Assembly (NCBI RefSeq): GCF_024171925.1 | Contig: NZ_JAMTCO010000011.1 | Span: 62,001-126,000, forward strand | Direction of reading: 5' to 3' | Length of the DNA stretch: 64,000 bases | DNA from: Actinokineospora diospyrosa | GTDB taxonomy: Bacteria; Actinomycetota; Actinomycetes; Mycobacteriales; Pseudonocardiaceae | Part shown: piece after piece, positions 1 through 64,000 of the stretch | How the letters are laid out: every line of letters starts with the position of its first letter | Position numbering within the stretch: the stretch's first letter is position 1 | Position numbers and translations under genes: made by a program | Notes under the pieces: generated by a model | Database searches by the model: none | The model's input: the letters and a program-made list of their open reading frames with translations, nothing else | Told to the model about the DNA's origin: nothing

Positions 1-1257
1 CAGGCCGAGCAGCCCGGCGAGGCTGGCCAACCCGCCGAGGCCGGGCTGGGTGATCGTGCCGGGGATGCTGTTCTGGGCCATGTCGGCGAGTTGCTGGGCC
101 GGGCGGTCCCGGTTGGCGGCGAGGTCCTGCTGGGTCGGCTGGACGGGCTTGCCGCCGAAGGGCGCGTTCTGCGATCCGCGCACGTTAATGGGGCTGCCGA
201 CCGGTTCGGCGCAGTAGGCCTGCGCGTTCTCCTGGACCGGGGCGGTGTCGTTGCCCGCGCGGCGCTGGGTGCCCTCGTAGCCGCGGGTGCAGGCGGGCGG
301 GTCGAACAGGTTCAGCGCGAGGCCGAGGTGGGCGGTGCCGTCGCCGGGGACGACGGTCTTCGGGCCCACGGCGACCACGGGGTAGGCGACCAGCGCGAGT
401 TCCAGGCCGTCGACCCGGGTGAGCAGGATGTTCGACGTGGTCAGCAGGTTCGCGGTGAGGTAGCCGATGCCCTGGCCGGATTCGCGCAGCAGGCCGGTGA
501 CGGCGTCGGCAGCGCCGGGGGTGGCCGCGATCAACTGCCGGATGGCCGGGTCGGAGGTGCGCAGCTGCGCGGACAGGTCGCGTAGATCGGCGGCGAAGGA
601 CTTGATGTTGCCGGACTGGGCGGCCTGGGTGCCGAGCACGATCGCGCCGTCGTCGATGAGCTTGATGGTCTGCGGCAGGCTCGCCTTGGCGGCTTGGGTG
701 AACTCGCCGGTGGTGTCGATCAGCAGCCGCAGGTCGTCGCCGGTGCCCGCGAAGGCCTTGTCCAGCTCGTCGACCACCGTGCGCAGGGCGTCGGTCGGGA
801 CCGAGGTGGCGAGGTTGTCCAGGTCGCGGATGACGGTGTCGGTGCTGACCGGGGTCTTGGCGCGGTCGGCGGGGATGACCGCGCCCTCGGTCAGGTGGTC
901 GCCGCCCTCGGCGCGCGGGCGCAGGTCGACGAACTGCTCGCCGACGGCCGAGCGGTTGGCGATCACCGCGTCCAGGTCGGCGGGGATGTCCGGGGCGGAG
1001 GGCTCGATGTCGAGGTCGACGTCCATGCCCGCGCGGGTCAGCCGGATCTCGCCGACCCGGCCGACGTTCACGCCGCGGTAGGTGACCTCGGCGTTGGTGA
1101 AGATGCCACCGGAGTCGGTGAGCTGGAGGGTGACCCGGTAGCCGCTGGCGCCGAAGACCCGGCCGACGTCGGTGAACCGGAACGCGGCGTAGACCACGGA
1201 GACGACGGCGATCAGGAAGAACGCGACGAGCTGGAGGCGGACCTTCTTTGTGAGCAT
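1..1257 (-). CDS. Mce family protein, MceF position (3' end outside window)
   Basis: This is the last gene of the mce operon, a periplasmic substrate-binding subunit of an Mce lipid importer. The visible 419 codons begin MLTKKVRLQLVAFF, an uncleaved N-terminal membrane anchor. An MlaD/Mce domain follows (about residues 35-115, with the YRGVNVGRVGEI and ANRSAVGEQFVDLRP blocks typical of the family), then the helical Mce C-terminal domain and a Gln/Pro/Gly-rich tail that leaves the window. The ATG at 1257 shares one base with the TGA of the preceding lipoprotein gene, which supports both the start and translational coupling. Its place as sixth mce gene gives the MceF label. The stop codon is not visible. 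Confidence 0.9.
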   Translation of the reverse strand, partial: MLTKKVRLQLVAFFLIAVVSVVYAAFRFTDVGRVFGASGYRVTLQLTDSGGIFTNAEVTYRGVNVGRVGEIRLTRAGMDVDLDIEPSAPDIPADLDAVIANRSAVGEQFVDLRPRAEGGDHLTEGAVIPADRAKTPVSTDTVIRDLDNLATSVPTDALRTVVDELDKAFAGTGDDLRLLIDTTGEFTQAAKASLPQTIKLIDDGAIVLGTQAAQSGNIKSFAADLRDLSAQLRTSDPAIRQLIAATPGAADAVTGLLRESGQGIGYLTANLLTTSNILLTRVDGLELALVAYPVVAVGPKTVVPGDGTAHLGLALNLFDPPACTRGYEGTQRRAGNDTAPVQENAQAYCAEPVGSPINVRGSQNAPFGGKPVQPTQQDLAANRDRPAQQLADMAQNSIPGTITQPGLGGLASLAGLLGL

Positions 1258-2423
1258 CAGGAACCGCCTCCCAGCAGGATGTCGAACAGGCCGCCGAGCC
1301 CGGGCTGGTTCTGGGTCGGCTGCGGGATGCCGAGCGCGGGCAACGGCAACGGGGCGGGCGCGTTCGCGGGGACGCCGCTGGTGCCGCTGGTCGCCGGACC
1401 GATGATCGGGATGTCCTGCAACGGGTTCTGGCGGCTGCGGCTGAGGTTGTCGAGCACGCTCTGCAGGTTCAGGTCGATCTTCGCGTAGAGGTTGAAGTAG
1501 TCGCCCTGCACGCCTTTCACCGCTTGGTCGGTGAACGGGAAGGTCAGCATCAGCTCCAGCGACTTGGGCAGGTTCGCGCCCGCCTCGCCGAGCTTCTGCA
1601 GGGTGGGCGCGAGCGCCTTGAGGTCGGCGACGAGGTCGGCCTGGCTCTTGTTGACCGTGTCCACGGCGACGTCGGAGAGGGTGTCGAGGCTCTGCAGCAT
1701 CGTCACCAGCTGGCGGCGCTGGTCGGACAGGACCCGCAGGCCCGGGCCGATGTCGTCCACGGCGCCGACGAGCTGGTCCTTCTGCGCGTTGAGGGTGCTG
1801 GCGAGCCGGTTGACGCCGTCGAGGGCGCGGGTGATGTCGGACTTCCCGGCGTCGAGGGTGGTCACCATGGTGTTGACGTTGTCGAGCAGCGCGCGGAGGG
1901 CGGTCTCGTTGCCGGACGTGGCCGCGTTCAGCTCCTTGGTGATGGTCTGCAACTGCTCGACCCCGCCACCGTTGAGCAGCAGCGACAACGCGCCTAGTAC
2001 TTCTTCGACCTCGGTGTTGCGGTTGGTGCGGTCGAGAGGGATAAGAGCGCCGTCGGTGAGCTTGCCGCTGGCTGCCGAAGGCGCGCTTAGCTCGACGTAC
2101 TTCTCCCCGAGCAGGCTCGACTGCCGCAGCTTGGCCAATGCGTTGGCAGGTAGCTCTACCTCGCCGTTGACCAGAACGGTGACTTCAGCGGTCCAGCCGT
2201 CGGCAGCGAGCGCGATCTCGTCGACTCGGCCGACGGTGACTTCGTTGACCTTCACACCGGACTGAGGCACTAGGTCCAAGACGTCGTGGAACTGGACCTT
2301 CACCTTGTATGGGTGGTCGCCGAGGTCAGCGCCGCCGGGGAGGGGGAGGTCGTAGATGCCGGTAAAACCGCAGCCAGACAGGGCCATCGCAGCTGCGAGC
2401 GTGACAGCGAGACGTTTCATCAC
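1257..2423 (-). CDS. Mce family lipoprotein, MceE position (LprN-like)
   Basis: 388-residue Mce subunit. The N-terminus (MMKRLAVTLAAAMALSGCGFTG) is a lipoprotein signal peptide with lipobox LSGC, so Cys18 should be lipidated and anchor the protein outside the membrane. The MlaD domain spans about residues 40-125, and a long helical region with repeated L-x2-L spacing follows. Lipoprotein status at the fifth position is the rule for mceE in actinobacteria. The start overlaps the end of mceD by four bases and the stop overlaps mceF. It probably forms part of a hetero-hexameric tunnel that passes lipids to the YrbE permease. Confidence 0.92.
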   Translation of the reverse strand: MMKRLAVTLAAAMALSGCGFTGIYDLPLPGGADLGDHPYKVKVQFHDVLDLVPQSGVKVNEVTVGRVDEIALAADGWTAEVTVLVNGEVELPANALAKLRQSSLLGEKYVELSAPSAASGKLTDGALIPLDRTNRNTEVEEVLGALSLLLNGGGVEQLQTITKELNAATSGNETALRALLDNVNTMVTTLDAGKSDITRALDGVNRLASTLNAQKDQLVGAVDDIGPGLRVLSDQRRQLVTMLQSLDTLSDVAVDTVNKSQADLVADLKALAPTLQKLGEAGANLPKSLELMLTFPFTDQAVKGVQGDYFNLYAKIDLNLQSVLDNLSRSRQNPLQDIPIIGPATSGTSGVPANAPAPLPLPALGIPQPTQNQPGLGGLFDILLGGGS

Positions 2424-3613
2424 CGGCCTCCGAGCGAGTAGGCGTCACCGGCGATAGGCAGCGGAAGAGTCGGGAGCTTGCCGCTGCGCATGCCCTCAAT
2501 GACCTGCGCGGGAGACGGCAGCGGTATCGCGCCCTGCACGACCGGGGCCAGCTGATCGCACAGGTCCGCGAGGGTCGTTGGCAGCGGCTGCGCGGTGCCT
2601 TGGCGGACCAACTTGCACACGGTCACGATCGGCGGCTGGGTCAACTCGTTGAGGTTGGCCCGCGCGTCGAGGGTGCCCGAGGACGCGTTGTAGGTGTTGA
2701 TCACGTTGCTCAACGCCAGCGGGGCGATGTCGAGCGTCTCGGCGAGCGCGGCCCGCTGGTCGACCAGCACCTGGGTCACCGAGGCCAACTTGTCCACATT
2801 GGACTTGATGCTGCCCCGGTTCTCGTTGATGAACCGCTGCACCGCGCCGAGGGCGATCCCGAGCTGGTCGACGGCGGCGGCGAGGTTGCCGCGCTCACCG
2901 GCCAGGAACTTCGACGCCTCGGCGAGCTCGGTGGTGAAGGTCTGGACGTTCTTGTCGTTGGCGGCCAGTGTGCTGGTGAACTTCTGCAGCTGGGTGATGG
3001 TGGCGAAGAGGTCCTCGGAGTTGCCGGACAGGGTGCTGCTGAGCTGCCCGAGCTGCGTGACGGTGTCGTTGACCGCCTGCCCGTTGCCGTCGAGGTTCTT
3101 GGCGAGGGTGGTCAGCAAGTCGGAGAGGGCCCCGTCCTTGTTGACGCCGTTCGGGCCGAGGGTCTCGCTGACCCGGGCCAGGCTGGCGTACAGGTCGTCG
3201 ACCTCCAGCGGGGTCGCGGTGCGCTCGCGGGGGATGACCGCGCCGGTCGCGAGGACGGCGCCGCCGGTGTAGGCGGGGGTGAGCTGCACATACCGGTCCG
3301 ACACGAGGGACGGCGCGACGATGACCGCCTTGGCATCCCCGGGCACCTCGACGGTCCGGTCTACCAACATCTCGACTTCGACCCGGTCTCCCCTCGGCGT
3401 GATCTTGTTGACGGTGCCGACCCGAACGCCGAGGACCCGCACATCGTTGTCCTCGTAGAGCCCGACGACACCGGAGAACACAGCCGTGTACCGCTTGTCG
3501 TTGGGCTCGCGCAGCAACCACCACAGTGCGCCTGCGACGACTAGGGCCAGGACACAGAGAAGAACCAGAATCCTCGTCGCGTCCCGACGGGCCTTGGTGG
3601 TGAAGGTGCTCAC
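2420..3613 (-). CDS. Mce family protein, MceD position
   Basis: 397-residue Mce subunit with an N-terminal transmembrane anchor (about residues 14-35), an MlaD domain (about 40-125, with VRVLGVRVGTVNKI) and a helical Mce C-terminal region. I chose the GTG at 3613 because it overlaps the mceC TGA (GTGA) and has GGGGGAGG four bases upstream. An ATG-type codon at 3631 is in frame but would sit inside mceC. The C-terminus is Pro/Leu-rich. Like its neighbours it is an inferred extracytoplasmic lipid-binding subunit; the actual substrate cannot be read from sequence. Confidence 0.9.
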   Translation of the reverse strand: MSTFTTKARRDATRILVLLCVLALVVAGALWWLLREPNDKRYTAVFSGVVGLYEDNDVRVLGVRVGTVNKITPRGDRVEVEMLVDRTVEVPGDAKAVIVAPSLVSDRYVQLTPAYTGGAVLATGAVIPRERTATPLEVDDLYASLARVSETLGPNGVNKDGALSDLLTTLAKNLDGNGQAVNDTVTQLGQLSSTLSGNSEDLFATITQLQKFTSTLAANDKNVQTFTTELAEASKFLAGERGNLAAAVDQLGIALGAVQRFINENRGSIKSNVDKLASVTQVLVDQRAALAETLDIAPLALSNVINTYNASSGTLDARANLNELTQPPIVTVCKLVRQGTAQPLPTTLADLCDQLAPVVQGAIPLPSPAQVIEGMRSGKLPTLPLPIAGDAYSLGGR

Positions 3614-4605
3614 TTGGCCTCCCCCAGGCATCCGGGCTGGTTGAACTGGCCGATTGATGGGGGGAGCAGGCCGCAGATGTAGTTGTCGAACCAGCGGCCG
3701 CTGCCGATCGCGTTGTTGAACTGGCGCACGAAGGGGGCGAACTTCTTGATGCCCTCGGCCAGGGAGTCCTGGTTGCGCTGCAGCATCGTCGTCAGCTGGT
3801 CCAGGCTCTGCAGGACCGGGGCCAACTGGCCGTTGTTGTCCGCGACCAGGCCCTGGAGTTCCGTCGCCAGGTTCTTGGTGCCGGTCAGCAGGGCGGAGAT
3901 GGCGTTCTTGCGGTTGTTGAGCTCGTTGAGCAGCAGGCTGCCGTCCGCCAGGAGCTTGGCGACCTCAGCGTCCCGGTCGGCCAGGGTGGTGGAGATTTCG
4001 CGGGTGTTGGCCAGCAGGGAGGCCAGCTGGTCGTCGCGCGAGGAGATGGTGCGCGAGAGGGACTGCAGGCCGGTGAGGGCGCCGCGGACTTCGCCGGGGG
4101 TGTCGGCGAAGGTGTCGGCGATGACCTCGAAGCTGCGGGCCAGCTGGGTCGTGTCGATCTCGTTCACGGTGTCGGCCAGGCCGCGGAAGGCTTCCAGGAC
4201 GTCGTAGGGGGCGGTGGTGCGGGAGCGCGGGATGCGGGTGCCGGGGTCGAGCACGTCGGTCCCGTCCGGCTGCAACGACAGGAACTTCTGGCCCAGCAGC
4301 GTCTTGATCTTGATCTCGGCCCTGGTGCGGTCGCCGACCCAGGCGTCGCGGACCTTGAACCGGACCACCACGCGGTCGCCGTCGAGGGCCACGTCGGACA
4401 CCGTGCCGACCTTGATGCCCGCGATCCGCACCTCGTCGTCGGCCTGGATGCCCGCGGCCTCGCTGAACTCCGCGCTGTAGGTGGTGCCGCCGCCGATGAT
4501 CGGCAGGTCGTCGGAGTTGATCGCGGCCAGCAGGACCAGCGCGATGGTGAGCAGGCTGACCAGCCCGATCGGGATCGGGTTGCGGGAGCGGAACGACCGG
4601 CTCAT
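3610..4605 (-). CDS. Mce family protein, MceC position
   Basis: 331-residue Mce subunit. It starts MSRSFRSRNPIPIGLV with a membrane anchor at about residues 10-30, then an MlaD domain (EAAGIQADDEVRIAGIKVG, then TLLGQKFLSLQP) and a helical C-terminal domain ending PGCLGEAK. The ATG at 4605 overlaps the mceB TGA as ATGA; the longer upstream reading frame runs through mceB and should be ignored. The gene is short for the family because it lacks the Pro-rich tail of mceA and mceF. Confidence 0.9.
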   Translation of the reverse strand: MSRSFRSRNPIPIGLVSLLTIALVLLAAINSDDLPIIGGGTTYSAEFSEAAGIQADDEVRIAGIKVGTVSDVALDGDRVVVRFKVRDAWVGDRTRAEIKIKTLLGQKFLSLQPDGTDVLDPGTRIPRSRTTAPYDVLEAFRGLADTVNEIDTTQLARSFEVIADTFADTPGEVRGALTGLQSLSRTISSRDDQLASLLANTREISTTLADRDAEVAKLLADGSLLLNELNNRKNAISALLTGTKNLATELQGLVADNNGQLAPVLQSLDQLTTMLQRNQDSLAEGIKKFAPFVRQFNNAIGSGRWFDNYICGLLPPSIGQFNQPGCLGEAK

Positions 4606-5636
4606 CGCAGGCACCTCGCCTGGCTCGCGGGCAGCACGGGGATGTTCAGCGGCGTGCTGATCAGCCCGGGCACGCTCACCTCGCCGGACGCCTCGCAGAG
4701 GTAGAAGTTGAACCACGAGCCGTAGCTGACGGTGCGGGTCAGCGCGGAGGTCTTGGTCGGCAGGAACTGGATGAAGTGCTCGACGGTCTGCTCGTTCTCG
4801 TTGAGCGTGCGCACCAGGCCGCCGAGGTTGGCGATGTCCTGCTTGAGCGGCTCACGCGCCTCGTCGAGCAAGCCCGCGGTCGTGGTCGTCAGGCCGCCGA
4901 GGGCGTCGATGGCCTGCCCGATCGGCTCGCGGTCCTCGGCGAGGCCGCTGACCAGCTGCTGCACCTGGGTGATCACCGTGGACAGCTGGTCGCCGTGCGC
5001 GTTGACGGTGGTCAGCACGCTGTTGAGGTTGGTGATGACCTCGCCGATGACCTGGTCCTTCTCGGCCAAGGTGCTGGTCAGCGACGCCGTGTGCGACAGC
5101 AGTGTCTCGACCGTGCCGCCCTCGCCCTGAAGCACCTGGATGATCTCGTAGGACAGCTTGTTGACCTCGTCCGGCGATAGGGCCTGGAACAGCGGCTTAA
5201 AGCCGTTGAACAGCTGCGTAAGGTCGAGCGCGGGCTTGGTGCGCTGCACCGAGATGGTGTCGCCGGGGTTGAGGACCGCGTTCGGGTCGTCGCCCGCGCC
5301 CTGGCCGAGCGCGACGTAGCGCTGGCCGACCAGGTTGCGGAACTTGATCTGCGCGGTGACCGCGGCGGGCAGCTTGCGGTCGGCGGCGACGGAGAACCGG
5401 ACCAGCGCCTGGGTCCGGTCGACCACCTCGACCTCGTCGACCTGCCCGACCCGCACGCCCGCGATCCGCACGTCGTCACCGGGCAGCAGCAGCGTCGCGT
5501 CGGTGAACCGCGCCTGGTAGCCGGTGGTGGAGCTGAGGTTGACGTTGGCGATGCTGATCGCCAGGACCGCCGTGGCCGCGATCGTGACGACCGTGAACAC
5601 GGCCAGCTTGATCAGCGGTGCCGCGAGACCCCTCAT
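4602..5636 (-). CDS. Mce family protein, MceB position
   Basis: 344-residue Mce subunit. A hydrophobic anchor lies at about residues 8-30 (LIKLAVFTVVTIAATAVLAI), an MlaD domain at about 38-115 (LPGDDVRIAGVRVGQVDEV, FRNLVGQRYVALGQG) and a helical Mce domain in the rest. It overlaps mceA by four bases upstream and mceC by four bases downstream. It is presumably one of six different Mce proteins assembling into one hexamer with the YrbE/MceG core. Confidence 0.9.
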   Translation of the reverse strand: MRGLAAPLIKLAVFTVVTIAATAVLAISIANVNLSSTTGYQARFTDATLLLPGDDVRIAGVRVGQVDEVEVVDRTQALVRFSVAADRKLPAAVTAQIKFRNLVGQRYVALGQGAGDDPNAVLNPGDTISVQRTKPALDLTQLFNGFKPLFQALSPDEVNKLSYEIIQVLQGEGGTVETLLSHTASLTSTLAEKDQVIGEVITNLNSVLTTVNAHGDQLSTVITQVQQLVSGLAEDREPIGQAIDALGGLTTTTAGLLDEAREPLKQDIANLGGLVRTLNENEQTVEHFIQFLPTKTSALTRTVSYGSWFNFYLCEASGEVSVPGLISTPLNIPVLPASQARCLR

Positions 5637-6961
5637 TGGAACCTCACCTCCGCGCCCCGGAACGCCGGGCCGAGCAGCATGGTCGACCAGCCGGGGACCT
5701 GCTCCGGTTCGACGCCCAGCTCGGGGGCGATGATCTGCGCCAGGAACGCCGCTTCCTGCGGGGAGTTGGCGATGCCGATGTCAGCGCCGTCCGTGGCGGC
5801 GTTGGGCGTGGTGTTGCCCGGCGGCAGCAGTCCATCTTGGACGGACCGGGCGGGCGCCGGGCTGCTCGCGCCGTCGCGCAGCGGGCCGTCGGGCGGGGAC
5901 TGCGGGAACGGCGAGGGGAACTGGGTGAAGTCGTAGCAGCGCGGGCCGCGGTTCTCCTCGTAGCGCGGCTCGTCCTTGCCCGGCCGGTAGGGGCCGCGGT
6001 TGACCGTGATCTCGATGGTCGCGTGCAGGCCGGGCTTGTTGGTGCCCTTGCCGAACGCCTTGTCCAGCTCCGGCACGGCCTCGGCCATCAGCTGCAACAG
6101 GCACGGGTACTCCGGGGAGTACCTGGCCAGCGTCTCCAGGGTCGGCCGGGAGGAGTCGGCGAGCTGGATCAGGTTGCCCTTGTTGACCCGCAGGAACGCG
6201 TCGAGGTCGCGGGCGGCCGTGGTGGTGGTCGCGTAGAGGGCGTCGAGGTTGGCGCGCTGGTCGGCGATGGTCTTCGAGGTGGCGGTCAGGTCCGTCAGCG
6301 CGGCGACCAAGTCGGGTGTGGCGTCGCTGTAGGTGTCGGCGACGGTGGCGAGGGTGCGCAGGTCCTGCTGCAGCCGGGGCAGGTGCGGGTTCAGCTCGCC
6401 GACGAGTTCACCCAGGTCAGCGAGGGTCTTGCCGAGGTCTTCGCCACGACCTTCGAGGGCGGTGGCGATCGCGGTCAGCGTGCTGGACAGCTTCTGCGGC
6501 TGGACGGCCTGCAGGACCGGGAGCAGGCTCTCGAAGGCCTCCTCCAGCTCGACCGCGCGCACCGAGGTGTCCTGCTTGATCCGGTCCCCCGCGGTCAGCG
6601 GCCGCGGCGAGGCGTCCTCGGGGATCTGCAGGGCGACGTAGCGCTCGCCGAAGAGGGTCTTGGGCAGGAACCGGGCGGAGACGTTGCCGGGGATCAGGTC
6701 GATCTTGTCCGGGTCCAGCGCCAGGTCCAGCTCGGCGCCGCCCGCGGTCGGGGTGATCTTGCGGACCTCGCCGACGATGAGGCCGCGCACCTTGACGTCG
6801 GAGTGCACCGACAGCTGGTTGCCGACCTTGTCGGTGGTCAGCGTGACGGCGGCGACCGGGGTGAACGCCTTGGTGTACATGGCGATGCTGAGCCCGACCA
6901 GGGCCGCGACCACCACGATGAACAGCAGCCCGTTGAGCCTGCGCCGGATCGTCGCGCTCAT
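5633..6961 (-). CDS. Mce family protein, MceA position
   Basis: 442-residue first Mce protein of the operon. An anchor lies at about residues 10-30 (NGLLFIVVVAALVGLSIAMY), an MlaD domain at about 40-120 (SDVKVRGLIVGEVRKI and KTLFGERYVALQIP), and a helical Mce domain to about 320. The tail of about 100 residues is rich in Pro, Gly and Arg and probably disordered. Its start overlaps the permease stop codon (ATGA), so permease and binding subunits are translated together. As in mycobacterial mce operons it follows the two yrbE genes directly. Confidence 0.92.
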   Translation of the reverse strand: MSATIRRRLNGLLFIVVVAALVGLSIAMYTKAFTPVAAVTLTTDKVGNQLSVHSDVKVRGLIVGEVRKITPTAGGAELDLALDPDKIDLIPGNVSARFLPKTLFGERYVALQIPEDASPRPLTAGDRIKQDTSVRAVELEEAFESLLPVLQAVQPQKLSSTLTAIATALEGRGEDLGKTLADLGELVGELNPHLPRLQQDLRTLATVADTYSDATPDLVAALTDLTATSKTIADQRANLDALYATTTTAARDLDAFLRVNKGNLIQLADSSRPTLETLARYSPEYPCLLQLMAEAVPELDKAFGKGTNKPGLHATIEITVNRGPYRPGKDEPRYEENRGPRCYDFTQFPSPFPQSPPDGPLRDGASSPAPARSVQDGLLPPGNTTPNAATDGADIGIANSPQEAAFLAQIIAPELGVEPEQVPGWSTMLLGPAFRGAEVRFQ

Positions 6962-7758
6962 CCGGCGATCCGCACGGTCGTCGTGGTGCCCCAGATCGCG
7001 AAGCCGATGAAGAAGTTCACCAGCGCGACGGTGACGATGGTGGTCCGCACGGCCCGCCCGACCGCGATGCCGACCCCGGCAGGGCCGCCGCTGGCGGTGT
7101 AGCCGTAGTAGCAGTGCGACAGGATGATGATGATCGCGAAGATCAGCACCTTGCCGAAGGACCAGAAGACGTCTTCGGGGGGTAAGAACAGGTTGAAGTA
7201 GTGGTCGTAGGTGCCCGCGGACTGGCCGTAGAAGTGGACGGTGATCGTCCGGGACGCGAGGTACGAGGTCAGCAGGCCGATGATGTAGAGCGGGATGACC
7301 GCGATGAAGCCCGCGATGATCCGGGTGGTGACCAGGAACGGCAGGCTCGGGACGGCCATGACCTCCAGCGCGTCGATCTCCTCGGAGATGCGCATCGCGC
7401 CGAGCTGCGCGGTGAAGCCGGACCCGACGGTCGCGGAGAGGGCCAGGCCCGCGACGAGCGGGGCGATCTCGCGGGTGTTGATGTAGGCCGAGGCGAACCC
7501 GGAGAACGCGGCGGTGCCGATCTGGTCCAGCGCGGCGTAGCCCTGCAGGCCGACCACGACCCCGGTGAACACGGTCAAGCCCACCATGACGCCGACGGTG
7601 CCGCCGATGACCGCGAGCGCGCCGCTGCCGAAGCTGACCTCGGCCAGCAGGCGGAGGGTCTCCCGGGTGTAGCGGCGCAGGGCCCGCGGGATCCAGGCGA
7701 TCGCGCGGACGTAGAAGGACAGCTGGTCGCCGAGGTTGTCGAGCGCTTTGAGGACCAC
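6958..7758 (-). CDS. MlaE/YrbE-family ABC transporter permease, second copy (YrbE B)
   Basis: 266-residue polytopic permease of the MlaE family, with five or six membrane segments. The conserved cytoplasmic stretch EEIDALEVMAVPSLPFLVTTRI is the EID-A-EVMG-type motif of MlaE/YrbE proteins, thought to contact the ATPase. It lies one base from the YrbE A stop and overlaps mceA by four bases. With its partner it forms the membrane channel of the importer; MceG at 8545-9621 would supply the ATPase. Confidence 0.93.
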   Translation of the reverse strand: MVLKALDNLGDQLSFYVRAIAWIPRALRRYTRETLRLLAEVSFGSGALAVIGGTVGVMVGLTVFTGVVVGLQGYAALDQIGTAAFSGFASAYINTREIAPLVAGLALSATVGSGFTAQLGAMRISEEIDALEVMAVPSLPFLVTTRIIAGFIAVIPLYIIGLLTSYLASRTITVHFYGQSAGTYDHYFNLFLPPEDVFWSFGKVLIFAIIIILSHCYYGYTASGGPAGVGIAVGRAVRTTIVTVALVNFFIGFAIWGTTTTVRIAG

Positions 7759-7759
7759 G

Positions 7760-8548
7760 TCAGCTCCCCTTCGCCGGGACGACCTGCAGGTAGACCGCGG
7801 TCAGCACGAAGTTGACGAAGAACAGCAGGAGGAAGGTGATGACCACGGACTGGTTCACCGCGTCACCGACCCCCTTCGGCCCGCCCTTCGGGTTGAGCCC
7901 GCGATAGGCAGCGACGACACCCGCGATAAAGCCGAAGATCAGGGCCTTGAGCTCGCTGATCCAGAGGTCGGGCAGCTGCGCTAGAGCGGAGAAACTGGCC
8001 AGGTAGGCGCCGGGGGTGCCGCCTTGTAGGACGACGTTGAAGAAGTAGCCGCCCATCACACCTACGACGCTGACCAGACCGTTGAGCAGGACCGCCACGA
8101 GCATCGCCGCGAGGACCCTGGGGACGATCAGCCGCTGCACCGGAGAAACCCCGAGGACCTCCATGGCGTCGATCTCCTCGCGAATGGTGCGCGAGCCGAT
8201 GTCGGCGCAAATGGCCGAACCGCCCGCACCCGCGACGAGGAGGGCGGTGACCAGGGGCGCCGCCTGCTGGATGATCGCCAGAACACTGGCGGCACCGGTG
8301 AAGGACTGCGCTCCCAACTGGACGATCAACGTGCCGAGCTGCAGGGCGACGATGGCACCGAACGGGATCGCGACCAACGCGGTCGGCAAGATCGTGACGC
8401 TGGCGATGAACCAGCACTGCTGGATGAACTCCCGCGTCTGAAACGGCCGCTTGAAGATGTTCACGACCACGTCGATGGCGAGCGCGAACAGCCGCCCGGT
8501 CTCGCGCAGGGCACCCGCACCGGGGAAAGACCTGGTGGGAGCGGTCAT
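7760..8548 (-). CDS. MlaE/YrbE-family ABC transporter permease, first copy (YrbE A)
   Basis: 262-residue MlaE-type permease starting MTAPTRSFPGAGALRETG. The ATPase-coupling motif reads EEIDAMEVLGVSPVQRLIVPR, and the hydrophobic segments cover most of the rest. The ATG at 8548 overlaps the mceG stop (ATGA); a longer frame upstream runs through mceG and is not used. Paired different permeases are normal for actinobacterial mce systems. Confidence 0.93.
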   Translation of the reverse strand: MTAPTRSFPGAGALRETGRLFALAIDVVVNIFKRPFQTREFIQQCWFIASVTILPTALVAIPFGAIVALQLGTLIVQLGAQSFTGAASVLAIIQQAAPLVTALLVAGAGGSAICADIGSRTIREEIDAMEVLGVSPVQRLIVPRVLAAMLVAVLLNGLVSVVGVMGGYFFNVVLQGGTPGAYLASFSALAQLPDLWISELKALIFGFIAGVVAAYRGLNPKGGPKGVGDAVNQSVVITFLLLFFVNFVLTAVYLQVVPAKGS

Positions 8549-9621
8549 GGGCGGCCGCCGGGCCAGGCTGGGATTTCTTGGGTGTCGTCGACCTCGGCGG
8601 GGCGGGGGCGGGGGGCGGTGAGGCCGTAGCGGAGGAGTTCGTCGTGGGTGAGGGACTCGATGATGCCCTGCTGGGCCGCGGGCGGGAGGGAGTGCAGGAT
8701 CTGCATGACCCGGTCTTTGCGCCTGCGCACCGCCATCCGCTCCGGGAGGCCGGGCGTCGGCTCCAGTTGCGGCACCACCCCGCGCAGGTCCTCTTCGGAC
8801 GATCCGTCGGAGTGGCCTGCCGCCGCGTGGGCCTCTTCCTGGGCTATCTGCGCGGCGTCCTTCTCCTCGGACATGCCGATCGGGCCGAGGCGGCGGCCGT
8901 TGAGGAACTGGGCGACCACGGGCTCGTCGCTGGTCAGCAGGACCTCGCGGGGGCCGAACATCACCAGTTCCTTGCGGAAGAGCATGCCCAGGTTGTCCGG
9001 CACGGTCCTGGCCAGGTTGATGTTGTGCGTGACGATCAGGATGGTGGCGTCGATCTGGGCGTTGAGGTCGATGAGCAACTGGCTCAGGTAGGCGGTGCGG
9101 ACCGGGTCGAGGCCGGAGTCCGGCTCGTCGCACAGGATGATCTCGGGGTCGAGGACCAGGGCGCGGGCGAGGCCCGCGCGCTTGCGCATGCCGCCGGAGA
9201 TCTCGCCGGGGAGTTTGCGCTCGGCGCCCTGCAGGCCGGTCAGCTCCAGCTTGTCCAGGACGATGCGCTTGATCTCGGCCTCGGACTTGCGGGTGTGCTC
9301 GCGCAGCGGGAAGGCGACGTTGTCGTAGAGGTTCATCGAGCCGAACAGGGCGCCGTCCTGGAACAGCACGCCGAAGAGCTTGCGGACCTCGTAGAGCTTG
9401 GCCTCCGAGCAGGTCACGATGTCGACGCCGTTGATGACGCAGCGGCCGCGGTCGGGCTTGAGCAGGCCGATCATGGACTTGAGGAACACCGACTTCCCGG
9501 TCCCCGACGGCCCGAGCATCACCGACACCTCACCCGGCGGGAGGGTCAGCGTGACGTCCCGCCAGATGGCCTGGTTCCCGAAGGACTTCGTCAGCCCCTC
9601 GACGACCACCTCGGCGCCCAT
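8545..9621 (-). CDS. Mce/Mla-type ABC transporter ATPase (MceG/Mkl-like)
   Basis: 358-residue ATP-binding subunit, starting MGAEVVVEGLTKSFG at 9621 with GGAGGG just upstream. It has Walker A GPSGTGKS, signature ISGGMRKR, Walker B IILCDEP and the switch His in VTHN. As in mycobacterial Mkl, a C-terminal extension of about 100 residues follows the nucleotide-binding domain. It heads the operon here. In Mycobacterium tuberculosis mkl (Rv0655) stands alone near rplJ-rplL, away from the mce operons; here the whole mce operon sits next to rplL. Confidence 0.93.
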   Translation of the reverse strand: MGAEVVVEGLTKSFGNQAIWRDVTLTLPPGEVSVMLGPSGTGKSVFLKSMIGLLKPDRGRCVINGVDIVTCSEAKLYEVRKLFGVLFQDGALFGSMNLYDNVAFPLREHTRKSEAEIKRIVLDKLELTGLQGAERKLPGEISGGMRKRAGLARALVLDPEIILCDEPDSGLDPVRTAYLSQLLIDLNAQIDATILIVTHNINLARTVPDNLGMLFRKELVMFGPREVLLTSDEPVVAQFLNGRRLGPIGMSEEKDAAQIAQEEAHAAAGHSDGSSEEDLRGVVPQLEPTPGLPERMAVRRRKDRVMQILHSLPPAAQQGIIESLTHDELLRYGLTAPRPRPAEVDDTQEIPAWPGGRP

Positions 9622-9860
9622 CGACCCTCCAGCCCGTGTTGCCCACCGGCGTTCACCCCCGTGCAACGAGGGCGACCCGACCGGGTTACTCGCGAAGTTA
9701 CTGCCGAGTTGGAAAAGTACTCGGATCCCTCCCCATTCGCTCAACCGGGTTATGAGATTGCCCACACCATCGCTTTGGGTCACCCGTCGACACCCTGCGC
9801 GACCAGCCGGTTTCAGCCATCTCGGTACATCTCTAGATAGGGCTAGGTAGAGTTCTGGGT
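9622..9860. promoter_or_regulatory. Divergent promoter region between mceG and the PadR-like gene
   Basis: This 239-base gap separates the first mce gene (minus) from the PadR-like gene (plus), so both promoters must lie here. It is less GC-rich than its flanks toward 9700-9860. A short repeated motif, CTAGATAGG and CTAGGTAG, lies just before the PadR start (about 9832-9850) and is a possible autoregulatory site. No clear -35/-10 pair stands out. Confidence 0.4.
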
Positions 9861-10193
9861 ATGGCCGGTCCACGGATGACACTGCCGACCCAACTGGTGC
9901 TGCGGGTGCTGCTGGAAGACCCCGACCAGGAGCGGTACGGGTTGGAGATCTGCGCGGCGGCGGGGCTGCCGAGCGGCACGATCCACCCCCTGCTGGCCCG
10001 GCTGGAGCGGGTCGGCTGGCTGCGCAGCCGCTGGGAGCAGGTCGACCCGGCCCACGAGGGCAGGCCCCGGCGCCGCTACTACAGCCTCGACCCCAACAGC
10101 ACCGCGACGATCCGCGCCGCCCTCAGCCGCACCGAAGCCAGCCGCGCCGCACTCGCCCGTCTCCGCCCGGGCATCGCCGGGGGTGCCCAGTGA
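9861..10193 (+). CDS. PadR-like winged-helix transcriptional regulator
   Basis: 110-residue protein of PadR size and shape. Residues 8-70 form the winged helix (RYGLEICAAAGLPSGTIHPLLARLERVGWL, where SGTIHPLLARLE is the recognition helix), and the wing is rich in Arg (GRPRRRYYSLD). It is divergent from the mce operon and overlaps the next gene. PadR proteins usually repress a neighbouring gene set, so control of itself, the two genes downstream or the mce operon are all possible; nothing here decides between them. Confidence 0.85.
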   Translation: MAGPRMTLPTQLVLRVLLEDPDQERYGLEICAAAGLPSGTIHPLLARLERVGWLRSRWEQVDPAHEGRPRRRYYSLDPNSTATIRAALSRTEASRAALARLRPGIAGGAQ

Positions 10194-10780
10194 TCGACTT
10201 CATCGTCTTCCCCCACATCCTCGAAGACGCCCTGCAGGACGCGGAGTCGATCATCAAGATGCTCCACCCCACCCCAGGGGTGATGATCACTGGCGACCCC
10301 GACCGCTTGCCCGAATACGCACTGGAACATGCCCTGCGGTTGAGCGCCGTGCTCAAACGCGTGGACCCTCATACCTTGGTGGTACCCGGGGCCTCCATCG
10401 ATGCCTTCTACAGGTTGCGCTACACCGCCTTCTTACTGAGGAACGAGCGCCGGGAACAGCACCACCCCGCGAGTCTGGGCAGCACCCTCAAACAGCTCTC
10501 CCGCGATTTCGATCGCCTCGCAGCCGAGGTCGCAGCCACCTATCCAGTCACAGCACCCCCGGTGGGGCGGCTGTCGCGCGGGCTGACCAGCCTGGCCGTG
10601 CGATTGCTCCCCGCCGCAGACCGCGAGCGGTTCCGGGAAGACTTCCTCGCCGAGATCTGGGAGATCGCCGAAGCCGGCAGCAAACGGGCCCAAGCACGCC
10701 ACGCGCTCCGAGTCCTGGTCCGCGCCCCACTGCTGCGCCGCGAACTACGCACCCCGGCTGAGCGGATCCGGTCGTGGTGA
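10190..10780 (+). CDS. Conserved hypothetical protein co-transcribed with PadR gene
   Basis: 196-residue protein that I do not recognise by name. The GTG start at 10190 overlaps the PadR stop (GTGA), so the two are translationally coupled. There is no signal peptide or clear membrane segment. The C-terminal 60 residues (ADRERFREDFLAEIWEIAE then ARHALRVLVRAP) resemble the cytoplasmic tail found on many actinobacterial proteins encoded beside PadR-like regulators. It is probably a soluble partner whose activity is unknown. Confidence 0.7.
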   Translation: MIDFIVFPHILEDALQDAESIIKMLHPTPGVMITGDPDRLPEYALEHALRLSAVLKRVDPHTLVVPGASIDAFYRLRYTAFLLRNERREQHHPASLGSTLKQLSRDFDRLAAEVAATYPVTAPPVGRLSRGLTSLAVRLLPAADRERFREDFLAEIWEIAEAGSKRAQARHALRVLVRAPLLRRELRTPAERIRSW

Positions 10781-10980
10781 CCCGCAAACACCCCCACGGC
10801 CTGATCGGCTATGTCCTCGAGGACGCCACCCGAACCAGTCAGGCGTTGCGGCTGCTCAGGTGGATCGTCCCAGCCGCGGTTCTCGTGGCGATCGCGCTCT
10901 TGGTCGTCAACCCGTTCGCCGCCGCGGGAGTCGTCACTGCGGCCACCGGGCTGTCCGCCCTGCGCCGGAGGCGGACCTGA
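10774..10980 (+). CDS. Small single-pass membrane protein
   Basis: 68-residue ORF starting at a GTG that overlaps the previous gene by seven bases. It has one strongly hydrophobic stretch at about residues 30-58 (WIVPAAVLVAIALLVVNPFAAAG) and ends in a run of Arg (LRRRRT), which would keep the C-terminus inside the cell. It forms the third cistron of the PadR unit and is followed at once by a strong bidirectional hairpin. Function unknown. Confidence 0.55.
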   Translation: MVTRKHPHGLIGYVLEDATRTSQALRLLRWIVPAAVLVAIALLVVNPFAAAGVVTAATGLSALRRRRT

Positions 10981-10987
10981 GGAACGC

Positions 10988-11022
10988 GAAGGGCCCGACA
11001 CCGGTGCGGTGTCGGGCCCTTC
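10988..11022. terminator. Bidirectional terminator between PadR unit and rplL
   Basis: A perfect 15-bp stem, GAAGGGCCCGACACC with its complement, and a five-base loop. It sits between the convergent PadR operon and rplL and can stop both. Confidence 0.85.
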
Positions 11023-11040
11023 GACGAGGGTGGTGCTAGA

Positions 11041-11427
11041 TCACTTGACCGAGATCTTGGCGCCCGCAGCCTCGAGCTTCTCCTTGGCGGCCTCGGCGGC
11101 CTCCTTGGCGACCTTCTCCAGGATGGCCTTGGGAGCGGCCTCGACCAGCTCCTTGGCCTCCTTCAGGCCCAGGCCGGAGACGACCTCGCGGACGACCTTG
11201 ATGACCTGGATCTTCTTGTCGCCAGCGGACTCGAGGATGACGTCGAACTCGTCCTGCTCCTCGACGGCCTCGGCCGGGGCGGCGCCGGGGGCGGCGGCGG
11301 CAACGGCGATCGGGGCGGCGGCGGTGACCTCGAAGGTCTCCTCGAACTGCTTCACGAAGCCGGAGAGCTCGAGGAGAGTCATCTCCTTGAACGCGTCGAG
11401 CAGCTCGTCGGTGCTGAGCTTCGCCAT
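11041..11427 (-). CDS. rplL: 50S ribosomal protein L7/L12
   Basis: 128-residue L7/L12 stalk protein that recruits translation factors. The N-terminal dimerisation domain ([20 protein letters not shown]), an Ala/Pro hinge and the C-terminal domain ([20 protein letters not shown], then [10 protein letters not shown]) are all normal. It follows rplJ by 61 bases on the same strand, the standard rplJ-rplL pair. rpoB is not next to it; the mce and PadR genes come next instead. Confidence 0.98.
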
Positions 11428-11488
11428 GGTGGCGTTCCTTTCACTAACACACCCGGGCTAGCGGGCGCGATTCTTCCGGGTGGGGTGT

Positions 11489-12049
11489 TCAGCTCTCGGC
11501 TGCGGCGTCTTCGGCGGGAGCGGCGGCGCCACCTTCGGCTGCCTTCTTCTCCTGCAGGGCCGCGGCAAGGCGGGCGATCTGCGAGGCCGGGGCGTTGAAC
11601 AGCCCGGCGGCCTTGGCGAGGTTGCCCTTCATCGCGCCCGCCAGCTTGGCGAGCAGCACCTCACGGCTGTCGAGGTCCGCGATCTGCGCGACCTCTTCCA
11701 CCGTGAGCGGGCGGCCGTCCATGTAGCCGCCCTTGATGACCAGACCCTTGTTGTCCTTCGCGAAGTCGCGGATGGCCTTCGCGGCGTCGACCGGTTCGCC
11801 CTCGACGAAGGCGATCGCGGTCGGACCGATGAACAGGCTGTCCAGACCTTCCACCCCGGCGTCCGCGGCTGCCCGCTTGACCAGGGTGTTCTTCGCGACA
11901 CGGTAGGACGTGCCGGTGCCGAGAGCGCGACGCAGCGTGGTCAGCTGGGCCACGGAGAGGCCGGTGTACTCGGTGACGACGGTGGCCGAGCTGGTGCGGA
12001 ACTTGTCCGCGATCTCGGCGACTGCGCCCACCTTCTCTGGCTTCGCCAT
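11489..12049 (-). CDS. rplJ: 50S ribosomal protein L10
   Basis: 186-residue L10, the stalk base that carries L7/L12 dimers. It begins [18 protein letters not shown] chose the ATG at 12049 because GGAGGCGACCC precedes it and homologues start here. The C-terminal L12-binding helix is followed by an Ala/Glu-rich actinobacterial tail. An upstream leader (12055-12250) probably mediates feedback by the L10-L12 complex. Confidence 0.97.
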
Positions 12050-12054
12050 GGGTC

Positions 12055-12250
12055 GCCTCCTCTCGTGTTCGGGTCGCTGGCCGACCCCGAGAACGAGGAA
12101 CGCCCCGGCGCGTGAGGCGGCACGGGGCGCGACAGGCTGCGAACAGCCGGAGAAGCACGATCCATGTCCTCCTGCGCGGGCCGCCCACGTCGGTGGGACC
12201 TTCATCCGCCACTAGCGCGGCGGAGACCAGCGGTCTTCGGTGAACCGGGA
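12055..12250 (-). ncRNA. Ribosomal protein L10 leader (candidate)
   Basis: Untranslated leader of the rplJ-rplL mRNA. Read on the minus strand it contains CCGAAGACCGCTGGTC (complement of 12225-12240), which resembles the conserved L10-L12 binding core of L10 leaders, followed by several GC-rich stems before the rplJ ribosome binding site. Boundaries are approximate. The identification rests on motif and position, not on a covariance search. Confidence 0.5.
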
Positions 12251-12298
12251 TCCAGCGTACGCGGTGTCCACCGTCGACTCCAAACCGGGGTCAACGGC

Positions 12299-13078
12299 AT
12301 GATGGTGACCATGGCCGATCACGAGCAGCCGGACCGCGACCAACCACCCGCCGGGCCGCCCGCGATCCGACCACCGGGCCAGCCACCCGCGGTGCCGATG
12401 CCCGATGACGAGCAGTGGCGCCAGTTCCAGGAGTTCCAGCGGTTCCAGGACTTCCAACGCGGCCAGGCCGACGGCACGCTCCCCCCGCCGCCGCGCGCTA
12501 AGCGCCGACCGCTGTGGCTGCGCGTGCTGCTGGCGAAGTGGTTCCGCCGCTTGGTCTACCTGCTCCTCGTGCTCCTCGCCCTCACTTGGGCCTACCAGCA
12601 CTTCTTCGGCGGCCCCGACGAGGACCTGCCCGCCTCGCAGACCGGCGGCGGTAAGACCACGCGCACGGTCCTCTTCGCGACCACTCCCAAAGAGGCCGTG
12701 CGCGCGTTCTACGACAACATCGCCCAGAACATCCCGGACGACGCTTGCACTCGGTTCGAGACGCAGCAGGTCGAGGACCAGTTCGCCCGGCACTTCAACG
12801 CCCCCGACTGCCGCACGGCCGTCCAGCGCCTCAACGCCGAGGTCGGCACGGCCAACGAGTACGCGGAACCCCGTTTCCCGCTGGCGATGGACTTCACCCC
12901 GCGCACCGACGGCACGATCGTGGTCAGCTCGTGCGAGATGGAGGTCTACGACGGCCCCCGCCTCGGCAGGTTCACCGTCAAGGTCATCCCCGGCTCCCGC
13001 GGCGACCAGTGGACCATCTCCCGCCACGACGACGAACCGAACCCCTGCCCGGCCAAGGCGACCCAGCCCACCGGCTGA
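12299..13078 (+). CDS. Hypothetical single-pass membrane protein
   Basis: 259-residue protein divergent from rplJ. A Pro/Gln-rich cytoplasmic N-terminus (with QFQEFQRFQDFQRG) leads to one transmembrane helix at about residues 83-102 (LVYLLLVLLALTWAYQHFF). An extracytoplasmic domain follows that carries three Cys and resembles the small DUF4878-like or NTF2-like folds on many actinobacterial lipoproteins (PKEAVRAFYDNIAQNIPDDAC). ATGs at 12299, 12302 and 12311 are all possible starts; 12299 has a GGGG about eight bases upstream. Function unknown. Confidence 0.7.
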   Translation: MMVTMADHEQPDRDQPPAGPPAIRPPGQPPAVPMPDDEQWRQFQEFQRFQDFQRGQADGTLPPPPRAKRRPLWLRVLLAKWFRRLVYLLLVLLALTWAYQHFFGGPDEDLPASQTGGGKTTRTVLFATTPKEAVRAFYDNIAQNIPDDACTRFETQQVEDQFARHFNAPDCRTAVQRLNAEVGTANEYAEPRFPLAMDFTPRTDGTIVVSSCEMEVYDGPRLGRFTVKVIPGSRGDQWTISRHDDEPNPCPAKATQPTG

Positions 13079-13081
13079 CGA

Positions 13082-13594
13082 TCATGGACAGCTGACGCTG
13101 ACGGTCACCTCGTGCGTGGCGGAGACGCTGCTGCCCCAGTTGCCGAGGACGTCCTTCATCTGGACGCCGTAGTAGGAGTGGATCCGCCAGTCGCCCGGCT
13201 GGCAGGGGTAGGTCTCGGCGGTGGAGTTGGCGGTGTTGGAGCCGGAGGCGCCGGGGAAGGTCTTGTCCCGCGTCTTGGTGCCGTCCGGGAAGGTGATCTC
13301 GTAGTAGCTCGGCTCCCAGATCCGGCAGCCGTTCGGCGGCTTCTCCCAGCCGATGCCGAAGAGGGCCAGCCAGCCGCACTCGGTCCACAGCACCGGGTAG
13401 ACGCCGCCGTCGCCGGAGTCGTAGAAGCACAGCCAGCTCTTCATCCGGCGGTTCTCGTTGCTGTTGTAGTCGACCCACTCACCGCAGTGCGGTTCGACGA
13501 CCGTGGTCGGGGCGGCCTGCGCCGAGGTGGCGGGGACGATCAGGGCGGCGCTCGCCAGGACGGCGGCCGCGAGAACGCGAGCGAGGTTCATCAT
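13082..13594 (-). CDS. Secreted Cys-rich hypothetical protein
   Basis: 170-residue protein with a Sec signal peptide (MMNLARVLAAAVLASAALIVPATSAQA, cleavage after AQA near residue 27). The mature part is rich in Trp, Tyr and Asn and holds six Cys, which suggests disulfides, ending in TVSVSCP. I recognise no catalytic motif. It is convergent with the upstream membrane protein and stands alone. M1 at 13594 or M2 at 13591 could be the start. Confidence 0.75.
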   Translation of the reverse strand: MMNLARVLAAAVLASAALIVPATSAQAAPTTVVEPHCGEWVDYNSNENRRMKSWLCFYDSGDGGVYPVLWTECGWLALFGIGWEKPPNGCRIWEPSYYEITFPDGTKTRDKTFPGASGSNTANSTAETYPCQPGDWRIHSYYGVQMKDVLGNWGSSVSATHEVTVSVSCP

Positions 13595-13721
13595 GCGCCG
13601 ATGGTCCCGAGCGGGCCGCGGTGATGATCACTCGAAACCGGCATCTCCACCCGAAGGGGTAGTACCGGGCCCGACCCCAGCATGACTCGGCGCTAGACCG
13701 CCCGGTCCTAGCGTGTGGGCC

Positions 13722-13943
13722 ATGGACGAGAAGGGGTACGACGGGCTGCAGGCGGTGGTGTTCCTGGTCGGGATCTACGAGGGGTTGCTGCCCTTCGCGT
13801 CCAAGGTCTTCGACTGGGACCCGTTCCTGGCCTTCCCGCTGCGGCTGCCCGCGCCGCTGTGGTGGATCGTCGCCGCGGCGGTCGTCGTGATCTGCCTGGT
13901 GCTGCTGGAACTGCTCGACCGGGCCAAGAAACGGGTCCGGTAA
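13722..13943 (+). CDS. Small two-helix membrane protein
   Basis: 73-residue protein, MDEKGYDGLQAVVFLVG, with two hydrophobic segments (about residues 8-28 and 44-66) and a basic C-terminus (DRAKKRVR). The ATG at 13722 is preferred to an in-frame GTG at 13713. It stands alone between the secreted protein and rplA and shares a bidirectional terminator with rplA. Function unknown. Confidence 0.6.
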   Translation: MDEKGYDGLQAVVFLVGIYEGLLPFASKVFDWDPFLAFPLRLPAPLWWIVAAAVVVICLVLLELLDRAKKRVR

Positions 13944-13957
13944 GCACCCGGTAACGC

Positions 13958-13989
13958 AAAAGGGGCCCCGCCGCAGCGGGGCCCCTTTT
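13958..13989. terminator. Bidirectional terminator between 13722 gene and rplA
   Basis: Perfect stem AAAAGGGGCCCCGC with loop CGCA, then GCGGGGCCCCTTTT. T-runs occur in both directions, so it serves both convergent transcripts. Confidence 0.9.
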
Positions 13990-13997
13990 GGGGAAAC

Positions 13998-14717
13998 TCA
14001 GGCCTGCACGTCCTCTTCGAGGAGGTTGCGCAGCTTCGCCGGGTCGACCGGGATGCCGGGGCCCATCGTGGTGGAGAAGGTGATCTTCCGCAGGTACCGG
14101 CCCTTGGCCGCGGACGGCTTGGCCCGCATGACCTCGTCGAGCGCGGCGGCGTAGTTCTCGACCAGCTTGGACTGGTCGAAGGAGACCTTGCCGATCACCA
14201 GGTGCAGGTTGGACTGCTTGTCGACCCGGAAGTTGATCTTGCCGCCCTTGATCTCGTTGACCGCCTTGGTGACATCGGGGGTCACCGTGCCGGTCTTCGG
14301 GTTCGGCATCAGGCCGCGCGGGCCGAGGATGCGGGCGATCCGGCCGACCTTGGCCATCTGGTCCGGGGTGGCGATCGCGGCGTCGAAGTCCAGCCAGCCG
14401 CCCTGGATGCGCTCGATCAGGTCCTCGGAGCCGACCGCGTCGGCTCCGGCGGCCTCGGCCTCGGCGGCCTTGTCGCCGGTCGCGAACACGATGACGCGGG
14501 CGGTCTTACCGGTGCCGTGCGGCAGGTTGACGGTGCCGCGGACCATCTGGTCGGCCTTGCGGGGGTCGACGCCGAGGCGGATGGCGACCTCGACGGTCGC
14601 GTCCAGCTTGACCTTGGAGGTCTCCTTGGCGAGCTGGGCGGCCTCGAGCGGGGTGTAGAGCCGCTCGCGGTCGATCAGCTCGGCCGCCTGGCGGTATGCC
14701 TTGCTGCGCTTTGCCAT
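13998..14717 (-). CDS. rplA: 50S ribosomal protein L1
   Basis: 239-residue L1 of normal length, beginning [18 protein letters not shown]. It contains the family signature [19 protein letters not shown] and the [16 protein letters not shown] stretch. It forms the L1 arm at the E site and, in bacteria generally, represses its own rplK-rplA mRNA. It lies 114 bases downstream of rplK on the same strand and ends at a strong terminator. Confidence 0.98.
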
Positions 14718-14831
14718 TGCTGTTCCTTCTAACGAAAGTGTGCGCGGCCGATCGGGAAGCGGACCAGCCGAGCGCGGATCAGGTGTGGTGCGAGCCAGCG
14801 CGTGGCCCTCCCACGGGGTACTGCTGCTGCC

Positions 14832-15263
14832 TTATTCGACCGTGATGCCCATGGACCGGGCGGTACCGGCGATGATCTTCGCGGCCTGGTCGATGTCGAT
14901 CGCGTTGAGGTCGGTCTTCTTGGTCTCGGCGATCTCGCGGACCTGGTCCCAGGTGACCTTGGCGACCTTGGTCTTGTGCGGCTCTGCCGAGCCCTTCTCG
15001 ATCCCGGCGGCCTTGAGCAGCAGCTTCGCGGCGGGCGGGGTCTTGAGCTTGAAGTCGAACGAGCGGTCCTCGAACACGGAGATCTCGACCGGCACCACGG
15101 TGCCGCGCTGCGACTCGGTCGCGGCGTTGTAGGCCTTGCAGAACTCCATGATGTTGACGCCGTGCTGACCCAGCGCGGGGCCGACCGGCGGGGCCGGGTT
15201 GGCCAGACCCGCCTTGATCTGCAGCTTGATGATCGCTGCGAGCTTCTTCTTCTTGGGTGGCAT
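14832..15263 (-). CDS. rplK: 50S ribosomal protein L11
   Basis: 143-residue L11, [19 protein letters not shown], with [24 protein letters not shown] in the N-terminal domain and the RNA-binding C-terminal domain ending [12 protein letters not shown]11 forms the GTPase-associated centre with 23S rRNA and is the site of thiostrepton action. It stands between nusG and rplA, the standard order. Confidence 0.98.
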
Positions 15264-15377
15264 CTCAGTGCTTCCTTAGTGCTTCCGGTGTGCGGCGCGC
15301 GCGGCACCGCGGTGGACACACCCGCGACGAATGGCTGCGTCCCGGTTGTGCCTGCCCGGCCCGATCCCTCGGACCGG

Positions 15378-16608
<1,231 letters not shown>

Positions 16609-16673
16609 GCGATTCCTCCGCTCGCTGGAAACTCCCGACCCGGCGCGGGATCAACCGGACCGGACGTCAAACG

Positions 16674-16746
<73 letters not shown>

Positions 16747-16905
16747 TCGCACTCCGCCACCAACACTACCGGCGGACCGCGTTCGGACGCACTCCACTAT
16801 CCCCACCGGAGACCCGAGGGGGACGGTCAAGTCGTTCCAAGCACGAGAGCATACGGTACCCGCTCGCACGGACCTAAACCGAGTACCGATCACGGCCCTG
16901 ACCAG

Positions 16906-16942
16906 CCGGTTCGCCGTGGTGATCAAGAACACGGCGAACCGG
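16906..16942 (-). terminator. Terminator downstream of the aminotransferase gene
   Basis: Stem CCGGTTCGCCGTG (16906-16918) and its exact complement (16930-16942) around an 11-base loop, 19 bases after the stop codon at 16961. Confidence 0.75.
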
Positions 16943-16960
16943 CGGGACGGTCGGGACCGC

Positions 16961-18058
16961 TCAGCCCCGCAGGGCGCCCAGCGCGGCTGCGAGCCGGGCG
17001 ACGCCCTCGGGGATCTGGTCGGCGCGCACGCCGGAGTAGGCCACCCGCATGGTCGACTGGCCGCCGTCGAGCAGGAAGTCGGTGCCCTTCACGAAGGTCA
17101 CCCCGCGCTCCTCGGCTGCGGGCAGCAGCTTGGCCACGTCCACGTCCCCGGCCAGCTCGACCCACATGAAGTACCCGCCCTCGGGGGCGGTGAACTTCGC
17201 CTCCGGCAGGTGCTCGCTCAGCGAGTCGCACAGCACCCGGACCCGCTCGGCCAGCGCGGCGTTGACGCCCGCGACCGCGGCGTCGAAGCGCCCGCCGATG
17301 CTGAACTGGTGCACGATCGCCTGCGCCAGCATGTTCGGCGAGATGTAGGTGTTGGTCGCCGCGACGCGGATGTCGTCGATCAGCGCGGCCGGGCCGACCA
17401 GGTAGCCGACCCGGGTGCCCGGGGCGACGGTCTTGGAGAACGAGCTCGCGTAGACCACGCGGCCGCGGCCCTCGTCGAGCTCCAGCATCGTCGGCAGCGA
17501 CTCGCCTGCGAAGCGGATCTTGACGTACGGGTCGTCCTCGAAGATGACGAAGTCGTACTGCTCGGCCAGCTCCAGCAAGCGCTTGCGCTTGGCCAGGCTC
17601 AGCGTGTAGCCCGCCGGGTTCTGGAAGTTGGGGATGACGTGCGCGAAGGTCGGGCGCAGGCCACCGGCCAGCAGTTCGGCCAGCTCGTCGGTGTCGATCC
17701 CGTCGACCTGCAGCGACACCGGGCGCACGTCGGCGTCGCGCTGGCGCAGCCCGAGCAGCGTGCGGTCGTAGGTCGGGCGCTCGACGACGACCGGCGCGCC
17801 CGGGGTGACCAACCGGTCGAACAGGAACGCGTCGGCCTGCATCGAGCCGTTGGTGACCAGTACCTGGTTCTCGGCGACGCCGTGCTGCTCGGCGAGGTGC
17901 CTGCGCAGCGGGAGGTAGCCGACCGCGGTGCCGTAGCCGAGCGCGGCGCCGGGGTCCTTGGTGAGTGCGGCGTCCGCGGCGGCCTTGAGGCCTTCCACGT
18001 CGATGATGTCGAGGGAGGGGGCGCCGCGGGCGAAGGAGATGAGTTCTGATGCCGTCAC
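16961..18058 (-). CDS. PLP-dependent aminotransferase, class I/II (2-aminoadipate/MocR-type fold)
   Basis: 365-residue fold-type I aminotransferase. The residues GSMQADAFLFDRL bind the cofactor phosphate region, IPNFQNPAGYTLS carries the conserved Asn-Pro-Gly, FEDDPYVKI carries the Asp that contacts the pyridine N, and SSFSKTVAPGTRVGY contains the Schiff-base Lys. It ends with the substrate-carboxylate Arg region (TMRVAYSGV). It resembles LysN/aromatic-aminotransferase members of the MocR-like family but has no regulatory domain. It sits where hadC lies in mycobacteria, between hadB and tRNA-Trp, but terminators on both sides make it an independent unit. Confidence 0.88.
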   Translation of the reverse strand: MTASELISFARGAPSLDIIDVEGLKAAADAALTKDPGAALGYGTAVGYLPLRRHLAEQHGVAENQVLVTNGSMQADAFLFDRLVTPGAPVVVERPTYDRTLLGLRQRDADVRPVSLQVDGIDTDELAELLAGGLRPTFAHVIPNFQNPAGYTLSLAKRKRLLELAEQYDFVIFEDDPYVKIRFAGESLPTMLELDEGRGRVVYASSFSKTVAPGTRVGYLVGPAALIDDIRVAATNTYISPNMLAQAIVHQFSIGGRFDAAVAGVNAALAERVRVLCDSLSEHLPEAKFTAPEGGYFMWVELAGDVDVAKLLPAAEERGVTFVKGTDFLLDGGQSTMRVAYSGVRADQIPEGVARLAAALGALRG

Positions 18059-18079
18059 GCGTGGAATCTAGATGAACCG

Positions 18080-18111
18080 GGCGTGGTCGAACCGTCGGGG
18101 TCGACCACGCC
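18080..18111 (-). terminator. Terminator downstream of hadAB-like genes
   Basis: Stem GGCGTGGTCGA (18080-18090) and its complement TCGACCACGCC (18101-18111), located 24 bases past the hadB-like stop codon. Confidence 0.75.
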
Positions 18112-18134
18112 TCCCGGTGCTCCTGGGGCCCGGC

Positions 18135-18578
18135 CTAGGGCCGGACGATCGCGATGGCCTTGCCGAGCACCGCGCGGCCCTCGAACTTGGCGGACAGGTC
18201 GACCCGGATGCTGCCGTCGTCGAGGATCGCGCCCACCTTGCCGCTGAGCTCCACCAGCGCGCCGGTGTCGTCGTTGGGCACGACGACCGGGCGGGTGAAG
18301 CGGGCCTGGTAGTCGACGAGGGCGCCCATGCCCCAGTCGGTGACGACCCGACCGGCCAGCGCCATGGTCAGCATGCCGTGCGCGATCACGTCCGGCAGGC
18401 CGACGCCCTTGGCGAACGCCTCGTTCCAGTGGATCGGGTTAAAGTCCAGCGCGGCACCGGCGTAGCGGACCAGGTCGGCCCGGGTGAGGTGCACCTTGAG
18501 CTCGGGCAACTGGTCCCCGACGGCCACGGCCGGTCCAGCCTCGCTGGAGGCGGCCGAATCACCAAGGATCTCGCTCAC
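18135..18578 (-). CDS. MaoC-family (R)-3-hydroxyacyl dehydratase subunit, HadB-like
   Basis: 147-residue hot-dog protein with the hydratase-2 motif, DFNPIHWNEAFAKGVGLPDVIAHGM, which supplies the catalytic Asp and His. The GTG start at 18578 overlaps the stop of the HadA-like gene, so the two probably form a heterodimer. In mycobacteria HadAB dehydrates 3-hydroxyacyl-ACP in mycolic-acid elongation. Many Pseudonocardiales make no mycolates, so here the pair may act in ordinary fatty acid or polyketide chain formation (inference). No hadC follows. Confidence 0.9.
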   Translation of the reverse strand: MSEILGDSAASSEAGPAVAVGDQLPELKVHLTRADLVRYAGAALDFNPIHWNEAFAKGVGLPDVIAHGMLTMALAGRVVTDWGMGALVDYQARFTRPVVVPNDDTGALVELSGKVGAILDDGSIRVDLSAKFEGRAVLGKAIAIVRP

Positions 18579-19033
18579 GCCTGCTCCTCGTCCGCGTCGC
18601 GCACCACGAGCAGGGCCTTGGTGGTCACCCTCGGGTCGCCCGCCTCGGTGCGGATCTCGGCCCTGAGGGTGATGAAGTCGTTGCCCGCGCGCCGCGAGAT
18701 GCTCTCCACGGTGGTGGTGACCTCGAGCCGGTCACCGGCCACGACCGGGCTGTGGTGGGTGAAGCTCTGGTCGCCGTGCACCATCCGGCTGTAGTCCAGC
18801 CCCAGTTCGGGGTCGTTGACGATCCGGTTGATCGACGCCAGGTTCACGATGGTGGTGAACGTCGGCGGGGCGACCACGTCGGCGTACCCGAGCGACCGGG
18901 CCACCTCGACGTCCACGTACTCCGGCCGCGGGTCCCCGATCGCCTCCGCGAACTCCCGGATCTTCTCCCGGCCGACCTCGTACACCGACTCCGGCGGGTA
19001 CTCCCGCCCCACGAACGACTGCTCAAGCGCCAC
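18575..19033 (-). CDS. FAS1-like/MaoC N-terminal dehydratase subunit, HadA-like
   Basis: 152-residue hot-dog protein, MALEQSFVGREYPPESVYEVGREKI, with APPTFTTIVNLA and MVHGDQSFTHHSPVVAGDRL, the pattern of the non-catalytic, substrate-binding HadA subunit. It precedes hadB with a four-base overlap and follows tRNA-Thr, tRNA-Met and rpmG, the same order as in mycobacteria. A terminator (19060-19087) separates it from rpmG. Confidence 0.9.
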   Translation of the reverse strand: MALEQSFVGREYPPESVYEVGREKIREFAEAIGDPRPEYVDVEVARSLGYADVVAPPTFTTIVNLASINRIVNDPELGLDYSRMVHGDQSFTHHSPVVAGDRLEVTTTVESISRRAGNDFITLRAEIRTEAGDPRVTTKALLVVRDADEEQA

Positions 19034-19059
19034 GCGGCAACCCTACCCATGCACGACAA

Positions 19060-19087
19060 AGGCCACCCCACACAGGTGGGATGGCCT
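19060..19087 (-). terminator. Terminator downstream of rpmG
   Basis: Near-perfect stem AGGCCACCCCAC / GTGGGATGGCCT (19060-19071 with 19076-19087; one G-T pair) around a four-base loop, between rpmG and the hadA-like gene. Confidence 0.7.
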
Positions 19088-19142
19088 CGCGTCGTTCACA
19101 TCACCAAAGCCACCGCGCACGGTGAGCCCCGGTGAACCCGTC

Positions 19143-19307
19143 TTAGCGGGTCTCCTTGTGCAGCTTGTGGGTCTTGCAGTTCGGGCAGAACTTCTTCAGC
19201 TCCACCCGGTCCGGGTCGTTGCGCCGGTTCTTCTTGGTGATGTAGTTGCGGTGCTTGCAGCTCTCACACGCGAGCGTGATCTTCGGCCGCACGTCAGTAG
19301 AAGCCAC
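19143..19307 (-). CDS. rpmG: 50S ribosomal protein L33
   Basis: 54-residue L33 with GTG start at 19307 ([21 protein letters not shown], ending THKLHKETR). It keeps all four zinc-ribbon Cys (CESC and CPNC), the zinc-containing C+ form; actinobacteria often carry a Cys-free paralogue elsewhere for zinc starvation. The longer upstream frame runs into repetitive DNA and is not coding. It is co-directional with tRNA-Thr and tRNA-Met. Confidence 0.95.
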
Positions 19308-19411
19308 AACAACCAGCCCTTCACAAAAGATCAACAACCCCGAAGCCAACCCAACAGGGCCGCCCCGGCATGGGGGTCCGGGGCCTAACCCCGGCTGGGT
19401 TCCGAGATCTC

Positions 19412-19560
19412 GCCCCCCTCGGCGGGGTCCCCGGCAAACCACCCCCCGGGTTGGGGTCCCCGGTGAATCACCCCCGGGTGTGGGGTCCCGGCGAGCCGCC
19501 CCCCGGGTTGGGGTCCGGGGCGAGCCCCGGCTGGGGCCTGGGGGCTGGCCCCCAGAACAA
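19412..19560. repeat. GC-rich degenerate tandem repeat between tRNA-Met and rpmG
   Basis: About five imperfect copies of a unit near 29-30 bases, with core CCCCCGGGTTGGGGTCCCCGG, begin near 19412, 19442, 19471, 19500 and 19529. Each copy is itself a near-palindrome (CCCCGGGTTGGGG), so the RNA would fold into a chain of small hairpins. It fills most of the 304-base gap between rpmG and tRNA-Met and has no plausible start-and-stop ORF of its own. Confidence 0.75.
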
Positions 19561-19611
19561 TGGCGAAGCGACAAGGTCAATGCTCTCCATTGACACACGT
19601 CACCCATCGCG

Positions 19612-19684
19612 TAGCGGTGGCCGGACTTGAACCGGCGACGCAGCGATTATGAGCCGCTTGCTCTACCAACTGAGCTACACCGCT
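19612..19684 (-). tRNA. tRNA-Met (CAT)
   Basis: 73 nt. The acceptor AGCGGTG pairs with CACCGCT, the anticodon loop CTCATAA gives CAT, the T arm is GCCGGTTCAAGTCCGGC, and the discriminator is A. The first acceptor pair (A-T) and the absence of three consecutive G-C pairs at the anticodon stem base indicate elongator rather than initiator tRNA. CCA is not encoded. Confidence 0.95.
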
Positions 19685-19746
19685 GTGACATGGATCAAGC
19701 CGCGCCACACCGCTGATGTTCCCGGTGTACCGCGGCCGAACCGTCG

Positions 19747-19819
19747 AGCCCCTTTACGGAATCGAACCGTAGACCTTCTCCTTACCATGGAGACGCTCTG
19801 CCGACTGAGCTAAAGGGGC
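19747..19819 (-). tRNA. tRNA-Thr (GGT)
   Basis: 73 nt. The acceptor GCCCCTT pairs with AAGGGGC, the anticodon stem TCTCC/GGAGA encloses ATGGTAA (anticodon GGT), and the T arm is ACGGTTCGATTCCGT. It heads the tRNA-Thr, tRNA-Met, rpmG transcript and has a strong promoter just upstream. Confidence 0.96.
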
Positions 19820-19841
19820 CTTGTCCCTGGGGACGAGCAGT

Positions 19842-19870
19842 ACTTTACACAGCCTGCCCGCAGGGTCCAA
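19842..19870 (-). promoter_or_regulatory. Promoter of the tRNA-Thr/tRNA-Met/rpmG unit
   Basis: On the minus strand, -35 TTGGAC (19865-19870), a 17-base spacer and -10 TAAAGT (19842-19847) are close to the housekeeping sigma consensus. The implied transcript starts about 15 bases before tRNA-Thr. Confidence 0.75.
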
Positions 19871-19884
19871 AACGGGGGGTCGAT

Positions 19885-22575
19885 CTAGGACAGCAGGGTC
19901 AGCACCGTCTCGTCCCGCAGGCCCCTGGCCTGCGTGGTCCTGGCCTGCAGCCAGGCTTCGAGCCTGCTCTCCGACAGCGGCCGGGAGATCAAGTAGCCCT
20001 GCGCGACGTCGCAGCCCATGCCCGCGAGCTGGTCGCGCGCGGCGTCGTCCTCGACACCCTCGGCGACCACGGTCAGCCCGAGCGAGTGACCCAGTTCCAC
20101 GATCGAGCGGACCACGGCGAGATCGCCGAGATCGGTGCCCATGCCGAGCACGAAGCTCTTGTCGATCTTCACCTCGTCCACCGGGAGCTGGCGCAGGTAG
20201 GCGAGCGAGGAGTACCCGGTGCCGAAGTCGTCCACCGCGAGCACGACGCCGAGGGTGTGCAGGCGGCGCAGCACCGGCAGCGCGCGCTGCGGGTCGGCCA
20301 TCACGCCGGACTCGGTGAGCTCCAGGGTGAGCAGCTCCGGCGGCACGTTGTGCCGGTCGAGCGCGGCGGCGACCCGGTCCGGGAAGGTCGGGTCGTCGAG
20401 GCTGCGCACCGACAGGTTGACCGCGGCGGCGATGCGCAGACCGCGGTCCATCCACTTGCGGACCCGGATCAGCGACTGGTCCATGACGAAGGTGGTGAGC
20501 GCGTCGACGAGACCGGCGGCCTCCACGGCTGGCACGAACTCGTCGGGGTCCAGGCGGCCGAACTCGGGGTGGCGCCAGCGGACCAGCGCCTCGACGCCGA
20601 GCACCTGGCGGCTGGGGAGCGCGACCTTGGGCTGGTAGTGCACCTTGACCTGGCCGGTCTCCAGCGCCTGGCGGAACTGGGTGACCAGCTGGAACCGGCG
20701 CAGGAAGATCTGGCCCATCGTGGGCAGGTACGCCTTGACCGTGTCGCCGCTGGAGCGGGCGGCCCGCAGCGCGACGTCGGCGCGCTGCAGCAGGGCGTCG
20801 ACGTCGGTCTCGACCTGGGCGCCGTCGTGCTCGCCGCAGCGCGGACCGGAGTAGCCGACGACCGAGTTGGCCTCGACGGTGAGCCGGTCGACCGGGTACG
20901 GGGCGGCCAGTTCGGCGCGCAACCGCTCGGCGATCCCGTGCGCCTCTTCGGGGGTGGTGCGCAGCAGCAACGCGGCGAACTGGCCGCCTTCGAGCCGGGC
21001 GAGCGCCACGTCGGGGCCGAGCGCGTCGCGCAGCCTGCGGCCCGCGGCGACGACCATCCGGTCGCTCCAGGCGTAGCCGAGCGCGTCGCTGACGGTGGAC
21101 AGGACGTCGAGGTCGATGCGCAGCACCACCGAGTCCTGGTGGCGGCGCAGCGGGTCACCGGCTGCGCGGCGGAAGCCGGGCCGGTTGAGCAGGTTGGTCA
21201 GCGGGTCGTGGTAGGCGTCGTGGCGCAGGGTGGCCAGCAGCCGCCGGTTGTCCATGGCGGTGGCGAGGTGGCTGGCCATGGTGCCGATGAGCCGGTGGTC
21301 GGCCTGGCCGAAGCCGCGCCAGCGGGAGAGCTTGTCGTGCGCCTCGACCACGCCGAGCAGGTGGCTCGCGCTGCGCAGCGGCACGACGAGCGCCTCGTCG
21401 GCCTCGCGGCGCAGCAGGGCGTGGCGGATCTCGGGGGTCGCGTCGCCGCGGCGGAAGTGGCGCACGTGCGAGCCGGGCAGCCGCAGCAGGGCGTCGGCGC
21501 GGGAGCCGGTGGCCTCGACGTCGTGCGACTCGGGCGGCAGCTCGTCGCCGGAGACGACGGTGTGCAGCGGCAACTGCGGTTCGAAGCGCAGCCGGAGCAC
21601 GACGCGGGCGGCGCCGAGCTGGTCCTTGATCCGGTCGGCGATGATCTGCCACTCGTCGCAGTCGGCGACCTTGGCCGTCTCGGTCGGGTCGGTGCGGCCC
21701 AACGACGGTTTCGCCGCGGCCTGGTGACCCGAGCGGGCGACGATGAGGCTGACCTCGGAGAGCGCCTCGAGGTCGCGCTGTTCGCGGAGCAGGCCGGAGT
21801 AGGCGATGTAGAGCGCGGACAGGCCGGCGAGGGCGAGCACCAGCAGCGGCCAGCCCGCCTCGGCGTGCGAGACGACCTGGTAGCCGACGACGCCCATCGA
21901 GGCGTTGACCAGGCCGAGGACCAGGGTGCGCAGCACGAGCCGGACGGCGGCGTTGAGGCGCATCGTGCGGCCGAGCACCCGCACGCAGACCAGGGCGAGC
22001 AGGGTGCTCGACAGCGGCGCGACGAGCGCGCCAGCCAGCACACCGGCCCACGCCGGGCCGATGCCCTGCAGCACGTCGTTGACCCACTTGGCGACGGCGA
22101 ACGCGCTGGTGATCTCGAAGATCATCGCGCCAGCGTTGTAGAGGATCCGGTCCTGCACCTTGCGCACCAGCAGGGTGCCGACGCCCGCGAGCAGGTGCGC
22201 GGCGAGCACGACCTCGAACGGGGCGACGAACAGGCCGATCACCAGGGGGATCTCGCAGAAGGAGATCGACCAGGACACCCCGGTGCGCACGTCGATGTTG
22301 ATCGCGAGCTGCTCGGCGAGCAGGAAGCCCAGCGCGAGCAGCAGGCCGACCACGACAACCTGCGGGGTGTCGCGGGCGGGCAGCCACCAGGAGGTCAGTC
22401 CGGCCGCGACGAGACCGGAGACCAGGACGAGGATGGAGAAGAAGAGGAAGCGGCGGTCCGGTGCCTGCTCCTCGGCCTGCCACTGCTCCGGGTGCGCACC
22501 CGGTTCAGCGGGGTCCGCGAGTGCCGGTCCTTGCTCGGCCGCGCCGGGGTGGTCCGCGCCAGGGTGGTCCGGCAT
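19885..22575 (-). CDS. Membrane GGDEF-EAL protein (cyclic di-GMP turnover)
   Basis: 896-residue signalling protein. I chose the ATG at 22575 (MPDHPGADHPG) because GGAGGAGG precedes it. The N-terminal 260 residues hold about six to eight membrane helices (MASE-type sensor). A GAF-like region spans roughly 290-430, then a GGDEF domain (about 440-610) whose active loop reads EGGQF, which should abolish diguanylate cyclase activity. A full EAL domain follows (about 630-880) with VEALVRWRHP, LELTESGV, DDFGTGYSSLAYL and DEVKIDKSFV. So it is most likely a phosphodiesterase with a degenerate, perhaps GTP-sensing, GGDEF. It is monocistronic. Confidence 0.9.
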   Translation of the reverse strand: MPDHPGADHPGAAEQGPALADPAEPGAHPEQWQAEEQAPDRRFLFFSILVLVSGLVAAGLTSWWLPARDTPQVVVVGLLLALGFLLAEQLAINIDVRTGVSWSISFCEIPLVIGLFVAPFEVVLAAHLLAGVGTLLVRKVQDRILYNAGAMIFEITSAFAVAKWVNDVLQGIGPAWAGVLAGALVAPLSSTLLALVCVRVLGRTMRLNAAVRLVLRTLVLGLVNASMGVVGYQVVSHAEAGWPLLVLALAGLSALYIAYSGLLREQRDLEALSEVSLIVARSGHQAAAKPSLGRTDPTETAKVADCDEWQIIADRIKDQLGAARVVLRLRFEPQLPLHTVVSGDELPPESHDVEATGSRADALLRLPGSHVRHFRRGDATPEIRHALLRREADEALVVPLRSASHLLGVVEAHDKLSRWRGFGQADHRLIGTMASHLATAMDNRRLLATLRHDAYHDPLTNLLNRPGFRRAAGDPLRRHQDSVVLRIDLDVLSTVSDALGYAWSDRMVVAAGRRLRDALGPDVALARLEGGQFAALLLRTTPEEAHGIAERLRAELAAPYPVDRLTVEANSVVGYSGPRCGEHDGAQVETDVDALLQRADVALRAARSSGDTVKAYLPTMGQIFLRRFQLVTQFRQALETGQVKVHYQPKVALPSRQVLGVEALVRWRHPEFGRLDPDEFVPAVEAAGLVDALTTFVMDQSLIRVRKWMDRGLRIAAAVNLSVRSLDDPTFPDRVAAALDRHNVPPELLTLELTESGVMADPQRALPVLRRLHTLGVVLAVDDFGTGYSSLAYLRQLPVDEVKIDKSFVLGMGTDLGDLAVVRSIVELGHSLGLTVVAEGVEDDAARDQLAGMGCDVAQGYLISRPLSESRLEAWLQARTTQARGLRDETVLTLLS

Positions 22576-22720
22576 TGCAACCTCCTCCAACGGCCGCGGG
22601 AGGGTGGTCCTGGTGACCTTCCCGCGCGTGGCGGGACCCCGACGGCCCGCTGACTGTACCCCGATCAGGCGAAAGAGGCACGTGTGCTAGTTACCCGCGG
22701 CCACCAAGTTCAGCGGCCGT

Positions 22721-23524
22721 TCAGCAGGTGAGACGGCCGGACAGCACCGTCACGGCCCGGCCCGTCAACCGCACCCGGTCGCCGTCGAGCTGGACCGTCA
22801 CAGTGCCCCCGCGCGCCGACAGTTGCTTGCCGACCAGCAAGGACCGGTCGAGCTCGTGGCCCCAGAAGCCTGCCAGCGTGCAGTGCGCCGAACCGGTCAC
22901 CGGGTCCTCGTCGATGCCTACGGCCGGGTAGAAGCAGCGGGAGACGAAGTCGGCGCCCTGATCACCGGGTGCGGTGACAATCACTCCTCTGGACGAGTCC
23001 TGGGCGAACGCAGAGAGATCAGGCCTCAGCGCCCGCACCTCGTCGGCGGAGGCGACCCGGATCAGGAAGTCCTCCCGGCCGCGGTGGGCGGACAGCACGG
23101 TCACGCCGGGCAACGCGGCGACCAGTGCGGCGGGTGGTTCGACCGGTTGCAGCGGGTCGGCGGGGAAGTCGAGTTCGATCCCGGTGTCGGTGGGGGTCGC
23201 GGTCAGCACGCCGCTGCGGGTGCTGAAGCGGCGCGCGCCTTCCAGCACGTGCGCGGTCGCGAGGGTCGCGTGGCCGCAGAGGTCTACCTCGGCTTTGGGG
23301 GTGAACCAGCGCAGTGGGATGGGGTGGGTGGGGTCAAGAGGGGCTGGGATGGGGTGGGTGGGGTCGGTGCAGCGGAGGTCGGCGAAGGCGGTCTCGGAGA
23401 GGTTCATCTCGGCGGCGACCGACTGCATCCACTCGGCGGAGCGGTCCTCGGTCAGCAGCACGACCGCCGCGGGGTTGCCCCGGAAGGCCTGGTCGGTGAA
23501 CGCGTCAACCACGTAAACGTCCAT
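22721..23524 (-). CDS. PhzF-family isomerase/epimerase-like protein
   Basis: 267-residue PhzF-like protein of the diaminopimelate-epimerase fold. The first half shows VDAFTDQAFRGNPAAVVLL and MNLSETAFADL, with the catalytic Glu in NLSETAF; then EVDLCGHATLATAHVL; the second half has FYPAVGIDEDPVTGSAHCTL. The substrate is unknown for nearly all family members. An in-frame 30-base tandem duplication gives DPTHPIPAPLDPTHPIP just before the conserved LRWFTP. It is divergent from the GNAT gene with only 20 bases between starts. Confidence 0.92.
   Translation of the reverse strand: MDVYVVDAFTDQAFRGNPAAVVLLTEDRSAEWMQSVAAEMNLSETAFADLRCTDPTHPIPAPLDPTHPIPLRWFTPKAEVDLCGHATLATAHVLEGARRFSTRSGVLTATPTDTGIELDFPADPLQPVEPPAALVAALPGVTVLSAHRGREDFLIRVASADEVRALRPDLSAFAQDSSRGVIVTAPGDQGADFVSRCFYPAVGIDEDPVTGSAHCTLAGFWGHELDRSLLVGKQLSARGGTVTVQLDGDRVRLTGRAVTVLSGRLTC
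23314..23365. repeat. 30-bp in-frame tandem duplication with two G-quadruplex motifs
   Basis: TGGGATGGGGTGGGTGGGGTC occurs twice (23315-23335 and 23345-23365), with period 30 inside the PhzF-like gene. Each copy has four G-runs of three or four separated by single bases, a strict G-quadruplex pattern on the plus strand, which is the template strand of the gene. Confidence 0.85.
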
Positions 23525-23544
23525 GGGCGTCGACGGTACTGCGC

Positions 23545-24447
23545 TTGGATGGCCGGGTGGATGTCGCTGAGATCGAGGCCGAACACGCCGCCCGGGTGCA
23601 CGCGCTCGACCCGCTGCTGCCCGCTCCCCCGCCGCTCGCGCCCGGCGCGGGTCACCTGCTGACGAGCACGGGCGGTGCGGCGATCGCGTGGCCGCAGCGG
23701 GGTCTCGAGAGCGATCCGTGGGGGCCGCTGCGCAGGCACCTGCTGGAGGTGCGGTTGGCGCGGCCGGACGCGCTCGGGGACCTGCTGGACCAGTGGTTCG
23801 ACCTGATCCACAGCTCGGTGGAGCCCGGCGACCTGGAGTGCGCGGCGGTCGTGGAGGTGCCCAGCCGCGACACCGAGGGCGTGTTCGCGTTGGTGCAGCG
23901 CGGTTTCGTCCCCGTGAGCGTCGCGGCGGCCCGGATGGCGGGCCGGGGTTTGGCGGGGCCCGCCGACGTGCTGGTCCGCCCGGCCGAGCCCGCGGACTTG
24001 GCGACCGTGCTGGAGTTGGCCGTCGCCGTGGTCGAGTACGACGCGCCGTTCGGGAAGATCACCCCGCGGCCAGCGGCCATCGAGGCCCTGCGGGACCAGA
24101 TGGCCGGTCTCTTAGCCACGCCCGACCCGCGGATCTGGGTCGGCTGCCGAGACGGGGAGGTCCTCGGCTCGGTCTACGTCCAGCTCCCGCCGGAGTCGGC
24201 GTGGTGCGCGAGGTACACATCCGTGCCCGGCCCCGCGTACCTGGCCAGCATGAGCGTCCGGGCTGATCAACGCGGTTCCGGTGTGGGCACGGCGCTGGCG
24301 GCGCACGCCCACGCCGTGATGGACGCGGGCGCTCCCCTGACCCTGTTGCACCACGCGCTGCCGAATCCCCGGTCGACGCCGTTCTGGTACCGCAACGGGT
24401 ACCGCCCGCTGTGGACGACCTGGATGCGGCGGCCGATCTTGCGCTAG
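23545..24447 (+). CDS. GNAT-family N-acetyltransferase
   Basis: 300-residue protein with a C-terminal GNAT domain (about residues 145-295). Acetyl-CoA-binding motif A is MSVRADQRGSGVGTAL, followed by NPRSTPFWYRNGYRPLW, the usual motif B end. The N-terminal half resembles a second, degenerate GNAT module. ATG at 23545 or GTG at 23557 could be the start. It overlaps the convergent AlkZ-like gene by four bases. Substrate unknown. Confidence 0.85.
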   Translation: MDGRVDVAEIEAEHAARVHALDPLLPAPPPLAPGAGHLLTSTGGAAIAWPQRGLESDPWGPLRRHLLEVRLARPDALGDLLDQWFDLIHSSVEPGDLECAAVVEVPSRDTEGVFALVQRGFVPVSVAAARMAGRGLAGPADVLVRPAEPADLATVLELAVAVVEYDAPFGKITPRPAAIEALRDQMAGLLATPDPRIWVGCRDGEVLGSVYVQLPPESAWCARYTSVPGPAYLASMSVRADQRGSGVGTALAAHAHAVMDAGAPLTLLHHALPNPRSTPFWYRNGYRPLWTTWMRRPILR

Positions 24448-25409
24448 TCGGAGTTCCAGCGGGCGATGTCCTGGGCTTCCTCTTCGACGTCGACCTCGCT
24501 GACGACCTTGTTCTTGTCCATGCGCCAAGTGCCGACCACCACGCCGTCGCGCAGGACCACCGGCATGATGAAGCCGCCGCCCGCTTGCACGCGTTTAGCG
24601 AACTCGGGCGGCACGATGCCGTCGCGGCTCTTGTAGCCCAGTAGATAGGTGTCGAAGTGACCGAGCAGCCTGGTCGTGGGCCCGGGGTCGGCGACCAGCT
24701 CTGGTTCACCTGGATCGCCTGGTTCACCGAAGCCCGCGCGGGCCTTGCCGAGCGGGAGGCCCGACCAGGCGGCGAAGTCCTCGGCCGTGGCGGGCCCGTA
24801 GCCGCTGCGGTAGCGGTCAGCCAAGCGCTCGACGGCCCGCTGCTCGTCGACCGGCGGGCCGGGGTCGAAGCGGACGTAGGTGGGTTCGGTGTCGGAGCGG
24901 TCGGGGCCGCGGCGGATCCGGCCGGTCATGGCGGCGTAGGCGATGAGGTGCGCGGGCGCCTGGGTCTTGGGGTCGAGCCGGATGCCGTTGTCGGCCAGCA
25001 GCGCGACCAGTTCGGCGCGGCTGTGCGGCTGCTCGGTGGCGATGACCTGGGCGCCCACCTCGGCGAGCGCGTCGTCGAGGCCGAGGCTGTGCCGCCTGCC
25101 GCGGTTGGCGTGGGCGAAGCGCGGGCCGAGCAGCGAGACCAGCCAGCCCGCGTCCCCGGCGGCGACCATGTGCAGGGTGCCGCGCATGGCCCAGGTCCGG
25201 ACCACGGTGCCGTCGGCGACCGCTCTGTCCACATCGGACCTGCGCAGGCCGGTGCTGCGGGCGCGGACGGCGAGGCGCGCGGGCCGCACGTCCTGCGACT
25301 GGACGCCGACCACCCGCTCGACCGCGGCGAGCACGGTGGCCGCGCGCGGTCCGGCCAGGCCGTTGGCGACGGTGCGGGCCACCAGGTCCGCGTGGCTGGG
25401 CCCGCTCAC
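24444..25409 (-). CDS. Winged-helix DNA-binding protein, AlkZ-like (HTH_42) glycosylase family
   Basis: 321-residue protein of the winged-helix superfamily that includes AlkZ/YcaQ interstrand-crosslink DNA glycosylases. The start is GTG 25409, overlapping the VOC gene stop (GTGA). The family's Q-x-Q motif appears as VQSQD (Gln37, Gln39), followed by TWAMRGTLHMVAAGDAGWL, a hallmark block. The end (GTWRMDKNKVVSEVDVEEEA) is also typical. A role in base-damage repair is inferred from the family; many members are uncharacterised. Confidence 0.82.
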   Translation of the reverse strand: MSGPSHADLVARTVANGLAGPRAATVLAAVERVVGVQSQDVRPARLAVRARSTGLRRSDVDRAVADGTVVRTWAMRGTLHMVAAGDAGWLVSLLGPRFAHANRGRRHSLGLDDALAEVGAQVIATEQPHSRAELVALLADNGIRLDPKTQAPAHLIAYAAMTGRIRRGPDRSDTEPTYVRFDPGPPVDEQRAVERLADRYRSGYGPATAEDFAAWSGLPLGKARAGFGEPGDPGEPELVADPGPTTRLLGHFDTYLLGYKSRDGIVPPEFAKRVQAGGGFIMPVVLRDGVVVGTWRMDKNKVVSEVDVEEEAQDIARWNSD

Positions 25410-25825
25410 CTGGCGAACAGCAGGTCCGGGTCGGCCATCGCCTTGAACTCCAGGGCGTTGCCCGCCGGGTCGCGCAGGAACATGGTCCACTGCTCACCTG
25501 GCTGGCCCTCGAACCGGACGTACGGCTCGATGACGAACTCGGTGCCCGCGGCGCGCAGCCGGTCGGCGAGGGCGTGGAAGTCGGGGACGGCCAGGACCAA
25601 GCCGAAGTGCGGGACCGGGACGCCGTGGCCGTCGACCGGGTTGGTGGCCGCGTCACCGCGGCGGCCGGGGGCGAGGTGGGTCACGACCTGGTGGCCCGCG
25701 AGGTTCCAGTCGACCCAGGAGTCGGAGTCGCGGCCCTGCGGGCAGCCGAGGACTTCGCCGTAGAAGTGCCTGGCCGCGGTCAGGTCGTCGACCGGGATGG
25801 CGAGGTGGAAGGCGGGCCTGGTCAT
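25406..25825 (-). CDS. Glyoxalase/VOC-family protein
   Basis: 139-residue vicinal-oxygen-chelate protein. MTRPAFHLAIPVDDLTAARHFYGEVLG opens the first beta-alpha-beta-beta-beta module, and VPVPHFGLVLAVPDFHALADRL with LRDPAGNALEFKAM forms the second. Metal-ligand positions are visible at H7 in the first strand and Glu near the end (NALEFK). ATG 25825 is the family-consistent start; the frame upstream lies in the sigma-factor promoter. It is co-transcribed with the AlkZ-like gene. Confidence 0.88.
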   Translation of the reverse strand: MTRPAFHLAIPVDDLTAARHFYGEVLGCPQGRDSDSWVDWNLAGHQVVTHLAPGRRGDAATNPVDGHGVPVPHFGLVLAVPDFHALADRLRAAGTEFVIEPYVRFEGQPGEQWTMFLRDPAGNALEFKAMADPDLLFAR

Positions 25826-25924
25826 GGTCCTGACGGTACCGGCAGAAATTTCCGGCGGACTTGGCAACCTTTCCCGGGGTGGGTCCGGTCTAGGGGGTGA
25901 CTGGGTTTGGGAGGGGGTGACGGA

Positions 25925-26434
25925 GTGCACGGCAGTGAGACCGGTTTCGACCAGTTCGTCCGGGACCGGTACGACCAACTGCTGCGCTACGCCGTCATGC
26001 TCACCGGCAGGCGCTGGGACGCTGAGGAAATCGTCCAGGAGGCGCTCTTACGCTGTCTACGCAGGTGGCGCCGTGTGCCCGCGGACAACGCCCTCGCGTA
26101 TGCGCGTAAGGCCGTCTACAACGAGTTCTTGCGCGTGGCCAAGCGGAAGCAACAAGTGTCGCTCGATGAGCTAACCGAGCAACTGGACTTGGACGACTTC
26201 GCAGGCGCGGTGGTCGAGCGAGACCACGTCCTGGTCGTACTGCAACAGCTACCGCCCCGGCAACGGGCGGCGGTAGTGGCAAGAGTGGTGCTGGACCTGT
26301 CCGAAGCACAGACCGCAGTTGAGCTTGCCTGCTCCGTTGGCACCGTCAAGTCGCTAACAAGCAGGGGGATGGCTCGGGTCAGGCAGTTGTGGGCGGCCCA
26401 AGCACCCGCGTCACCCGGAAGGAGGGGGGCGTGA
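25925..26434 (+). CDS. ECF-type RNA polymerase sigma factor (SigE-like family)
   Basis: 169-residue sigma-70 group IV factor with only regions 2 and 4. Region 2: FDQFVRDRYDQLLRYAVMLTGRRWDAEEIVQEALLR. Region 4: LPPRQRAAVVARVVLDLSEAQTAVELACSVGTVKSLTSRGMARVRQ. GTG 25925 is chosen because GGAGGGGGTGA precedes it; an upstream TTG at 25907 is in frame. It overlaps the next gene (GTGA), which has one membrane helix and is its likely anti-sigma factor. The third codon positions are less GC-biased here than in neighbouring genes. Confidence 0.9.
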   Translation: MHGSETGFDQFVRDRYDQLLRYAVMLTGRRWDAEEIVQEALLRCLRRWRRVPADNALAYARKAVYNEFLRVAKRKQQVSLDELTEQLDLDDFAGAVVERDHVLVVLQQLPPRQRAAVVARVVLDLSEAQTAVELACSVGTVKSLTSRGMARVRQLWAAQAPASPGRRGA

Positions 26435-27654
26435 TCGCGGAAGACGAAGACCGCGCCATCGCCCGGCTGCGCGACGAACTGGGCTCGGTGCGGTTGTCGA
26501 GCAGCGGCGACCAGGTCGACCGCGTGCTCCGGCACGTGCACGGGCGCAGGCGCGCGCAACGGCACCAGCGGGTGCAGATGCTGACCGCGGTCGCGGTGGT
26601 GGTGTTCGCGGTGGCCGGGGCGTTCGTGGTCACCTCGCAGTCCGACACCGGACCGGACCAGGAGGGCACCACCGTCGCCGCGGTCACGCAGTGGCAACTG
26701 CGCGGGGACCTGGCCGGGGACGCCGACCTGGTGCACCGCGCGGAACAGACGTGGAAGACCTCCGCCCACCCGCCGTCCGGCGCGGTGCGCGCGGTGTTCG
26801 CCGGGCGGTCGCCGAACGTGTCGGCGTGCCTGGACATCGTGGTGCTGGTCGCCGACATCTCCGGCGGCCGCGAACAGGTCGCGTTCGTGACCACGCCGGT
26901 CTCGGTGACCGGCAAACCGGACCGGTCGAAGTTGCTGCTGCGGGCGCTGACCACGGTGCCCGACGGGCAGCGCGCGGTCGGCTTCCTCGCGGCCACCCCG
27001 GACCCCCAGGACGAACCGATCATCAGCGGCGGCCCGGTCGGGCTGGCGCTGACGGCGCCGGGCGTCGCCGAGATCGAGGTGCGCACCTCGGCGGTCGACT
27101 ACCCGACCCCGCAGACGAACACCCCGATCGGCGCGGTGTGGCCCGCGCCGGAGCAGGGGGCGGGGGCGTGGAACGCCGAACTGGTGGTCCGCACCCCCGG
27201 TGACCACAAGCAGCGGTACCCCATCGCGGCCGGGCTCGGCGACGTGCCGGTCGACCAGGTGGCGCTGCGGACCGAGGGCGGTGTGCTGCGCGCGACCGGG
27301 CAGGGCGTGCGCCGGGGCGACCTCATCGCGACCCCGGACGGGGTGGTCGGTGTGGTCAGCGCCCCGGACGGGACCGTCGACACCAGGCTGAGCTCGCTCG
27401 CCACCGCGGGTCGGGTGCAGACCGCGGTCTCGGCGGTGCCGGGTCAGCTGGTCGACGGTGCCGCCGGGGTCAGCTTCGCGCCCACCGCGATGGGGCCGCT
27501 CGCGCCGGGCAACCGATTGGTGCTGCTGGCGTGGAACCGGCCGCAGATCGCGCTGAACATCGGCAAGCTCAGGCAGGGCAACCAGGGCTGGCTCACCGAC
27601 CGCGTCCCGGGCCTGGTGTCCGCGACGTCGGCGCTGCGGGTCGGGAGCCCGTGA
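26431..27654 (+). CDS. Putative membrane anti-sigma factor / sigma-operon partner
   Basis: 407-residue protein. A short cytoplasmic N-terminus (about 50 residues, IAEDEDRAIARLRDELGSVRL) leads to one TM helix (about 52-72, MLTAVAVVVFAVAGAFVVTS), then an extracytoplasmic Val/Gly-rich domain of about 330 residues. Translational overlap with the sigma gene and this topology fit an anti-sigma factor that holds the sigma factor at the membrane. I see no ZAS zinc motif, so the mode of binding is unclear. GGAAGGAGGGG precedes the GTG. Confidence 0.7.
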   Translation: MIAEDEDRAIARLRDELGSVRLSSSGDQVDRVLRHVHGRRRAQRHQRVQMLTAVAVVVFAVAGAFVVTSQSDTGPDQEGTTVAAVTQWQLRGDLAGDADLVHRAEQTWKTSAHPPSGAVRAVFAGRSPNVSACLDIVVLVADISGGREQVAFVTTPVSVTGKPDRSKLLLRALTTVPDGQRAVGFLAATPDPQDEPIISGGPVGLALTAPGVAEIEVRTSAVDYPTPQTNTPIGAVWPAPEQGAGAWNAELVVRTPGDHKQRYPIAAGLGDVPVDQVALRTEGGVLRATGQGVRRGDLIATPDGVVGVVSAPDGTVDTRLSSLATAGRVQTAVSAVPGQLVDGAAGVSFAPTAMGPLAPGNRLVLLAWNRPQIALNIGKLRQGNQGWLTDRVPGLVSATSALRVGSP

Positions 27655-27674
27655 CCGGGCGGGTCGGCAGGACG

Positions 27675-27704
27675 CGGGCGGGACGACCGGGGTCGTCCCG
27701 CCCG
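27675..27704. terminator. Bidirectional terminator between 26431 and 27714 genes
   Basis: Perfect 14-bp stem CGGGCGGGACGACC (27675-27688) and complement (27691-27704), midway between two convergent genes. Confidence 0.8.
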
Positions 27705-27713
27705 TGGACCCGC

Positions 27714-28265
27714 TCAGGTCGCCGAGGCCCAGCCGGTGCCCCACACCCGGATGGTCGGGCTCCAGTCCTTGACCAGCCGGAAGTAGTGCTCGTGGTAGGG
27801 GTAGAGGCCGCTCCAGCAGTAGCCGTAGGAGTTGCCGTTGAGGGTGTAGCGCACCGACGGTCCGACCCTGGTGTCGGTGCCGTACGCGTTCCACATCTCG
27901 ACTCTGATCTCCTTGCCGTAGTAGCTGGGATCGCTCCCACCCGTGCCGCGCAGGCTCACGCAGGCCCGGCCACCGCTGGTGGGCCAGAAGGTGCGCGAGA
28001 CCAGCGACGAGGAGAAGTCGAAGGCGTAGGTGAACGGCAACTGGGCGGCCTGGGCGACGACCCCGTCCCCGGTCGGCCGGTCCTTGCCGTCATCGGGGAG
28101 CAATGGCAGCACCGGAGCGCCTGGACTTGGTCGAGCGGTGGTCAACTTGGCCACTTCGACCAGGTCGTCGTTCTTGTCCCTGGCATCGGCGGCGGCCTCG
28201 GTGGTCACCGAGGACACCGCCACTATTGCCAGAAGAACAGCGGCAAAACGCTTTATCGAAGACAT
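27714..28265 (-). CDS. Secreted hypothetical protein
   Basis: 183-residue protein with a Sec signal peptide (MSSIKRFAAVLLAIVAVSSVTTEAAADA, cleavage near residue 27). The mature domain is rich in Tyr, Trp and Gly with two Cys and ends IRVWGTGWASAT. It has the look of small secreted beta-rich actinobacterial proteins, but no family is recognised. Convergent with the anti-sigma-like gene and preceded by a 470-base gap. Confidence 0.75.
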   Translation of the reverse strand: MSSIKRFAAVLLAIVAVSSVTTEAAADARDKNDDLVEVAKLTTARPSPGAPVLPLLPDDGKDRPTGDGVVAQAAQLPFTYAFDFSSSLVSRTFWPTSGGRACVSLRGTGGSDPSYYGKEIRVEMWNAYGTDTRVGPSVRYTLNGNSYGYCWSGLYPYHEHYFRLVKDWSPTIRVWGTGWASAT

Positions 28266-28735
28266 GGGCTAAACCCCCGCGACTAGGACCCGGAAGACAG
28301 GAAAGGAAAGCTAGCCAGTGCACCGCGCACCGCACGTCCGGCGTTCGGGTGACACCACCGGTAAATAGGCCGTTGACCAGGGGTAATGACGCAGATGGTT
28401 GCATCACCGATGACTGAGCGGACCAGAGGTCACCGCCGTTCAGCGCAGTGGGGATGTTCTGTGAATTACCGGCTGCCACCGACCACTGGTCCAGCCAGGG
28501 TGTCGCGCGTCCGCACGAGCGGACCGGGCCGCGGCGAACCTATTCTGGGTATATGTGAACAAGGGTTTTCCGCCGGGTTGGCTCCCCCGCGGAAATAGCG
28601 TCCGCATCGCGCCGCCCTCGCGCGCGATGCGGACGCAGGGACCGGCCACACTGTGCAGGGGTGTGGCCGGTCCCCCATTCCGGGCCCTGGCACGCTAGGG
28701 CCCCGCACCCCAATCGCGAACCCCGGGAAGGCCAG
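28266..28735. other. 470-base intergenic region
   Basis: No convincing gene. The stretch 28266-28540 is less GC-rich and should hold the promoter of the secreted-protein gene. An AT-rich block at about 28540-28560 (CTATTCTGGGTATATGTGAA) looks promoter-like on the plus strand and is followed by three hairpins (28567-28674). Confidence 0.5.
28560..28680 (+). ncRNA. Candidate structured RNA with three consecutive hairpins
   Basis: Three stems in a row: TTTCCGC/GCGGAAA (28567-28595), GCGTCCGCATCGCGC with its 15-base complement (28598-28636), and GGGACCGGCCACAC with its 14-base complement (28638-28674). They lie downstream of an AT-rich promoter-like block and 60 bases upstream of a small membrane-protein gene. 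They could be a 5' leader, a small RNA or stacked terminators. No known riboswitch is recognised. Confidence 0.4.
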
Positions 28736-28984
28736 ATGACGCCAGACTGGCGCAACACCCTGCTACTCACCGGCATAGCCCTGACAATCAGCTCCGCATA
28801 CCTGCTGACCCCGAACGAGAATCCCAGCCCCGGCTACACCATCACCCAATGCATGCCCGAATGCCCCGCCCACTACGAAGACGGCATCTCGTGGCCGGTC
28901 CTACCGCTGTCCGCGGGCATAGGCCTAACCGCCTCCGGCACCCTCGCTTGGTACCGCGGCCGCCGCTCGACCACCGCTGACTGA
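28736..28984 (+). CDS. Small two-helix membrane protein
   Basis: 82-residue protein, MTPDWRNTLLLTGIALTIS, with a hydrophobic N-terminal segment and a second one at about residues 55-72 (WPVLPLSAGIGLTASGTLAW). Between them lies an extracytoplasmic loop with two Cys (CMPECPAH). GGGAAGG precedes the ATG. It ends with basic residues (YRGRRS). Function unknown. Confidence 0.6.
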   Translation: MTPDWRNTLLLTGIALTISSAYLLTPNENPSPGYTITQCMPECPAHYEDGISWPVLPLSAGIGLTASGTLAWYRGRRSTTAD

Positions 28985-29110
28985 CGCGGTCCACCAATTG
29001 CGGATCCCTTGATGACCGCGACAAAGGGCCTCGTGGCCCACGATCCCCCCGTGCACAACCTCGGTGACCACCGGCGTGCGGGCAGGGGAACCACCAGGCA
29101 AAAGAAGAAC

Positions 29111-29138
29111 GGCCCCGGGTGCGTTCGCACCCGGGGCC
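29111..29138 (-). terminator. Terminator of tRNA-Tyr
   Basis: Stem GGCCCCGGGTGCG with its complement. On the minus strand it is followed by GTTCTTCTTTT, a proper U-rich tail. Confidence 0.88.
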
Positions 29139-29209
29139 GCACCCAGAGACCGTCATCGCCGCGCTCGGCGATCTACCAGTTGACCATAAACGCTGGTCAG
29201 AGCATGTTG

Positions 29210-29290
29210 TGGCGGGTAGAGGATTCGAACCTCTGAAGCTTTCGCGACGGATTTACAGTCCGCTCCCATTGGCCGCTCGGGCAACCCGCC
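29210..29290 (-). tRNA. tRNA-Tyr (GTA)
   Basis: 81 nt, type II, with a long variable arm (TCGCGAAAGCTTC region). The acceptor GGCGGGT pairs with ACCCGCC, the anticodon loop CTGTAAA gives GTA, the T arm is AGAGGTTCGAATCCTCT, and the discriminator is A. CCA is not encoded. It is alone here, followed by a U-tailed terminator. Confidence 0.96.
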
Positions 29291-29319
29291 GGGGTGTCCG
29301 GTGTTGCTGGACGACCGGA

Positions 29320-29350
29320 ACCATACCCAATGGGGCGGGGGGAGTTCCAA
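29320..29350 (-). promoter_or_regulatory. Possible tRNA-Tyr promoter
   Basis: On the minus strand, TTGGAA (29345-29350) and TATGGT (29320-29325) with a 19-base spacer, about 30 bases before the tRNA. The spacing is longer than ideal, so the call is tentative. Confidence 0.4.
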
Positions 29351-29447
29351 CGGGTACCCCTTCTGCGCGGCGACCCCCTGGTGGGCGGTCACGGCGGTAG
29401 CATCCGTGCCGACTTGACCAACCCCTGAACGCGGAGGTGCGAAGCAC

Positions 29448-29939
29448 GTGGCGGACCCGTCATTCGACGTGGTGAGCAAGGTTGACCGGCAGGAGGTGGA
29501 CAACGCGCTCAACCAGGCGGCGAAGGAGCTGTCCACCCGGTTCGACTTCCGCGGCACCGGGGCCAAGGTCAACTGGTCCGGCGAGGAGGCGATCGCCTTC
29601 GAGGCCGAGACCGAGGAGCGCTGCGCGGCCGCGATCGAGGTCTTCAAGGAGAAGCTGATCAAGCGCGGCATCTCCCAGAAGGCCTTCGACATCGGCGACC
29701 CGGCGCTCTCGGGCAAGGTGCACAAGGTGACCGGCAGCCTGGTCCAGGGCATCTCGACCGAGAAGGCCAAGGAGATCGCCAAGAAGATCCGCGACGAGGG
29801 CCCCAAGGGCGTCCAGGCGCAGATCCAGGGCGACCAGCTGCGCGTCTCGGGCAAGAAGAAGGACCACCTCCAGGACGTCATCAACCTGCTCAAGGGCGCC
29901 GACTTCGGCATCGCCCTGCAGTTCACCAACTACCGCTGA
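29448..29939 (+). CDS. YajQ-family nucleotide-binding protein
   Basis: 163-residue YajQ (UPF0234) protein with two ferredoxin-like RNP domains. [20 protein letters not shown] at the N-terminus and STRFDFRGT are family hallmarks, as is [29 protein letters not shown]-like sequence near the end. GTG start at 29448 with GGAGG upstream. YajQ members have been reported to bind cyclic di-GMP or nucleic acid. A GGDEF-EAL protein lies 7 kb away, but the two are not an operon. A terminator follows. Confidence 0.94.
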
Positions 29940-29943
29940 CCCG

Positions 29944-29975
29944 CTGTGGCGGGCGTCGCGTGACGCCCGCCACAG
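29944..29975 (+). terminator. Terminator of the YajQ gene
   Basis: Perfect 14-bp stem CTGTGGCGGGCGTC with loop GCGT and its complement, starting five bases after the stop codon. Confidence 0.85.
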
Positions 29976-30171
29976 TCGTCAGACCCGGTTGCACTGCGCA
30001 GGCCGGCTGCGGCTGAGCCGACCGAGTGAACGCACCGTCATCGTGTCCTGGGTCACCGGTAACCCTGCGTGTAGTAGGGGCGATGCACTGTCGGGGGGTC
30101 GCCTTCGGATAGGGGATGTGGGCGTCTCTTACGTGGGTAGCCTCGGATCGGTGAACACGACAGGAGCCGCG

Positions 30172-31053
30172 ATGAAGGGCATCGTTCTAGCCGGGGGCAG
30201 TGGGACCCGGTTGCACCCGATCACGCAGGCGGTGTCCAAGCAGCTGCTGCCGGTGTACGACAAGCCGATGATCTACTACCCGCTTTCGGTGCTGATGCTG
30301 GCCGGGATCCGGGACATCCTGATCATCTCCACGCCCGCCGACCTGCCGAACTTCCAGCGGCTGCTCGGTGACGGCAGCCAGTTCGGGGTCGCCTTCTCCT
30401 ACGCCGAGCAGGCCCAGCCCAACGGGCTCGCCGAGGCGTTCATCATCGGCGAGGACTTCGTCGGCGGGGACCCCGTCGCGCTGGTGCTCGGCGACAACAT
30501 CTTCTGGGGCCTCGGGTTCTCCCAGATCATGCAGGCCAACACCACCGACCTCGACGGCGCCGTGCTGTTCGGCTACCCGGTCAAGGACCCCCAGCGCTAC
30601 GGCGTCGGCGAGGTCGACGGGGACGGCAGGCTGGTCTCGATCGAGGAGAAGCCGCAGGCGCCGAAGTCGAACCGGGCGATCACCGGGCTGTACTTCTACG
30701 ACAACGACGTCATCAAGATCGCCAAGAGCCTCACCCCGTCCGCCCGCGGCGAACTGGAGATCACCGACGTCAACGCCGAGTACCTGCGCCAGGGCCGGGC
30801 GCGGCTGATCGACCTGGGCCGCGGGTTCGCCTGGCTGGACACCGGCACGCACGACTCGCTGCTGGAGGCGGGCCAGTTCGTGCAGGTCCTGGAGCACCGC
30901 ACCGGCGTGCGGATCGCCTGCCTCGAGGAGATCGCCCTCGACCGCGGCTTCATCACCCCGGACGAGTGTCACGCCCTCGGGGCCAAGCTGGCCAAGTCCG
31001 GCTACGGCGAGTACGTCATGAGCGTCGCCAAGGCCGCAGGCACCACCGGCTGA
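30172..31053 (+). CDS. rfbA: Glucose-1-phosphate thymidylyltransferase
   Basis: 293-residue RmlA/RfbA, which makes dTDP-glucose from glucose 1-phosphate and dTTP, the first step to dTDP-rhamnose and other deoxysugars. [18 protein letters not shown] holds the nucleotidyl-transfer loop, then [28 protein letters not shown] and [12 protein letters not shown] (sugar-site Lys region), FYDNDVI and [16 protein letters not shown] 30172 has AGGAG nine bases upstream. It stands alone, without rmlB/C/D beside it. Its last codons recur in degenerate form in the repeat array downstream. Confidence 0.95.
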
Positions 31054-31535
31054 GCCAAAGCCCAACCACCCCGCTCGACGATCGCCGAGACCGCAGGGCA
31101 CCACTGCTAAGTCACGCTGCCCCACGCCGTCCTCTGCAAACAGGCGATCGCCGAGTGCCTCGCGAAGTCCGCAGGCACCACCGACCGACTCACCGCTGCC
31201 CCAACGGCATCCGCCCCAAGCAGGCAATCGGCGAATGCATCGCGAAGGCCACAGGCCGAGCTACCGCTGCTCCATCGCCGTGCACTCAAGGCGAGCGATG
31301 CGGGCGACTCTTGCCGAGAGCGTCGAGATGGCCACTGGCACTGCCGACTGAGTCACCGCCGCCCTAACGCCATCGGCTCCAAGCAGGCGATCGGCGAAAG
31401 CGTCGACAAGGCTGCCACCGCCCGACCAAAGCCCTCCGCACCAGGCGGGCGATTCGCTCGACGATCGGCAGATGCGTCGCGAAGGCCAAGCGCCATCCGC
31501 TCCAGGCAGGCGAACCGCGAAGGCCGCAAGCTGGG
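31054..31535. repeat. Degenerate repeat array derived from rfbA and htpX 3' ends
   Basis: The 482 bases between the convergent rfbA and htpX genes have no gene but consist of imperfect copies of one motif, CAGGCGATCGGCGAA-TGC-TCGCGAAGGCCGCAGGC, starting near 31141, 31221, 31290, 31384, 31445 and 31506 (spacing 61-94). Copies resemble the end of rfbA (coding AKAAGTTG-stop). At 31261-31302 there is a remnant of the htpX end: minus-strand translation gives RIARLECTAMEQR-stop against [13 protein letters not shown]-stop in htpX. Confidence 0.8.
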
Positions 31536-32402
31536 CTACTGCTGTTCCATCGCCATGCGTTCGAGGCGGGCGATGCGGTCGGCGATCGGTGGGTGGGTGG
31601 AGAAGTGCCGGGAGATGCCGTCGCCGGGGCGGAAGGGGTTGGCGATCATCAGGTGCGATTGGGCGGCGAGCGCGGGCTCGGGGGCCAGCGGCGCGGCGCG
31701 GGTGCCCTCGTCGAGCTTGCGCAGCGCCGAGGCCAGGGCCAGCGGGTCGCCGGTGAGCCGGGCACCGGACTCGTCGGCCTGGTACTCGCGGGAGCGGCTG
31801 ACGGCCATCTGCACGATGGTCGCCGCGATCGGGCCGAGCAGCGCGACCAGCAGCAGCGCCAGCGGGTTCATCCGGTCCTCGTCGTCGCCGTCGCCGAAGA
31901 TGCCCGCGAACATGGCGAGGTTGGCCAGCAGGCTGACCACGCTGGCGAGCGCGCCCGCGACGCAGGAGATGAGGATGTCGCGGTTGTAGACGTGCGAGAG
32001 CTCGTGGCCCAGGACGCCGCGCAGTTCGCGCTCGTCGAGCAGCTCGAGCAGGCCGGTGGTGCAGCAGACGGCGGCGGTGCGCGGGCTGCGGCCGGTCGCG
32101 AAGGCGTTCGGGGCCTGGGTCGGGCTGATGTAGAGCCGCGGCATCGGCTGCCGCGCGGCGGTCGCCAGCTCGCGCACAATCCGGTACAGCGCGGGGTGCT
32201 CCGCCTGCGACACCGGCCGGGCCCGCATCGCGCGCAGGGCCAGCTTGTCGGAGTTGAAGTAGGCGTAGCCGTTGATCCCGACGGCGACCAGCACGCCGAT
32301 GATCAGCGCGGTCCTGCCGAAGAACGAGCTGATCGCGATGATCAGCCCGCTCATGCCGCCGAGCAGGAGGGCGGTGCGCAGTCCGTTGAAATGCCCGTGC
32401 AC
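31536..32402 (-). CDS. htpX: HtpX-type membrane zinc metalloprotease (M48)
   Basis: 288-residue membrane protease for quality control of membrane proteins. Two N-terminal TM helices (about residues 9-45) precede the catalytic core. The zinc motif HELSH (in [14 protein letters not shown]) and the downstream glutamate ligand in [17 protein letters not shown] are intact. Two more hydrophobic segments (about 150-200) lie between them. It ends [15 protein letters not shown]. It is convergent with rfbA across a repeat array. Confidence 0.94.
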
Positions 32403-32477
32403 GCCCGCCTCCTCAGTCCGGTTGGTCCGCTGGGTTCAACGAGCGCCCCGGGTGAGAAGTTCCAACCAGACAGTCGA

Positions 32478-33269
32478 TCAGTTGCCGCTTTCGCCCAGCC
32501 GCCAGTAGGTCGTGGGGCGGACGCGCTGGCGGGGATAGCCTCGATCGTCGAGCAGGTGCGCCCGGACGGCGAGCATGGCCGACCGCTCCCCTGCCAGCCA
32601 GACCTCGGGCAGTCCCCCCGGTAGTTCGGCGGCGCGGATGGCGTCGACCAGAACGGTGTTCTGACCCGCGGGCGCGCCGTCGCGGTGCAGCCAGGTGATG
32701 CCGTCGATGGGCTGCTCCTCGGCCGCGTCCGCCACCTCGACGTAGGCGAGGACCTGCTTGTCCGGCGGCAGGGCGGCCAGGATCGCGGCGATGGCGGGGA
32801 TCGCGGTCTCGTCGCCCGCGAGCAGGTACCAGTCGGCGGCCGGGTCGGGCTGGTAGGCGGGCGAGGGACCTACGAAGATCATCTGGTCGCCGGGGCGGAC
32901 CCTGGCCGCCCACGCCGAGGCCGGTCCGGCGTCGCCGTGCAGCACGAAGTCGAAGTCGACCTCGTTGGTGACCGGGTCGTGCCTGCGCAGCGTGTAGGTC
33001 CGGGTGAGCGGCCGGACCTGGGCCCACAATCCGCGTGCGGACTCCAGGGTCAGCGGCTCGGGGAGCACGGTGCCCTCGGGGTAGAGGTAGAGCATCACGT
33101 TCTGGTCGGTGCCCGCGCCCGCCAGGCTCGCCAGCGACTCGTCCTGGACGGTGACCCGCGCCATGTGCGGGGTGACGCGCTCGACGCGGACGACCGGGAC
33201 GCGCCAGAGGCGGGTCTCTTGCCTGCGGGAACGCCTGCGGGTTTCGGGGTTCGTGCTCATCACCCCCAT
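32478..33269 (-). CDS. Siderophore-interacting protein (FAD-binding ferric reductase family)
   Basis: 263-residue SIP-family flavoprotein of the ViuB type, which releases iron from ferric siderophores in the cytoplasm. [13 protein letters not shown] is the FAD-binding motif; [17 protein letters not shown] and [18 protein letters not shown] form the NAD(P)H-domain signature; [11 protein letters not shown] follows. The start is ATG 33269 or ATG 33260. It is divergent from the amidase gene, and the palindrome at 33307-33324 lies 38 bases upstream of its start. No siderophore genes are nearby. Confidence 0.9.
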
Positions 33270-33306
33270 CTTCGCGCCCGTGGTCCTCGGCGCTCGCGCG
33301 GGCTAC

Positions 33307-33324
33307 TGTTCGTTCGAACGAACA
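33307..33324. promoter_or_regulatory. 18-bp perfect palindrome, probable TetR operator
   Basis: TGTTCGTTCGAACGAACA is a perfect inverted repeat in the intergenic space between the SIP gene and the amidase-tetR operon. It overlaps a -10-like TACTGT and lies directly before the amidase ribosome binding site (AAGGAGG), a position suited to repression. The linked TetR protein (34664-35188) is the obvious candidate binder. Confidence 0.75.
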
Positions 33325-33335
33325 AGGAGGTCGCC

Positions 33336-34667
33336 GTGCTCGGACTCGAGGCCACCGCTCATGCTCTTGCCGCCGGGGAGACCACCTCGGTAGACCTAAC
33401 TGCCCAGGTTCTAGCCGCGATCGGGCAGAGCCAACCGACGCTCAACGCGTTTCGGCTCGTTCGCAAGGCAGCCCTATCTGAGGCTGAAGCCGCCGACGGA
33501 CTCTTGCGCGAAGGGGTACGCAAGCCTTTGCTGGGCGTGCCGGTCGCCATCAAGGACGACATCGACATCGCTGGCGAGCCCACCGCGTTTGGATGCGCGG
33601 GCGAGTTCCCAGCCGCGGAGGCCGACTGTGCCTTAGTAGGTCGCCTTCGGGATGCCGGGGCCGTCATCGTCGGTAAGACCAACACGCCTGAGTTCGGTCA
33701 GTGGCCGATCACCGAAGGGCCCGCGTTTGGGACCACGCGGAACCCTTGGGATCTCTCGCGCACGCCTGGCGGGTCCTCCGGTGGGTCTGCTGCCGCGGTT
33801 GCTGCCGGGTTAGTACCTGCGGCAGTTGGGTCTGACGGCGCTGGTTCGGTCCGGATCCCGGCAGCGTGGACGCACCTGGTGGGGATCAAACCCCAGCGGG
33901 GACGGGTGTCCAGTCCAGATTTGTTCCACGGCATCACTACCGACGGCGTCTTGGCCCGTACAGTCGCTGACGCCGCTCTATTGCTGGAAGTCCTTGCCGA
34001 TAGGCCGTTCCGGGATGCGGCCACTGTGGAGCCCCGCCGACTACGGGTAGGACTATCGCTGCGCCCTGCCTTTACCGGTGTACGCGGCGTTGTGCTGGAT
34101 CCGTTGGTGCGGGCGGCGGTCGTGCGACTGGCGCGGGTGTTGGGATCACTAGGACACGAGATCTCCATCGTGAACCCCGACTACGGCCTCATCGGACTCA
34201 ACTTCCTCCCCCGCTCCCTCGGTGGCGTTCACGACTGGCACGGCCGCGTGCCGGACCAGGCGCTGCTCGACCCACGCACGCGCGACAACAGCCGCCTCGG
34301 CGCGCTGCTGCGCGGCCAAGGCTTGCGCGCGGCCAACGCCACCCTCCGGTCGTTCCAACGCCGAATCGGCCGGGTCTTCGACCGCGTCGACGTCTTACTG
34401 ACCCCAACCACGGCGACCCTGCCGCTGCCTGTTGGCGCTATCGACGGCCTGCGTGGATGGCAGACCGACCAAGCGATTGTCAGGGCGTGTCCGTACGCGT
34501 GGCCGTGGAATGTGTTGGGGTGGCCAGGGATCAACGTGCCCGCGGGTCTTACGCCGCTACCGGTGGGCGCGCAGTTGCTTGGGCCTGCCAACAGCGAGCG
34601 GCAGCTGATTTCCCTTGCCGCGCAACTGGAGTCGGTAGAGCGGTGGGACCAGAGGTGGCCGTCGTGA
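33336..34667 (+). CDS. Amidase (amidase signature family)
   Basis: 443-residue amidase-signature enzyme with the complete Ser-cisSer-Lys triad: Lys73 (PVAIKDDID), Ser147 (TPGGSSGGS) and Ser171 (GSDGAGSVRIPA). The conserved GTTRNPWD block is also present. The start is GTG 33336 with AAGGAGG upstream; the frame extending further back crosses the SIP gene and is spurious. Amide substrate unknown. Translationally coupled to the TetR gene (GTGA). Codon use is slightly less GC-biased than in neighbours. Confidence 0.93.
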   Translation: MLGLEATAHALAAGETTSVDLTAQVLAAIGQSQPTLNAFRLVRKAALSEAEAADGLLREGVRKPLLGVPVAIKDDIDIAGEPTAFGCAGEFPAAEADCALVGRLRDAGAVIVGKTNTPEFGQWPITEGPAFGTTRNPWDLSRTPGGSSGGSAAAVAAGLVPAAVGSDGAGSVRIPAAWTHLVGIKPQRGRVSSPDLFHGITTDGVLARTVADAALLLEVLADRPFRDAATVEPRRLRVGLSLRPAFTGVRGVVLDPLVRAAVVRLARVLGSLGHEISIVNPDYGLIGLNFLPRSLGGVHDWHGRVPDQALLDPRTRDNSRLGALLRGQGLRAANATLRSFQRRIGRVFDRVDVLLTPTTATLPLPVGAIDGLRGWQTDQAIVRACPYAWPWNVLGWPGINVPAGLTPLPVGAQLLGPANSERQLISLAAQLESVERWDQRWPS

Positions 34668-35188
34668 CTAGAGAGCGGATCTTGCGCGCAGTGCTGCGGG
34701 TGATCGCGGCCGAAGGGGTCGCCGGGGTGACCAACCGGCGGATCGCCCGAGAGGCAGAGGTGTCCCTGGGGTCGATCACCTACCACTTCGCCACGCAGTC
34801 GGACCTACTGCGCGAGAGCCTCTTGTTGTTCGTCCACGAGGAAACCACCCGCTTGGCAGCCCTAGCCCAACAACCAGCGACGGTCGAACAAGCCGCGGTC
34901 TTGGTCCAACAGGTGATCGAAAGCCTGCCGTCGGAGTTGGCCCCCTTCGAGCTCTACCTACAAGCCGCCCGAGACCCATCTCTACGCGACGCCGCATCCC
35001 GTTGCTTCGCCGCCTACGACGCGTTAGCCCTAACTGTCCTCAAGGCCCTGGGCCTCCCCAACCCCGAACCCCTCACCGCCCCCGTCGTAGCCCTAGTAGC
35101 AGGCATGCAACTCCGCCGCCTCGCCACCGGCACCACCCCGGAGATCGCCGCCGCCCTGTTGCTGCTGGTCAGCGCTTCCCCGAACTGA
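34664..35188 (+). CDS. TetR-family transcriptional regulator
   Basis: 174-residue TetR regulator. The HTH is at residues 1-50 (RERILRAVLRVIAAEGVAGVTNRRIAREAEVSLGSITYHFATQSDLLRE), and an all-helical ligand domain follows. GTG 34664 overlaps the amidase stop. It probably controls the amidase unit, and possibly the divergent SIP gene, through the palindrome at 33307-33324. Confidence 0.92.
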   Translation: MTRERILRAVLRVIAAEGVAGVTNRRIAREAEVSLGSITYHFATQSDLLRESLLLFVHEETTRLAALAQQPATVEQAAVLVQQVIESLPSELAPFELYLQAARDPSLRDAASRCFAAYDALALTVLKALGLPNPEPLTAPVVALVAGMQLRRLATGTTPEIAAALLLLVSASPN

Positions 35189-35303
35189 ACACCGGGTTCT
35201 CCACCGACACCCGCGGCGCGGGAACCACCTTGGGCTCCTCAACGACAACCGAGCCCCGGAACACCGGCATCGCGGGCTTGTCCGGACGCGTAGTGCTGAT
35301 CAT
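35169..35303 (-). CDS. Small ORF, 44 residues, unrecognised
   Basis: ATG at 35303 preceded by an excellent ribosome binding site (GGAGGAAAGTC). The product starts MISTTRPDKPAMPVFRGS and ends SVENPVFSSGKR; it is rich in Val, Pro and charged residues and has no Cys or hydrophobic helix. It overlaps the end of tetR by 20 bases on the other strand. Upstream is a 160-base gap after the HAD gene. Size and ribosome site suggest a peptide precursor or small regulator, but no modifying enzyme is adjacent and no family is recognised. Confidence 0.5.
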   Translation of the reverse strand: MISTTRPDKPAMPVFRGSVVVEEPKVVPAPRVSVENPVFSSGKR

Positions 35304-35462
35304 GACTTTCCTCCTGGCAAGTGATCACTGTCGGCCCTGAAGTGCCCAGCTCCCGCCGAGCCCTAACGGCCTCGCGAAAATTGGACCACCGGGGTACGAC
35401 AGTTCCGCGCAGGACACGTCACCGAAGCGGGTGCTCTTGTCGCACGTGGACAGGCAAGCCCC

Positions 35463-36140
35463 CTATAGAACGTCGCCCAGCAGCTTCATTGACGTGGTCA
35501 CAGCAGCAGCGCCAGCCAAGCGGTCGACCTTGCCCGGCTTGTTCGCGTAGCCGACGAACGGCACCGCTGATGCTCGGGCAGCGAGCATGTCGCTAGCCGA
35601 GTCACCGACGAAGACAGCCGATGCCGGTGGACGACCAGCCAGCGCTTGGTCAACGAGATACGGGCTCGGCTTAAGGTGGTCTACCCGAGCGTCCTCACGT
35701 GCCGAGATGCCACTGATCAGGTGCGTTAGACCGTGGCGGGCAACATACGCCTCGATCGCTACGCGGCTGTTGTTGCTGACGACCACCAGTGGACGGTCGC
35801 TCCCGTGCCACGCGCGCATCAACTCGCGCGCGCCCGGCGTGGGAACAGCCCCGACGATGGCCTCAGCCTCATACGCAGCCAGAGCCGCCTCGACGACGCC
35901 CGCTTCCTCAGGGCCAAGAGTCACCGCGTACTGGAGAACGTCGAACGGATCTTGGCTGACGCTAACCCCATGCGGAAGCCCACGCCCACCGCTCGCGAGC
36001 ACCCCACGCAGTCGACCAGCCACGACAGGGGCCGGAACGCCCGCAAAGACAGAGCAAATGGGCCCGTCGAAGTCGAGCAGCAGAACATCAGCACCAGCCA
36101 AAAGCCGCCGAAGGCCGCGCGCGTCGTCGACCACAGTCAC
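35463..36140 (-). CDS. HAD-superfamily hydrolase
   Basis: 225-residue HAD phosphatase-like protein. Motif I is LLLDFDGPICS (Asp23, Asp25), motif II VVVSNNS, motif III Lys in HLKPSPY, motif IV FVGDSASDMLAA. Sequence between motifs I and II forms a helical C1 cap, as in phosphoglycolate phosphatase-like enzymes. I prefer GTG 36140 because it overlaps the stop of a small upstream ORF (GTGA); a GTG at 36170 is in frame. Substrate unknown. Base composition is lower in GC at third positions than in core genes. Confidence 0.88.
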   Translation of the reverse strand: MTVVDDARGLRRLLAGADVLLLDFDGPICSVFAGVPAPVVAGRLRGVLASGGRGLPHGVSVSQDPFDVLQYAVTLGPEEAGVVEAALAAYEAEAIVGAVPTPGARELMRAWHGSDRPLVVVSNNSRVAIEAYVARHGLTHLISGISAREDARVDHLKPSPYLVDQALAGRPPASAVFVGDSASDMLAARASAVPFVGYANKPGKVDRLAGAAAVTTSMKLLGDVL

Positions 36141-36238
36141 GCGCTGACCTCGACCCTGACCGCGCTCCACGTGCCTAGGCCGAGTGAGCCCAACTCGTCG
36201 ATGTTGTCGGCTAGCCCAGGAGTTTCATGGTTCAGCAC
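36137..36238 (-). CDS. Small ORF coupled to the HAD gene
   Basis: 33-residue ORF starting GTG 36238 (VLNHETPGLADNIDELGSLG) whose TGA overlaps the HAD start codon. The frame stays open about 25 codons further upstream without another clear start. Codon pattern and overlap favour translation. Function unknown. Confidence 0.4.
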   Translation of the reverse strand: MLNHETPGLADNIDELGSLGLGTWSAVRVEVSA

Positions 36239-36347
36239 TTGGCCATCTGGGCTCCATCCCTTCCACTGAGGAAGGCCCGACGTTGAGTCTGGTGTCCTGC
36301 ACCGGTCCCGTACCTAGTCGGCGCACGTCAGCCTGGAGCCCGCGGCG

Positions 36348-36470
36348 CTATCTCGCGGGGAACGTGGCCTCGCAGTCAGAGTTGTTGCACTTGCGGAGGC
36401 CGCCACCTGGCAAGCTGTCGATCTTGACGAAAACCAGCTCGCCCGCCTTGCACTCAGGGCACTTTTCCAT
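36348..36470 (-). CDS. Small zinc-ribbon protein
   Basis: 40-residue ORF starting MEKCPECKAGELVFVKID. Four Cys (C4, C7, C28, C33) in a C-x2-C ... C-x4-C pattern should bind one zinc, as in many tiny actinobacterial zinc-ribbon proteins. No strong ribosome site is visible before the ATG at 36470. It lies upstream of the HAD gene on the same strand, 109 bases before the 33-residue ORF. Confidence 0.55.
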   Translation of the reverse strand: MEKCPECKAGELVFVKIDSLPGGGLRKCNNSDCEATFPAR

Positions 36471-36491
36471 GCACGTAGCGTAGCTGAACGC

Positions 36492-36587
36492 TCATGGCTG
36501 ACGCTCACCTGAGGGGCATTCCTGTCTTGCCGCTCTCAGGGCTCTTTCGATCAGCGTGGCCATCACGGTGTAGCCCTCGACGGACAC
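36492..36587 (-). CDS. Possible small ORF upstream of the zinc-ribbon gene
   Basis: 31-residue frame from GTG 36587 (VSVEGYTVMATLIERALRAA) with coding-like composition, ending 21 bases before the zinc-ribbon start. It may be the tail of a decayed gene. A 66-codon frame at 36505-36705 overlaps it in another frame and looks less protein-like. Confidence 0.25.
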   Translation of the reverse strand: MSVEGYTVMATLIERALRAARQECPSGERQP

Positions 36588-36866
36588 AGCGGAAGGGCTG
36601 TGAGTTCCGCTCCCCGGAGATCAAGAGTGATAGACCAGCGGTCTGCTGGCGGCTGAGGCGGCACTCACCGACGAACCAATTGCGACCGCCCGGCCCTACT
36701 CGCATGGCAAGCGCAGTCTTTCGATCGACTCGAGCTGCCGAGCCCGGTTCAGGTCACTGCACCGTCCCCAGACAAGGTCGACCTGACTGGTGGCCGTGTG
36801 CTCACCGTCTGGCAAGCCTCGGCGGTCGGCCAAGGTCCCGGAACGATATCCACCGAAAGTGATGAA
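36588..36866. other. Intergenic region with no supported gene
   Basis: 279 bases with ORFs on both strands, but none with a ribosome site or convincing codon pattern. GC content is lower than in the surroundings. Confidence 0.4.
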
Positions 36867-37724
36867 TCAGCCCCGGAGTTCCATGGTGCAGCACTTCGGG
36901 CCGCCGCCGGATTTGCGGAGTTCGGTGATGTCTACGTGGTGGGTGGCGTAGCCGTGGGCTTCTAGTTGGGCGGCGAGGTTGGTGGCTTCTTTGGCGATGA
37001 TCACGTTCCGGCCGTCGGATACGGCGTTGAGGCCCAGGCAGGCGGCGTCTTCTTCGGTGGCCAGGATGGCGTCCGGGTAGAGGCGGCGGAGTAGGCGTTG
37101 GGTGCCGGGGGAGAACGCGGCTGGGTAGTAGGCGATGTGGGCTCGGGAACCGGGGCCTGCCTCCGTGAGCACGACCAGGGCCACGTCGAGGTGGTAGTAC
37201 CGGGGGTCGACCAGCTGCAGGGAGACCACGGGGACGCCGAGGATCTCCTGGGCTTCGGCGTGGGCGCCGGGGTCGGTTCGGAAGCCGGTGCCCGCGAGCA
37301 ACAAATCGCCGGTCCAGGTGAGGTCGCCCTCGGCCTCGTTGATCTTCTCGGGCATCACGATGTCGCGGTAGCCGTGGTCGAGGAACCAGGTGCGGAAGAA
37401 GTCGGCCTCGGCGGCGCGCTGGGGGGCGCGGAAGCGGGCACCGAGCACGACCCCGTCGATGACCGTGCCGGAGTTGGCCGAGAAGACCATGTCCGGCAGG
37501 CCGGGCTGCGGGGCGATGGTCTCCACCACGTGGCCCAGCCGCTCGTAGGTCTCCTTCAGGGCCGACCACTCCGCGATCGCGCCCGCGGTGCTCACCGGCC
37601 GCGTCGGGTCCATCCAGGGGTTGATGGCGTACTCGACCGCGAAGTACGTGGGCGCGCACATGAGGTACCGCCGCGAGGTGGCGAGCCGGGTGGTCGCGGG
37701 CTGGCGCACGGGTGCCGAGGTCAT
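36867..37724 (-). CDS. Dimethylargininase-type amidinohydrolase (DDAH/arginine deiminase superfamily)
   Basis: 285-residue guanidine-modifying enzyme. The pattern is FSANSGTV, EGDLTWTGDLLLAGTGFRTD, RYYHLDVALVVL with the catalytic His, and the C-terminal GGGPKCCTMELRG carrying the nucleophilic Cys. These fit dimethylarginine dimethylaminohydrolase (citrulline-forming). Start ATG 37724 (MTSAPVRQPATTRL). It is divergent from an Lrp/AsnC regulator 65 bases away, which suggests amino-acid-responsive control. Confidence 0.88.
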   Translation of the reverse strand: MTSAPVRQPATTRLATSRRYLMCAPTYFAVEYAINPWMDPTRPVSTAGAIAEWSALKETYERLGHVVETIAPQPGLPDMVFSANSGTVIDGVVLGARFRAPQRAAEADFFRTWFLDHGYRDIVMPEKINEAEGDLTWTGDLLLAGTGFRTDPGAHAEAQEILGVPVVSLQLVDPRYYHLDVALVVLTEAGPGSRAHIAYYPAAFSPGTQRLLRRLYPDAILATEEDAACLGLNAVSDGRNVIIAKEATNLAAQLEAHGYATHHVDITELRKSGGGPKCCTMELRG

Positions 37725-37789
37725 GGATCGAAATGTAAGGGCACCTGAAGCAACCATCAATGTCGCTTCGCTGCCCTTCAGCATGCAGA

Positions 37790-38251
37790 ATGTTGCGTGT
37801 GGACGTCATTGATCAGCGAATCATTTCACGGCTCGTGGCCGACGCCAGGTCCAGCTACGCCGAGATCGGGAAGGCCGTCTCGCTCTCGGCGCCCGCGGTG
37901 AAGCGGCGGGTGGACCGGCTGCTGGAGACCGGGGTGCTGCGCGGGTTCACCGCCGTGGTCAACCCCGAGGCGCTCGGCTGGGGCACCGAGGCGTTCGTCG
38001 AGGTGCACTGCCAGGGCAACGTGTCCCCCGACCGGATCCGCCAGCGCCTCGAACCGCTGCCCGAGGTCGTGGCCGCGTACACCGTCTCCGGGGCGGCCGA
38101 CGCGATCGTGCACCTGCGCGCGGCCAACATCCACCACCTGGAGGACGCCCTGGAGCGGCTGCGGGCGGTCGACATGGTCTCGCGCACCGTCTCCACGGTC
38201 GTCCTCTCGACCCTCTTGGAGCGCCCACCCGCCCCAGAGCCCGGCCAATGA
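37790..38251 (+). CDS. Lrp/AsnC-family transcriptional regulator
   Basis: 153-residue Lrp-type protein. The winged helix (VIDQRIISRLVADARSSYAEIGKAVSLSAPAVKRRVDRLLETG) precedes the RAM ligand domain (GTEAFVEVHC, VAAYTVSGAADAIVHLRA). ATG 37790 or GTG 37799 may be the start. It is divergent from the dimethylargininase gene and the obvious candidate regulator of it, with an amino acid such as arginine or citrulline as possible ligand (inference). Confidence 0.9.
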   Translation: MLRVDVIDQRIISRLVADARSSYAEIGKAVSLSAPAVKRRVDRLLETGVLRGFTAVVNPEALGWGTEAFVEVHCQGNVSPDRIRQRLEPLPEVVAAYTVSGAADAIVHLRAANIHHLEDALERLRAVDMVSRTVSTVVLSTLLERPPAPEPGQ

Positions 38252-38280
38252 CGTGAATTGAGCCGCTAGGGTGCGCTGAC

Positions 38281-39045
38281 ATGACCGTCCTGCTGCAGCG
38301 GCGCGAGGGCGTCGCCGTGATCACGCTCAACGACCCCGACCGGCGCAACGCTCTTACGCTGCCCATGTCCGCACGGCTGGCCGAGCTGGTCGCCGAGTGC
38401 GAGGCCGACCCGGAGATCGCGGCGCTCGTAGTGACCGGCACCCCGCCAGCGTTCTGCGCCGGGGCAGACCTAAGCGTGCTCGGTGAGTCGCGCGAAGAAG
38501 GGCTGCGTGGGATCTACGCGGGCTTCCTCGCCGTCGCGCGGTGCTCGCTACCGACGATCGCGGCGGTCGGCGGGGCTGCCGTGGGCGCCGGGCTGAACTT
38601 GGCGCTAGCGGCAGACGTCCGGATCGCGGGACCCAAGGCGCGGTTCGACGCGCGCTTCCTGCAGTTGGGCATCCACCCCGGGGGTGGCATGACGTGGATG
38701 CTGCAGCGGCTCGTCGGGCCCCAGACAGCCACTGCGATGACCCTCTTCCGGCACGTCGTTGACGCTGCCGAGGCACGGCGGGTCGGCCTGACTTTGAGCA
38801 CGATCGAAGGTGACCACGAGGCCCTCGTCCAGGCCGCGGTTGACCTTGCCGCGCCCACCACAGCGGCCCCTAAAGAACTAGTGCTCTCGATCAAGAGGTC
38901 CATGCGCGCCACAGCGGCGCAGGTCAGCCACGACGACGCCATCGAAACCGAACTCGCGGCCCAGTTGACCTCGATGGACTCCCCGGCGTTCGCCCAGCTC
39001 CTGGCCGAGATGAAGGCGCGGATCTCCTCGGCGGCGACCCCGTAG
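38281..39045 (+). CDS. Enoyl-CoA hydratase/isomerase (crotonase) family protein
   Basis: 254-residue crotonase. Oxyanion-hole segments are FCAGADLSVL and GGAAVGAGLNLALAADVRIAG. In the region that normally carries the second catalytic Glu (like QPEILLG in the hydratase), this protein reads ARFLQLGIHPGGG, so that acid appears to be lost; canonical hydratase activity is doubtful. An isomerase or other crotonase reaction is possible. It stands 29 bases after the Lrp gene without overlap. Confidence 0.85.
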   Translation: MTVLLQRREGVAVITLNDPDRRNALTLPMSARLAELVAECEADPEIAALVVTGTPPAFCAGADLSVLGESREEGLRGIYAGFLAVARCSLPTIAAVGGAAVGAGLNLALAADVRIAGPKARFDARFLQLGIHPGGGMTWMLQRLVGPQTATAMTLFRHVVDAAEARRVGLTLSTIEGDHEALVQAAVDLAAPTTAAPKELVLSIKRSMRATAAQVSHDDAIETELAAQLTSMDSPAFAQLLAEMKARISSAATP

Positions 39046-39087
39046 GCTGTTCGCGGCGTCCCACCGGACCGCCCACCATGCGAGATA

Positions 39088-39108
39088 AGTGTAACCGCCG
39101 GTTACACT
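39088..39108. promoter_or_regulatory. Inverted repeat upstream of korA (operator candidate)
   Basis: AGTGTAACCG, one central C, then CGGTTACACT: a perfect 10-bp inverted repeat about 165 bases before korA. The shape and TGTAAC half-sites fit a dimeric regulator. No regulator gene of obvious match is adjacent. Confidence 0.65.
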
Positions 39109-39271
39109 CAAACTGGGACCGCACCAGGCCCTTACCCGATACTTTGGGATGGGGTCTCGCGCGGGACTGTGATCTGCAGCGCGTTGCACGGGTCCGGGGA
39201 CCGGCGATGCCTACCGTTGAACGCGACACGACCAGCGAGTCCGGGTGTCAGGAGAGAGGGTTCGGCAGCTC

Positions 39272-41169
39272 ATGAGCACAGGTGTGGACGGTGGTACGGC
39301 CGCCACCGGGACCTCGCGGGCGGCCGCGGTCACCAAACTCGATCGAGTGGTGATCCGGTTCGCCGGGGACTCCGGTGACGGCATGCAGCTCACCGGCGAC
39401 CGCTTCACCTCGGAGGCCGCGGCCTTCGGCAACGACCTGTCCACCATGCCCAACTTCCCCGCGGAGATCCGCGCCCCCCAGGGCACCATCCCCGGGGTCT
39501 CCAGCTTCCAGGTGCACTTCGCCGACTACGACATCCTGACCCCGGGTGACCGGCCGGACGTGCTGGTCGCGATGAACCCGGCCGCGCTCAAGGCCAACAT
39601 CGCCGACCTGCCCGCGGGCGGCACCCTCATCGTCAACACCGACGAGTTCGTCAAGCGGAACCTGACCAAGGTCGGTTACGCGGCCAACCCGCTCGAGGAC
39701 GATTCCCTCGCCGGGTACCAGGTGCACCAGGTCGCGATGGCCACGATCACCCAAGGCGCGCTCGCCGACACCGGGCTCGGTAAGAAGGACGCCGAGCGCT
39801 GCAAGAACATGTTCGCGCTGGGTCTGCTGTCGTGGATGTACCACCGGCCGACCGAGGGCACCGAGCGGTTCTTGCGCGAGAAGTTCGCTAAGAAGCCGGA
39901 GATCGCCGAGGCGAACGTCTTGGCCTTCCGCGCGGGCTTCTACTACGGCGAGACCACCGAGGCGTTCGCGGTCACCTACGAGGTCGCCCCCGCCAAGCTC
40001 GCGCCGGGCACTTATCGCCAGATCACCGGCAACACTGCCTTGGCGTACGGGATCGTCGCCGCCGCGCAGCAGTCGAAGCTGCCTGTGCTGCTTGGCACGT
40101 ACCCGATCACCCCGGCGTCGGACATCCTGCACGAGCTGTCTAAGTACAAGCAGTTCGGCATTACGACCTTCCAGGCCGAAGACGAGATCGCGGGTATCTG
40201 CGCCGCGCTGGGCGCTAGCTACGGCGGTGCCCTGGGCGTCACCTCGACCTCCGGGCCGGGTGTCGCGCTTAAGTCCGAGACCATCGGCCTCGGCGTGATG
40301 ACCGAACTCCCGCTGCTGGTCGTCGACGTGCAGCGCGGTGGCCCGTCGACCGGTCTGCCCACCAAGACCGAGCAGGCCGACCTGCTGCAGGCGATGTACG
40401 GCCGCAACGGCGAGTCCCCGGTGCCGATCATCGCGCCGCAGTCGCCCGCCGACTGCTTCGCCGCGGCGCTTGAAGCCACGCACATCGCGCTTAAGTACCG
40501 CACCCCGGTGCTGCTGCTGTCCGACGGCGCGGTCGCCAACGGCTCCGAGCCCTGGCTGATCCCCGACGTCGAGGACCTGCCCGACCTGACCGTGGAGTTC
40601 GCGACCGAGCCGAACTCGCCGGACGGGTCGGCGTTCTGGCCGTACCTGCGCGACCCGGAGACGCTCGCGCGCGCGTGGGCGGTCCCGGGCACGCCCGGTC
40701 TGCAGCACCGCATCGGCGGGCTGGAGAAGGCCGATGGCACCGGCAACATCTCCTACGAGCCCGACAACCACGACCGCATGGTCCGGTTGCGGCAGGCCAA
40801 GATTGACAACATCCCGGTTCCCGACCTAGAGGTTGACGACCCGTCCGGTAAGGCGCGGGTCCTGGTACTGGGCTGGGGCTCGTCCTACGGGCCTATAGGC
40901 GCCGCGTGCCGCCGGGTGCGCAAGCTCGGCCATTCGGTCGCGCAGGCCCACCTGCGGAACCTGAACCCGTTCCCGGCCAACCTCGGCGACGTGTTGCGCT
41001 CTTACGACAAGGTCGTCGTGCCGGAAATGAACCTGGGTCAGCTGGCGTTGCTCCTCAGGGGCAAGTACCTGGTCGACGTCGTCAGCTACACCAAGGTCGC
41101 AGGCCTGCCGTTCAAAGCCGAGGAACTGCAGAACGTGCTCACCGACATCGTGAAGGGGGTCGATGCGGC

Positions 41170-41173
<4 letters not shown>
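39272..41173 (+). CDS. korA: 2-oxoacid:acceptor oxidoreductase, alpha subunit (KorA)
   Basis: 633-residue fused gamma-alpha subunit of 2-oxoglutarate:ferredoxin oxidoreductase. The N-terminal gamma domain (VVIRFAGDSGDGMQLTGDRFT) is followed by the alpha pyrimidine-binding domain (LLGTYPITPASDILHELS, TSTSGPGVALKSETIGLG, VDVQRGGPSTGLPTKTEQADL). With KorB it oxidises 2-oxoglutarate to succinyl-CoA and reduces ferredoxin, an oxygen-tolerant alternative to 2-oxoglutarate dehydrogenase in actinobacteria. I prefer ATG 39272 (MSTGVDGG); GTG 39245 is in frame. Overlaps korB by four bases. Confidence 0.95.
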
Positions 41174-42228
<1,055 letters not shown>

Positions 42229-42242
42229 GTCCCTATCGCGTG

Positions 42243-42272
42243 AACAGGCCCCCGCTTCGGCGGGGGCCTGTT
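42243..42272 (+). terminator. Terminator of korAB
   Basis: Perfect 13-bp stem AACAGGCCCCCGC, loop TTCG, complement, then TTTGCTTT, 15 bases after korB. Confidence 0.92.
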
Positions 42273-42351
42273 TGCTTTGCGGTTCGAGCGTTCGGGTGAA
42301 GGGCGAAGAAGGGGCCGCAGTCACTGCGGGTGGTGCGGTATTCATCTCTGC

Positions 42352-43011
42352 GTGAGCAGAGGGGCGCGGGGATTCCGCGCGGTTTTGGGGGAGCGGAAAT
42401 GGGCGCAACTACTGGAGTTGGGGTTGCCGCGGGTTCATGGGCCCAAGGTGCCGTTATTGCGCCAAGGCGAACCAGGGACAGCGGTTCTGTTGTTGGTTTC
42501 CGGGCGGGTGAAGGTGTTCGGTACGGAACCGGACGGGGGACGGTTGTTGCTGGCGTTGCGCGGTGCCGGGGACTTGCTCGGGGAGTTGGCGGCGCGGTCG
42601 GCGGAGCGGCGGACCGCGACTGTGGAGACCATTGACCGGTGCAGTGTTCGGGTGGTGCAGGCGGAGCGGCTCAACAGCTTTCTCGCTGAGCAGGACGGGC
42701 AGTCGGCGCTGTTGGAGTACACGATGTCGAAGCTCTCGCAGACAGCGGCCTACCAGGTTGGACTGGTGCACTTCGGACCGGAGCGCAAGATCGCCCGGTT
42801 GCTGCTGGAGGTCGCCGCGCTGGCTGACGACAGCAGTGGTGGGGCCGAGCGGGTGCCGTTCTCGCAACAGGAACTGGCCGACTCGCTCGGTATGGCCCGT
42901 AGCACCGTCGCGAACCACCTGCAGCGGCTCAAGGACAGCGGCGCGCTGCGGCCGGGGCCGCGGCTGGTGATCTCGGACGTCGCCCGCTTGCGCGGCATCG
43001 CCGGACTGTGA
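42352..43011 (+). CDS. Crp/Fnr-family transcriptional regulator
   Basis: 219-residue regulator. The N-terminal cyclic-nucleotide-binding-type beta-barrel (about residues 30-125: QGEPGTAVLLLVSGRVKVFG, GDLLGELAARSAERRTATVE) resembles CAP. A dimer helix and the HTH follow (VPFSQQELADSLGMARSTVANHLQRLKDSGAL). Start GTG 42352 is likely; the frame is open upstream to 42277. It lacks the Cys cluster of Fnr. It lies 90 bases before the cyclase-like gene, with a hairpin in between. Confidence 0.9.
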   Translation: MSRGARGFRAVLGERKWAQLLELGLPRVHGPKVPLLRQGEPGTAVLLLVSGRVKVFGTEPDGGRLLLALRGAGDLLGELAARSAERRTATVETIDRCSVRVVQAERLNSFLAEQDGQSALLEYTMSKLSQTAAYQVGLVHFGPERKIARLLLEVAALADDSSGGAERVPFSQQELADSLGMARSTVANHLQRLKDSGALRPGPRLVISDVARLRGIAGL

Positions 43012-43023
43012 CCCACGTCGCCG

Positions 43024-43051
43024 CGGAACTGTCCGCTGCCGGACAGTTCCG
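43024..43051. terminator. Hairpin between Crp gene and cyclase-like operon
   Basis: Perfect 12-bp inverted repeat CGGAACTGTCCG, loop CTGC, complement. It starts 13 bases after the Crp stop and could end that transcript. It lacks a T-run and lies 50 bases before the operon start, so it could also be an operator. Confidence 0.6.
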
Positions 43052-43100
43052 TTAGGCCGGTACCGCGAGGCTCGTCGCGAACTGCGACGAGGAGGAAGAC

Positions 43101-43919
43101 GTGGCGTCGAGGCTGCCGCCGTACCGGGCGTTGCTCGGGGTGGACATCAAGGACTTCAGCGGGGTGGCCGGGCGCCACCACGCCGAGATCACCGAGCGGA
43201 TCGCGGTGGTGTTGGCCACGGCGTTCGAGAAGTGCGGGCTGCGGGCGGTGTGGGACGAGCAGCGCTTCGGCTTCAACACCGGTGACGGGTACCTGGCGGG
43301 CTTCGACACCGATGTGCTGCCGCTGCTGCTCACCCCGTTCCTCGCCTCGCTGCAAGGCGAACTGGACTACCGGGAGCAGGTGCGGGCCGATCCGGTGCCG
43401 TTGCGGATGCGGGTCAGCGTCAACGTCGGGCCGGTGACCGACACCGGCCGCGGGCTGGTCAGCGAGGGCAGCGGGGTCGCGCGGATCGAGACCCACCGGC
43501 TGCTCGACGCGGATCCGGTGCGCGACTTGCTGATCCGCTCCGGCACAGCCACCAGGGTCGCGGCGATCGTGTCCGGCCGCGCCTTCCACGACGCCGTCGC
43601 GAGCGGGTACAGCCGTGAACCGGCCGACCTCTACGTCCCGGCCCCGGTGCGGGTCAAGGCTTTCACCGACGTCGCCTACCTCAGGGTGCCGTCCCCGACC
43701 GGCGACCTGCTGCACCACGGTTTCCTGCCGCACAGCGAGAGCTCAGCGGACACAAAGGACACACACCGCCCGGGCGATGCCGCCATCCACGCGGGCCGCG
43801 ACGTCAACCAGGGGAACACGACCTACACGTTCAACGGGCCCGGCAACGTCAACAACGGTTCCGGCGCCCAGATCAACGGATCGGGCGCCACCTACAACGA
43901 CCACCGCGGATCGCGATGA
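43101..43919 (+). CDS. Nucleotide-cyclase-like protein with C-terminal Asn/Gly amyloid-like motif
   Basis: 272 residues. About residues 10-200 resemble a class III nucleotidyl cyclase domain: LLGVDIKDFSG and NTGDGYLAGF place Asp15 and Asp62 at the two metal positions, with MRVSVNVGPVTD later. The substrate-recognition Lys and the VN-x-AAR signature look altered, so activity is uncertain. Residues 232-268 are a low-complexity Asn/Gly tract (GRDVNQGNTTYTF, then GNVNNGSGAQINGSG) that recurs at the N-terminus of the next protein. GTG start with GAGGAGG upstream. Overlaps the next gene by four bases. Probably an effector or sensor in a conflict system. Confidence 0.75.
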   Translation: MASRLPPYRALLGVDIKDFSGVAGRHHAEITERIAVVLATAFEKCGLRAVWDEQRFGFNTGDGYLAGFDTDVLPLLLTPFLASLQGELDYREQVRADPVPLRMRVSVNVGPVTDTGRGLVSEGSGVARIETHRLLDADPVRDLLIRSGTATRVAAIVSGRAFHDAVASGYSREPADLYVPAPVRVKAFTDVAYLRVPSPTGDLLHHGFLPHSESSADTKDTHRPGDAAIHAGRDVNQGNTTYTFNGPGNVNNGSGAQINGSGATYNDHRGSR

Positions 43920-45784
43920 CGTCGAACTACCAGTTCGAAGAGATCGGGAACGTCAACAACGGCCCCGGTCCGCAGTTCAACCTGCACATCACGCAAGCGA
44001 TGCGGAGGCGGCGAGAACGCCGGTTCATCGCCGCCGAGGAGATCCACCGGCGCGCGCAGCGGTTCGTCGAACCACGCGGCTACCCCTTCGCGGCGTTCAG
44101 CCGGTCGAACACGGCCGTGCTGGCCGGATCGGCCGAGGCGGGTACCCGCACCACCGCGCTGATGCTGCTGACCGAGCGCGGAACGAGGCACGTGGACCAC
44201 CTCCGGGTGCTCGACTACCGGGCCGACGACCGGGAATCAGCCCTCGACACCGCGGAGTTGCGGCCCCAAGACCGGTTGCTGCTCGACCTGTGCGCGGCGG
44301 ACGACAGCAGCGTCGTGGCACTGCGCTCCGAACTGGAGACCTACCAGGCCGCCGTCGGGCAAGCCAGGCTCGTCGTCCTGGTCCGGCCCAACCAGGTCGA
44401 CCTGTTGGCCGATTCGCTTGCCGCACTGCACATCCACGTCGAGCGCCCGGACGGGGCACAGGTACTGCGAGCACACCTGGCCGCGGAGGGCATCACCCCG
44501 CCCGACCCGCTGCTCGCGACAGATCGGTTGGCGCGCTTCCTGCGGTCCGAGTCGACCGGGGGCATAGCCGCCCTGGCCAGGCTGGTCGTCAAGGCCCGCG
44601 ACACCAAGCACGGTGACAACCTGGCGGACTGGCTCACCGAGGCGCTCGCGGCCCAGTCCGAGCGCGCCGCGCAAGCCAGGAAGTTGTTCTCCGGCCAACA
44701 AGGCGCGGCGGACCGGGCACTGCTCACGGTCGCGGCCTTCCTACCGGGCGCGCCAGTCGAGGCACTGGCAACGGCCGAGGCGGTGTTCCACGAGAAGACC
44801 GCGATCCCCGCCGCGCAGCGGCACACCCTCGACGGCGCCCACCTGGCCGAGCGCATGGCCGCGGTGAACCTGCGCGTGGACGGCCACGACCGCGTGGAGT
44901 TCGCCGACCTCGCCCTCGACGGCGCCCTGCGCACCCACTTCTGGACCTACTTCCCGACTTTGCGCGACGGTGTCGCGGCTTGGGTCCAGGAGGTGGCCCC
45001 GTCGGCGGTCCTGCCCTACTCCGCCAAGGCCGAACTGGTGGACCGCTTCGCCGATGTCCAACTCGCGACCGGCCCCGCTGAACCACTGCGGCACCTGGTC
45101 AGGGCCTGGGCCACCGGGGGACATCCGGACCTGGCCGCGCAGGTGTTGGCGATCGGCCTGCGCCACGACGGGCGGTCGAAGGAGTTCCGGCGGTACGTCT
45201 ACGACTGGTCACGTGAGCGCGAGCTGCCGGAGCCGTTGGCCCGCGTCCTCATCGAGGCGTGCGTCGAGGACATCGCGCCCAACCAGCCGCCGCAGGCGCT
45301 CGTGCGACTGCGGCACCTCACCCGGCACAGTCGAACGTCTATTCGGGACACCGCGCTCGACGCGCTCCTGGGCCAGGTGCGGCAGTACGGCTTCCAGCGC
45401 TGGCTGCTCTACCACCTGCGCAAGTACAACTTCACCGAGCACGACCACGCGATCCTGGCCAACCTCGATATCCCGGTCCGCCTTGCGCGGGAGCACCAGG
45501 CGCGCGACAACCTGCTGGAGCTGTGGCGGCAGATGCTCTCGTCCGGCACCCGTGCAGTTCCACAAGAGGGCCTGTGGACGTGGATCGGACGGGATCCAGA
45601 CCTCGTGGTGCGCGCTTGCGACGGGAACCCGGACCTGCTGAACCAACTCTTCGTGTTCACCCGGGAACGGGTGCGCCACGCCATCGACCCCGAGGAGCTG
45701 CGGGTGGCACACGACCGCGCCGGGGAACTGCTGCGCCACATCGACGCGGCACCGCACGTGACAACGCCGGAAGGACAAGGATGA
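43916..45784 (+). CDS. Degenerate STAND/NLR-like NTPase with N-terminal amyloid-like motif
   Basis: 622 residues. Residues 5-25 carry QFEEIGNVNNGPGPQFNLHI, matching the preceding protein's tail. A P-loop-like GSAEAGTRTT (71-80) lacks the usual Lys, and DRLLLDLCAADD (about 116-127) resembles Walker B. The rest is helical, with repeats resembling ARM/HEAT or winged-helix STAND arms (ALVRLRHLTRHSRTSIRDTALDALL). No TM segments. The arrangement (short N-terminal motif, NTPase, helical sensor) matches bacterial NLR-like proteins in outline. ATGA overlaps occur at both ends. ATP binding is doubtful from sequence alone. Confidence 0.7.
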   Translation: MTSNYQFEEIGNVNNGPGPQFNLHITQAMRRRRERRFIAAEEIHRRAQRFVEPRGYPFAAFSRSNTAVLAGSAEAGTRTTALMLLTERGTRHVDHLRVLDYRADDRESALDTAELRPQDRLLLDLCAADDSSVVALRSELETYQAAVGQARLVVLVRPNQVDLLADSLAALHIHVERPDGAQVLRAHLAAEGITPPDPLLATDRLARFLRSESTGGIAALARLVVKARDTKHGDNLADWLTEALAAQSERAAQARKLFSGQQGAADRALLTVAAFLPGAPVEALATAEAVFHEKTAIPAAQRHTLDGAHLAERMAAVNLRVDGHDRVEFADLALDGALRTHFWTYFPTLRDGVAAWVQEVAPSAVLPYSAKAELVDRFADVQLATGPAEPLRHLVRAWATGGHPDLAAQVLAIGLRHDGRSKEFRRYVYDWSRERELPEPLARVLIEACVEDIAPNQPPQALVRLRHLTRHSRTSIRDTALDALLGQVRQYGFQRWLLYHLRKYNFTEHDHAILANLDIPVRLAREHQARDNLLELWRQMLSSGTRAVPQEGLWTWIGRDPDLVVRACDGNPDLLNQLFVFTRERVRHAIDPEELRVAHDRAGELLRHIDAAPHVTTPEGQG

Positions 45785-46827
45785 CCAGGGACATGCGAGT
45801 AGTCATCGCCGCCGTGGCGGCGGTGATGGTGCCATTCGTGGTCGGCGCGATCTTCAAGTGGGACGGCTGGATCACCGCCGTGGTCATCGCCGTGCTGCTC
45901 GGCGCGGTCGCGGTGGTGGCGCCGCAGGTCTCCCCCACGGCCGCCCGGCTGCGCGGCCGCCCACTCGGGGACCGGCGGTTCCCGGAACCGGTCGTCGTGC
46001 CCCCACCCGCCCCGGCTCCCCCGCCGCCGGGGGCGCGCACGCTGACCTCGGTGCGGCTGCCGAGCGCGATCGAGGACATCCCGTTCACCCTCACCTGCAC
46101 CGTGCGCTGGTACCCGCGGGGGCAGGGACACCCGGACCCCGGCGCGCTCGCGGTCCAGTCGGTGATCAGCCGGGCCCGGCAGCTGACCCACCTGCACCAC
46201 CCGCAGGACAGCGGCGCGGTCCACGCCCTGGCCGCGGAGCTCAGCACCCCCGGCACCGACAGCGGGAACGCGGTGCAGGCCTGGGCGACCGAGGTGAACC
46301 TGACCGTCGGTGAGGAGCACGACTCCTACCTGCGGAACCGGCTGCGGCTGGGCAGGCAGCGGCAACTCGCCCAACTGGAGATCGACAACGAGCGGTTCCT
46401 CCGCGGCTACCTGACCGAAGAGGTGCTCACCAGCGCCGGGAGCACCGTGGTGTGGTGGCTGGCGAAGGACTCGACCAAGGTCCGGGAGACCGTCGACCTG
46501 ATCGGCCCACTCGCCCAGCTGTCGGCAGCGGCCAACGACCGGGAGGTCGACCGGGCGTTCCGGGCGCTGGTCCCCGGCAGCACCTGGTCGGACAACGGCC
46601 ACAGCCTGTTCGTCGTCGACAGCCCCACCACCAACGGGCAAGACGCGCCGGACCTGCTCCCCGACCCGGATGACGACAACCACGCGCTGTTCGGCCGCGA
46701 CCTGGTGATCTTGCTGGACCGGCACGGCCACAGCGACCTGGCAGCCAAGGCCAGGCAGCGGTACGGGGTGGACGACTGGTCGGCCGCCGGTGCGGAACCC
46801 GTGGAACAACCGGGGCCGGAGGACTAG
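45781..46827 (+). CDS. Two-TM membrane protein, third gene of the NLR-like operon
   Basis: 348 residues. Two hydrophobic helices at about 7-25 and 30-47 (VVIAAVAAVMVPFVVGAIF, ITAVVIAVLLGAVAVVA) form a hairpin, then a Pro-rich linker (VVVPPPAPAPPPPG) and a soluble domain. The domain contains FTLTCTVRWYPRG and a helical region, and may be stomatin/SPFH-like, but no firm family is seen. ATG overlaps the NTPase stop (ATGA) with GGAAGGACAAGG upstream. It could be the membrane-acting effector or a membrane anchor for the complex (inference). Its end overlaps the convergent sunset gene by four bases. Confidence 0.7.
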   Translation: MTRDMRVVIAAVAAVMVPFVVGAIFKWDGWITAVVIAVLLGAVAVVAPQVSPTAARLRGRPLGDRRFPEPVVVPPPAPAPPPPGARTLTSVRLPSAIEDIPFTLTCTVRWYPRGQGHPDPGALAVQSVISRARQLTHLHHPQDSGAVHALAAELSTPGTDSGNAVQAWATEVNLTVGEEHDSYLRNRLRLGRQRQLAQLEIDNERFLRGYLTEEVLTSAGSTVVWWLAKDSTKVRETVDLIGPLAQLSAAANDREVDRAFRALVPGSTWSDNGHSLFVVDSPTTNGQDAPDLLPDPDDDNHALFGRDLVILLDRHGHSDLAAKARQRYGVDDWSAAGAEPVEQPGPED

Positions 46828-47210
46828 GGCTCGCTGGTTTCCTCGGCGTTCCAGGGGGTGAAGCCCGCGCGTTCGGCGTCGGCGGGGGTGCGGAACCAGA
46901 CGGTGGCGGTGGTGGTGGGGTAGGCGGGGGATTCGGTGGTGTGGAAGATGCCGTGGTTGCCTTTGACGGTGAAGTCGGTGGAGGGGGCTAGGCCGTCGGG
47001 GCCCGCGGGGGCGGCTGGGCCCTCGAACGCGTTGTCGAGGGTGCCGGAGACGCCGGTGTACTCGTCGTCGCGGGTTTGGAGGGGGATGCGGACGGCGGGG
47101 GTGGGGAGGACCCAGGGGGGTTGGGGGGTCAGTTTGCGGGCCAGGTAGGCCCAGGTGAGGACCACCCCCGCCAGGAACGACAGCACGCACCACAGAACCG
47201 GTCGCCTCAC
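46824..47210 (-). CDS. Membrane-anchored sunset-domain protein
   Basis: 128 residues. One N-terminal TM helix (VLWCVLSFLAGVVLTWAYLA), a Pro/Thr linker and a C-terminal sunset-type domain (TDFTVKGNHGIFHTTESPAYPTTTATVWFRTPADAERAGFTPW), with the hallmark G-N and WFRTPADAERAGF. Sunset domains occur in actinobacterial envelope proteins of unknown biochemical role. A longer relative is encoded 150 bases upstream on the same strand. Confidence 0.75.
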   Translation of the reverse strand: MRRPVLWCVLSFLAGVVLTWAYLARKLTPQPPWVLPTPAVRIPLQTRDDEYTGVSGTLDNAFEGPAAPAGPDGLAPSTDFTVKGNHGIFHTTESPAYPTTTATVWFRTPADAERAGFTPWNAEETSEP

Positions 47211-47357
47211 CGGATGCCTCCTCGCGCCGCCGTCTGACCGTCACCGGGGTTCAACAGTGTCCGTAACCAGAGATCCCTTGTATCACTCTGGGTGGACAGC
47301 TGCCACCTAGGCGCGGCCGGACGGTGCGGGTACCCGGCACCATCGAGTGACGCCTGG

Positions 47358-49460
47358 TCAGGCGAGCGGGCGGAAACCAACCCGCTCGGCGTCGGCGACC
47401 GAGCGGAACCAGACCTCGGCGACCGTGCGGTCGAACTTGGCCGACTCCGGGGCGCAGTAGCGCAGCGCGGTGACGCTGGCCTTGATCGTGTACTCGCTCG
47501 ACGGGGACCGGCCGCCGGGCAGCGGCATGGCCGAGCCGGGGCCGAACGGGCCGGGGGGCACGAACGGGTCGATCCCGGTCGGGGCCTGCTGCAGCGTGCG
47601 GGCGCCGCGCAGCCGGTTCGGCGGGGGCGGCGGCGCGGGCTTGGCCGCTTCCGACAGGTCCGCGGGCAGGATCGGCTCGAACAGGGAGCGCTCGCGGTCC
47701 GGCGTGGTCTGCAGCACCGGGGCGGGCTCCGGGACCACCGGGGCCGGAACCGGGGCGGTGGCGGTCTGCACGCCGAAGGGGATTCGGTTCTGCGGCTTCG
47801 ACGGGATCCGCTTCGGCAACAAGCTCGAGTTCCTTTCCGGCGGCGCCTGCCCGTAAGCCGGGGTGGGCTCTATCGGCTGCTGGAACCCCGGCTGTTCGGT
47901 CACCGCCGTCCGCGAAGGCTCGAGATCGGCGTACCCGACGGCGTTCTCCACGGCCGCGTGGGCGGGCTGGCGTTGTGGCTCGACATCTGGCTCGACGACG
48001 ACCGGGTCGACCTCGACCGGCTCGTCGCGCACCACCGGGACGAACTGGGTGGCGTCTACCTGCAGCAGTGCTGGTTCCTCGACCGGCCGCTCGTCGGCGT
48101 AGCGCTCCTCGGCGCGGACGGGGTCCTGGTAGCGGTCCTCGGGGTCGGCGAGGTCGCCGCGGGCGGCGTGGTCGCCGTAGCGGGCGACCTGCTCGGGGTC
48201 GAGGTACCCGGTGCGGTCGTAGTCCGGCTCGCCGTCGAGGTCGTCGACCAGCGCGGCGTCGTCGTCGGCCCGGGCGCTCGCGCGGGCCGGGACCTCGTCG
48301 GCGTACTCGGCGGGGTCGGTGTACTCGGTGCGCTCGTCCGCGTGGTCGGCGCGCTCGGCGTCCGCGTAGCCGACCCGATCGGCGTCGGCGTAGTCAGCTC
48401 GGTCGGCGTCGGCGTACTCGGCGCGGTCGGCGTCCGCGTGCGGCAGGTCCGCGTCGCCGTCGACCTTGCCCTCGGCGTCGATGCGGCGGATCAGCTCGGC
48501 CGGGATCGGCGTGGTGTGCTGGGTGAAGATCGTGCCGGTGTCGTCGGCGCGCTCGTACTCGTCGGCGCGTTCGTCGTCGCTGTAGTCGCCCTGGTAGCCG
48601 GGCTCCCCGGACTCCCCCGCCTCGTCCCGGTACTCGGCGGGGCGCCCGGCGGTGTCCTCGGTCTCGTCGAGGTCGTCGATCAGGCGGTCACCGGCGGCGC
48701 GGTCGCGGTCGCCGAACCAGTCGCGGTCGGGGTCGGCCTCGGCGCCCTCGCGCTGCTCGTCGCGGTAGTCCTCGCCGGGCTCGACGGCGGGCGGGATGTA
48801 CTGGGTCAGCTCCGCGGCGGACACGGGCTCCGGCTCGCGCTCCCAGTCCGGCGCGCCCACCTCGTCCCGCCGGTCCAGCTCGCCGTGCTCGTCGGGGTGC
48901 TCGACCCGGTCGTCGTCCGCCCCGGCGCGCAGGTCGTCATCGCGGCGGTCGTGCTCATCGCGGTCGTCGTGATCGCTGTGGTCAGCACGGTCGTCACGGT
49001 CATCGCGACGGTCGTGGTCACCGTGGTCAAGTTGGTCACCGTGCTCAAGCAGGTCAGCCCGGTCGCCGTGCTCGTCGTGCTCACCGTGCTCGTGCCGGTC
49101 GTCGTGATCGTGCCGGTCGTCGTGATCGTGGCGCTGGTCGGGCGCGGGCAGCGCGCGCAGACCGTCCTCGTCATCGTCGGACAGGGTGAGCAGGCCGCGG
49201 CGGATCGACTCCTCGCCCGGCTTGGTGGGCCGCTGCTGCGCGTAGCCGCGGTCCTCGGCGAAACCGGGTACCAGCGCGGAGGCCGTGTAGCCGCTGTCCT
49301 CGGCGGCGAGCCGGGACTCGCGCTTGCGCACCGCGGCGAGCCGGTCCTGCAGCTCGGTGGCGCGCTTGCGGGCGGGCAGGGCGAGCAGGAGCCAGCACAG
49401 TGCCGCACCGACCAGGAAACCGGCGAGGCTGTAGACCCACACCTGCCCGAAGAACGGCAT
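47358..49460 (-). CDS. Large sunset-domain membrane protein with charged repeats
   Basis: 700 residues. One TM helix (VWVYSLAGFLVGAALCWLLLALP) is followed by a short coiled-coil, then long low-complexity segments: a His/Asp/Arg-rich tract (about 108-178, HDHDDRHDHDDRHEHGEHDE) and YADADRA-type repeats (about 340-380). A Pro-rich stretch leads to a C-terminal sunset-like domain (YTIKASVTALRYCAPESAKFD then VAEVWFRSVADAERVGFRPLA) in which the usual GN is lost. The His/Asp tract could bind metal. The opposite strand has a long ORF that is only a shadow of this composition. Confidence 0.82.
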   Translation of the reverse strand: MPFFGQVWVYSLAGFLVGAALCWLLLALPARKRATELQDRLAAVRKRESRLAAEDSGYTASALVPGFAEDRGYAQQRPTKPGEESIRRGLLTLSDDDEDGLRALPAPDQRHDHDDRHDHDDRHEHGEHDEHGDRADLLEHGDQLDHGDHDRRDDRDDRADHSDHDDRDEHDRRDDDLRAGADDDRVEHPDEHGELDRRDEVGAPDWEREPEPVSAAELTQYIPPAVEPGEDYRDEQREGAEADPDRDWFGDRDRAAGDRLIDDLDETEDTAGRPAEYRDEAGESGEPGYQGDYSDDERADEYERADDTGTIFTQHTTPIPAELIRRIDAEGKVDGDADLPHADADRAEYADADRADYADADRVGYADAERADHADERTEYTDPAEYADEVPARASARADDDAALVDDLDGEPDYDRTGYLDPEQVARYGDHAARGDLADPEDRYQDPVRAEERYADERPVEEPALLQVDATQFVPVVRDEPVEVDPVVVEPDVEPQRQPAHAAVENAVGYADLEPSRTAVTEQPGFQQPIEPTPAYGQAPPERNSSLLPKRIPSKPQNRIPFGVQTATAPVPAPVVPEPAPVLQTTPDRERSLFEPILPADLSEAAKPAPPPPPNRLRGARTLQQAPTGIDPFVPPGPFGPGSAMPLPGGRSPSSEYTIKASVTALRYCAPESAKFDRTVAEVWFRSVADAERVGFRPLA
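48321..48437. repeat. 24-bp tandem repeat coding YADADRA units
   Basis: Four copies of a 24-base unit starting at 48342, 48366, 48390 and 48414, plus one shortened copy before them, inside the 700-residue sunset protein. They encode the 8-residue repeat R-A-E/D-Y-A-D-A-D/E. Confidence 0.85.
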
Positions 49461-49606
49461 CGCCGAAGTCTCCCTCCCGGTCGCGTCACGGTCGACGCGG
49501 CAAACGGTTGCTCAAGCCTAGGGGAGGTTACTGCGACGCGTCGGACCACCGGCGGCATGCCGCGCAATTAGCCGCTACGTCACAGTTCGGTACCCAGAAC
49601 TATGCC

Positions 49607-50614
49607 TCATCGGGTTCGGGCGACTACATAACGTGTCAGTAGCTCGAGCGCGTCGCGGGCCGCGCACCCGGGTAGCGCAGTGAGTTCGGCGTAAGCGCGG
49701 TCGGCGTAGGACTCCAGCGTCTGCCGGGCGCGGTCTAGACCAGCCGAGCGGCGCAGCAGGCCCAGCGCCTCGTCGACCTCCGCGTCGTCGGTGATCGGCC
49801 CGGCCAGCAGCTGGGTCAGCCTCGGCTCGGTGCCGTCGGCCAGCGCGTAGAGCATCGGCAGCGTGCGCACGCCCTCGCGCAGGTCGGTCCCGGGCGTCTT
49901 GCCGGACTCGGTGGCGGGCGAGGCGATGTCGATGACGTCGTCGGAGATCTGGAACGCGGCGCCGATGATGTCGCCGAAGCGGCACAGCGCGTGCACCTCG
50001 GCAGGCGAGGCACCGGAGAACATGGCGCCGTAGCGGCCGGAGGTGGCGATCAGCGAGCCGGTCTTCTGCGCGATCACCGACAGGTAGTGCTCGATCGGGT
50101 CCGCGTCGCCGGGGCCGACGGTCTCGCGCAGCTGCCCGGTGACCAGCTCGCGCATGGTCTCGGCGATCACCCTGGTCGCGTCGGAACCCAGGTCGGCGAC
50201 CAGCATCGAGGCGTGCGCGAACAGGAAGTCGCCGGTCAGGATGGCCACCGAGTTGTTCCACCGGGCGTTGGCGCTCGCGTCGCCGCGGCGCATGGTGGCC
50301 TCGTCCATCACGTCGTCGTGGTACAGCGTGGCCAGGTGCACCAACTCGACCGCGGCCGCTGCGGCGATCACGCTGTCCGTGCCGCCCGCGTTGAACTGCG
50401 CCGACAGCAGCGTGAACAGCGGCCGGAACCGCTTGCCGCCCGCCTTCACCAGGTGCAGCGCCGCCTCGTCGACGAACTCGAAGTCGCTGTGCACGACCTG
50501 GCGCAGCAGCGACTCGACCTTGGCCAGCCCGTCGGTCACGGCACCGACGAGCACCGGGTCGGCGGCGTCGAGCCCCAGGAACGCGGGGATGCCGGAGTTC
50601 TCGGTGGTGGTCAC
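49607..50614 (-). CDS. Polyprenyl (all-trans) diphosphate synthase
   Basis: 335-residue E-type prenyltransferase. FARM and SARM motifs are intact: LYHDDVMDEATMRRG and ISDDVIDIASP, with GGKRFRP and LTGDFLFAHAS. Such enzymes make the menaquinone side chain (hepta- to nonaprenyl diphosphate) and lie next to nuo or men genes in many actinobacteria. Residues before the first DDxxD are Ala-rich and small, which favours a long-chain product, but chain length cannot be fixed from sequence. Start 50614. Confidence 0.93.
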   Translation of the reverse strand: MTTTENSGIPAFLGLDAADPVLVGAVTDGLAKVESLLRQVVHSDFEFVDEAALHLVKAGGKRFRPLFTLLSAQFNAGGTDSVIAAAAAVELVHLATLYHDDVMDEATMRRGDASANARWNNSVAILTGDFLFAHASMLVADLGSDATRVIAETMRELVTGQLRETVGPGDADPIEHYLSVIAQKTGSLIATSGRYGAMFSGASPAEVHALCRFGDIIGAAFQISDDVIDIASPATESGKTPGTDLREGVRTLPMLYALADGTEPRLTQLLAGPITDDAEVDEALGLLRRSAGLDRARQTLESYADRAYAELTALPGCAARDALELLTRYVVARTR

Positions 50615-50694
50615 GGCGGCGGCACTCCTGATCAGCTGTGGCTGTGGAATGCCGAGCCTACTTGGCGTTCAGGTCCAACCCCCGTGGATGTCTT

Positions 50695-50728
50695 GAAGGC
50701 CACCCCCGCGTGGGCGGGGATGGCCTCC
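50695..50728 (-). terminator. Terminator of the nuo operon
   Basis: Stem GGAGGCCATCCCCGCC on the minus strand pairing with GCGGGGGTGGCCTTC around CAC, 23 bases after the nuoN stop. Confidence 0.85.
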
Positions 50729-50750
50729 AAGGGACACAAGTGATCTTGGG

Positions 50751-52328
50751 TTACCGGATGGCGAACACACCGCTGGAAGCCCAGTCCAGCGCGAACGCGG
50801 GCGCGACGCCCAGCAGCAGCGTCACGATCACGCCGAGGGTGATCGCGGCCGTGGTGAACGCCCCCGGCACGGTGACCGTGGGACCGTCCGCGGCGGGCTC
50901 GCTGAAGTACATCAGCACGATCACCCGCAGGTAGAAGAACGCCGCGACCGCCGAGGCGATCAGCGCGACCACGACCAGCGGCGCCATGCCGTCGGCGAGC
51001 GCGGCCTCGAACACCACGAACTTGCCGACGAACCCGCTGGTGAGCGGGATCCCCGCGAGCGCGAGCAGCAGGAAGGTGAACACCCCGGCCAGCAGCGGCG
51101 AGCGCTTGGCCAGCCCGGCCCACTGCGACAGGTGCGTCGCCTCACCGGAGGAGTCGCGGACCAGGCTGATCACGCCGAAGGTGGCGATCGTGGTGAAGCC
51201 GTAGGTCAGCAGGTAGAACAGGGTGCCGGACAGGCCCTTCTCGGTCAGCGCGATGGAGCCGATGAGCAGGAAGCCCGCGTGCGCGACCGAGGAGTAGGCG
51301 ATCATCCGCTTGACGTCGGTCTGCGTCAGCCCGAGCACGGCGCCGATGACCATGGAGACGATCGCGACGCCCCAGAGCACCCCGCGCCACTCCCACTGGG
51401 TCGACTCCAGCGCGACCTGCAGCACGCGCAGGATCCCGCCGAACGCGGCGACCTTGGTGCAGGCGGCCATGAACGCGGTGACCGGGGTCGGCGCGCCCTG
51501 GTAGACGTCCGGGGTCCAGGTGTGGAACGGACCGACGGCCGCCTTGAACAGCAGGCCGACCACCAGCAGGCCCATGCCCGCGAACAGCAGCGTGTCGGAG
51601 CGGTCGCTACCGGCGGCGGCCTCGGCGATGTCGGCGAGGCGCACCGAACCCGCGTAGCCGTAGAGCAGCGCCACGCCGTAGAGGAAGAACGCCGAGGCGA
51701 ACGCGCCGAGCAGGAAGTACTTGACCGCGGCCTCCTGCGAGAGCAGGCGGCGACGGCGGGCGAGGCCGCACATCAGGTACAGCGGCAGCGACAGCACTTC
51801 CAGCGCCACGAACATGGTCAGCAGGTCGTTGGCCGCGCAGAAGACCATCATGCCGCCGAGCGCGAACAGCGTCAGCGGGAAGACCTCGGTCTGCATCCCG
51901 GTCGAGGCGACCTGCGCGCGGTCCTGGATGGTGCCCGGCCGGATCGCCGCGCTGGCCACGAACGCGCCGCCCGGCTCGACCGAGCGGTCGGCGATCAGCA
52001 GCACCGCGCCGAGGGAGAGCGCCAGCAGCGTCCCCCACAGGAACAGCGCGGGCCGGTCGACGGCCAGCGTGCCGAACATCGCGGTCTCCCCCGCGGCTGG
52101 CGCGTCGGAGACGTAGGTGACCAGCTTGACCCCGGCGGCCGCGATGGTCAGCAGCGCCAGGGTGACCTGGGCGGGCCAGCGCAGGTGCTTGGGCAGCAGC
52201 GCCTCGAACAGCACGCTGAGGCACGCCGCGCCGAGCACGATCAGGATCGGCCAGATCGCCGACACCGGGGGCGCCTCGACCTTGGGCGGCGCTGGCTGCT
52301 CCTGTGCGAGCAGGAGCACGGAAGACAT
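50751..52328 (-). CDS. nuoN: NADH-quinone oxidoreductase subunit N
   Basis: 525-residue antiporter-like membrane subunit of complex I, last gene of the operon. The start MSSVLLLAQEQPAPP at 52328 shares one base with the nuoM stop; the frame extending upstream lies in nuoM. About 14 TM helices. Proton-channel residues visible: Glu in LEVLSLPLYL, Lys in LLFKAAVGPFHTWTPDVYQGAPTPVTAF. Essential half-channel for proton pumping. Confidence 0.96.
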   Translation of the reverse strand: MSSVLLLAQEQPAPPKVEAPPVSAIWPILIVLGAACLSVLFEALLPKHLRWPAQVTLALLTIAAAGVKLVTYVSDAPAAGETAMFGTLAVDRPALFLWGTLLALSLGAVLLIADRSVEPGGAFVASAAIRPGTIQDRAQVASTGMQTEVFPLTLFALGGMMVFCAANDLLTMFVALEVLSLPLYLMCGLARRRRLLSQEAAVKYFLLGAFASAFFLYGVALLYGYAGSVRLADIAEAAAGSDRSDTLLFAGMGLLVVGLLFKAAVGPFHTWTPDVYQGAPTPVTAFMAACTKVAAFGGILRVLQVALESTQWEWRGVLWGVAIVSMVIGAVLGLTQTDVKRMIAYSSVAHAGFLLIGSIALTEKGLSGTLFYLLTYGFTTIATFGVISLVRDSSGEATHLSQWAGLAKRSPLLAGVFTFLLLALAGIPLTSGFVGKFVVFEAALADGMAPLVVVALIASAVAAFFYLRVIVLMYFSEPAADGPTVTVPGAFTTAAITLGVIVTLLLGVAPAFALDWASSGVFAIR

Positions 52329-53953
52329 CAGCGACACTGCGACTGCCTCTCTCCGGACTGGGCCGACGGCGCCGACTGGACCGGGTCGACCAGGGCCGCC
52401 TGGCACATCGTGGCGTCAACGGTCGGGGTCACGACGTCGAGCACGGGCTTCGGGTAGAGCCCGAGGCCGACGATCAGCAGGACAAGCGGTGCCAGCACCA
52501 GCTTCTCCCGCCCGTTGAGGTCGGCGATCGCCCGCTTGGCGCCGATCTCGGGGTCGATCATGGTTCCCGGACCGCCAGCGGCCCCGACCAGCGCGTCACC
52601 GCGCAGCGGGCCCTGCATGATCCGCTGGTAGAGCCACAGCACGTAGAGCGCGGCGAGCACCATGCCGACGGTGGCGATGATCGTGTACACCGGGGCGTTG
52701 GGGAACGAGCCGATCAGCACCAGGAACTCGCTGATGAAGGAGTTCGTGCCGGGCAACGACATCGAGCTCAGGCCCGCGATCAGCAGCATGGCCGCCAGGA
52801 CCGGGGTCAGCTTGGCCATGCCGCCGTAGTCGGCGACCCGGGTGGAACCGCCGCGGGCGATCACCATGCCCACCACCAGGATCAGCATCCCGGTGGCGAT
52901 GCTGTGGTTGACCATGTAGGTCACCGAGCCGACCATCGACTGCGAGCTGAACGCGAAGATGCCCAGCGCGATGAAGCCGAAGTGGGCGATCGAGACGTAG
53001 GCCAGGAACCGCTTCATGTCCCGCTGGCCGGTGGCCAGCATGGACCCGTAGATCACGCCGACCACCGCCAGCACCAGCACCAGCGGCGCGAGTTCCTTGC
53101 TGGCCAACGGGAACATCGGCAGCAGGTAGCGCAGGAAGCCGAAGGTGCCGACCTTGTCCAGGATGCCGACCAGCAGCACCGCGACGCCGATCGGCGCCTC
53201 CGCGGTGGCGTCCGGCAACCAGGTGTGCAGCGGCACCAGCGGCGCCTTGACCGCGAAGGCGACGAAGAAGCCAAGGAACAGCCAGATCTGGGTCTCCAGC
53301 GGCGCCTTGCTCACCACCGAGGTCAGCTCGGACCAGTCGAAGGTGTTCTTGCCCAGTTCCTCGCCAGCCAGCACGTAGCAGCCGATGACCGAGGCCAGCA
53401 TGATCAGGCCGCCGAGGAACGAGTACAGGAAGAACTTGACCGCCGCGTACTGCCTGCGCGCCCCGCCGTAGGAGCCGATCAGGAAGTACATCGGGATCAG
53501 CATGATCTCGAACAGCACGTAGAACAGGAACACGTCGGTCGCGGCGAACACGCCGACGGTCAGCGCCTGCTCCAGCAGGATCAGCGCGAAGAAGCCGCCC
53601 TTGGTGCGGCCCTCGGGCACCTTGTCCGCCCAGCCCGCGCCGATCACCAGCGGCACCAGCAGCCCGATGACCGCGATCATCACCAGCGCGATGCCGTCGA
53701 CGGCGAAGGAGATGTGCACGCCGAAGGACGGGATCCAGTCCAGCGAGAAGCCCTGCTGGAGCCGGGCACCGCCGGGCTCGAACTGGATCCAGGCGACGAC
53801 GCCCAGGACGAACTCGACGAGGGAGAACGCCAGCGCCGCCAGCTTGGCGACGTGGTCGTTGCCGCGCAGCGCGACCACGACGGCGGCACCGACCAGCGGC
53901 AGCAGCAACAGCGCCGCCAGCAGCCAGTTCCCGGTCGAGGATGGGGTGATCAT
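52328..53953 (-). CDS. nuoM: NADH-quinone oxidoreductase subunit M
   Basis: 541 residues, about 14 TM helices. LFYVLFEIMLIPMYFLIGSYGG carries the conserved Glu of TM5, and AVKAPLVPLHTWLPDATAEAPIGV the TM7-8 Lys and His motif. The ATG at 53953 overlaps the nuoL stop (ATGA). Antiporter-like proton channel between NuoL and NuoN. Confidence 0.97.
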   Translation of the reverse strand: MITPSSTGNWLLAALLLLPLVGAAVVVALRGNDHVAKLAALAFSLVEFVLGVVAWIQFEPGGARLQQGFSLDWIPSFGVHISFAVDGIALVMIAVIGLLVPLVIGAGWADKVPEGRTKGGFFALILLEQALTVGVFAATDVFLFYVLFEIMLIPMYFLIGSYGGARRQYAAVKFFLYSFLGGLIMLASVIGCYVLAGEELGKNTFDWSELTSVVSKAPLETQIWLFLGFFVAFAVKAPLVPLHTWLPDATAEAPIGVAVLLVGILDKVGTFGFLRYLLPMFPLASKELAPLVLVLAVVGVIYGSMLATGQRDMKRFLAYVSIAHFGFIALGIFAFSSQSMVGSVTYMVNHSIATGMLILVVGMVIARGGSTRVADYGGMAKLTPVLAAMLLIAGLSSMSLPGTNSFISEFLVLIGSFPNAPVYTIIATVGMVLAALYVLWLYQRIMQGPLRGDALVGAAGGPGTMIDPEIGAKRAIADLNGREKLVLAPLVLLIVGLGLYPKPVLDVVTPTVDATMCQAALVDPVQSAPSAQSGERQSQCR

Positions 53954-55917
53954 GCGAACCTCACCATCAGCAGTGCGGCGATCACCAGGATCGACCCGCC
54001 GAGCATGGACAGCGCGTACGAGCGGACGAACCCGGTCTGCAGCCTGCGCAGGCGGCCGGAGCTGCCGCCGAGACCGGCCGCGATGCCGTTGACCACGCCG
54101 TCGACGCCGCGGTTGTCCACGAACACCAGGAACCTGGTGAGCCAGACGCCGGGGCGGGCGAACAGCGCCTCGTTGAGGTGGTTGCCGTAGAGGTCGGCCC
54201 GCGCGGCGCGCACCGGCCAGGACACCCGCTGCGGCCGGGTGACCGGCTGCTCGCGGCGACCGAACACGGCGAACGCGATGGCCGCGCCGATCGCGGAGAT
54301 GCCCACGGTCAGGATCGAGACCGCGGTGTGCGACAGCGGACCGTGCACCTCGGCGAGCTCACCGACCGAGGGCTCCAGCCAGCCGGGCAGCATCCCGGAC
54401 AGGATCGCGCCAGCGGCGACCGAGCCGATCGACAGGATGATCATCGGGATGGTCATCGTCGGGCCGGACTCGTGCGGGTGGTAGGCCCGGCCGTCCTCGG
54501 ACTTGAGCTTCTCCCAGCGCGGCTTGCCCAGGAACACCAGGATCAGCAGGCGGGTCATGTAGAACGCGGTCAGCCCGGCGCCGAAGAGCGCGATACCGCC
54601 GAAGACCCAGCCGCGACCGCCACCGGCGCTGAACGCGGCGCTGATGATGGCGTCCTTGGAGAAGTAGCCGGACAGGAACGGGAAGCCGATCAGCGCCAGG
54701 TAGCCCAGCGTCCAGGTGATGAAGGTGATCGGCATCTTCTTGGCGAGCCCGCCGAGGCGGCGGATGTCGCCCTCGTCGTTCATGCCGTGCATGACCGAGC
54801 CCGCGCCGAGGAACAGCCCGGCCTTGAAGAAGCCGTGCGTGAGCAGGTGCAGGATGCCCAGCGCGTACCCGGCCGGGCCGAGGCCGACCGCCAGGATCAT
54901 GTACCCGATCTGGCTGACCGTGGAGTAGGCCAGGACCTTCTTGAAGTCGTCGTAGGCGCAGCCGATCACGCACCCGATCAGCAGCGTGATGGCGCCGATG
55001 ATCATCACGACGAACCGCGCGTCCTCGGCCTGCGCCAGCGAGTACAGCGGGCTGGAGCGGGCGATCAGGTACACGCCCGCGGTCACCATCGTCGCCGCGT
55101 GGATCAGCGCGGACACCGGGGTCGGGCCCGCCATCGCGTCCGGGAGCCAGGCCTGCAACGGGAACTGGCCGGACTTACCGCAAGCACCGAGCAGCAGCAG
55201 GATGCCGATGGCGACCACCACGCCGGTGGACTGGTTGCCGATCTCGGCGAACACCACGTCGTAGGACGTGCTGCCCATGTGCTTGAACATCAGGAAGATG
55301 GCCAGCGCCAGGCCGACGTCGCCGACCCGGTTCATCAGGAACGCCTTCTTCGCCGCCGTCGCCGCGAAGTCCTTGCCCTGGTACCAGCCGATCAGCAGGT
55401 AGGAGGCGAGACCGACGCCCTCCCACCCGAAGTAGAGGGTCACGAAGCTGTTGCCCAGGACCAGCAGCAGCATCGCGGAGACGAACAGGTTCAGGTAGGC
55501 GAAGAACCGCCGCCGGTCCCGGTCGTCGGACATGTAGCCGATCGAGTAGATGTGGATCAGCGACCCGACACCGGTGATCAGCAGGACGAAGGTCAGCGAC
55601 AGCGGGTCCAGCCGCAGTCCGAGGTCGACGCTGAGGCTGTTGACCGAGATCCAGTCGAACAGGTGCAGGTCGCGGGTGCGGTCGTCGGCACCGAGTGCGG
55701 TGGTGTCGAAGAACAGCACTAGGCCGTAGACGAACGCGCCGATGACCGTGGCGCTGCCAAGCAGGTGGCCCCACTTGTCGGTGCGCCTACCGCCGATCAG
55801 CAGCACGGCGGCACCGGCGGCGGGCAGCACGAGCAGCAGCCAGGCCAGGTTGGCGACCCCGGTTGCCTGCTGTGCCCCGTCCGCGAGCGTGCCCGCGAGG
55901 TTGATGGTTCCCGTCAC
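53950..55917 (-). CDS. nuoL: NADH-quinone oxidoreductase subunit L
   Basis: 655 residues, about 16 TM helices, the distal antiporter-like subunit with the lateral helix HL near the C-terminus. GWEGVGLASYLLIGWY, GACGKSGQFPLQAWLPDAMAGPTPVSALIHAATMVTAGVYLIAR and the LTHGFFKAGLFLGAGSVMH block are all characteristic. It ends MVRFA. It starts 12 bases after nuoK. Confidence 0.97.
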   Translation of the reverse strand: MTGTINLAGTLADGAQQATGVANLAWLLLVLPAAGAAVLLIGGRRTDKWGHLLGSATVIGAFVYGLVLFFDTTALGADDRTRDLHLFDWISVNSLSVDLGLRLDPLSLTFVLLITGVGSLIHIYSIGYMSDDRDRRRFFAYLNLFVSAMLLLVLGNSFVTLYFGWEGVGLASYLLIGWYQGKDFAATAAKKAFLMNRVGDVGLALAIFLMFKHMGSTSYDVVFAEIGNQSTGVVVAIGILLLLGACGKSGQFPLQAWLPDAMAGPTPVSALIHAATMVTAGVYLIARSSPLYSLAQAEDARFVVMIIGAITLLIGCVIGCAYDDFKKVLAYSTVSQIGYMILAVGLGPAGYALGILHLLTHGFFKAGLFLGAGSVMHGMNDEGDIRRLGGLAKKMPITFITWTLGYLALIGFPFLSGYFSKDAIISAAFSAGGGRGWVFGGIALFGAGLTAFYMTRLLILVFLGKPRWEKLKSEDGRAYHPHESGPTMTIPMIILSIGSVAAGAILSGMLPGWLEPSVGELAEVHGPLSHTAVSILTVGISAIGAAIAFAVFGRREQPVTRPQRVSWPVRAARADLYGNHLNEALFARPGVWLTRFLVFVDNRGVDGVVNGIAAGLGGSSGRLRRLQTGFVRSYALSMLGGSILVIAALLMVRFA

Positions 55918-55929
55918 CGGAGGTTCCCC

Positions 55930-56229
55930 TTAGTACTTCAGCAGGTTGGAGTCGTCGACCGACGCGGTCCGGCGGGTCCGGAAGATCGACATGATGATGG
56001 CCAGACCGACCACGACCTCGGCAGCGGCGACCACCATGACGAAGAACGCCATGATCTGGCCGTCGAGGCTGCCGTTGATCCGGGAGAACGTCACCAGCGA
56101 CAGGTTCACCGCGTTGAGCATCAACTCGATGCACATGAACACCACGATCGCGTTGCGGCGCACCAGCACGCCGACGGCGCCGATGGTGAACAGCAGCGCG
56201 GACAGCAGCAGGTAGTACGTCGGGGTCAC
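55930..56229 (-). CDS. nuoK: NADH-quinone oxidoreductase subunit K
   Basis: 99 residues, three TM helices, [26 protein letters not shown], with the two membrane Glu residues of the E-channel ([11 protein letters not shown] and [11 protein letters not shown]). The ATG overlaps the nuoJ stop. Confidence 0.97.
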
Positions 56230-57062
56230 GACTCCTCCTTGCCTGGGGCGAGCGCGCGGGCGTCGGGGCCCGGCAGGGCACCCGCGACCGCCTTGCGCTC
56301 CTCGTCGAGCTTCTCCGACGCGGTGGCGTCGATGAGCCGGGACAGCGACTCCTCGGCGACGGAGCCGTCGGGCAGCAGCGCCGGGGTGGCCACCGAGTTG
56401 GAGGTGGCGAACACACCGGGGCCGGGCAGCGGCGACGGGCGGTCGTGCTCACCGCGGAAGCGGGCCTCGACCAGTTCCTTCTGCGTCTTGCGGCCGCGCA
56501 CGTGCCGGTCGACGTAGCCGAGCACCATCGCGCCGACGGCCGCGGTGATGAGCAGCGCCGAGGTCAGCTCGAACGGGAAGACGTAGTCGGTGAACAGCTT
56601 CAGGCCGATGTTGGCGACGTTGCCCCGACCACCGTTGGCCTCCGTGCCCGCCAGACCCAGCGGCCGGACCTCGGTGAGCGCGCGGGCGACCGCAGCCACG
56701 ATGAGCACCGCGAGGCCGACGCCGAGGACGGTCGCCCAGAGCCGCTGGCCGCGCAGGACCTCGACCACCGAGTCCGAGGAGTCCCTGCCGACCAGCATCA
56801 GCACGAACAGGAACAGCATCATGATCGCGCCGGTGTAGACGATGATCTGCACGAAGCCCAGGAACGGGCCCTGCTGGACCATGTACATCACGCCGAGGCT
56901 GAGCATGGTCATCACCAGGAACAGCGCCGAGTGCACGGCGTTGCGGGCGAAGATCATGCCGAGGCCACCGGCCAGCGCGAGCGGGCCGAGCACCCAGAAC
57001 GAGATCGCCTCGCCGGTGCTGACGTGCGTGGCGGCCTCCTGGGCCAGCAGGAGCGCGCTCAC
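56226..57062 (-). CDS. nuoJ: NADH-quinone oxidoreductase subunit J
   Basis: 278 residues. Five TM helices in the first 170 residues ([58 protein letters not shown]), then a long polar C-terminal tail of about 100 residues typical of actinobacterial NuoJ. Start GTG 57062 (VSALLLAQE) overlaps nuoI (GTGA). Confidence 0.95.
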
Positions 57063-57586
57063 TTGGCCGCCTCCGCGTTGCGGGCCAACTGCGGGCCGTT
57101 GACGTAGTAGTCCTGCTCGTTGTCGCCCAGGCGCATCGGGTGCGGCGGCTGCTCCATGCCGGGCAGCAGCGGCGCGAGCAGCTGCTCCTTGGTGTAGATC
57201 AACCGCTGCCGGTCGTCGTCGGCGAGCTCGAAGTCGTTGAGCATGGTCAGCGACCGGGTCGGGCAGGCCTCGATGCACAGGCCGCAGCCGATGCAGCGCA
57301 GGTAGTTGATCTGGTAGTCGGCGCCGTAGCGCTCACCGGGGGAGTAGCGGTCCTCGTCGGTGTTGTCGCCGCCCTCGACGAAGATCGCGTCGGCCGGGCA
57401 GGCCCAGGCGCACAGCTCGCAGCCGACGCACTTCTCCAGCCCGTCCGGGTGCCGGTTGAGCTGGTGGCGGCCGTGGTAGCGCGGCGCGGTGCCGGGGAAG
57501 TTCTCCGGGTACTCCTCGGTGACGACCTTCTTGAACATCGTCGAGAAGGTGACCCCGAAGCCCTTCAGGGGGTCGAAGATGCTCAC
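57059..57586 (-). CDS. nuoI: NADH-quinone oxidoreductase subunit I
   Basis: 175 residues with two [4Fe-4S] motifs: [12 protein letters not shown] and [12 protein letters not shown] (clusters N6a and N6b), passing electrons from NuoG to NuoB. A short amphipathic N-terminus touches the membrane. ATG 57586 overlaps the nuoH stop. Confidence 0.97.
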
Positions 57587-58902
57587 TGCTCAGTCTCCTT
57601 CTGCGCGTCCGCGCCGCCCGCGGTACCGACACCCGCGCTCACCGCGGCCTTCTCGCGCCTGCGGCGGACCTTCGGCTTGAGGTCGGCCTTGTTCGGGACC
57701 TTGAGGTCCAGCGGCGGCACCGGGTACCCGCCGCCGGTGACCGGGACGCCCTGGCCCTCGGTGCGCGGTGCCCGTTCCGGCAGCAGGAAGACCACGCCGA
57801 TGAGCACCACGAGCGCGATGCCGCCGGTGACCAGGATGGTGGTCGGCGAGATGTCGTTCTGGTTGCGGAACGCCCGCAGCGCCACGACCAGCACGATCCA
57901 GACCAGGTTCGCCGGGACCAGGATCTTCCAGCCGAGCCGCATGAACTGGTCGTAGCGCAGCCGGGGCAGCGTGCCGCGCAGCCAGATGAAGACGAACAGG
58001 AAGATCCACGTCTTGCCGAAGAACCACAGCAGCGGCCACCAGCCGGTGTTGAAGTAGTTCGCGTCGATCAGCGAGATCGGCCACGGCGCCATGTACCCGC
58101 CGAAGAACAGCGTGGTGCAGAACGCGGAGACGATCACCATGTTGACGTACTCGGCGAGGAAGAACAGCGCGAACTTCATCGAGCTGTACTCGGTGTGGAA
58201 ACCGCCGACCAGCTCGGACTCGGCCTCGGGCAGGTCGAACGGGGCCCGGTTGGTCTCGCCGATCATCGACACGAAGTAGATCAGGAAGCTGGGGATCAGC
58301 AGGTAGAAGTACCAACCGCTGGCTTGCTTGTCCACGATGTCGCCTGTGGACAACGAGCCGGAGTAGAGGATGACGGCCACGATGGACAGGCCCATCGCGA
58401 TCTCGTAGGAGATCACCTGGGCCGCCGAGCGCAGACCGCCGAGCAGCGGGTACGGCGAGCCGGAGGACCAGCCCGCGAGCACGATGCCGTAGACGCCCAT
58501 CGAGGAGCAGGCCAGCACCACCAGCACGCCGACCGGCAGGTCGACCAGCTGCAGCACGGTGCGCTCGCCGAAGATCGAGACCTCCGGGCCGAACGGGATC
58601 ACCGAGAACGCCAGGAACGCCGGGATGGTGGACATGATCGGGGCCAGGAAGTAGACCTTCCGGTCCGCGGTGTCCGGGATGATCTGCTCCTTGAACGGGA
58701 GCTTGATCGCGTCCGCGATGGACTGGAACCAGCCGTTGGGCCCGACCCGGTTGGGCCCGGGCCGGTGCTGCATCCTGGCCACGATCTTGCGCTCGAGGAT
58801 GATCATCGCCATGGTCGCGAGCGCGCCGAGCAGCAGCAGCGCGACGGCTTTGATCAGGATCAGCCAGATCGGGTCGTCGGCCAGGAGTTGGGCCCTGGTC
58901 AT
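57583..58902 (-). CDS. nuoH: NADH-quinone oxidoreductase subunit H
   Basis: 439 residues, eight or nine TM helices. [22 protein letters not shown] and [26 protein letters not shown] are signatures of the quinone-chamber subunit. A basic C-terminal extension of about 60 residues ([16 protein letters not shown]) is an actinobacterial feature. It overlaps nuoG by four bases. Confidence 0.97.
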
Positions 58903-61337
58903 GAATTGCCTCCAGTCACCGTCACCACGGCACCGTGTCCGGCCCCGAGGGTCCTGCGCACGGTCGAGCCCGCTGAGTTGCCGGGCAGCCAGACCACGCC
59001 GTCGGGCAGGTCGGCGATCTGGACCGGCACGGTCACCGAGCCGCGGTCGGTGGCGACCGTCGCGGTACCGGCGACGCCGAGCTCGGTCGCCGTCTTGAGC
59101 GAGAGCCGGGCGTAGACCTGGCGCGCGGTGCCAGCCAGGTTCGGCTCACCGTCCTGCCCGGACCCGAGGTCGAGCAGCTGCCGCCAGCTCGCCAGCACGG
59201 CCTGCCCGGCACCGGCGCTGACCGGGGCGGGCGCCACGTCCGGCGCGGTGGCGGTGGGGGCGACGGAGCCGAGCCGGGCCAGGTCGGCCGCGCTGGCGGC
59301 CGGGGTCTGGGTGAACAGGTCGACGTCCATCTCCACGGCCAGCGAGTCGAGCACCCGGCTGTCGGGCAGCGCGCCGGTGCCCTCCAGGGTGCTGCCGAAC
59401 TCGCGGCGGCGGCCCTCCCAGTTGAGGTAGCTGCCGGACTTCTCGACCGCGGGGGCGATCGGCAGCACCACGTCGGCGAGCGCGGTCGCCGCGCTGTGCC
59501 GCAGTTCCAGGCTCACCACGAACCCGGCCTCGGCGATCGCGCGCAGCGCCAACTCCGGGTCGGCCAGGTCGTACGGGTCGACCCCGCCGATGACCAGGCC
59601 GTCGAGCTTGTGGTTGTCGGCGGCGGCGAGGATCGCGTCGGTGTCGCGACCGGGGGCCGCGGGCAGCGCGCCCTCGGCGAGACCCCAGGTCTGCTCGACC
59701 GCGGCGCGCGCGGCGGCGTCGGCGACCAGGCGGCCACCGGGCAGCAGGGTCGGGACGGCACCGGCGTCGAGCGCACCGCGCTCACCGGCCCGGCGCGGGA
59801 TCCAGGCGACCTTGGCACCGGTCGACCCGGCCAGCCGCAGCACCGCGCTGAGCAGACCGGGGACCTGCGCGGCGCGCTCGCCGACCAGGATCACCGACCC
59901 CGCGGCACCCAGGGCCTCGGTGACGTCCGGGGCGTGCGCGGCGAGGCTGTCGAGCGCGGCGGGCTCGCTGCCGGGAACACAGGCGAGCAGCGTGCCGCTG
60001 GTCTTGGTGACGCTGGGCGTCGTCCACTGGCCGAGGTGGAAGACCTTCGTCCGGTTCTTGCGGGCCGCCTTGCGCAGCCGCAGGAACACGATCGGGGCCT
60101 CCTCCTCCGGGTCGAGGGCCACCAGCAGCGCGGCGGGGGCCTGCTCGATGCCGGTGAAGGTCACCCCGGTCGCGGGGGTGGTGCCGACCACGGTGGACGC
60201 CAGGAAGTCCAGCTCCTCGGCCGAGTGCGGCCGAGCCCGGAAGTCGATGTCGTTGGTGCGCAACGCGATCCGGGCGAACTTGGCGTAGGCGTAGGCGTCC
60301 TCGACGGTCAGCCGACCGCCCGCGAGCACCCCGACGCCCTTGCCCTCGCGCGCCTTGAGCAGACCGGCGGCGGCCAGCTGCAGCGCCTCGGTCCAGCTGG
60401 ACTCGACGAGCTCACCGGTGCCCGCGTCGCGCACCAGCGGCCGGGTGATCCGGTCGCCCAGGGTGGCGTAGCGGAAGGCGAACCGGCCGCGGTCGCAGAT
60501 CCACTCCTCGTTGACCTCGGGGTCGTCGCCCGCGAGCTTGCGCATGACCTTGCCGCGCCGCCAGTCGGTGCGCTCCGCGCAGCCCGACGAGCAGTGCTCG
60601 CAGATGCTCGGGGTGGACACCAGGTCGAACGGGCGGGAGCGGAACCGGTACGCCGCGCTGGTGAGCGCGCCGACCGGGCAGATCTGGATCGTGTTGCCGG
60701 AGAAGTAGCTCTGGAAGGGCTTCTCCTCGGCGATGCCGATCTGCTGCTGGGCGCCGCGCTCGAGCAGCTCGATGAACGGGTCACCGGCGATCTGCGCGGA
60801 GAACCGGGTGCAGCGCTGGCAGAGCACGCAGCGCTCCCGGTCCAGCAGGACCTGGGTGGACACCGGGATCGGCTTGGCGAAGGTGCGCTTGGTCTCGACG
60901 AAGCGGGACTCGGTGCGCCCGTGCGCCATGGCCTGGTTCTGCAGCGGGCACTCGCCGCCCTTGTCGCAGATCGGGCAGTCCAGCGGGTGGTTGATGAGCA
61001 GCAGCTCCATCACACCCTGCTGCGCCTTGTCGGCGACCGGCGAGGTCAGCTGGGTCTTGACCACCATGCCGTCGGCGACGGTGATGGTGCAGGAGGCCTG
61101 CGGCTTGGGCATCGGCCGCCCACCCATCTCCACCTCGACCAGGCACTGGCGACAGGCGCCAGCCGGTTCGAGCAGGGGGTGGTCGCAGAACCGCGGGATC
61201 TGGATGCCGAGCCGTTCCGCGGTGCGGATGACCAGCTCGCCCTTGGGGGCGTCCACCTCGTGGCCGTCGACGACCAGGCGCACGTGCCCCTCGGGCACCG
61301 GCCTGGTCGTGGTGGGGTTCTCGGGCGCGATGGTCAT
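58899..61337 (-). CDS. nuoG: NADH-quinone oxidoreductase subunit G
   Basis: 812 residues. The N-terminal [2Fe-2S] ferredoxin domain has [20 protein letters not shown]; the [14 protein letters not shown] and [11 protein letters not shown] / CPVGAL motifs bind [4Fe-4S] clusters. A further CEHCSSGC...CDRGRF set matches the N7-type cluster. The C-terminal half is an inactive molybdopterin-oxidoreductase fold. I chose ATG 61337 ([13 protein letters not shown]), overlapping the nuoF stop; the frame is open further upstream. Confidence 0.95.
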
Positions 61338-62647
61338 GACTGCGCTCCTGCGTAAGCCGGGGAGTTCTGCGCGGCGCGGTTCTGGTCGCACAGCGCCAGG
61401 AACTCGTCGCGGAAGTACTTGATGCCGCTGGTGATCGGGCTGACCGCGCCGTCACCGAGCGCGCAGAACGACCGACCGAGGATGTTGTCGCAGATGTCGA
61501 GCAGGGTGTCGATGTCGGACTCGGTGCCCTTGCCGTCCACCATCCGCTCCAGGATCCCGGTGAGCCAGTAGGTCCCCTCGCGGCACGGGGTGCACTTGCC
61601 GCAGGACTCGTGCTCGTAGAACTGGGTCCACTTCATCACGGCCCACGGCACGGACACGGTCTCGTTGAAGACCATCACCGCGGTGGTGCCCAGCATGGAG
61701 CCCGCCGCCGCCGCGCCCTCGAAGTCCAGTGGGACGTCGAGGTGCTCGGCGGTGAACATCGGGGTGGACGAACCGCCCGGGGTCCAGAACTTGAGCGGGA
61801 CGCCGTCCTTCATGCCACCGGCCAGCTCCAGCAGCTCGCGCAGCGTGGTGCCCAGCGGCGCCTCGAACTGGCCGGGGTTGGTGACGTGGCCGGAGATCGA
61901 GTAGATCTTCGGGCCGGGCGACTTCTCGGTGCCCATGGTGCGGAACCAGTCGGAGCCGCCGTTGACGATGAACGGCACGCTGGCGATGGTCTCGACGTTG
62001 TTCACCGTGGTCGGCGCGGCGTAGAGGCCCGCGGCGGCGGGGAACGGCGGCTTGAGCCGCGGCTGGCCGCGACGGCCCTCCAGCGAGTCGAGCAGCGCGG
62101 TTTCCTCACCGCAGATGTAAGCGCCCGCTCCGGCGTGGACGGTGATCTCCAGGTCGAACCCGGAGCCCAGGATGTCCTTGCCGAGGTAGCCCGCCTCGTG
62201 CGCCTCGCGCACGGCGGCGTTGAGCCTGCGGATGCAGTGCAGTGCCTCGCCGCGCACGTAGATGAAGCAGTGGTGCGAGCGCATCGCGTACGAGGCGATG
62301 ACGCAGCCCTCGATGAGCGAGTGCGGGTCCGCCATCATCAGCGGGATGTCCTTGCAGGTACCCGGCTCGCCCTCGTCGGCGTTGATCACCAGGTAGTGCG
62401 GCTTGTCCTCGTTGGGGGGCATGAAGGACCACTTGATGCCCGCCGGGAAGCCCGCGCCGCCACGGCCGCGCAGACCGGATGCCTTCACCAGCTCGACGAG
62501 CTGCTCGGGGGTGCCCGCGAGCGCCTTGCGCAGCGCGGTGTAGCCCTCGAGCTGCTCGTAGGTCTTGATCGACCACGAGGTCGGGGACAGCCAGCGCTTG
62601 GTCAGCACCGGGGTCACCGGGGCGGGCTTGTTCACCGAGGTAGTCAC
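61334..62647 (-). CDS. nuoF: NADH-quinone oxidoreductase subunit F
   Basis: 437 residues, the NADH- and FMN-binding subunit. [20 protein letters not shown] binds [26 protein letters not shown] follows, and [15 protein letters not shown] with a later Cys ([10 protein letters not shown]) ligates cluster N3. Start GTG 62647 ([10 protein letters not shown]) overlaps the nuoE stop. The frame extending upstream lies within nuoE and is not real. Confidence 0.96.
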
Positions 62648-63504
62648 TTCTTCTCCACCTCCGGGAGCGGCGGGTTCGGCATGGCCGGTGCGGTCCAGCC
62701 GCGGTCCTCGGCCAGCTTGGCGCCGCGCAGGGTCTCCACCGCGGCCGACGGACCGTCCACAGTGGCCCGGTAGCCCGGCTCGTCCTCCGGCCAGAACCCG
62801 GCCAGCTCCAGCTCCGCGGTGCGGAAGTCGCGCAGCGGGGCGCCCCGGGTCGGCGCGGGCTTCTCGCCGTTGCGCAGCGCGTCGACCAGCGCGACCGCCT
62901 TCTCCGGGGTCTGGTTGTCGTAGAACTCGTAGTTGACCTGGATGACCGGACCGAGGTCGCAGGCCGCCAGGCACTCGGCGTGCTCCAGCGTGATCGAGCC
63001 GGGCGCGCCGGGCTCCCCCGCGGTCTCGTTGTGGCCCAAGCGCTTGCCGTCCGCGCCGAGGTGCTCGCCGAGCTTCTTGTAGATCTCGTCGCCGCCCAGC
63101 ACCGCGCACAGGGTGTTGGTGCAGACGCTGACCAGGTGCTCGCCGCAGGTCTTGCGCTTGTACATCGTGTAGAAGGTCGCGACCGCGCTGACCTCGGCGG
63201 CGGTCAGGTTCAGCTGCAGGGCGCAGAACTGGATGCCCGCCTGGCTGACCCTGCCCTCGACCGACTGCACCAGGTGCAGCATCGGCAGCAGCGCCGAGCG
63301 CGACTGCGGGTAGCGGGCGATGATCGCCTGCGCCCGCTCGACGGTCTTGGCGTCGAAGGCGCTCAAGTCCTCGGCGATGTCGGTGACCAGGTGCTCGGCC
63401 GCGACCGGGGACACGGCCAGCACGTCGGTGTCGCCCACCGACGCCTGGTGCGTCCGGCCCGCGCCGACGCTGGAGCCACCGTATGTGGAACCGGTGCTGC
63501 TCAA
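62644..63504 (-). CDS. nuoE: NADH-quinone oxidoreductase subunit E
   Basis: 286 residues, longer than E. coli NuoE by N- and C-terminal extensions. The thioredoxin-like [2Fe-2S] domain has [12 protein letters not shown] and [13 protein letters not shown] as ligand motifs (cluster N1a). The start is the rare TTG at 63504, which overlaps the nuoD stop (TTGA) and gives [11 protein letters not shown]; no alternative ATG is near. With NuoF and NuoG it forms the NADH module. Confidence 0.93.
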
Positions 63505-64000
63505 CGGTCACACCCTCCCATCACGGGGTCGATCGAGGCGACGGCCGCGATCACGTCGGCGACCTGGCCGCCCTCGGACATCGCGGGCATCGACTGCAGG
63601 TTCACGAAGCTTGGGTCGCGCACGTGCACGCGCAGCGGCCGGGTGCCGCCGTCGGAGACCAGGTGGTAGCCGAGCTCGCCGCGCGGGGACTCCACCGGCA
63701 CGTACACCTGGCCAGCCGGGACGTGGAAGCCCTCGGTGACCAGCTTGAAGTGGTGGATCAGCGACTCCATCGACTGACCCATGATCTTGCGGACGTGCTC
63801 GAGGGAGTTGCCCATGCCGTCCGGGCCGATGGTCAGCTTGGCGGGCCAGGCGACCTTCTGGTCCTCGACCATCACCGGGCCGGGCTCGAGCTTCTTGAGC
63901 GCCTGGTTGATGATCCGCAGCGACTGGTGGATCTCCTCGACGCGCAGCACGTAGCGGGCGAAGGAGTCGGCCTCGGTCGAGGTGGGGACCTCGAAGTCGT
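63501..64000 (-). CDS. nuoD: NADH-quinone oxidoreductase subunit D (5' end outside window)
   Basis: Only the C-terminal 166 or so residues are present. Sequence such as [41 protein letters not shown] and the end [22 protein letters not shown] identify the 49-kDa-type subunit, which forms the quinone site with NuoB and NuoH. The usual C-terminal [16 protein letters not shown] is present. Confidence 0.96.

Follow-up and report, generated by a model that had tools for sequence, protein, structure and literature searches.

Do two adjacent proteins that carry a similar short, Asn/Gly-rich motif at their facing ends function as the receptor and effector of an amyloid-type signaling pair, and what would be the output of such a pair? 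This question is raised by an operon of Actinokineospora diospyrosa found in a stretch of 64,000 nt (here termed the window; assembly GCF_024171925.1, contig NZ_JAMTCO010000011.1, positions 62,001-126,000, forward strand). The features of the locus are listed in window coordinates with their strand and, in parentheses, the basis of assignment or a qualification.

42352-43011, plus strand: Crp/Fnr-type transcription factor with a cyclic-nucleotide-binding domain (start codon uncertain; frame open from 42277)
43030-43045, unstranded: palindrome TGTCCGctgcCGGACA, putative Crp operator (core of CGGAACTGTCCG-CTGC-CGGACAGTTCCG)
43101-43919, plus strand: nucleotidyl-cyclase-like effector, 272 aa (profile-profile match, invariant residues, Foldseek)
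43818-43877, plus strand: paired motif, effector side, TTYTFNGPGNVNNGSGAQIN, residues 240-259 (local alignment, pattern scan)
43916-45784, plus strand: STAND/NLR-like receptor, 622 aa (gene start overlapping the cyclase gene by ATGA; nSTAND3 in relatives)
43922-43981, plus strand: paired motif, receptor side, SNYQFEEIGNVNNGPGPQFN, residues 3-22 (local alignment, pattern scan)
44126-44152, plus strand: altered P-loop GSAEAGTRT, receptor residues 71-79 (alignment of 76 sequences)
45781-46827, plus strand: downstream gene, 348 aa, N-terminus hydrophobic by eye (ATGA overlap with the receptor gene)

A sequence-only reading had placed a paired Asn/Gly motif in the adjacent proteins at 43842..43982, and this was found exactly at the residues given, with GNVNNGSGAQINGSG forming residues 248-262 of the cyclase-like protein and FEEIGNVNNGPGPQFN residues 7-22 of the receptor. 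As also claimed, GNVNNG-x-G-x-Q is identical in both ends and followed by a hydrophobic residue (I or F) and N, such that GNVNNGxGxQ[I/F]N is common to the C-terminal end of the cyclase-like protein and the N-terminal end of the receptor, and the two genes overlap by four bases (ATGA). By local alignment, the top match was between TTYTFNGPGNVNNGSGAQIN and SNYQFEEIGNVNNGPGPQFN with a score of 57, compared to a mean of 22.6 and a maximum of 47 for 20,000 shuffles of the tail (0/20,000 reached 57). The same alignment was the top match among windows tiled over both proteins. When the 64-kb window was scanned in six frames, the pattern G[STP]G.Q[IFVYL]N was detected at these two places only. Chance similarity of the two ends is ruled out by the shuffles and by the pairing found across family operons.

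Pairing was analyzed in 62 cyclase-receptor loci of the bacterial family, chosen by eye among the matches listed of the cyclase and receptor searches. Receptor starts were set by a rule favoring the 4-base overlap, and three loci were dropped before the test (L125 and L126, with an unreadable receptor N-terminus, and L120, with no start found), leaving 59 operons with that of the window included. Paired motifs had been anticipated in homologous operons, and the tail and N-terminus of the same operon were found to match at p≤0.01 in 54/59. For the converse case, a motif in one partner alone, the nearest test was this same within-operon pairing, which five of the 59 operons failed at p≤0.01; with a longer N-terminus, L128 passed (p 0.002) and L129 and L096 were near 0.05. 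The motifs vary between operons and agree inside each operon. For 19 operons thinned to <60% cyclase identity, the own-pair mean was 69 compared to 32.7 (sd 3.1) for re-paired ends, and 0/20,000 re-paired sets were as high as the own-pair mean. Among operons more closely related (60-75% cyclase identity), the own-minus-crossed contrast was >0 in 97% of 282 operon pairs. The paired segments had a median length of 25 aa (range 14-55, n=55) and were enriched in Gly and Asn, with little Glu or Leu.

A second sample of 29 loci, for which ends of 110 residues were compared (the family test used at most 60 residues of the receptor), gave an own mean of 68.7 compared to 39.1 (sd 2.8) when re-paired. 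Outside the family, ends matched in 10/10 cyclase pairs (11/11 counting L155, a family locus seen before) and in 9/11 TIR pairs. Seven of the 29 loci were given no effector class in the pairing test; a looser look had named four of these, three as TIR and one as cyclase. The facing ends of the two proteins are paired and co-diverge, and their genes are linked. In dozens of species the two tags have evolved in concert, which suggests the receptor switches the enzyme on by means of the tags.

Receptors without a cyclase were found to have as partner mostly a TIR protein with such a tail. Of the family receptor loci with no adjacent cyclase match, 16 were taken in and several dozen further matches were left out; TIR was found by pattern in 13 of the 16, and the ends matched at p≤0.01 in 9/13 of these TIR pairs (4/13 failed). 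The TIR label needs three changes on the receptor tree, with at least two forced. This exchange of the cyclase for a similarly tailed TIR protein is consistent with a general receptor-to-effector plug. By look, L138 and L145, which also are family loci without a cyclase, were TIR-like. The partner in L144 is a different protein, which we take to be a Bell-like helical protein and the only one of this kind in these loci.

Judged by its sequence, the product of 43101-43919 is a divergent class III nucleotidyl-cyclase-like protein. Profile-profile comparison with class III cyclases gave an E of 4.3e-5 (probability 69%), and D15, G61, D62 and R133 were invariant in 37 aligned sequences. D15 and D62 align with both metal-binding Asp residues of PF00211 members, as required of class III enzymes. 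In class III cyclases, an Arg and an Asn have transition-state roles; R133, conserved in 37/37, aligns with this Arg, and the position of the Asn is occupied by Ile129 in the profile alignment. Pfam PF00211 was matched at E≤0.1 by 0/37 of the cyclase-like sequences, and the window protein matched no Pfam family at E≤1. With the transition-state Asn lost and no match to PF00211, the cyclase may be inactive or make another product. A sequence search of solved structures with the cyclase profile detected weak cyclase matches (best E 0.026). Foldseek ranks 1-39 of a low-confidence effector model (mean pLDDT 44, 5 input sequences) were nucleotidyl cyclases throughout, and these fold matches are taken as supporting only because the TM-score by query was ≤0.35 and one E-value was <0.001. 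Rank 11 was the uridylate cyclase 8jsz. In Pycsar-type defence, a class III-like cyclase is proposed to make a cyclic nucleotide, and the operon resembles Pycsar in its class III-like cyclase and in the match to 8jsz. It differs in that the cyclase is linked to a receptor and Crp, and in that the three operon proteins tested had no match among known defence-system models (PADLOC, E≤0.01), Pycsar included; PHROGs likewise gave no match. A cyclase match was present in 214/390 genomes and a receptor match in 102, and cyclase relatives without this receptor were common.

The Crp-type factor has both a cNMP-binding domain (PF00027, E 3.9e-15) and a Crp HTH domain (HTH_Crp_2, E 8.1e-15). By use of a profile built from the same 62 loci, a Crp homologue was detected in 62/62 family cyclase loci compared to 0/16 loci without a cyclase; it was directly upstream in the same direction in 58 of the loci and divergent in 4. 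Outside the family, Crp was found in 9/10 cyclase loci with upstream DNA versus 0/9 others. Residues G102, E103, R112 and A114 of the phosphate-binding cassette are kept in 98-100% of the 62 homologues. TGTCC-N6-GGACA was exact in 39/58 crp-cyclase intergenic regions and present at ≤1 mismatch in 49, compared to a shuffled mean of 0.165 and maximum of 2, and elsewhere in the same loci two exact copies were found in 574,552 bp. The exact palindrome was seen outside the family in 3/11 cyclase loci only, and TGTCCGNNNNCGGACA has a single occurrence in the 8,110,824-bp genome. The metal-binding residues of the cyclase, the Crp pocket and the palindrome are all conserved, and the palindrome at 43030-43045 is a putative Crp operator. 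A terminator was considered for the palindrome and rejected, as it was absent from the output of a terminator scan and its sequence, not pairing alone, is conserved.

The receptor family includes STAND matches, with nSTAND3 (PF20720) detected at E≤0.1 in 28/38 aligned members (best 1e-6); the window receptor itself matched no Pfam family at E≤1 and thus no STAND model. The P-loop of the family has the consensus GxxGxGRRT; most of 76 sequences lack the usual Lys, for which Arg is the main substitute, and Walker A (GxxxxGK[ST]) was accordingly absent from most of these. This replacement renders NTP-driven switching doubtful. Searched against the sequences of solved structures, the receptor profile matched one engineered protein of helical repeats (E 0.00028, with none of the individual stretches significant) and nothing further below E 0.05. 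The receptor and enzyme are likely a danger receptor and a signal-making enzyme.

The operon had been read as a BASS-type, RHIM-like pair. The cyclase-like nature of the effector, and the place of Crp and the palindrome in the unit, go beyond that reading. The layout claimed in it is strongly supported, with a similar short motif at the effector C-terminus and the adjacent STAND/NLR-like N-terminus, overlapping genes, and a median motif length within ~20-40 residues. The RHIM part fell away: RHIM was not among the 24 Pfam families matching 122 ends at E≤5, and RHIM membership was dropped. In length and Gly/Asn-rich composition, the segments resemble published amyloid signaling motifs, described in PMC8086366 as 20-40 aa long. 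PMC7889193, PMC8086366 and PMC9815663 describe for BASS/Bell-NLR systems the same adjacent or overlapping genes, effector C-terminal and NLR N-terminal motifs of 20-40 aa, actinobacteria and several motif families, and mention TIR effectors. This likeness is one of layout and length, and with respect to BASS1-10 the motif may be new or a variant of a described class. The usual BASS effector has a Bell domain (CHAT and TIR are also reported), whereas the effector of the window is cyclase-like with Crp, and the receptor is nSTAND3-like with an altered P-loop. A GSGxQ[F/I]N core is common to the motifs and fungal sigma (NACHT_sigma, PF17106), which was matched weakly by 5/122 ends at E≤5 (best 0.0013); in the L088 cyclase tail, a HTGSGDQFNAPLG stretch aligned with sigma profile positions 6-18 at 17.9 bits versus a cut-off of 27.6. 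The sigma profile had 0 matches in the operon's own genome, none for the window proteins, and matched 3/14 control genomes at E≤10. With the score below cut-off, the own genome empty and controls matching, this is a resemblance only and sigma membership is rejected. The EAD and iSTAND systems, as portrayed by Kaur et al. (2020, 2021), are similar in having a matching adaptor on a STAND-type protein and an adjacent effector, cNMP cyclase and TIR effectors, and a CRP-like factor beside some systems, but have folded domains where a short low-complexity segment is present here. The iSTAND comparison covers adaptor, effectors and CRP-like factor; ternary iSTAND/VMAP operons also have a core of MoxR ATPase and vWA protein. 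Among the titles and abstract openings listed from the literature, none described an amyloid NLR pair that has a cyclase as its effector together with Crp, and an earlier description is possible.

On balance, we favor the operon as an NLR/amyloid-type receptor-effector switch with a cyclase effector and an output that includes transcription through Crp. Class III cyclase domains work as dimers. For the switch we infer an amyloid state, templating, catalysis, a product, Crp binding, sensing and a direction of signal as follows. The nSTAND3-like receptor would sense a cue and oligomerise, exposing its N-terminal Gly/Asn-rich motif of ~20-25 residues, which would template the matching C-terminal motif of the cyclase-like effector. 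With the effector tails templated, the cyclase domains would be gathered and thereby made active. The cyclic nucleotide would be read by the neighboring Crp-type factor, which may bind the palindrome between crp and the cyclase-receptor genes and so exert feedback on the transcription of these genes, and perhaps also act on further responses. A bolder version, which we hold as possible but tentative, is that a prion-like event acting through a clustered cyclase, a dedicated Crp and a single-copy palindrome on the same operon forms a self-limiting or self-amplifying transcriptional switch, with a fast-diverging motif code that insulates parallel pathways and a receptor that can be re-plugged to TIR.

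The paired ends could instead be a non-amyloid homotypic adaptor, with one-to-one docking that recruits the effector without a self-propagating fibre. Pairing, co-divergence and effector exchange are equally expected from such an adaptor, and the same coupling principle operates via folded EADs, of which adjacent copies are most alike (PMC7159879). Most EADs are described there as helical domains, however, unlike the short Gly/Asn-rich segments found here, and their GSGxQxN core is reminiscent of fungal sigma, though below cut-off; we regard docking of this type as rather unlikely. Far less probable is that gene conversion, or copying that recurs between the two nearby gene ends, maintains the similarity, which would then have little functional meaning. 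Identical residues of the paired ends do share codons above the prediction from pooled codon usage (codons differ in 313/918 versus 451 expected), but one third of the codons still differ, usage pooled over many genomes inflates the expected difference, and the match sits at facing ends of unrelated proteins, TIR partners included.

A further alternative concerns the output, as the cyclase-like protein could be a catalytically dead scaffold with Crp regulating the operon in response to a different ligand. The altered active site (Asn lost) and the lack of a Pfam cyclase match are consistent with this, and inactive cyclase domains are noted in conflict systems in PMC7159879. Both metal-binding Asp residues and the Arg are nonetheless invariant in 37/37, and Crp with its conserved phosphate-binding cassette goes with the cyclase and not with the TIR versions; we regard a dead scaffold as unlikely.

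Fungal amyloid signalosomes control cell death, and those of bacteria are supposed to act likewise via membrane-targeting effectors, with the bacterial role presented as still open in PMC7889193. If the amyloid-type switch is correct, a cyclase effector that has a Crp of its own and one operator would provide measurable outputs (cyclic nucleotide and promoter), by which NLR-amyloid signaling in bacteria could be tested directly, in a soil actinomycete. For tests of specificity, the 54 matching pairs already supply both cognate and non-cognate motifs. The 348-aa protein encoded downstream of the receptor had no Pfam match; within the bacterial family, a homologue of its gene was found 3' of 59/62 cyclase loci compared to 7/16 loci without a cyclase.

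The window lies in a genome of 8.11 Mb, and the closest named relatives of its receptor are from Actinokineospora species. A paired Asn/Gly motif in overlapping adjacent genes had been claimed by the sequence-only reading, and both the letters and the coordinates were found to be exact.

Features of the operon in the window
Upstream of the cyclase gene, end at 43011: Crp/Fnr-type gene
Core 43030-43045: long palindrome between the Crp/Fnr-type gene and the cyclase gene
43101-43919: first protein (cyclase-like), 272 aa, Gly/Asn-rich tail at the C-terminus
43916-45784: second protein (receptor), 622 aa, starts with the motif of the first protein; ATGA gene overlap
45781-46827: third gene, start again within an ATGA overlap

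The two ends of the window pair scored 57, a value reached by 0 of 20,000 tail shuffles (maximum 47). Relatives of protein 1 and protein 2 were detected in 214 and 102, respectively, of 390 genomes of the family, and 62 loci with both relatives listed adjacent were taken together with 16 receptor loci without a cyclase. Among the 59 loci with readable ends, including the window operon, the receptor N-terminus matched the tail of its own partner at p≤0.01 in 54. The motif sequence differs widely across operons, yet both copies agree inside one operon (e.g., GPGYVHGGTGDQYNG/GPGFVHGGTGDQHNH in L072 and TMNFSGASGTFVGVNQNSTNHGKQNY/TMDFSSASGMFSGINQNSPNHGTQNY in L121, two family loci). For 19 thinned operons, the own-pair mean was 69 compared to 32.7 (sd 3.1) when tails were re-paired with receptor ends of other operons and was reached in none of 20,000 re-pairings. 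With growing likeness of the operons, the own-minus-crossed contrast dropped, being above zero in 97% of the 282 pairs of operons with 60-75% cyclase identity, 73% of the 26 with 75-90% and 50% of the 8 with >90%. The own tail ranked first among all tails in 28 of 59 operons and in 51 of 59 once relatives at ≥60% were left out. No own-pair match at p≤0.01 was detected for L096, L107, L123, L128 and L129. With longer N-termini, L128 passed (p 0.002), L129, L096 and L107 came near 0.05 (the L107 match falling outside any motif of the paired kind), and L123 still failed. Codons of identical residues differed at 313 of 918 positions compared to 451 expected from pooled usage; since such residues share codons somewhat above this prediction, copying between both genes may contribute to maintaining the similarity of the ends.

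A receptor-profile search of 394 class genomes gave a match in 57. Of 29 loci read from this sample, 22 were assigned, with a cyclase partner in 11 and a TIR partner in 11. All 11 cyclase partners matched at p≤0.01 (10 of 10 without L155, which is the family locus L121 over again), as did 9 of the 11 TIR partners. A common segment of a different kind, GQVVQAG-like, was found in L172-L175 and L177. Since an excerpt of PMC9815663 places the letters ARD in BASS2, this segment may be related to BASS2, and two or more motif classes therefore seem to serve one receptor-cyclase module.

Because the ends co-diverge, an interaction of the cyclase tail with the receptor N-terminus is strongly implied. 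The ends may interact as amyloid, as suggested by their layout, length and composition and by their likeness to motifs already published (PMC7889193, PMC8086366; in part). The chief rival is that they form a non-amyloid homotypic adaptor, a coupling described for effector-associated domains (PMC7159879, in excerpt), and this fits the sequence data equally well. In the most likely mechanism, the STAND-type receptor would signal danger to the cyclase effector via the matching ends, the effector would produce a cyclic nucleotide, and Crp would sense this nucleotide and then act on the operon. Bacterial amyloid-signalling pairs have the same arrangement as the cyclase-receptor operon; their effectors are mostly Bell, less often CHAT or TIR (PMC7889193, in part). 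A literature search covering titles and abstract openings gave no description of cyclase effectors with Crp in such pairs. Kaur et al. described cNMP cyclases of STAND systems that are fused to adaptors, as well as a CRP-like factor adjoining some conflict genes (PMC8195603, PMC7159879; excerpts).

The protein encoded upstream of the cyclase gene belongs to the Crp/Fnr factors and carries a cNMP-binding domain. An HMM built from the cyclase loci themselves detected a Crp homologue in 62 of 62 of them (58 directly upstream and co-directional, 4 divergent) and in 0 of 16 family receptor loci without a cyclase. Outside the family, Crp was present in 9 of the 10 cyclase loci whose upstream DNA was available (L187 has none, and L179 stops at a contig end) and in 0 of 9 others. 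Of 58 intergenic regions between crp and cyclase, 39 contain TGTCC-N6-GGACA exactly and 49 with ≤1 mismatch, compared to 2 exact copies elsewhere in the same loci (574,552 bp); TGTCCGNNNNCGGACA occurs once in the genome of the window, at the crp-cyclase palindrome. Beyond the family, 3 of 11 cyclase loci and none of 9 others contained the exact palindrome; when one mismatch was allowed at any position of the stretch, copies were found in 7 of the 11 and 1 of the 9. The simplest reading is that the palindrome is a putative operator of the adjacent Crp, controlling the operon itself. The downstream gene (45781-46827) is conserved and encodes a protein that matches no family and whose N-terminus is hydrophobic; 59 of 62 cyclase loci have a homologue, as do 7 of the 16 receptor loci without a cyclase.

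In 15 of these 16 loci a TIR protein was read directly upstream, and Pfam TIR_2 was confirmed in all four proteins scanned (L065, L066, L133, L135). The upstream neighbour in the remaining locus, L144, is a small helical protein without a family match, presumably Bell-like. Of 13 family TIR tails tested, 9 matched the receptor ends. Since a quick tree of 97 receptors needs few label changes (3 for TIR, 2 of them forced by well-supported branches, and 4 for all effectors), effector exchange has occurred, but rarely, whereas the motif changes fast. Upstream of the TIR genes of L065 and L066, the position taken by Crp in cyclase operons is occupied by a helix-turn-helix regulator (by eye), and therefore each effector may be accompanied by a regulator type of its own. 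In Streptomyces avicenniae (L066:4156-4992), the TIR tail has a run of tandem GTQVN-like repeats beside its GSGTQVN motif.

nSTAND3 matched 28 of 38 receptor family members at E≤0.1 (best 1e-6); the window receptor itself had no nSTAND3 match. Most of 76 receptors carry GxxGxGRRT as their P-loop (aligned with residues 71-79 of the window receptor), with the Lys replaced, mostly by Arg; Gly76 is invariant in the aligned receptors.

Protein 1 had no match in Pfam, NCBIfam, PADLOC or PHROGs. Its family profile matched 19 class III cyclases at E 4.3e-5 and 69% probability, compared to 0.3% for the receptor profile as control. D15, G61-D62 and R133, invariant in 37 of 37, align on the class III metal Asp pair and Arg; the class III Asn is absent at the aligned position. 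An AlphaFold2 model was poor (mean pLDDT 44), and its top 39 Foldseek matches were all nucleotidyl cyclases (TM-score by query ≤0.35). Because the active site is altered, catalysis is uncertain. In 27 of 59 cyclase tails (L068-L129), but only 6 of 59 receptor N-termini, a further segment was observed whose core is V/I/L-Q-x-G/R-like (e.g., LQIG, VVQAR); it may pair with another receptor. A second cyclase relative in the genome of the window (contig 1, L131:5076-5237) has a C-terminal GTAIQVGHLHGGL, whose core looks RHIM-like by eye; within the 10-kb stretch, no receptor relative was found. A third (contig 5, L130), without a motif tail by eye or a receptor relative in the stretch examined, lies ~2.3 kb from a Crp relative.
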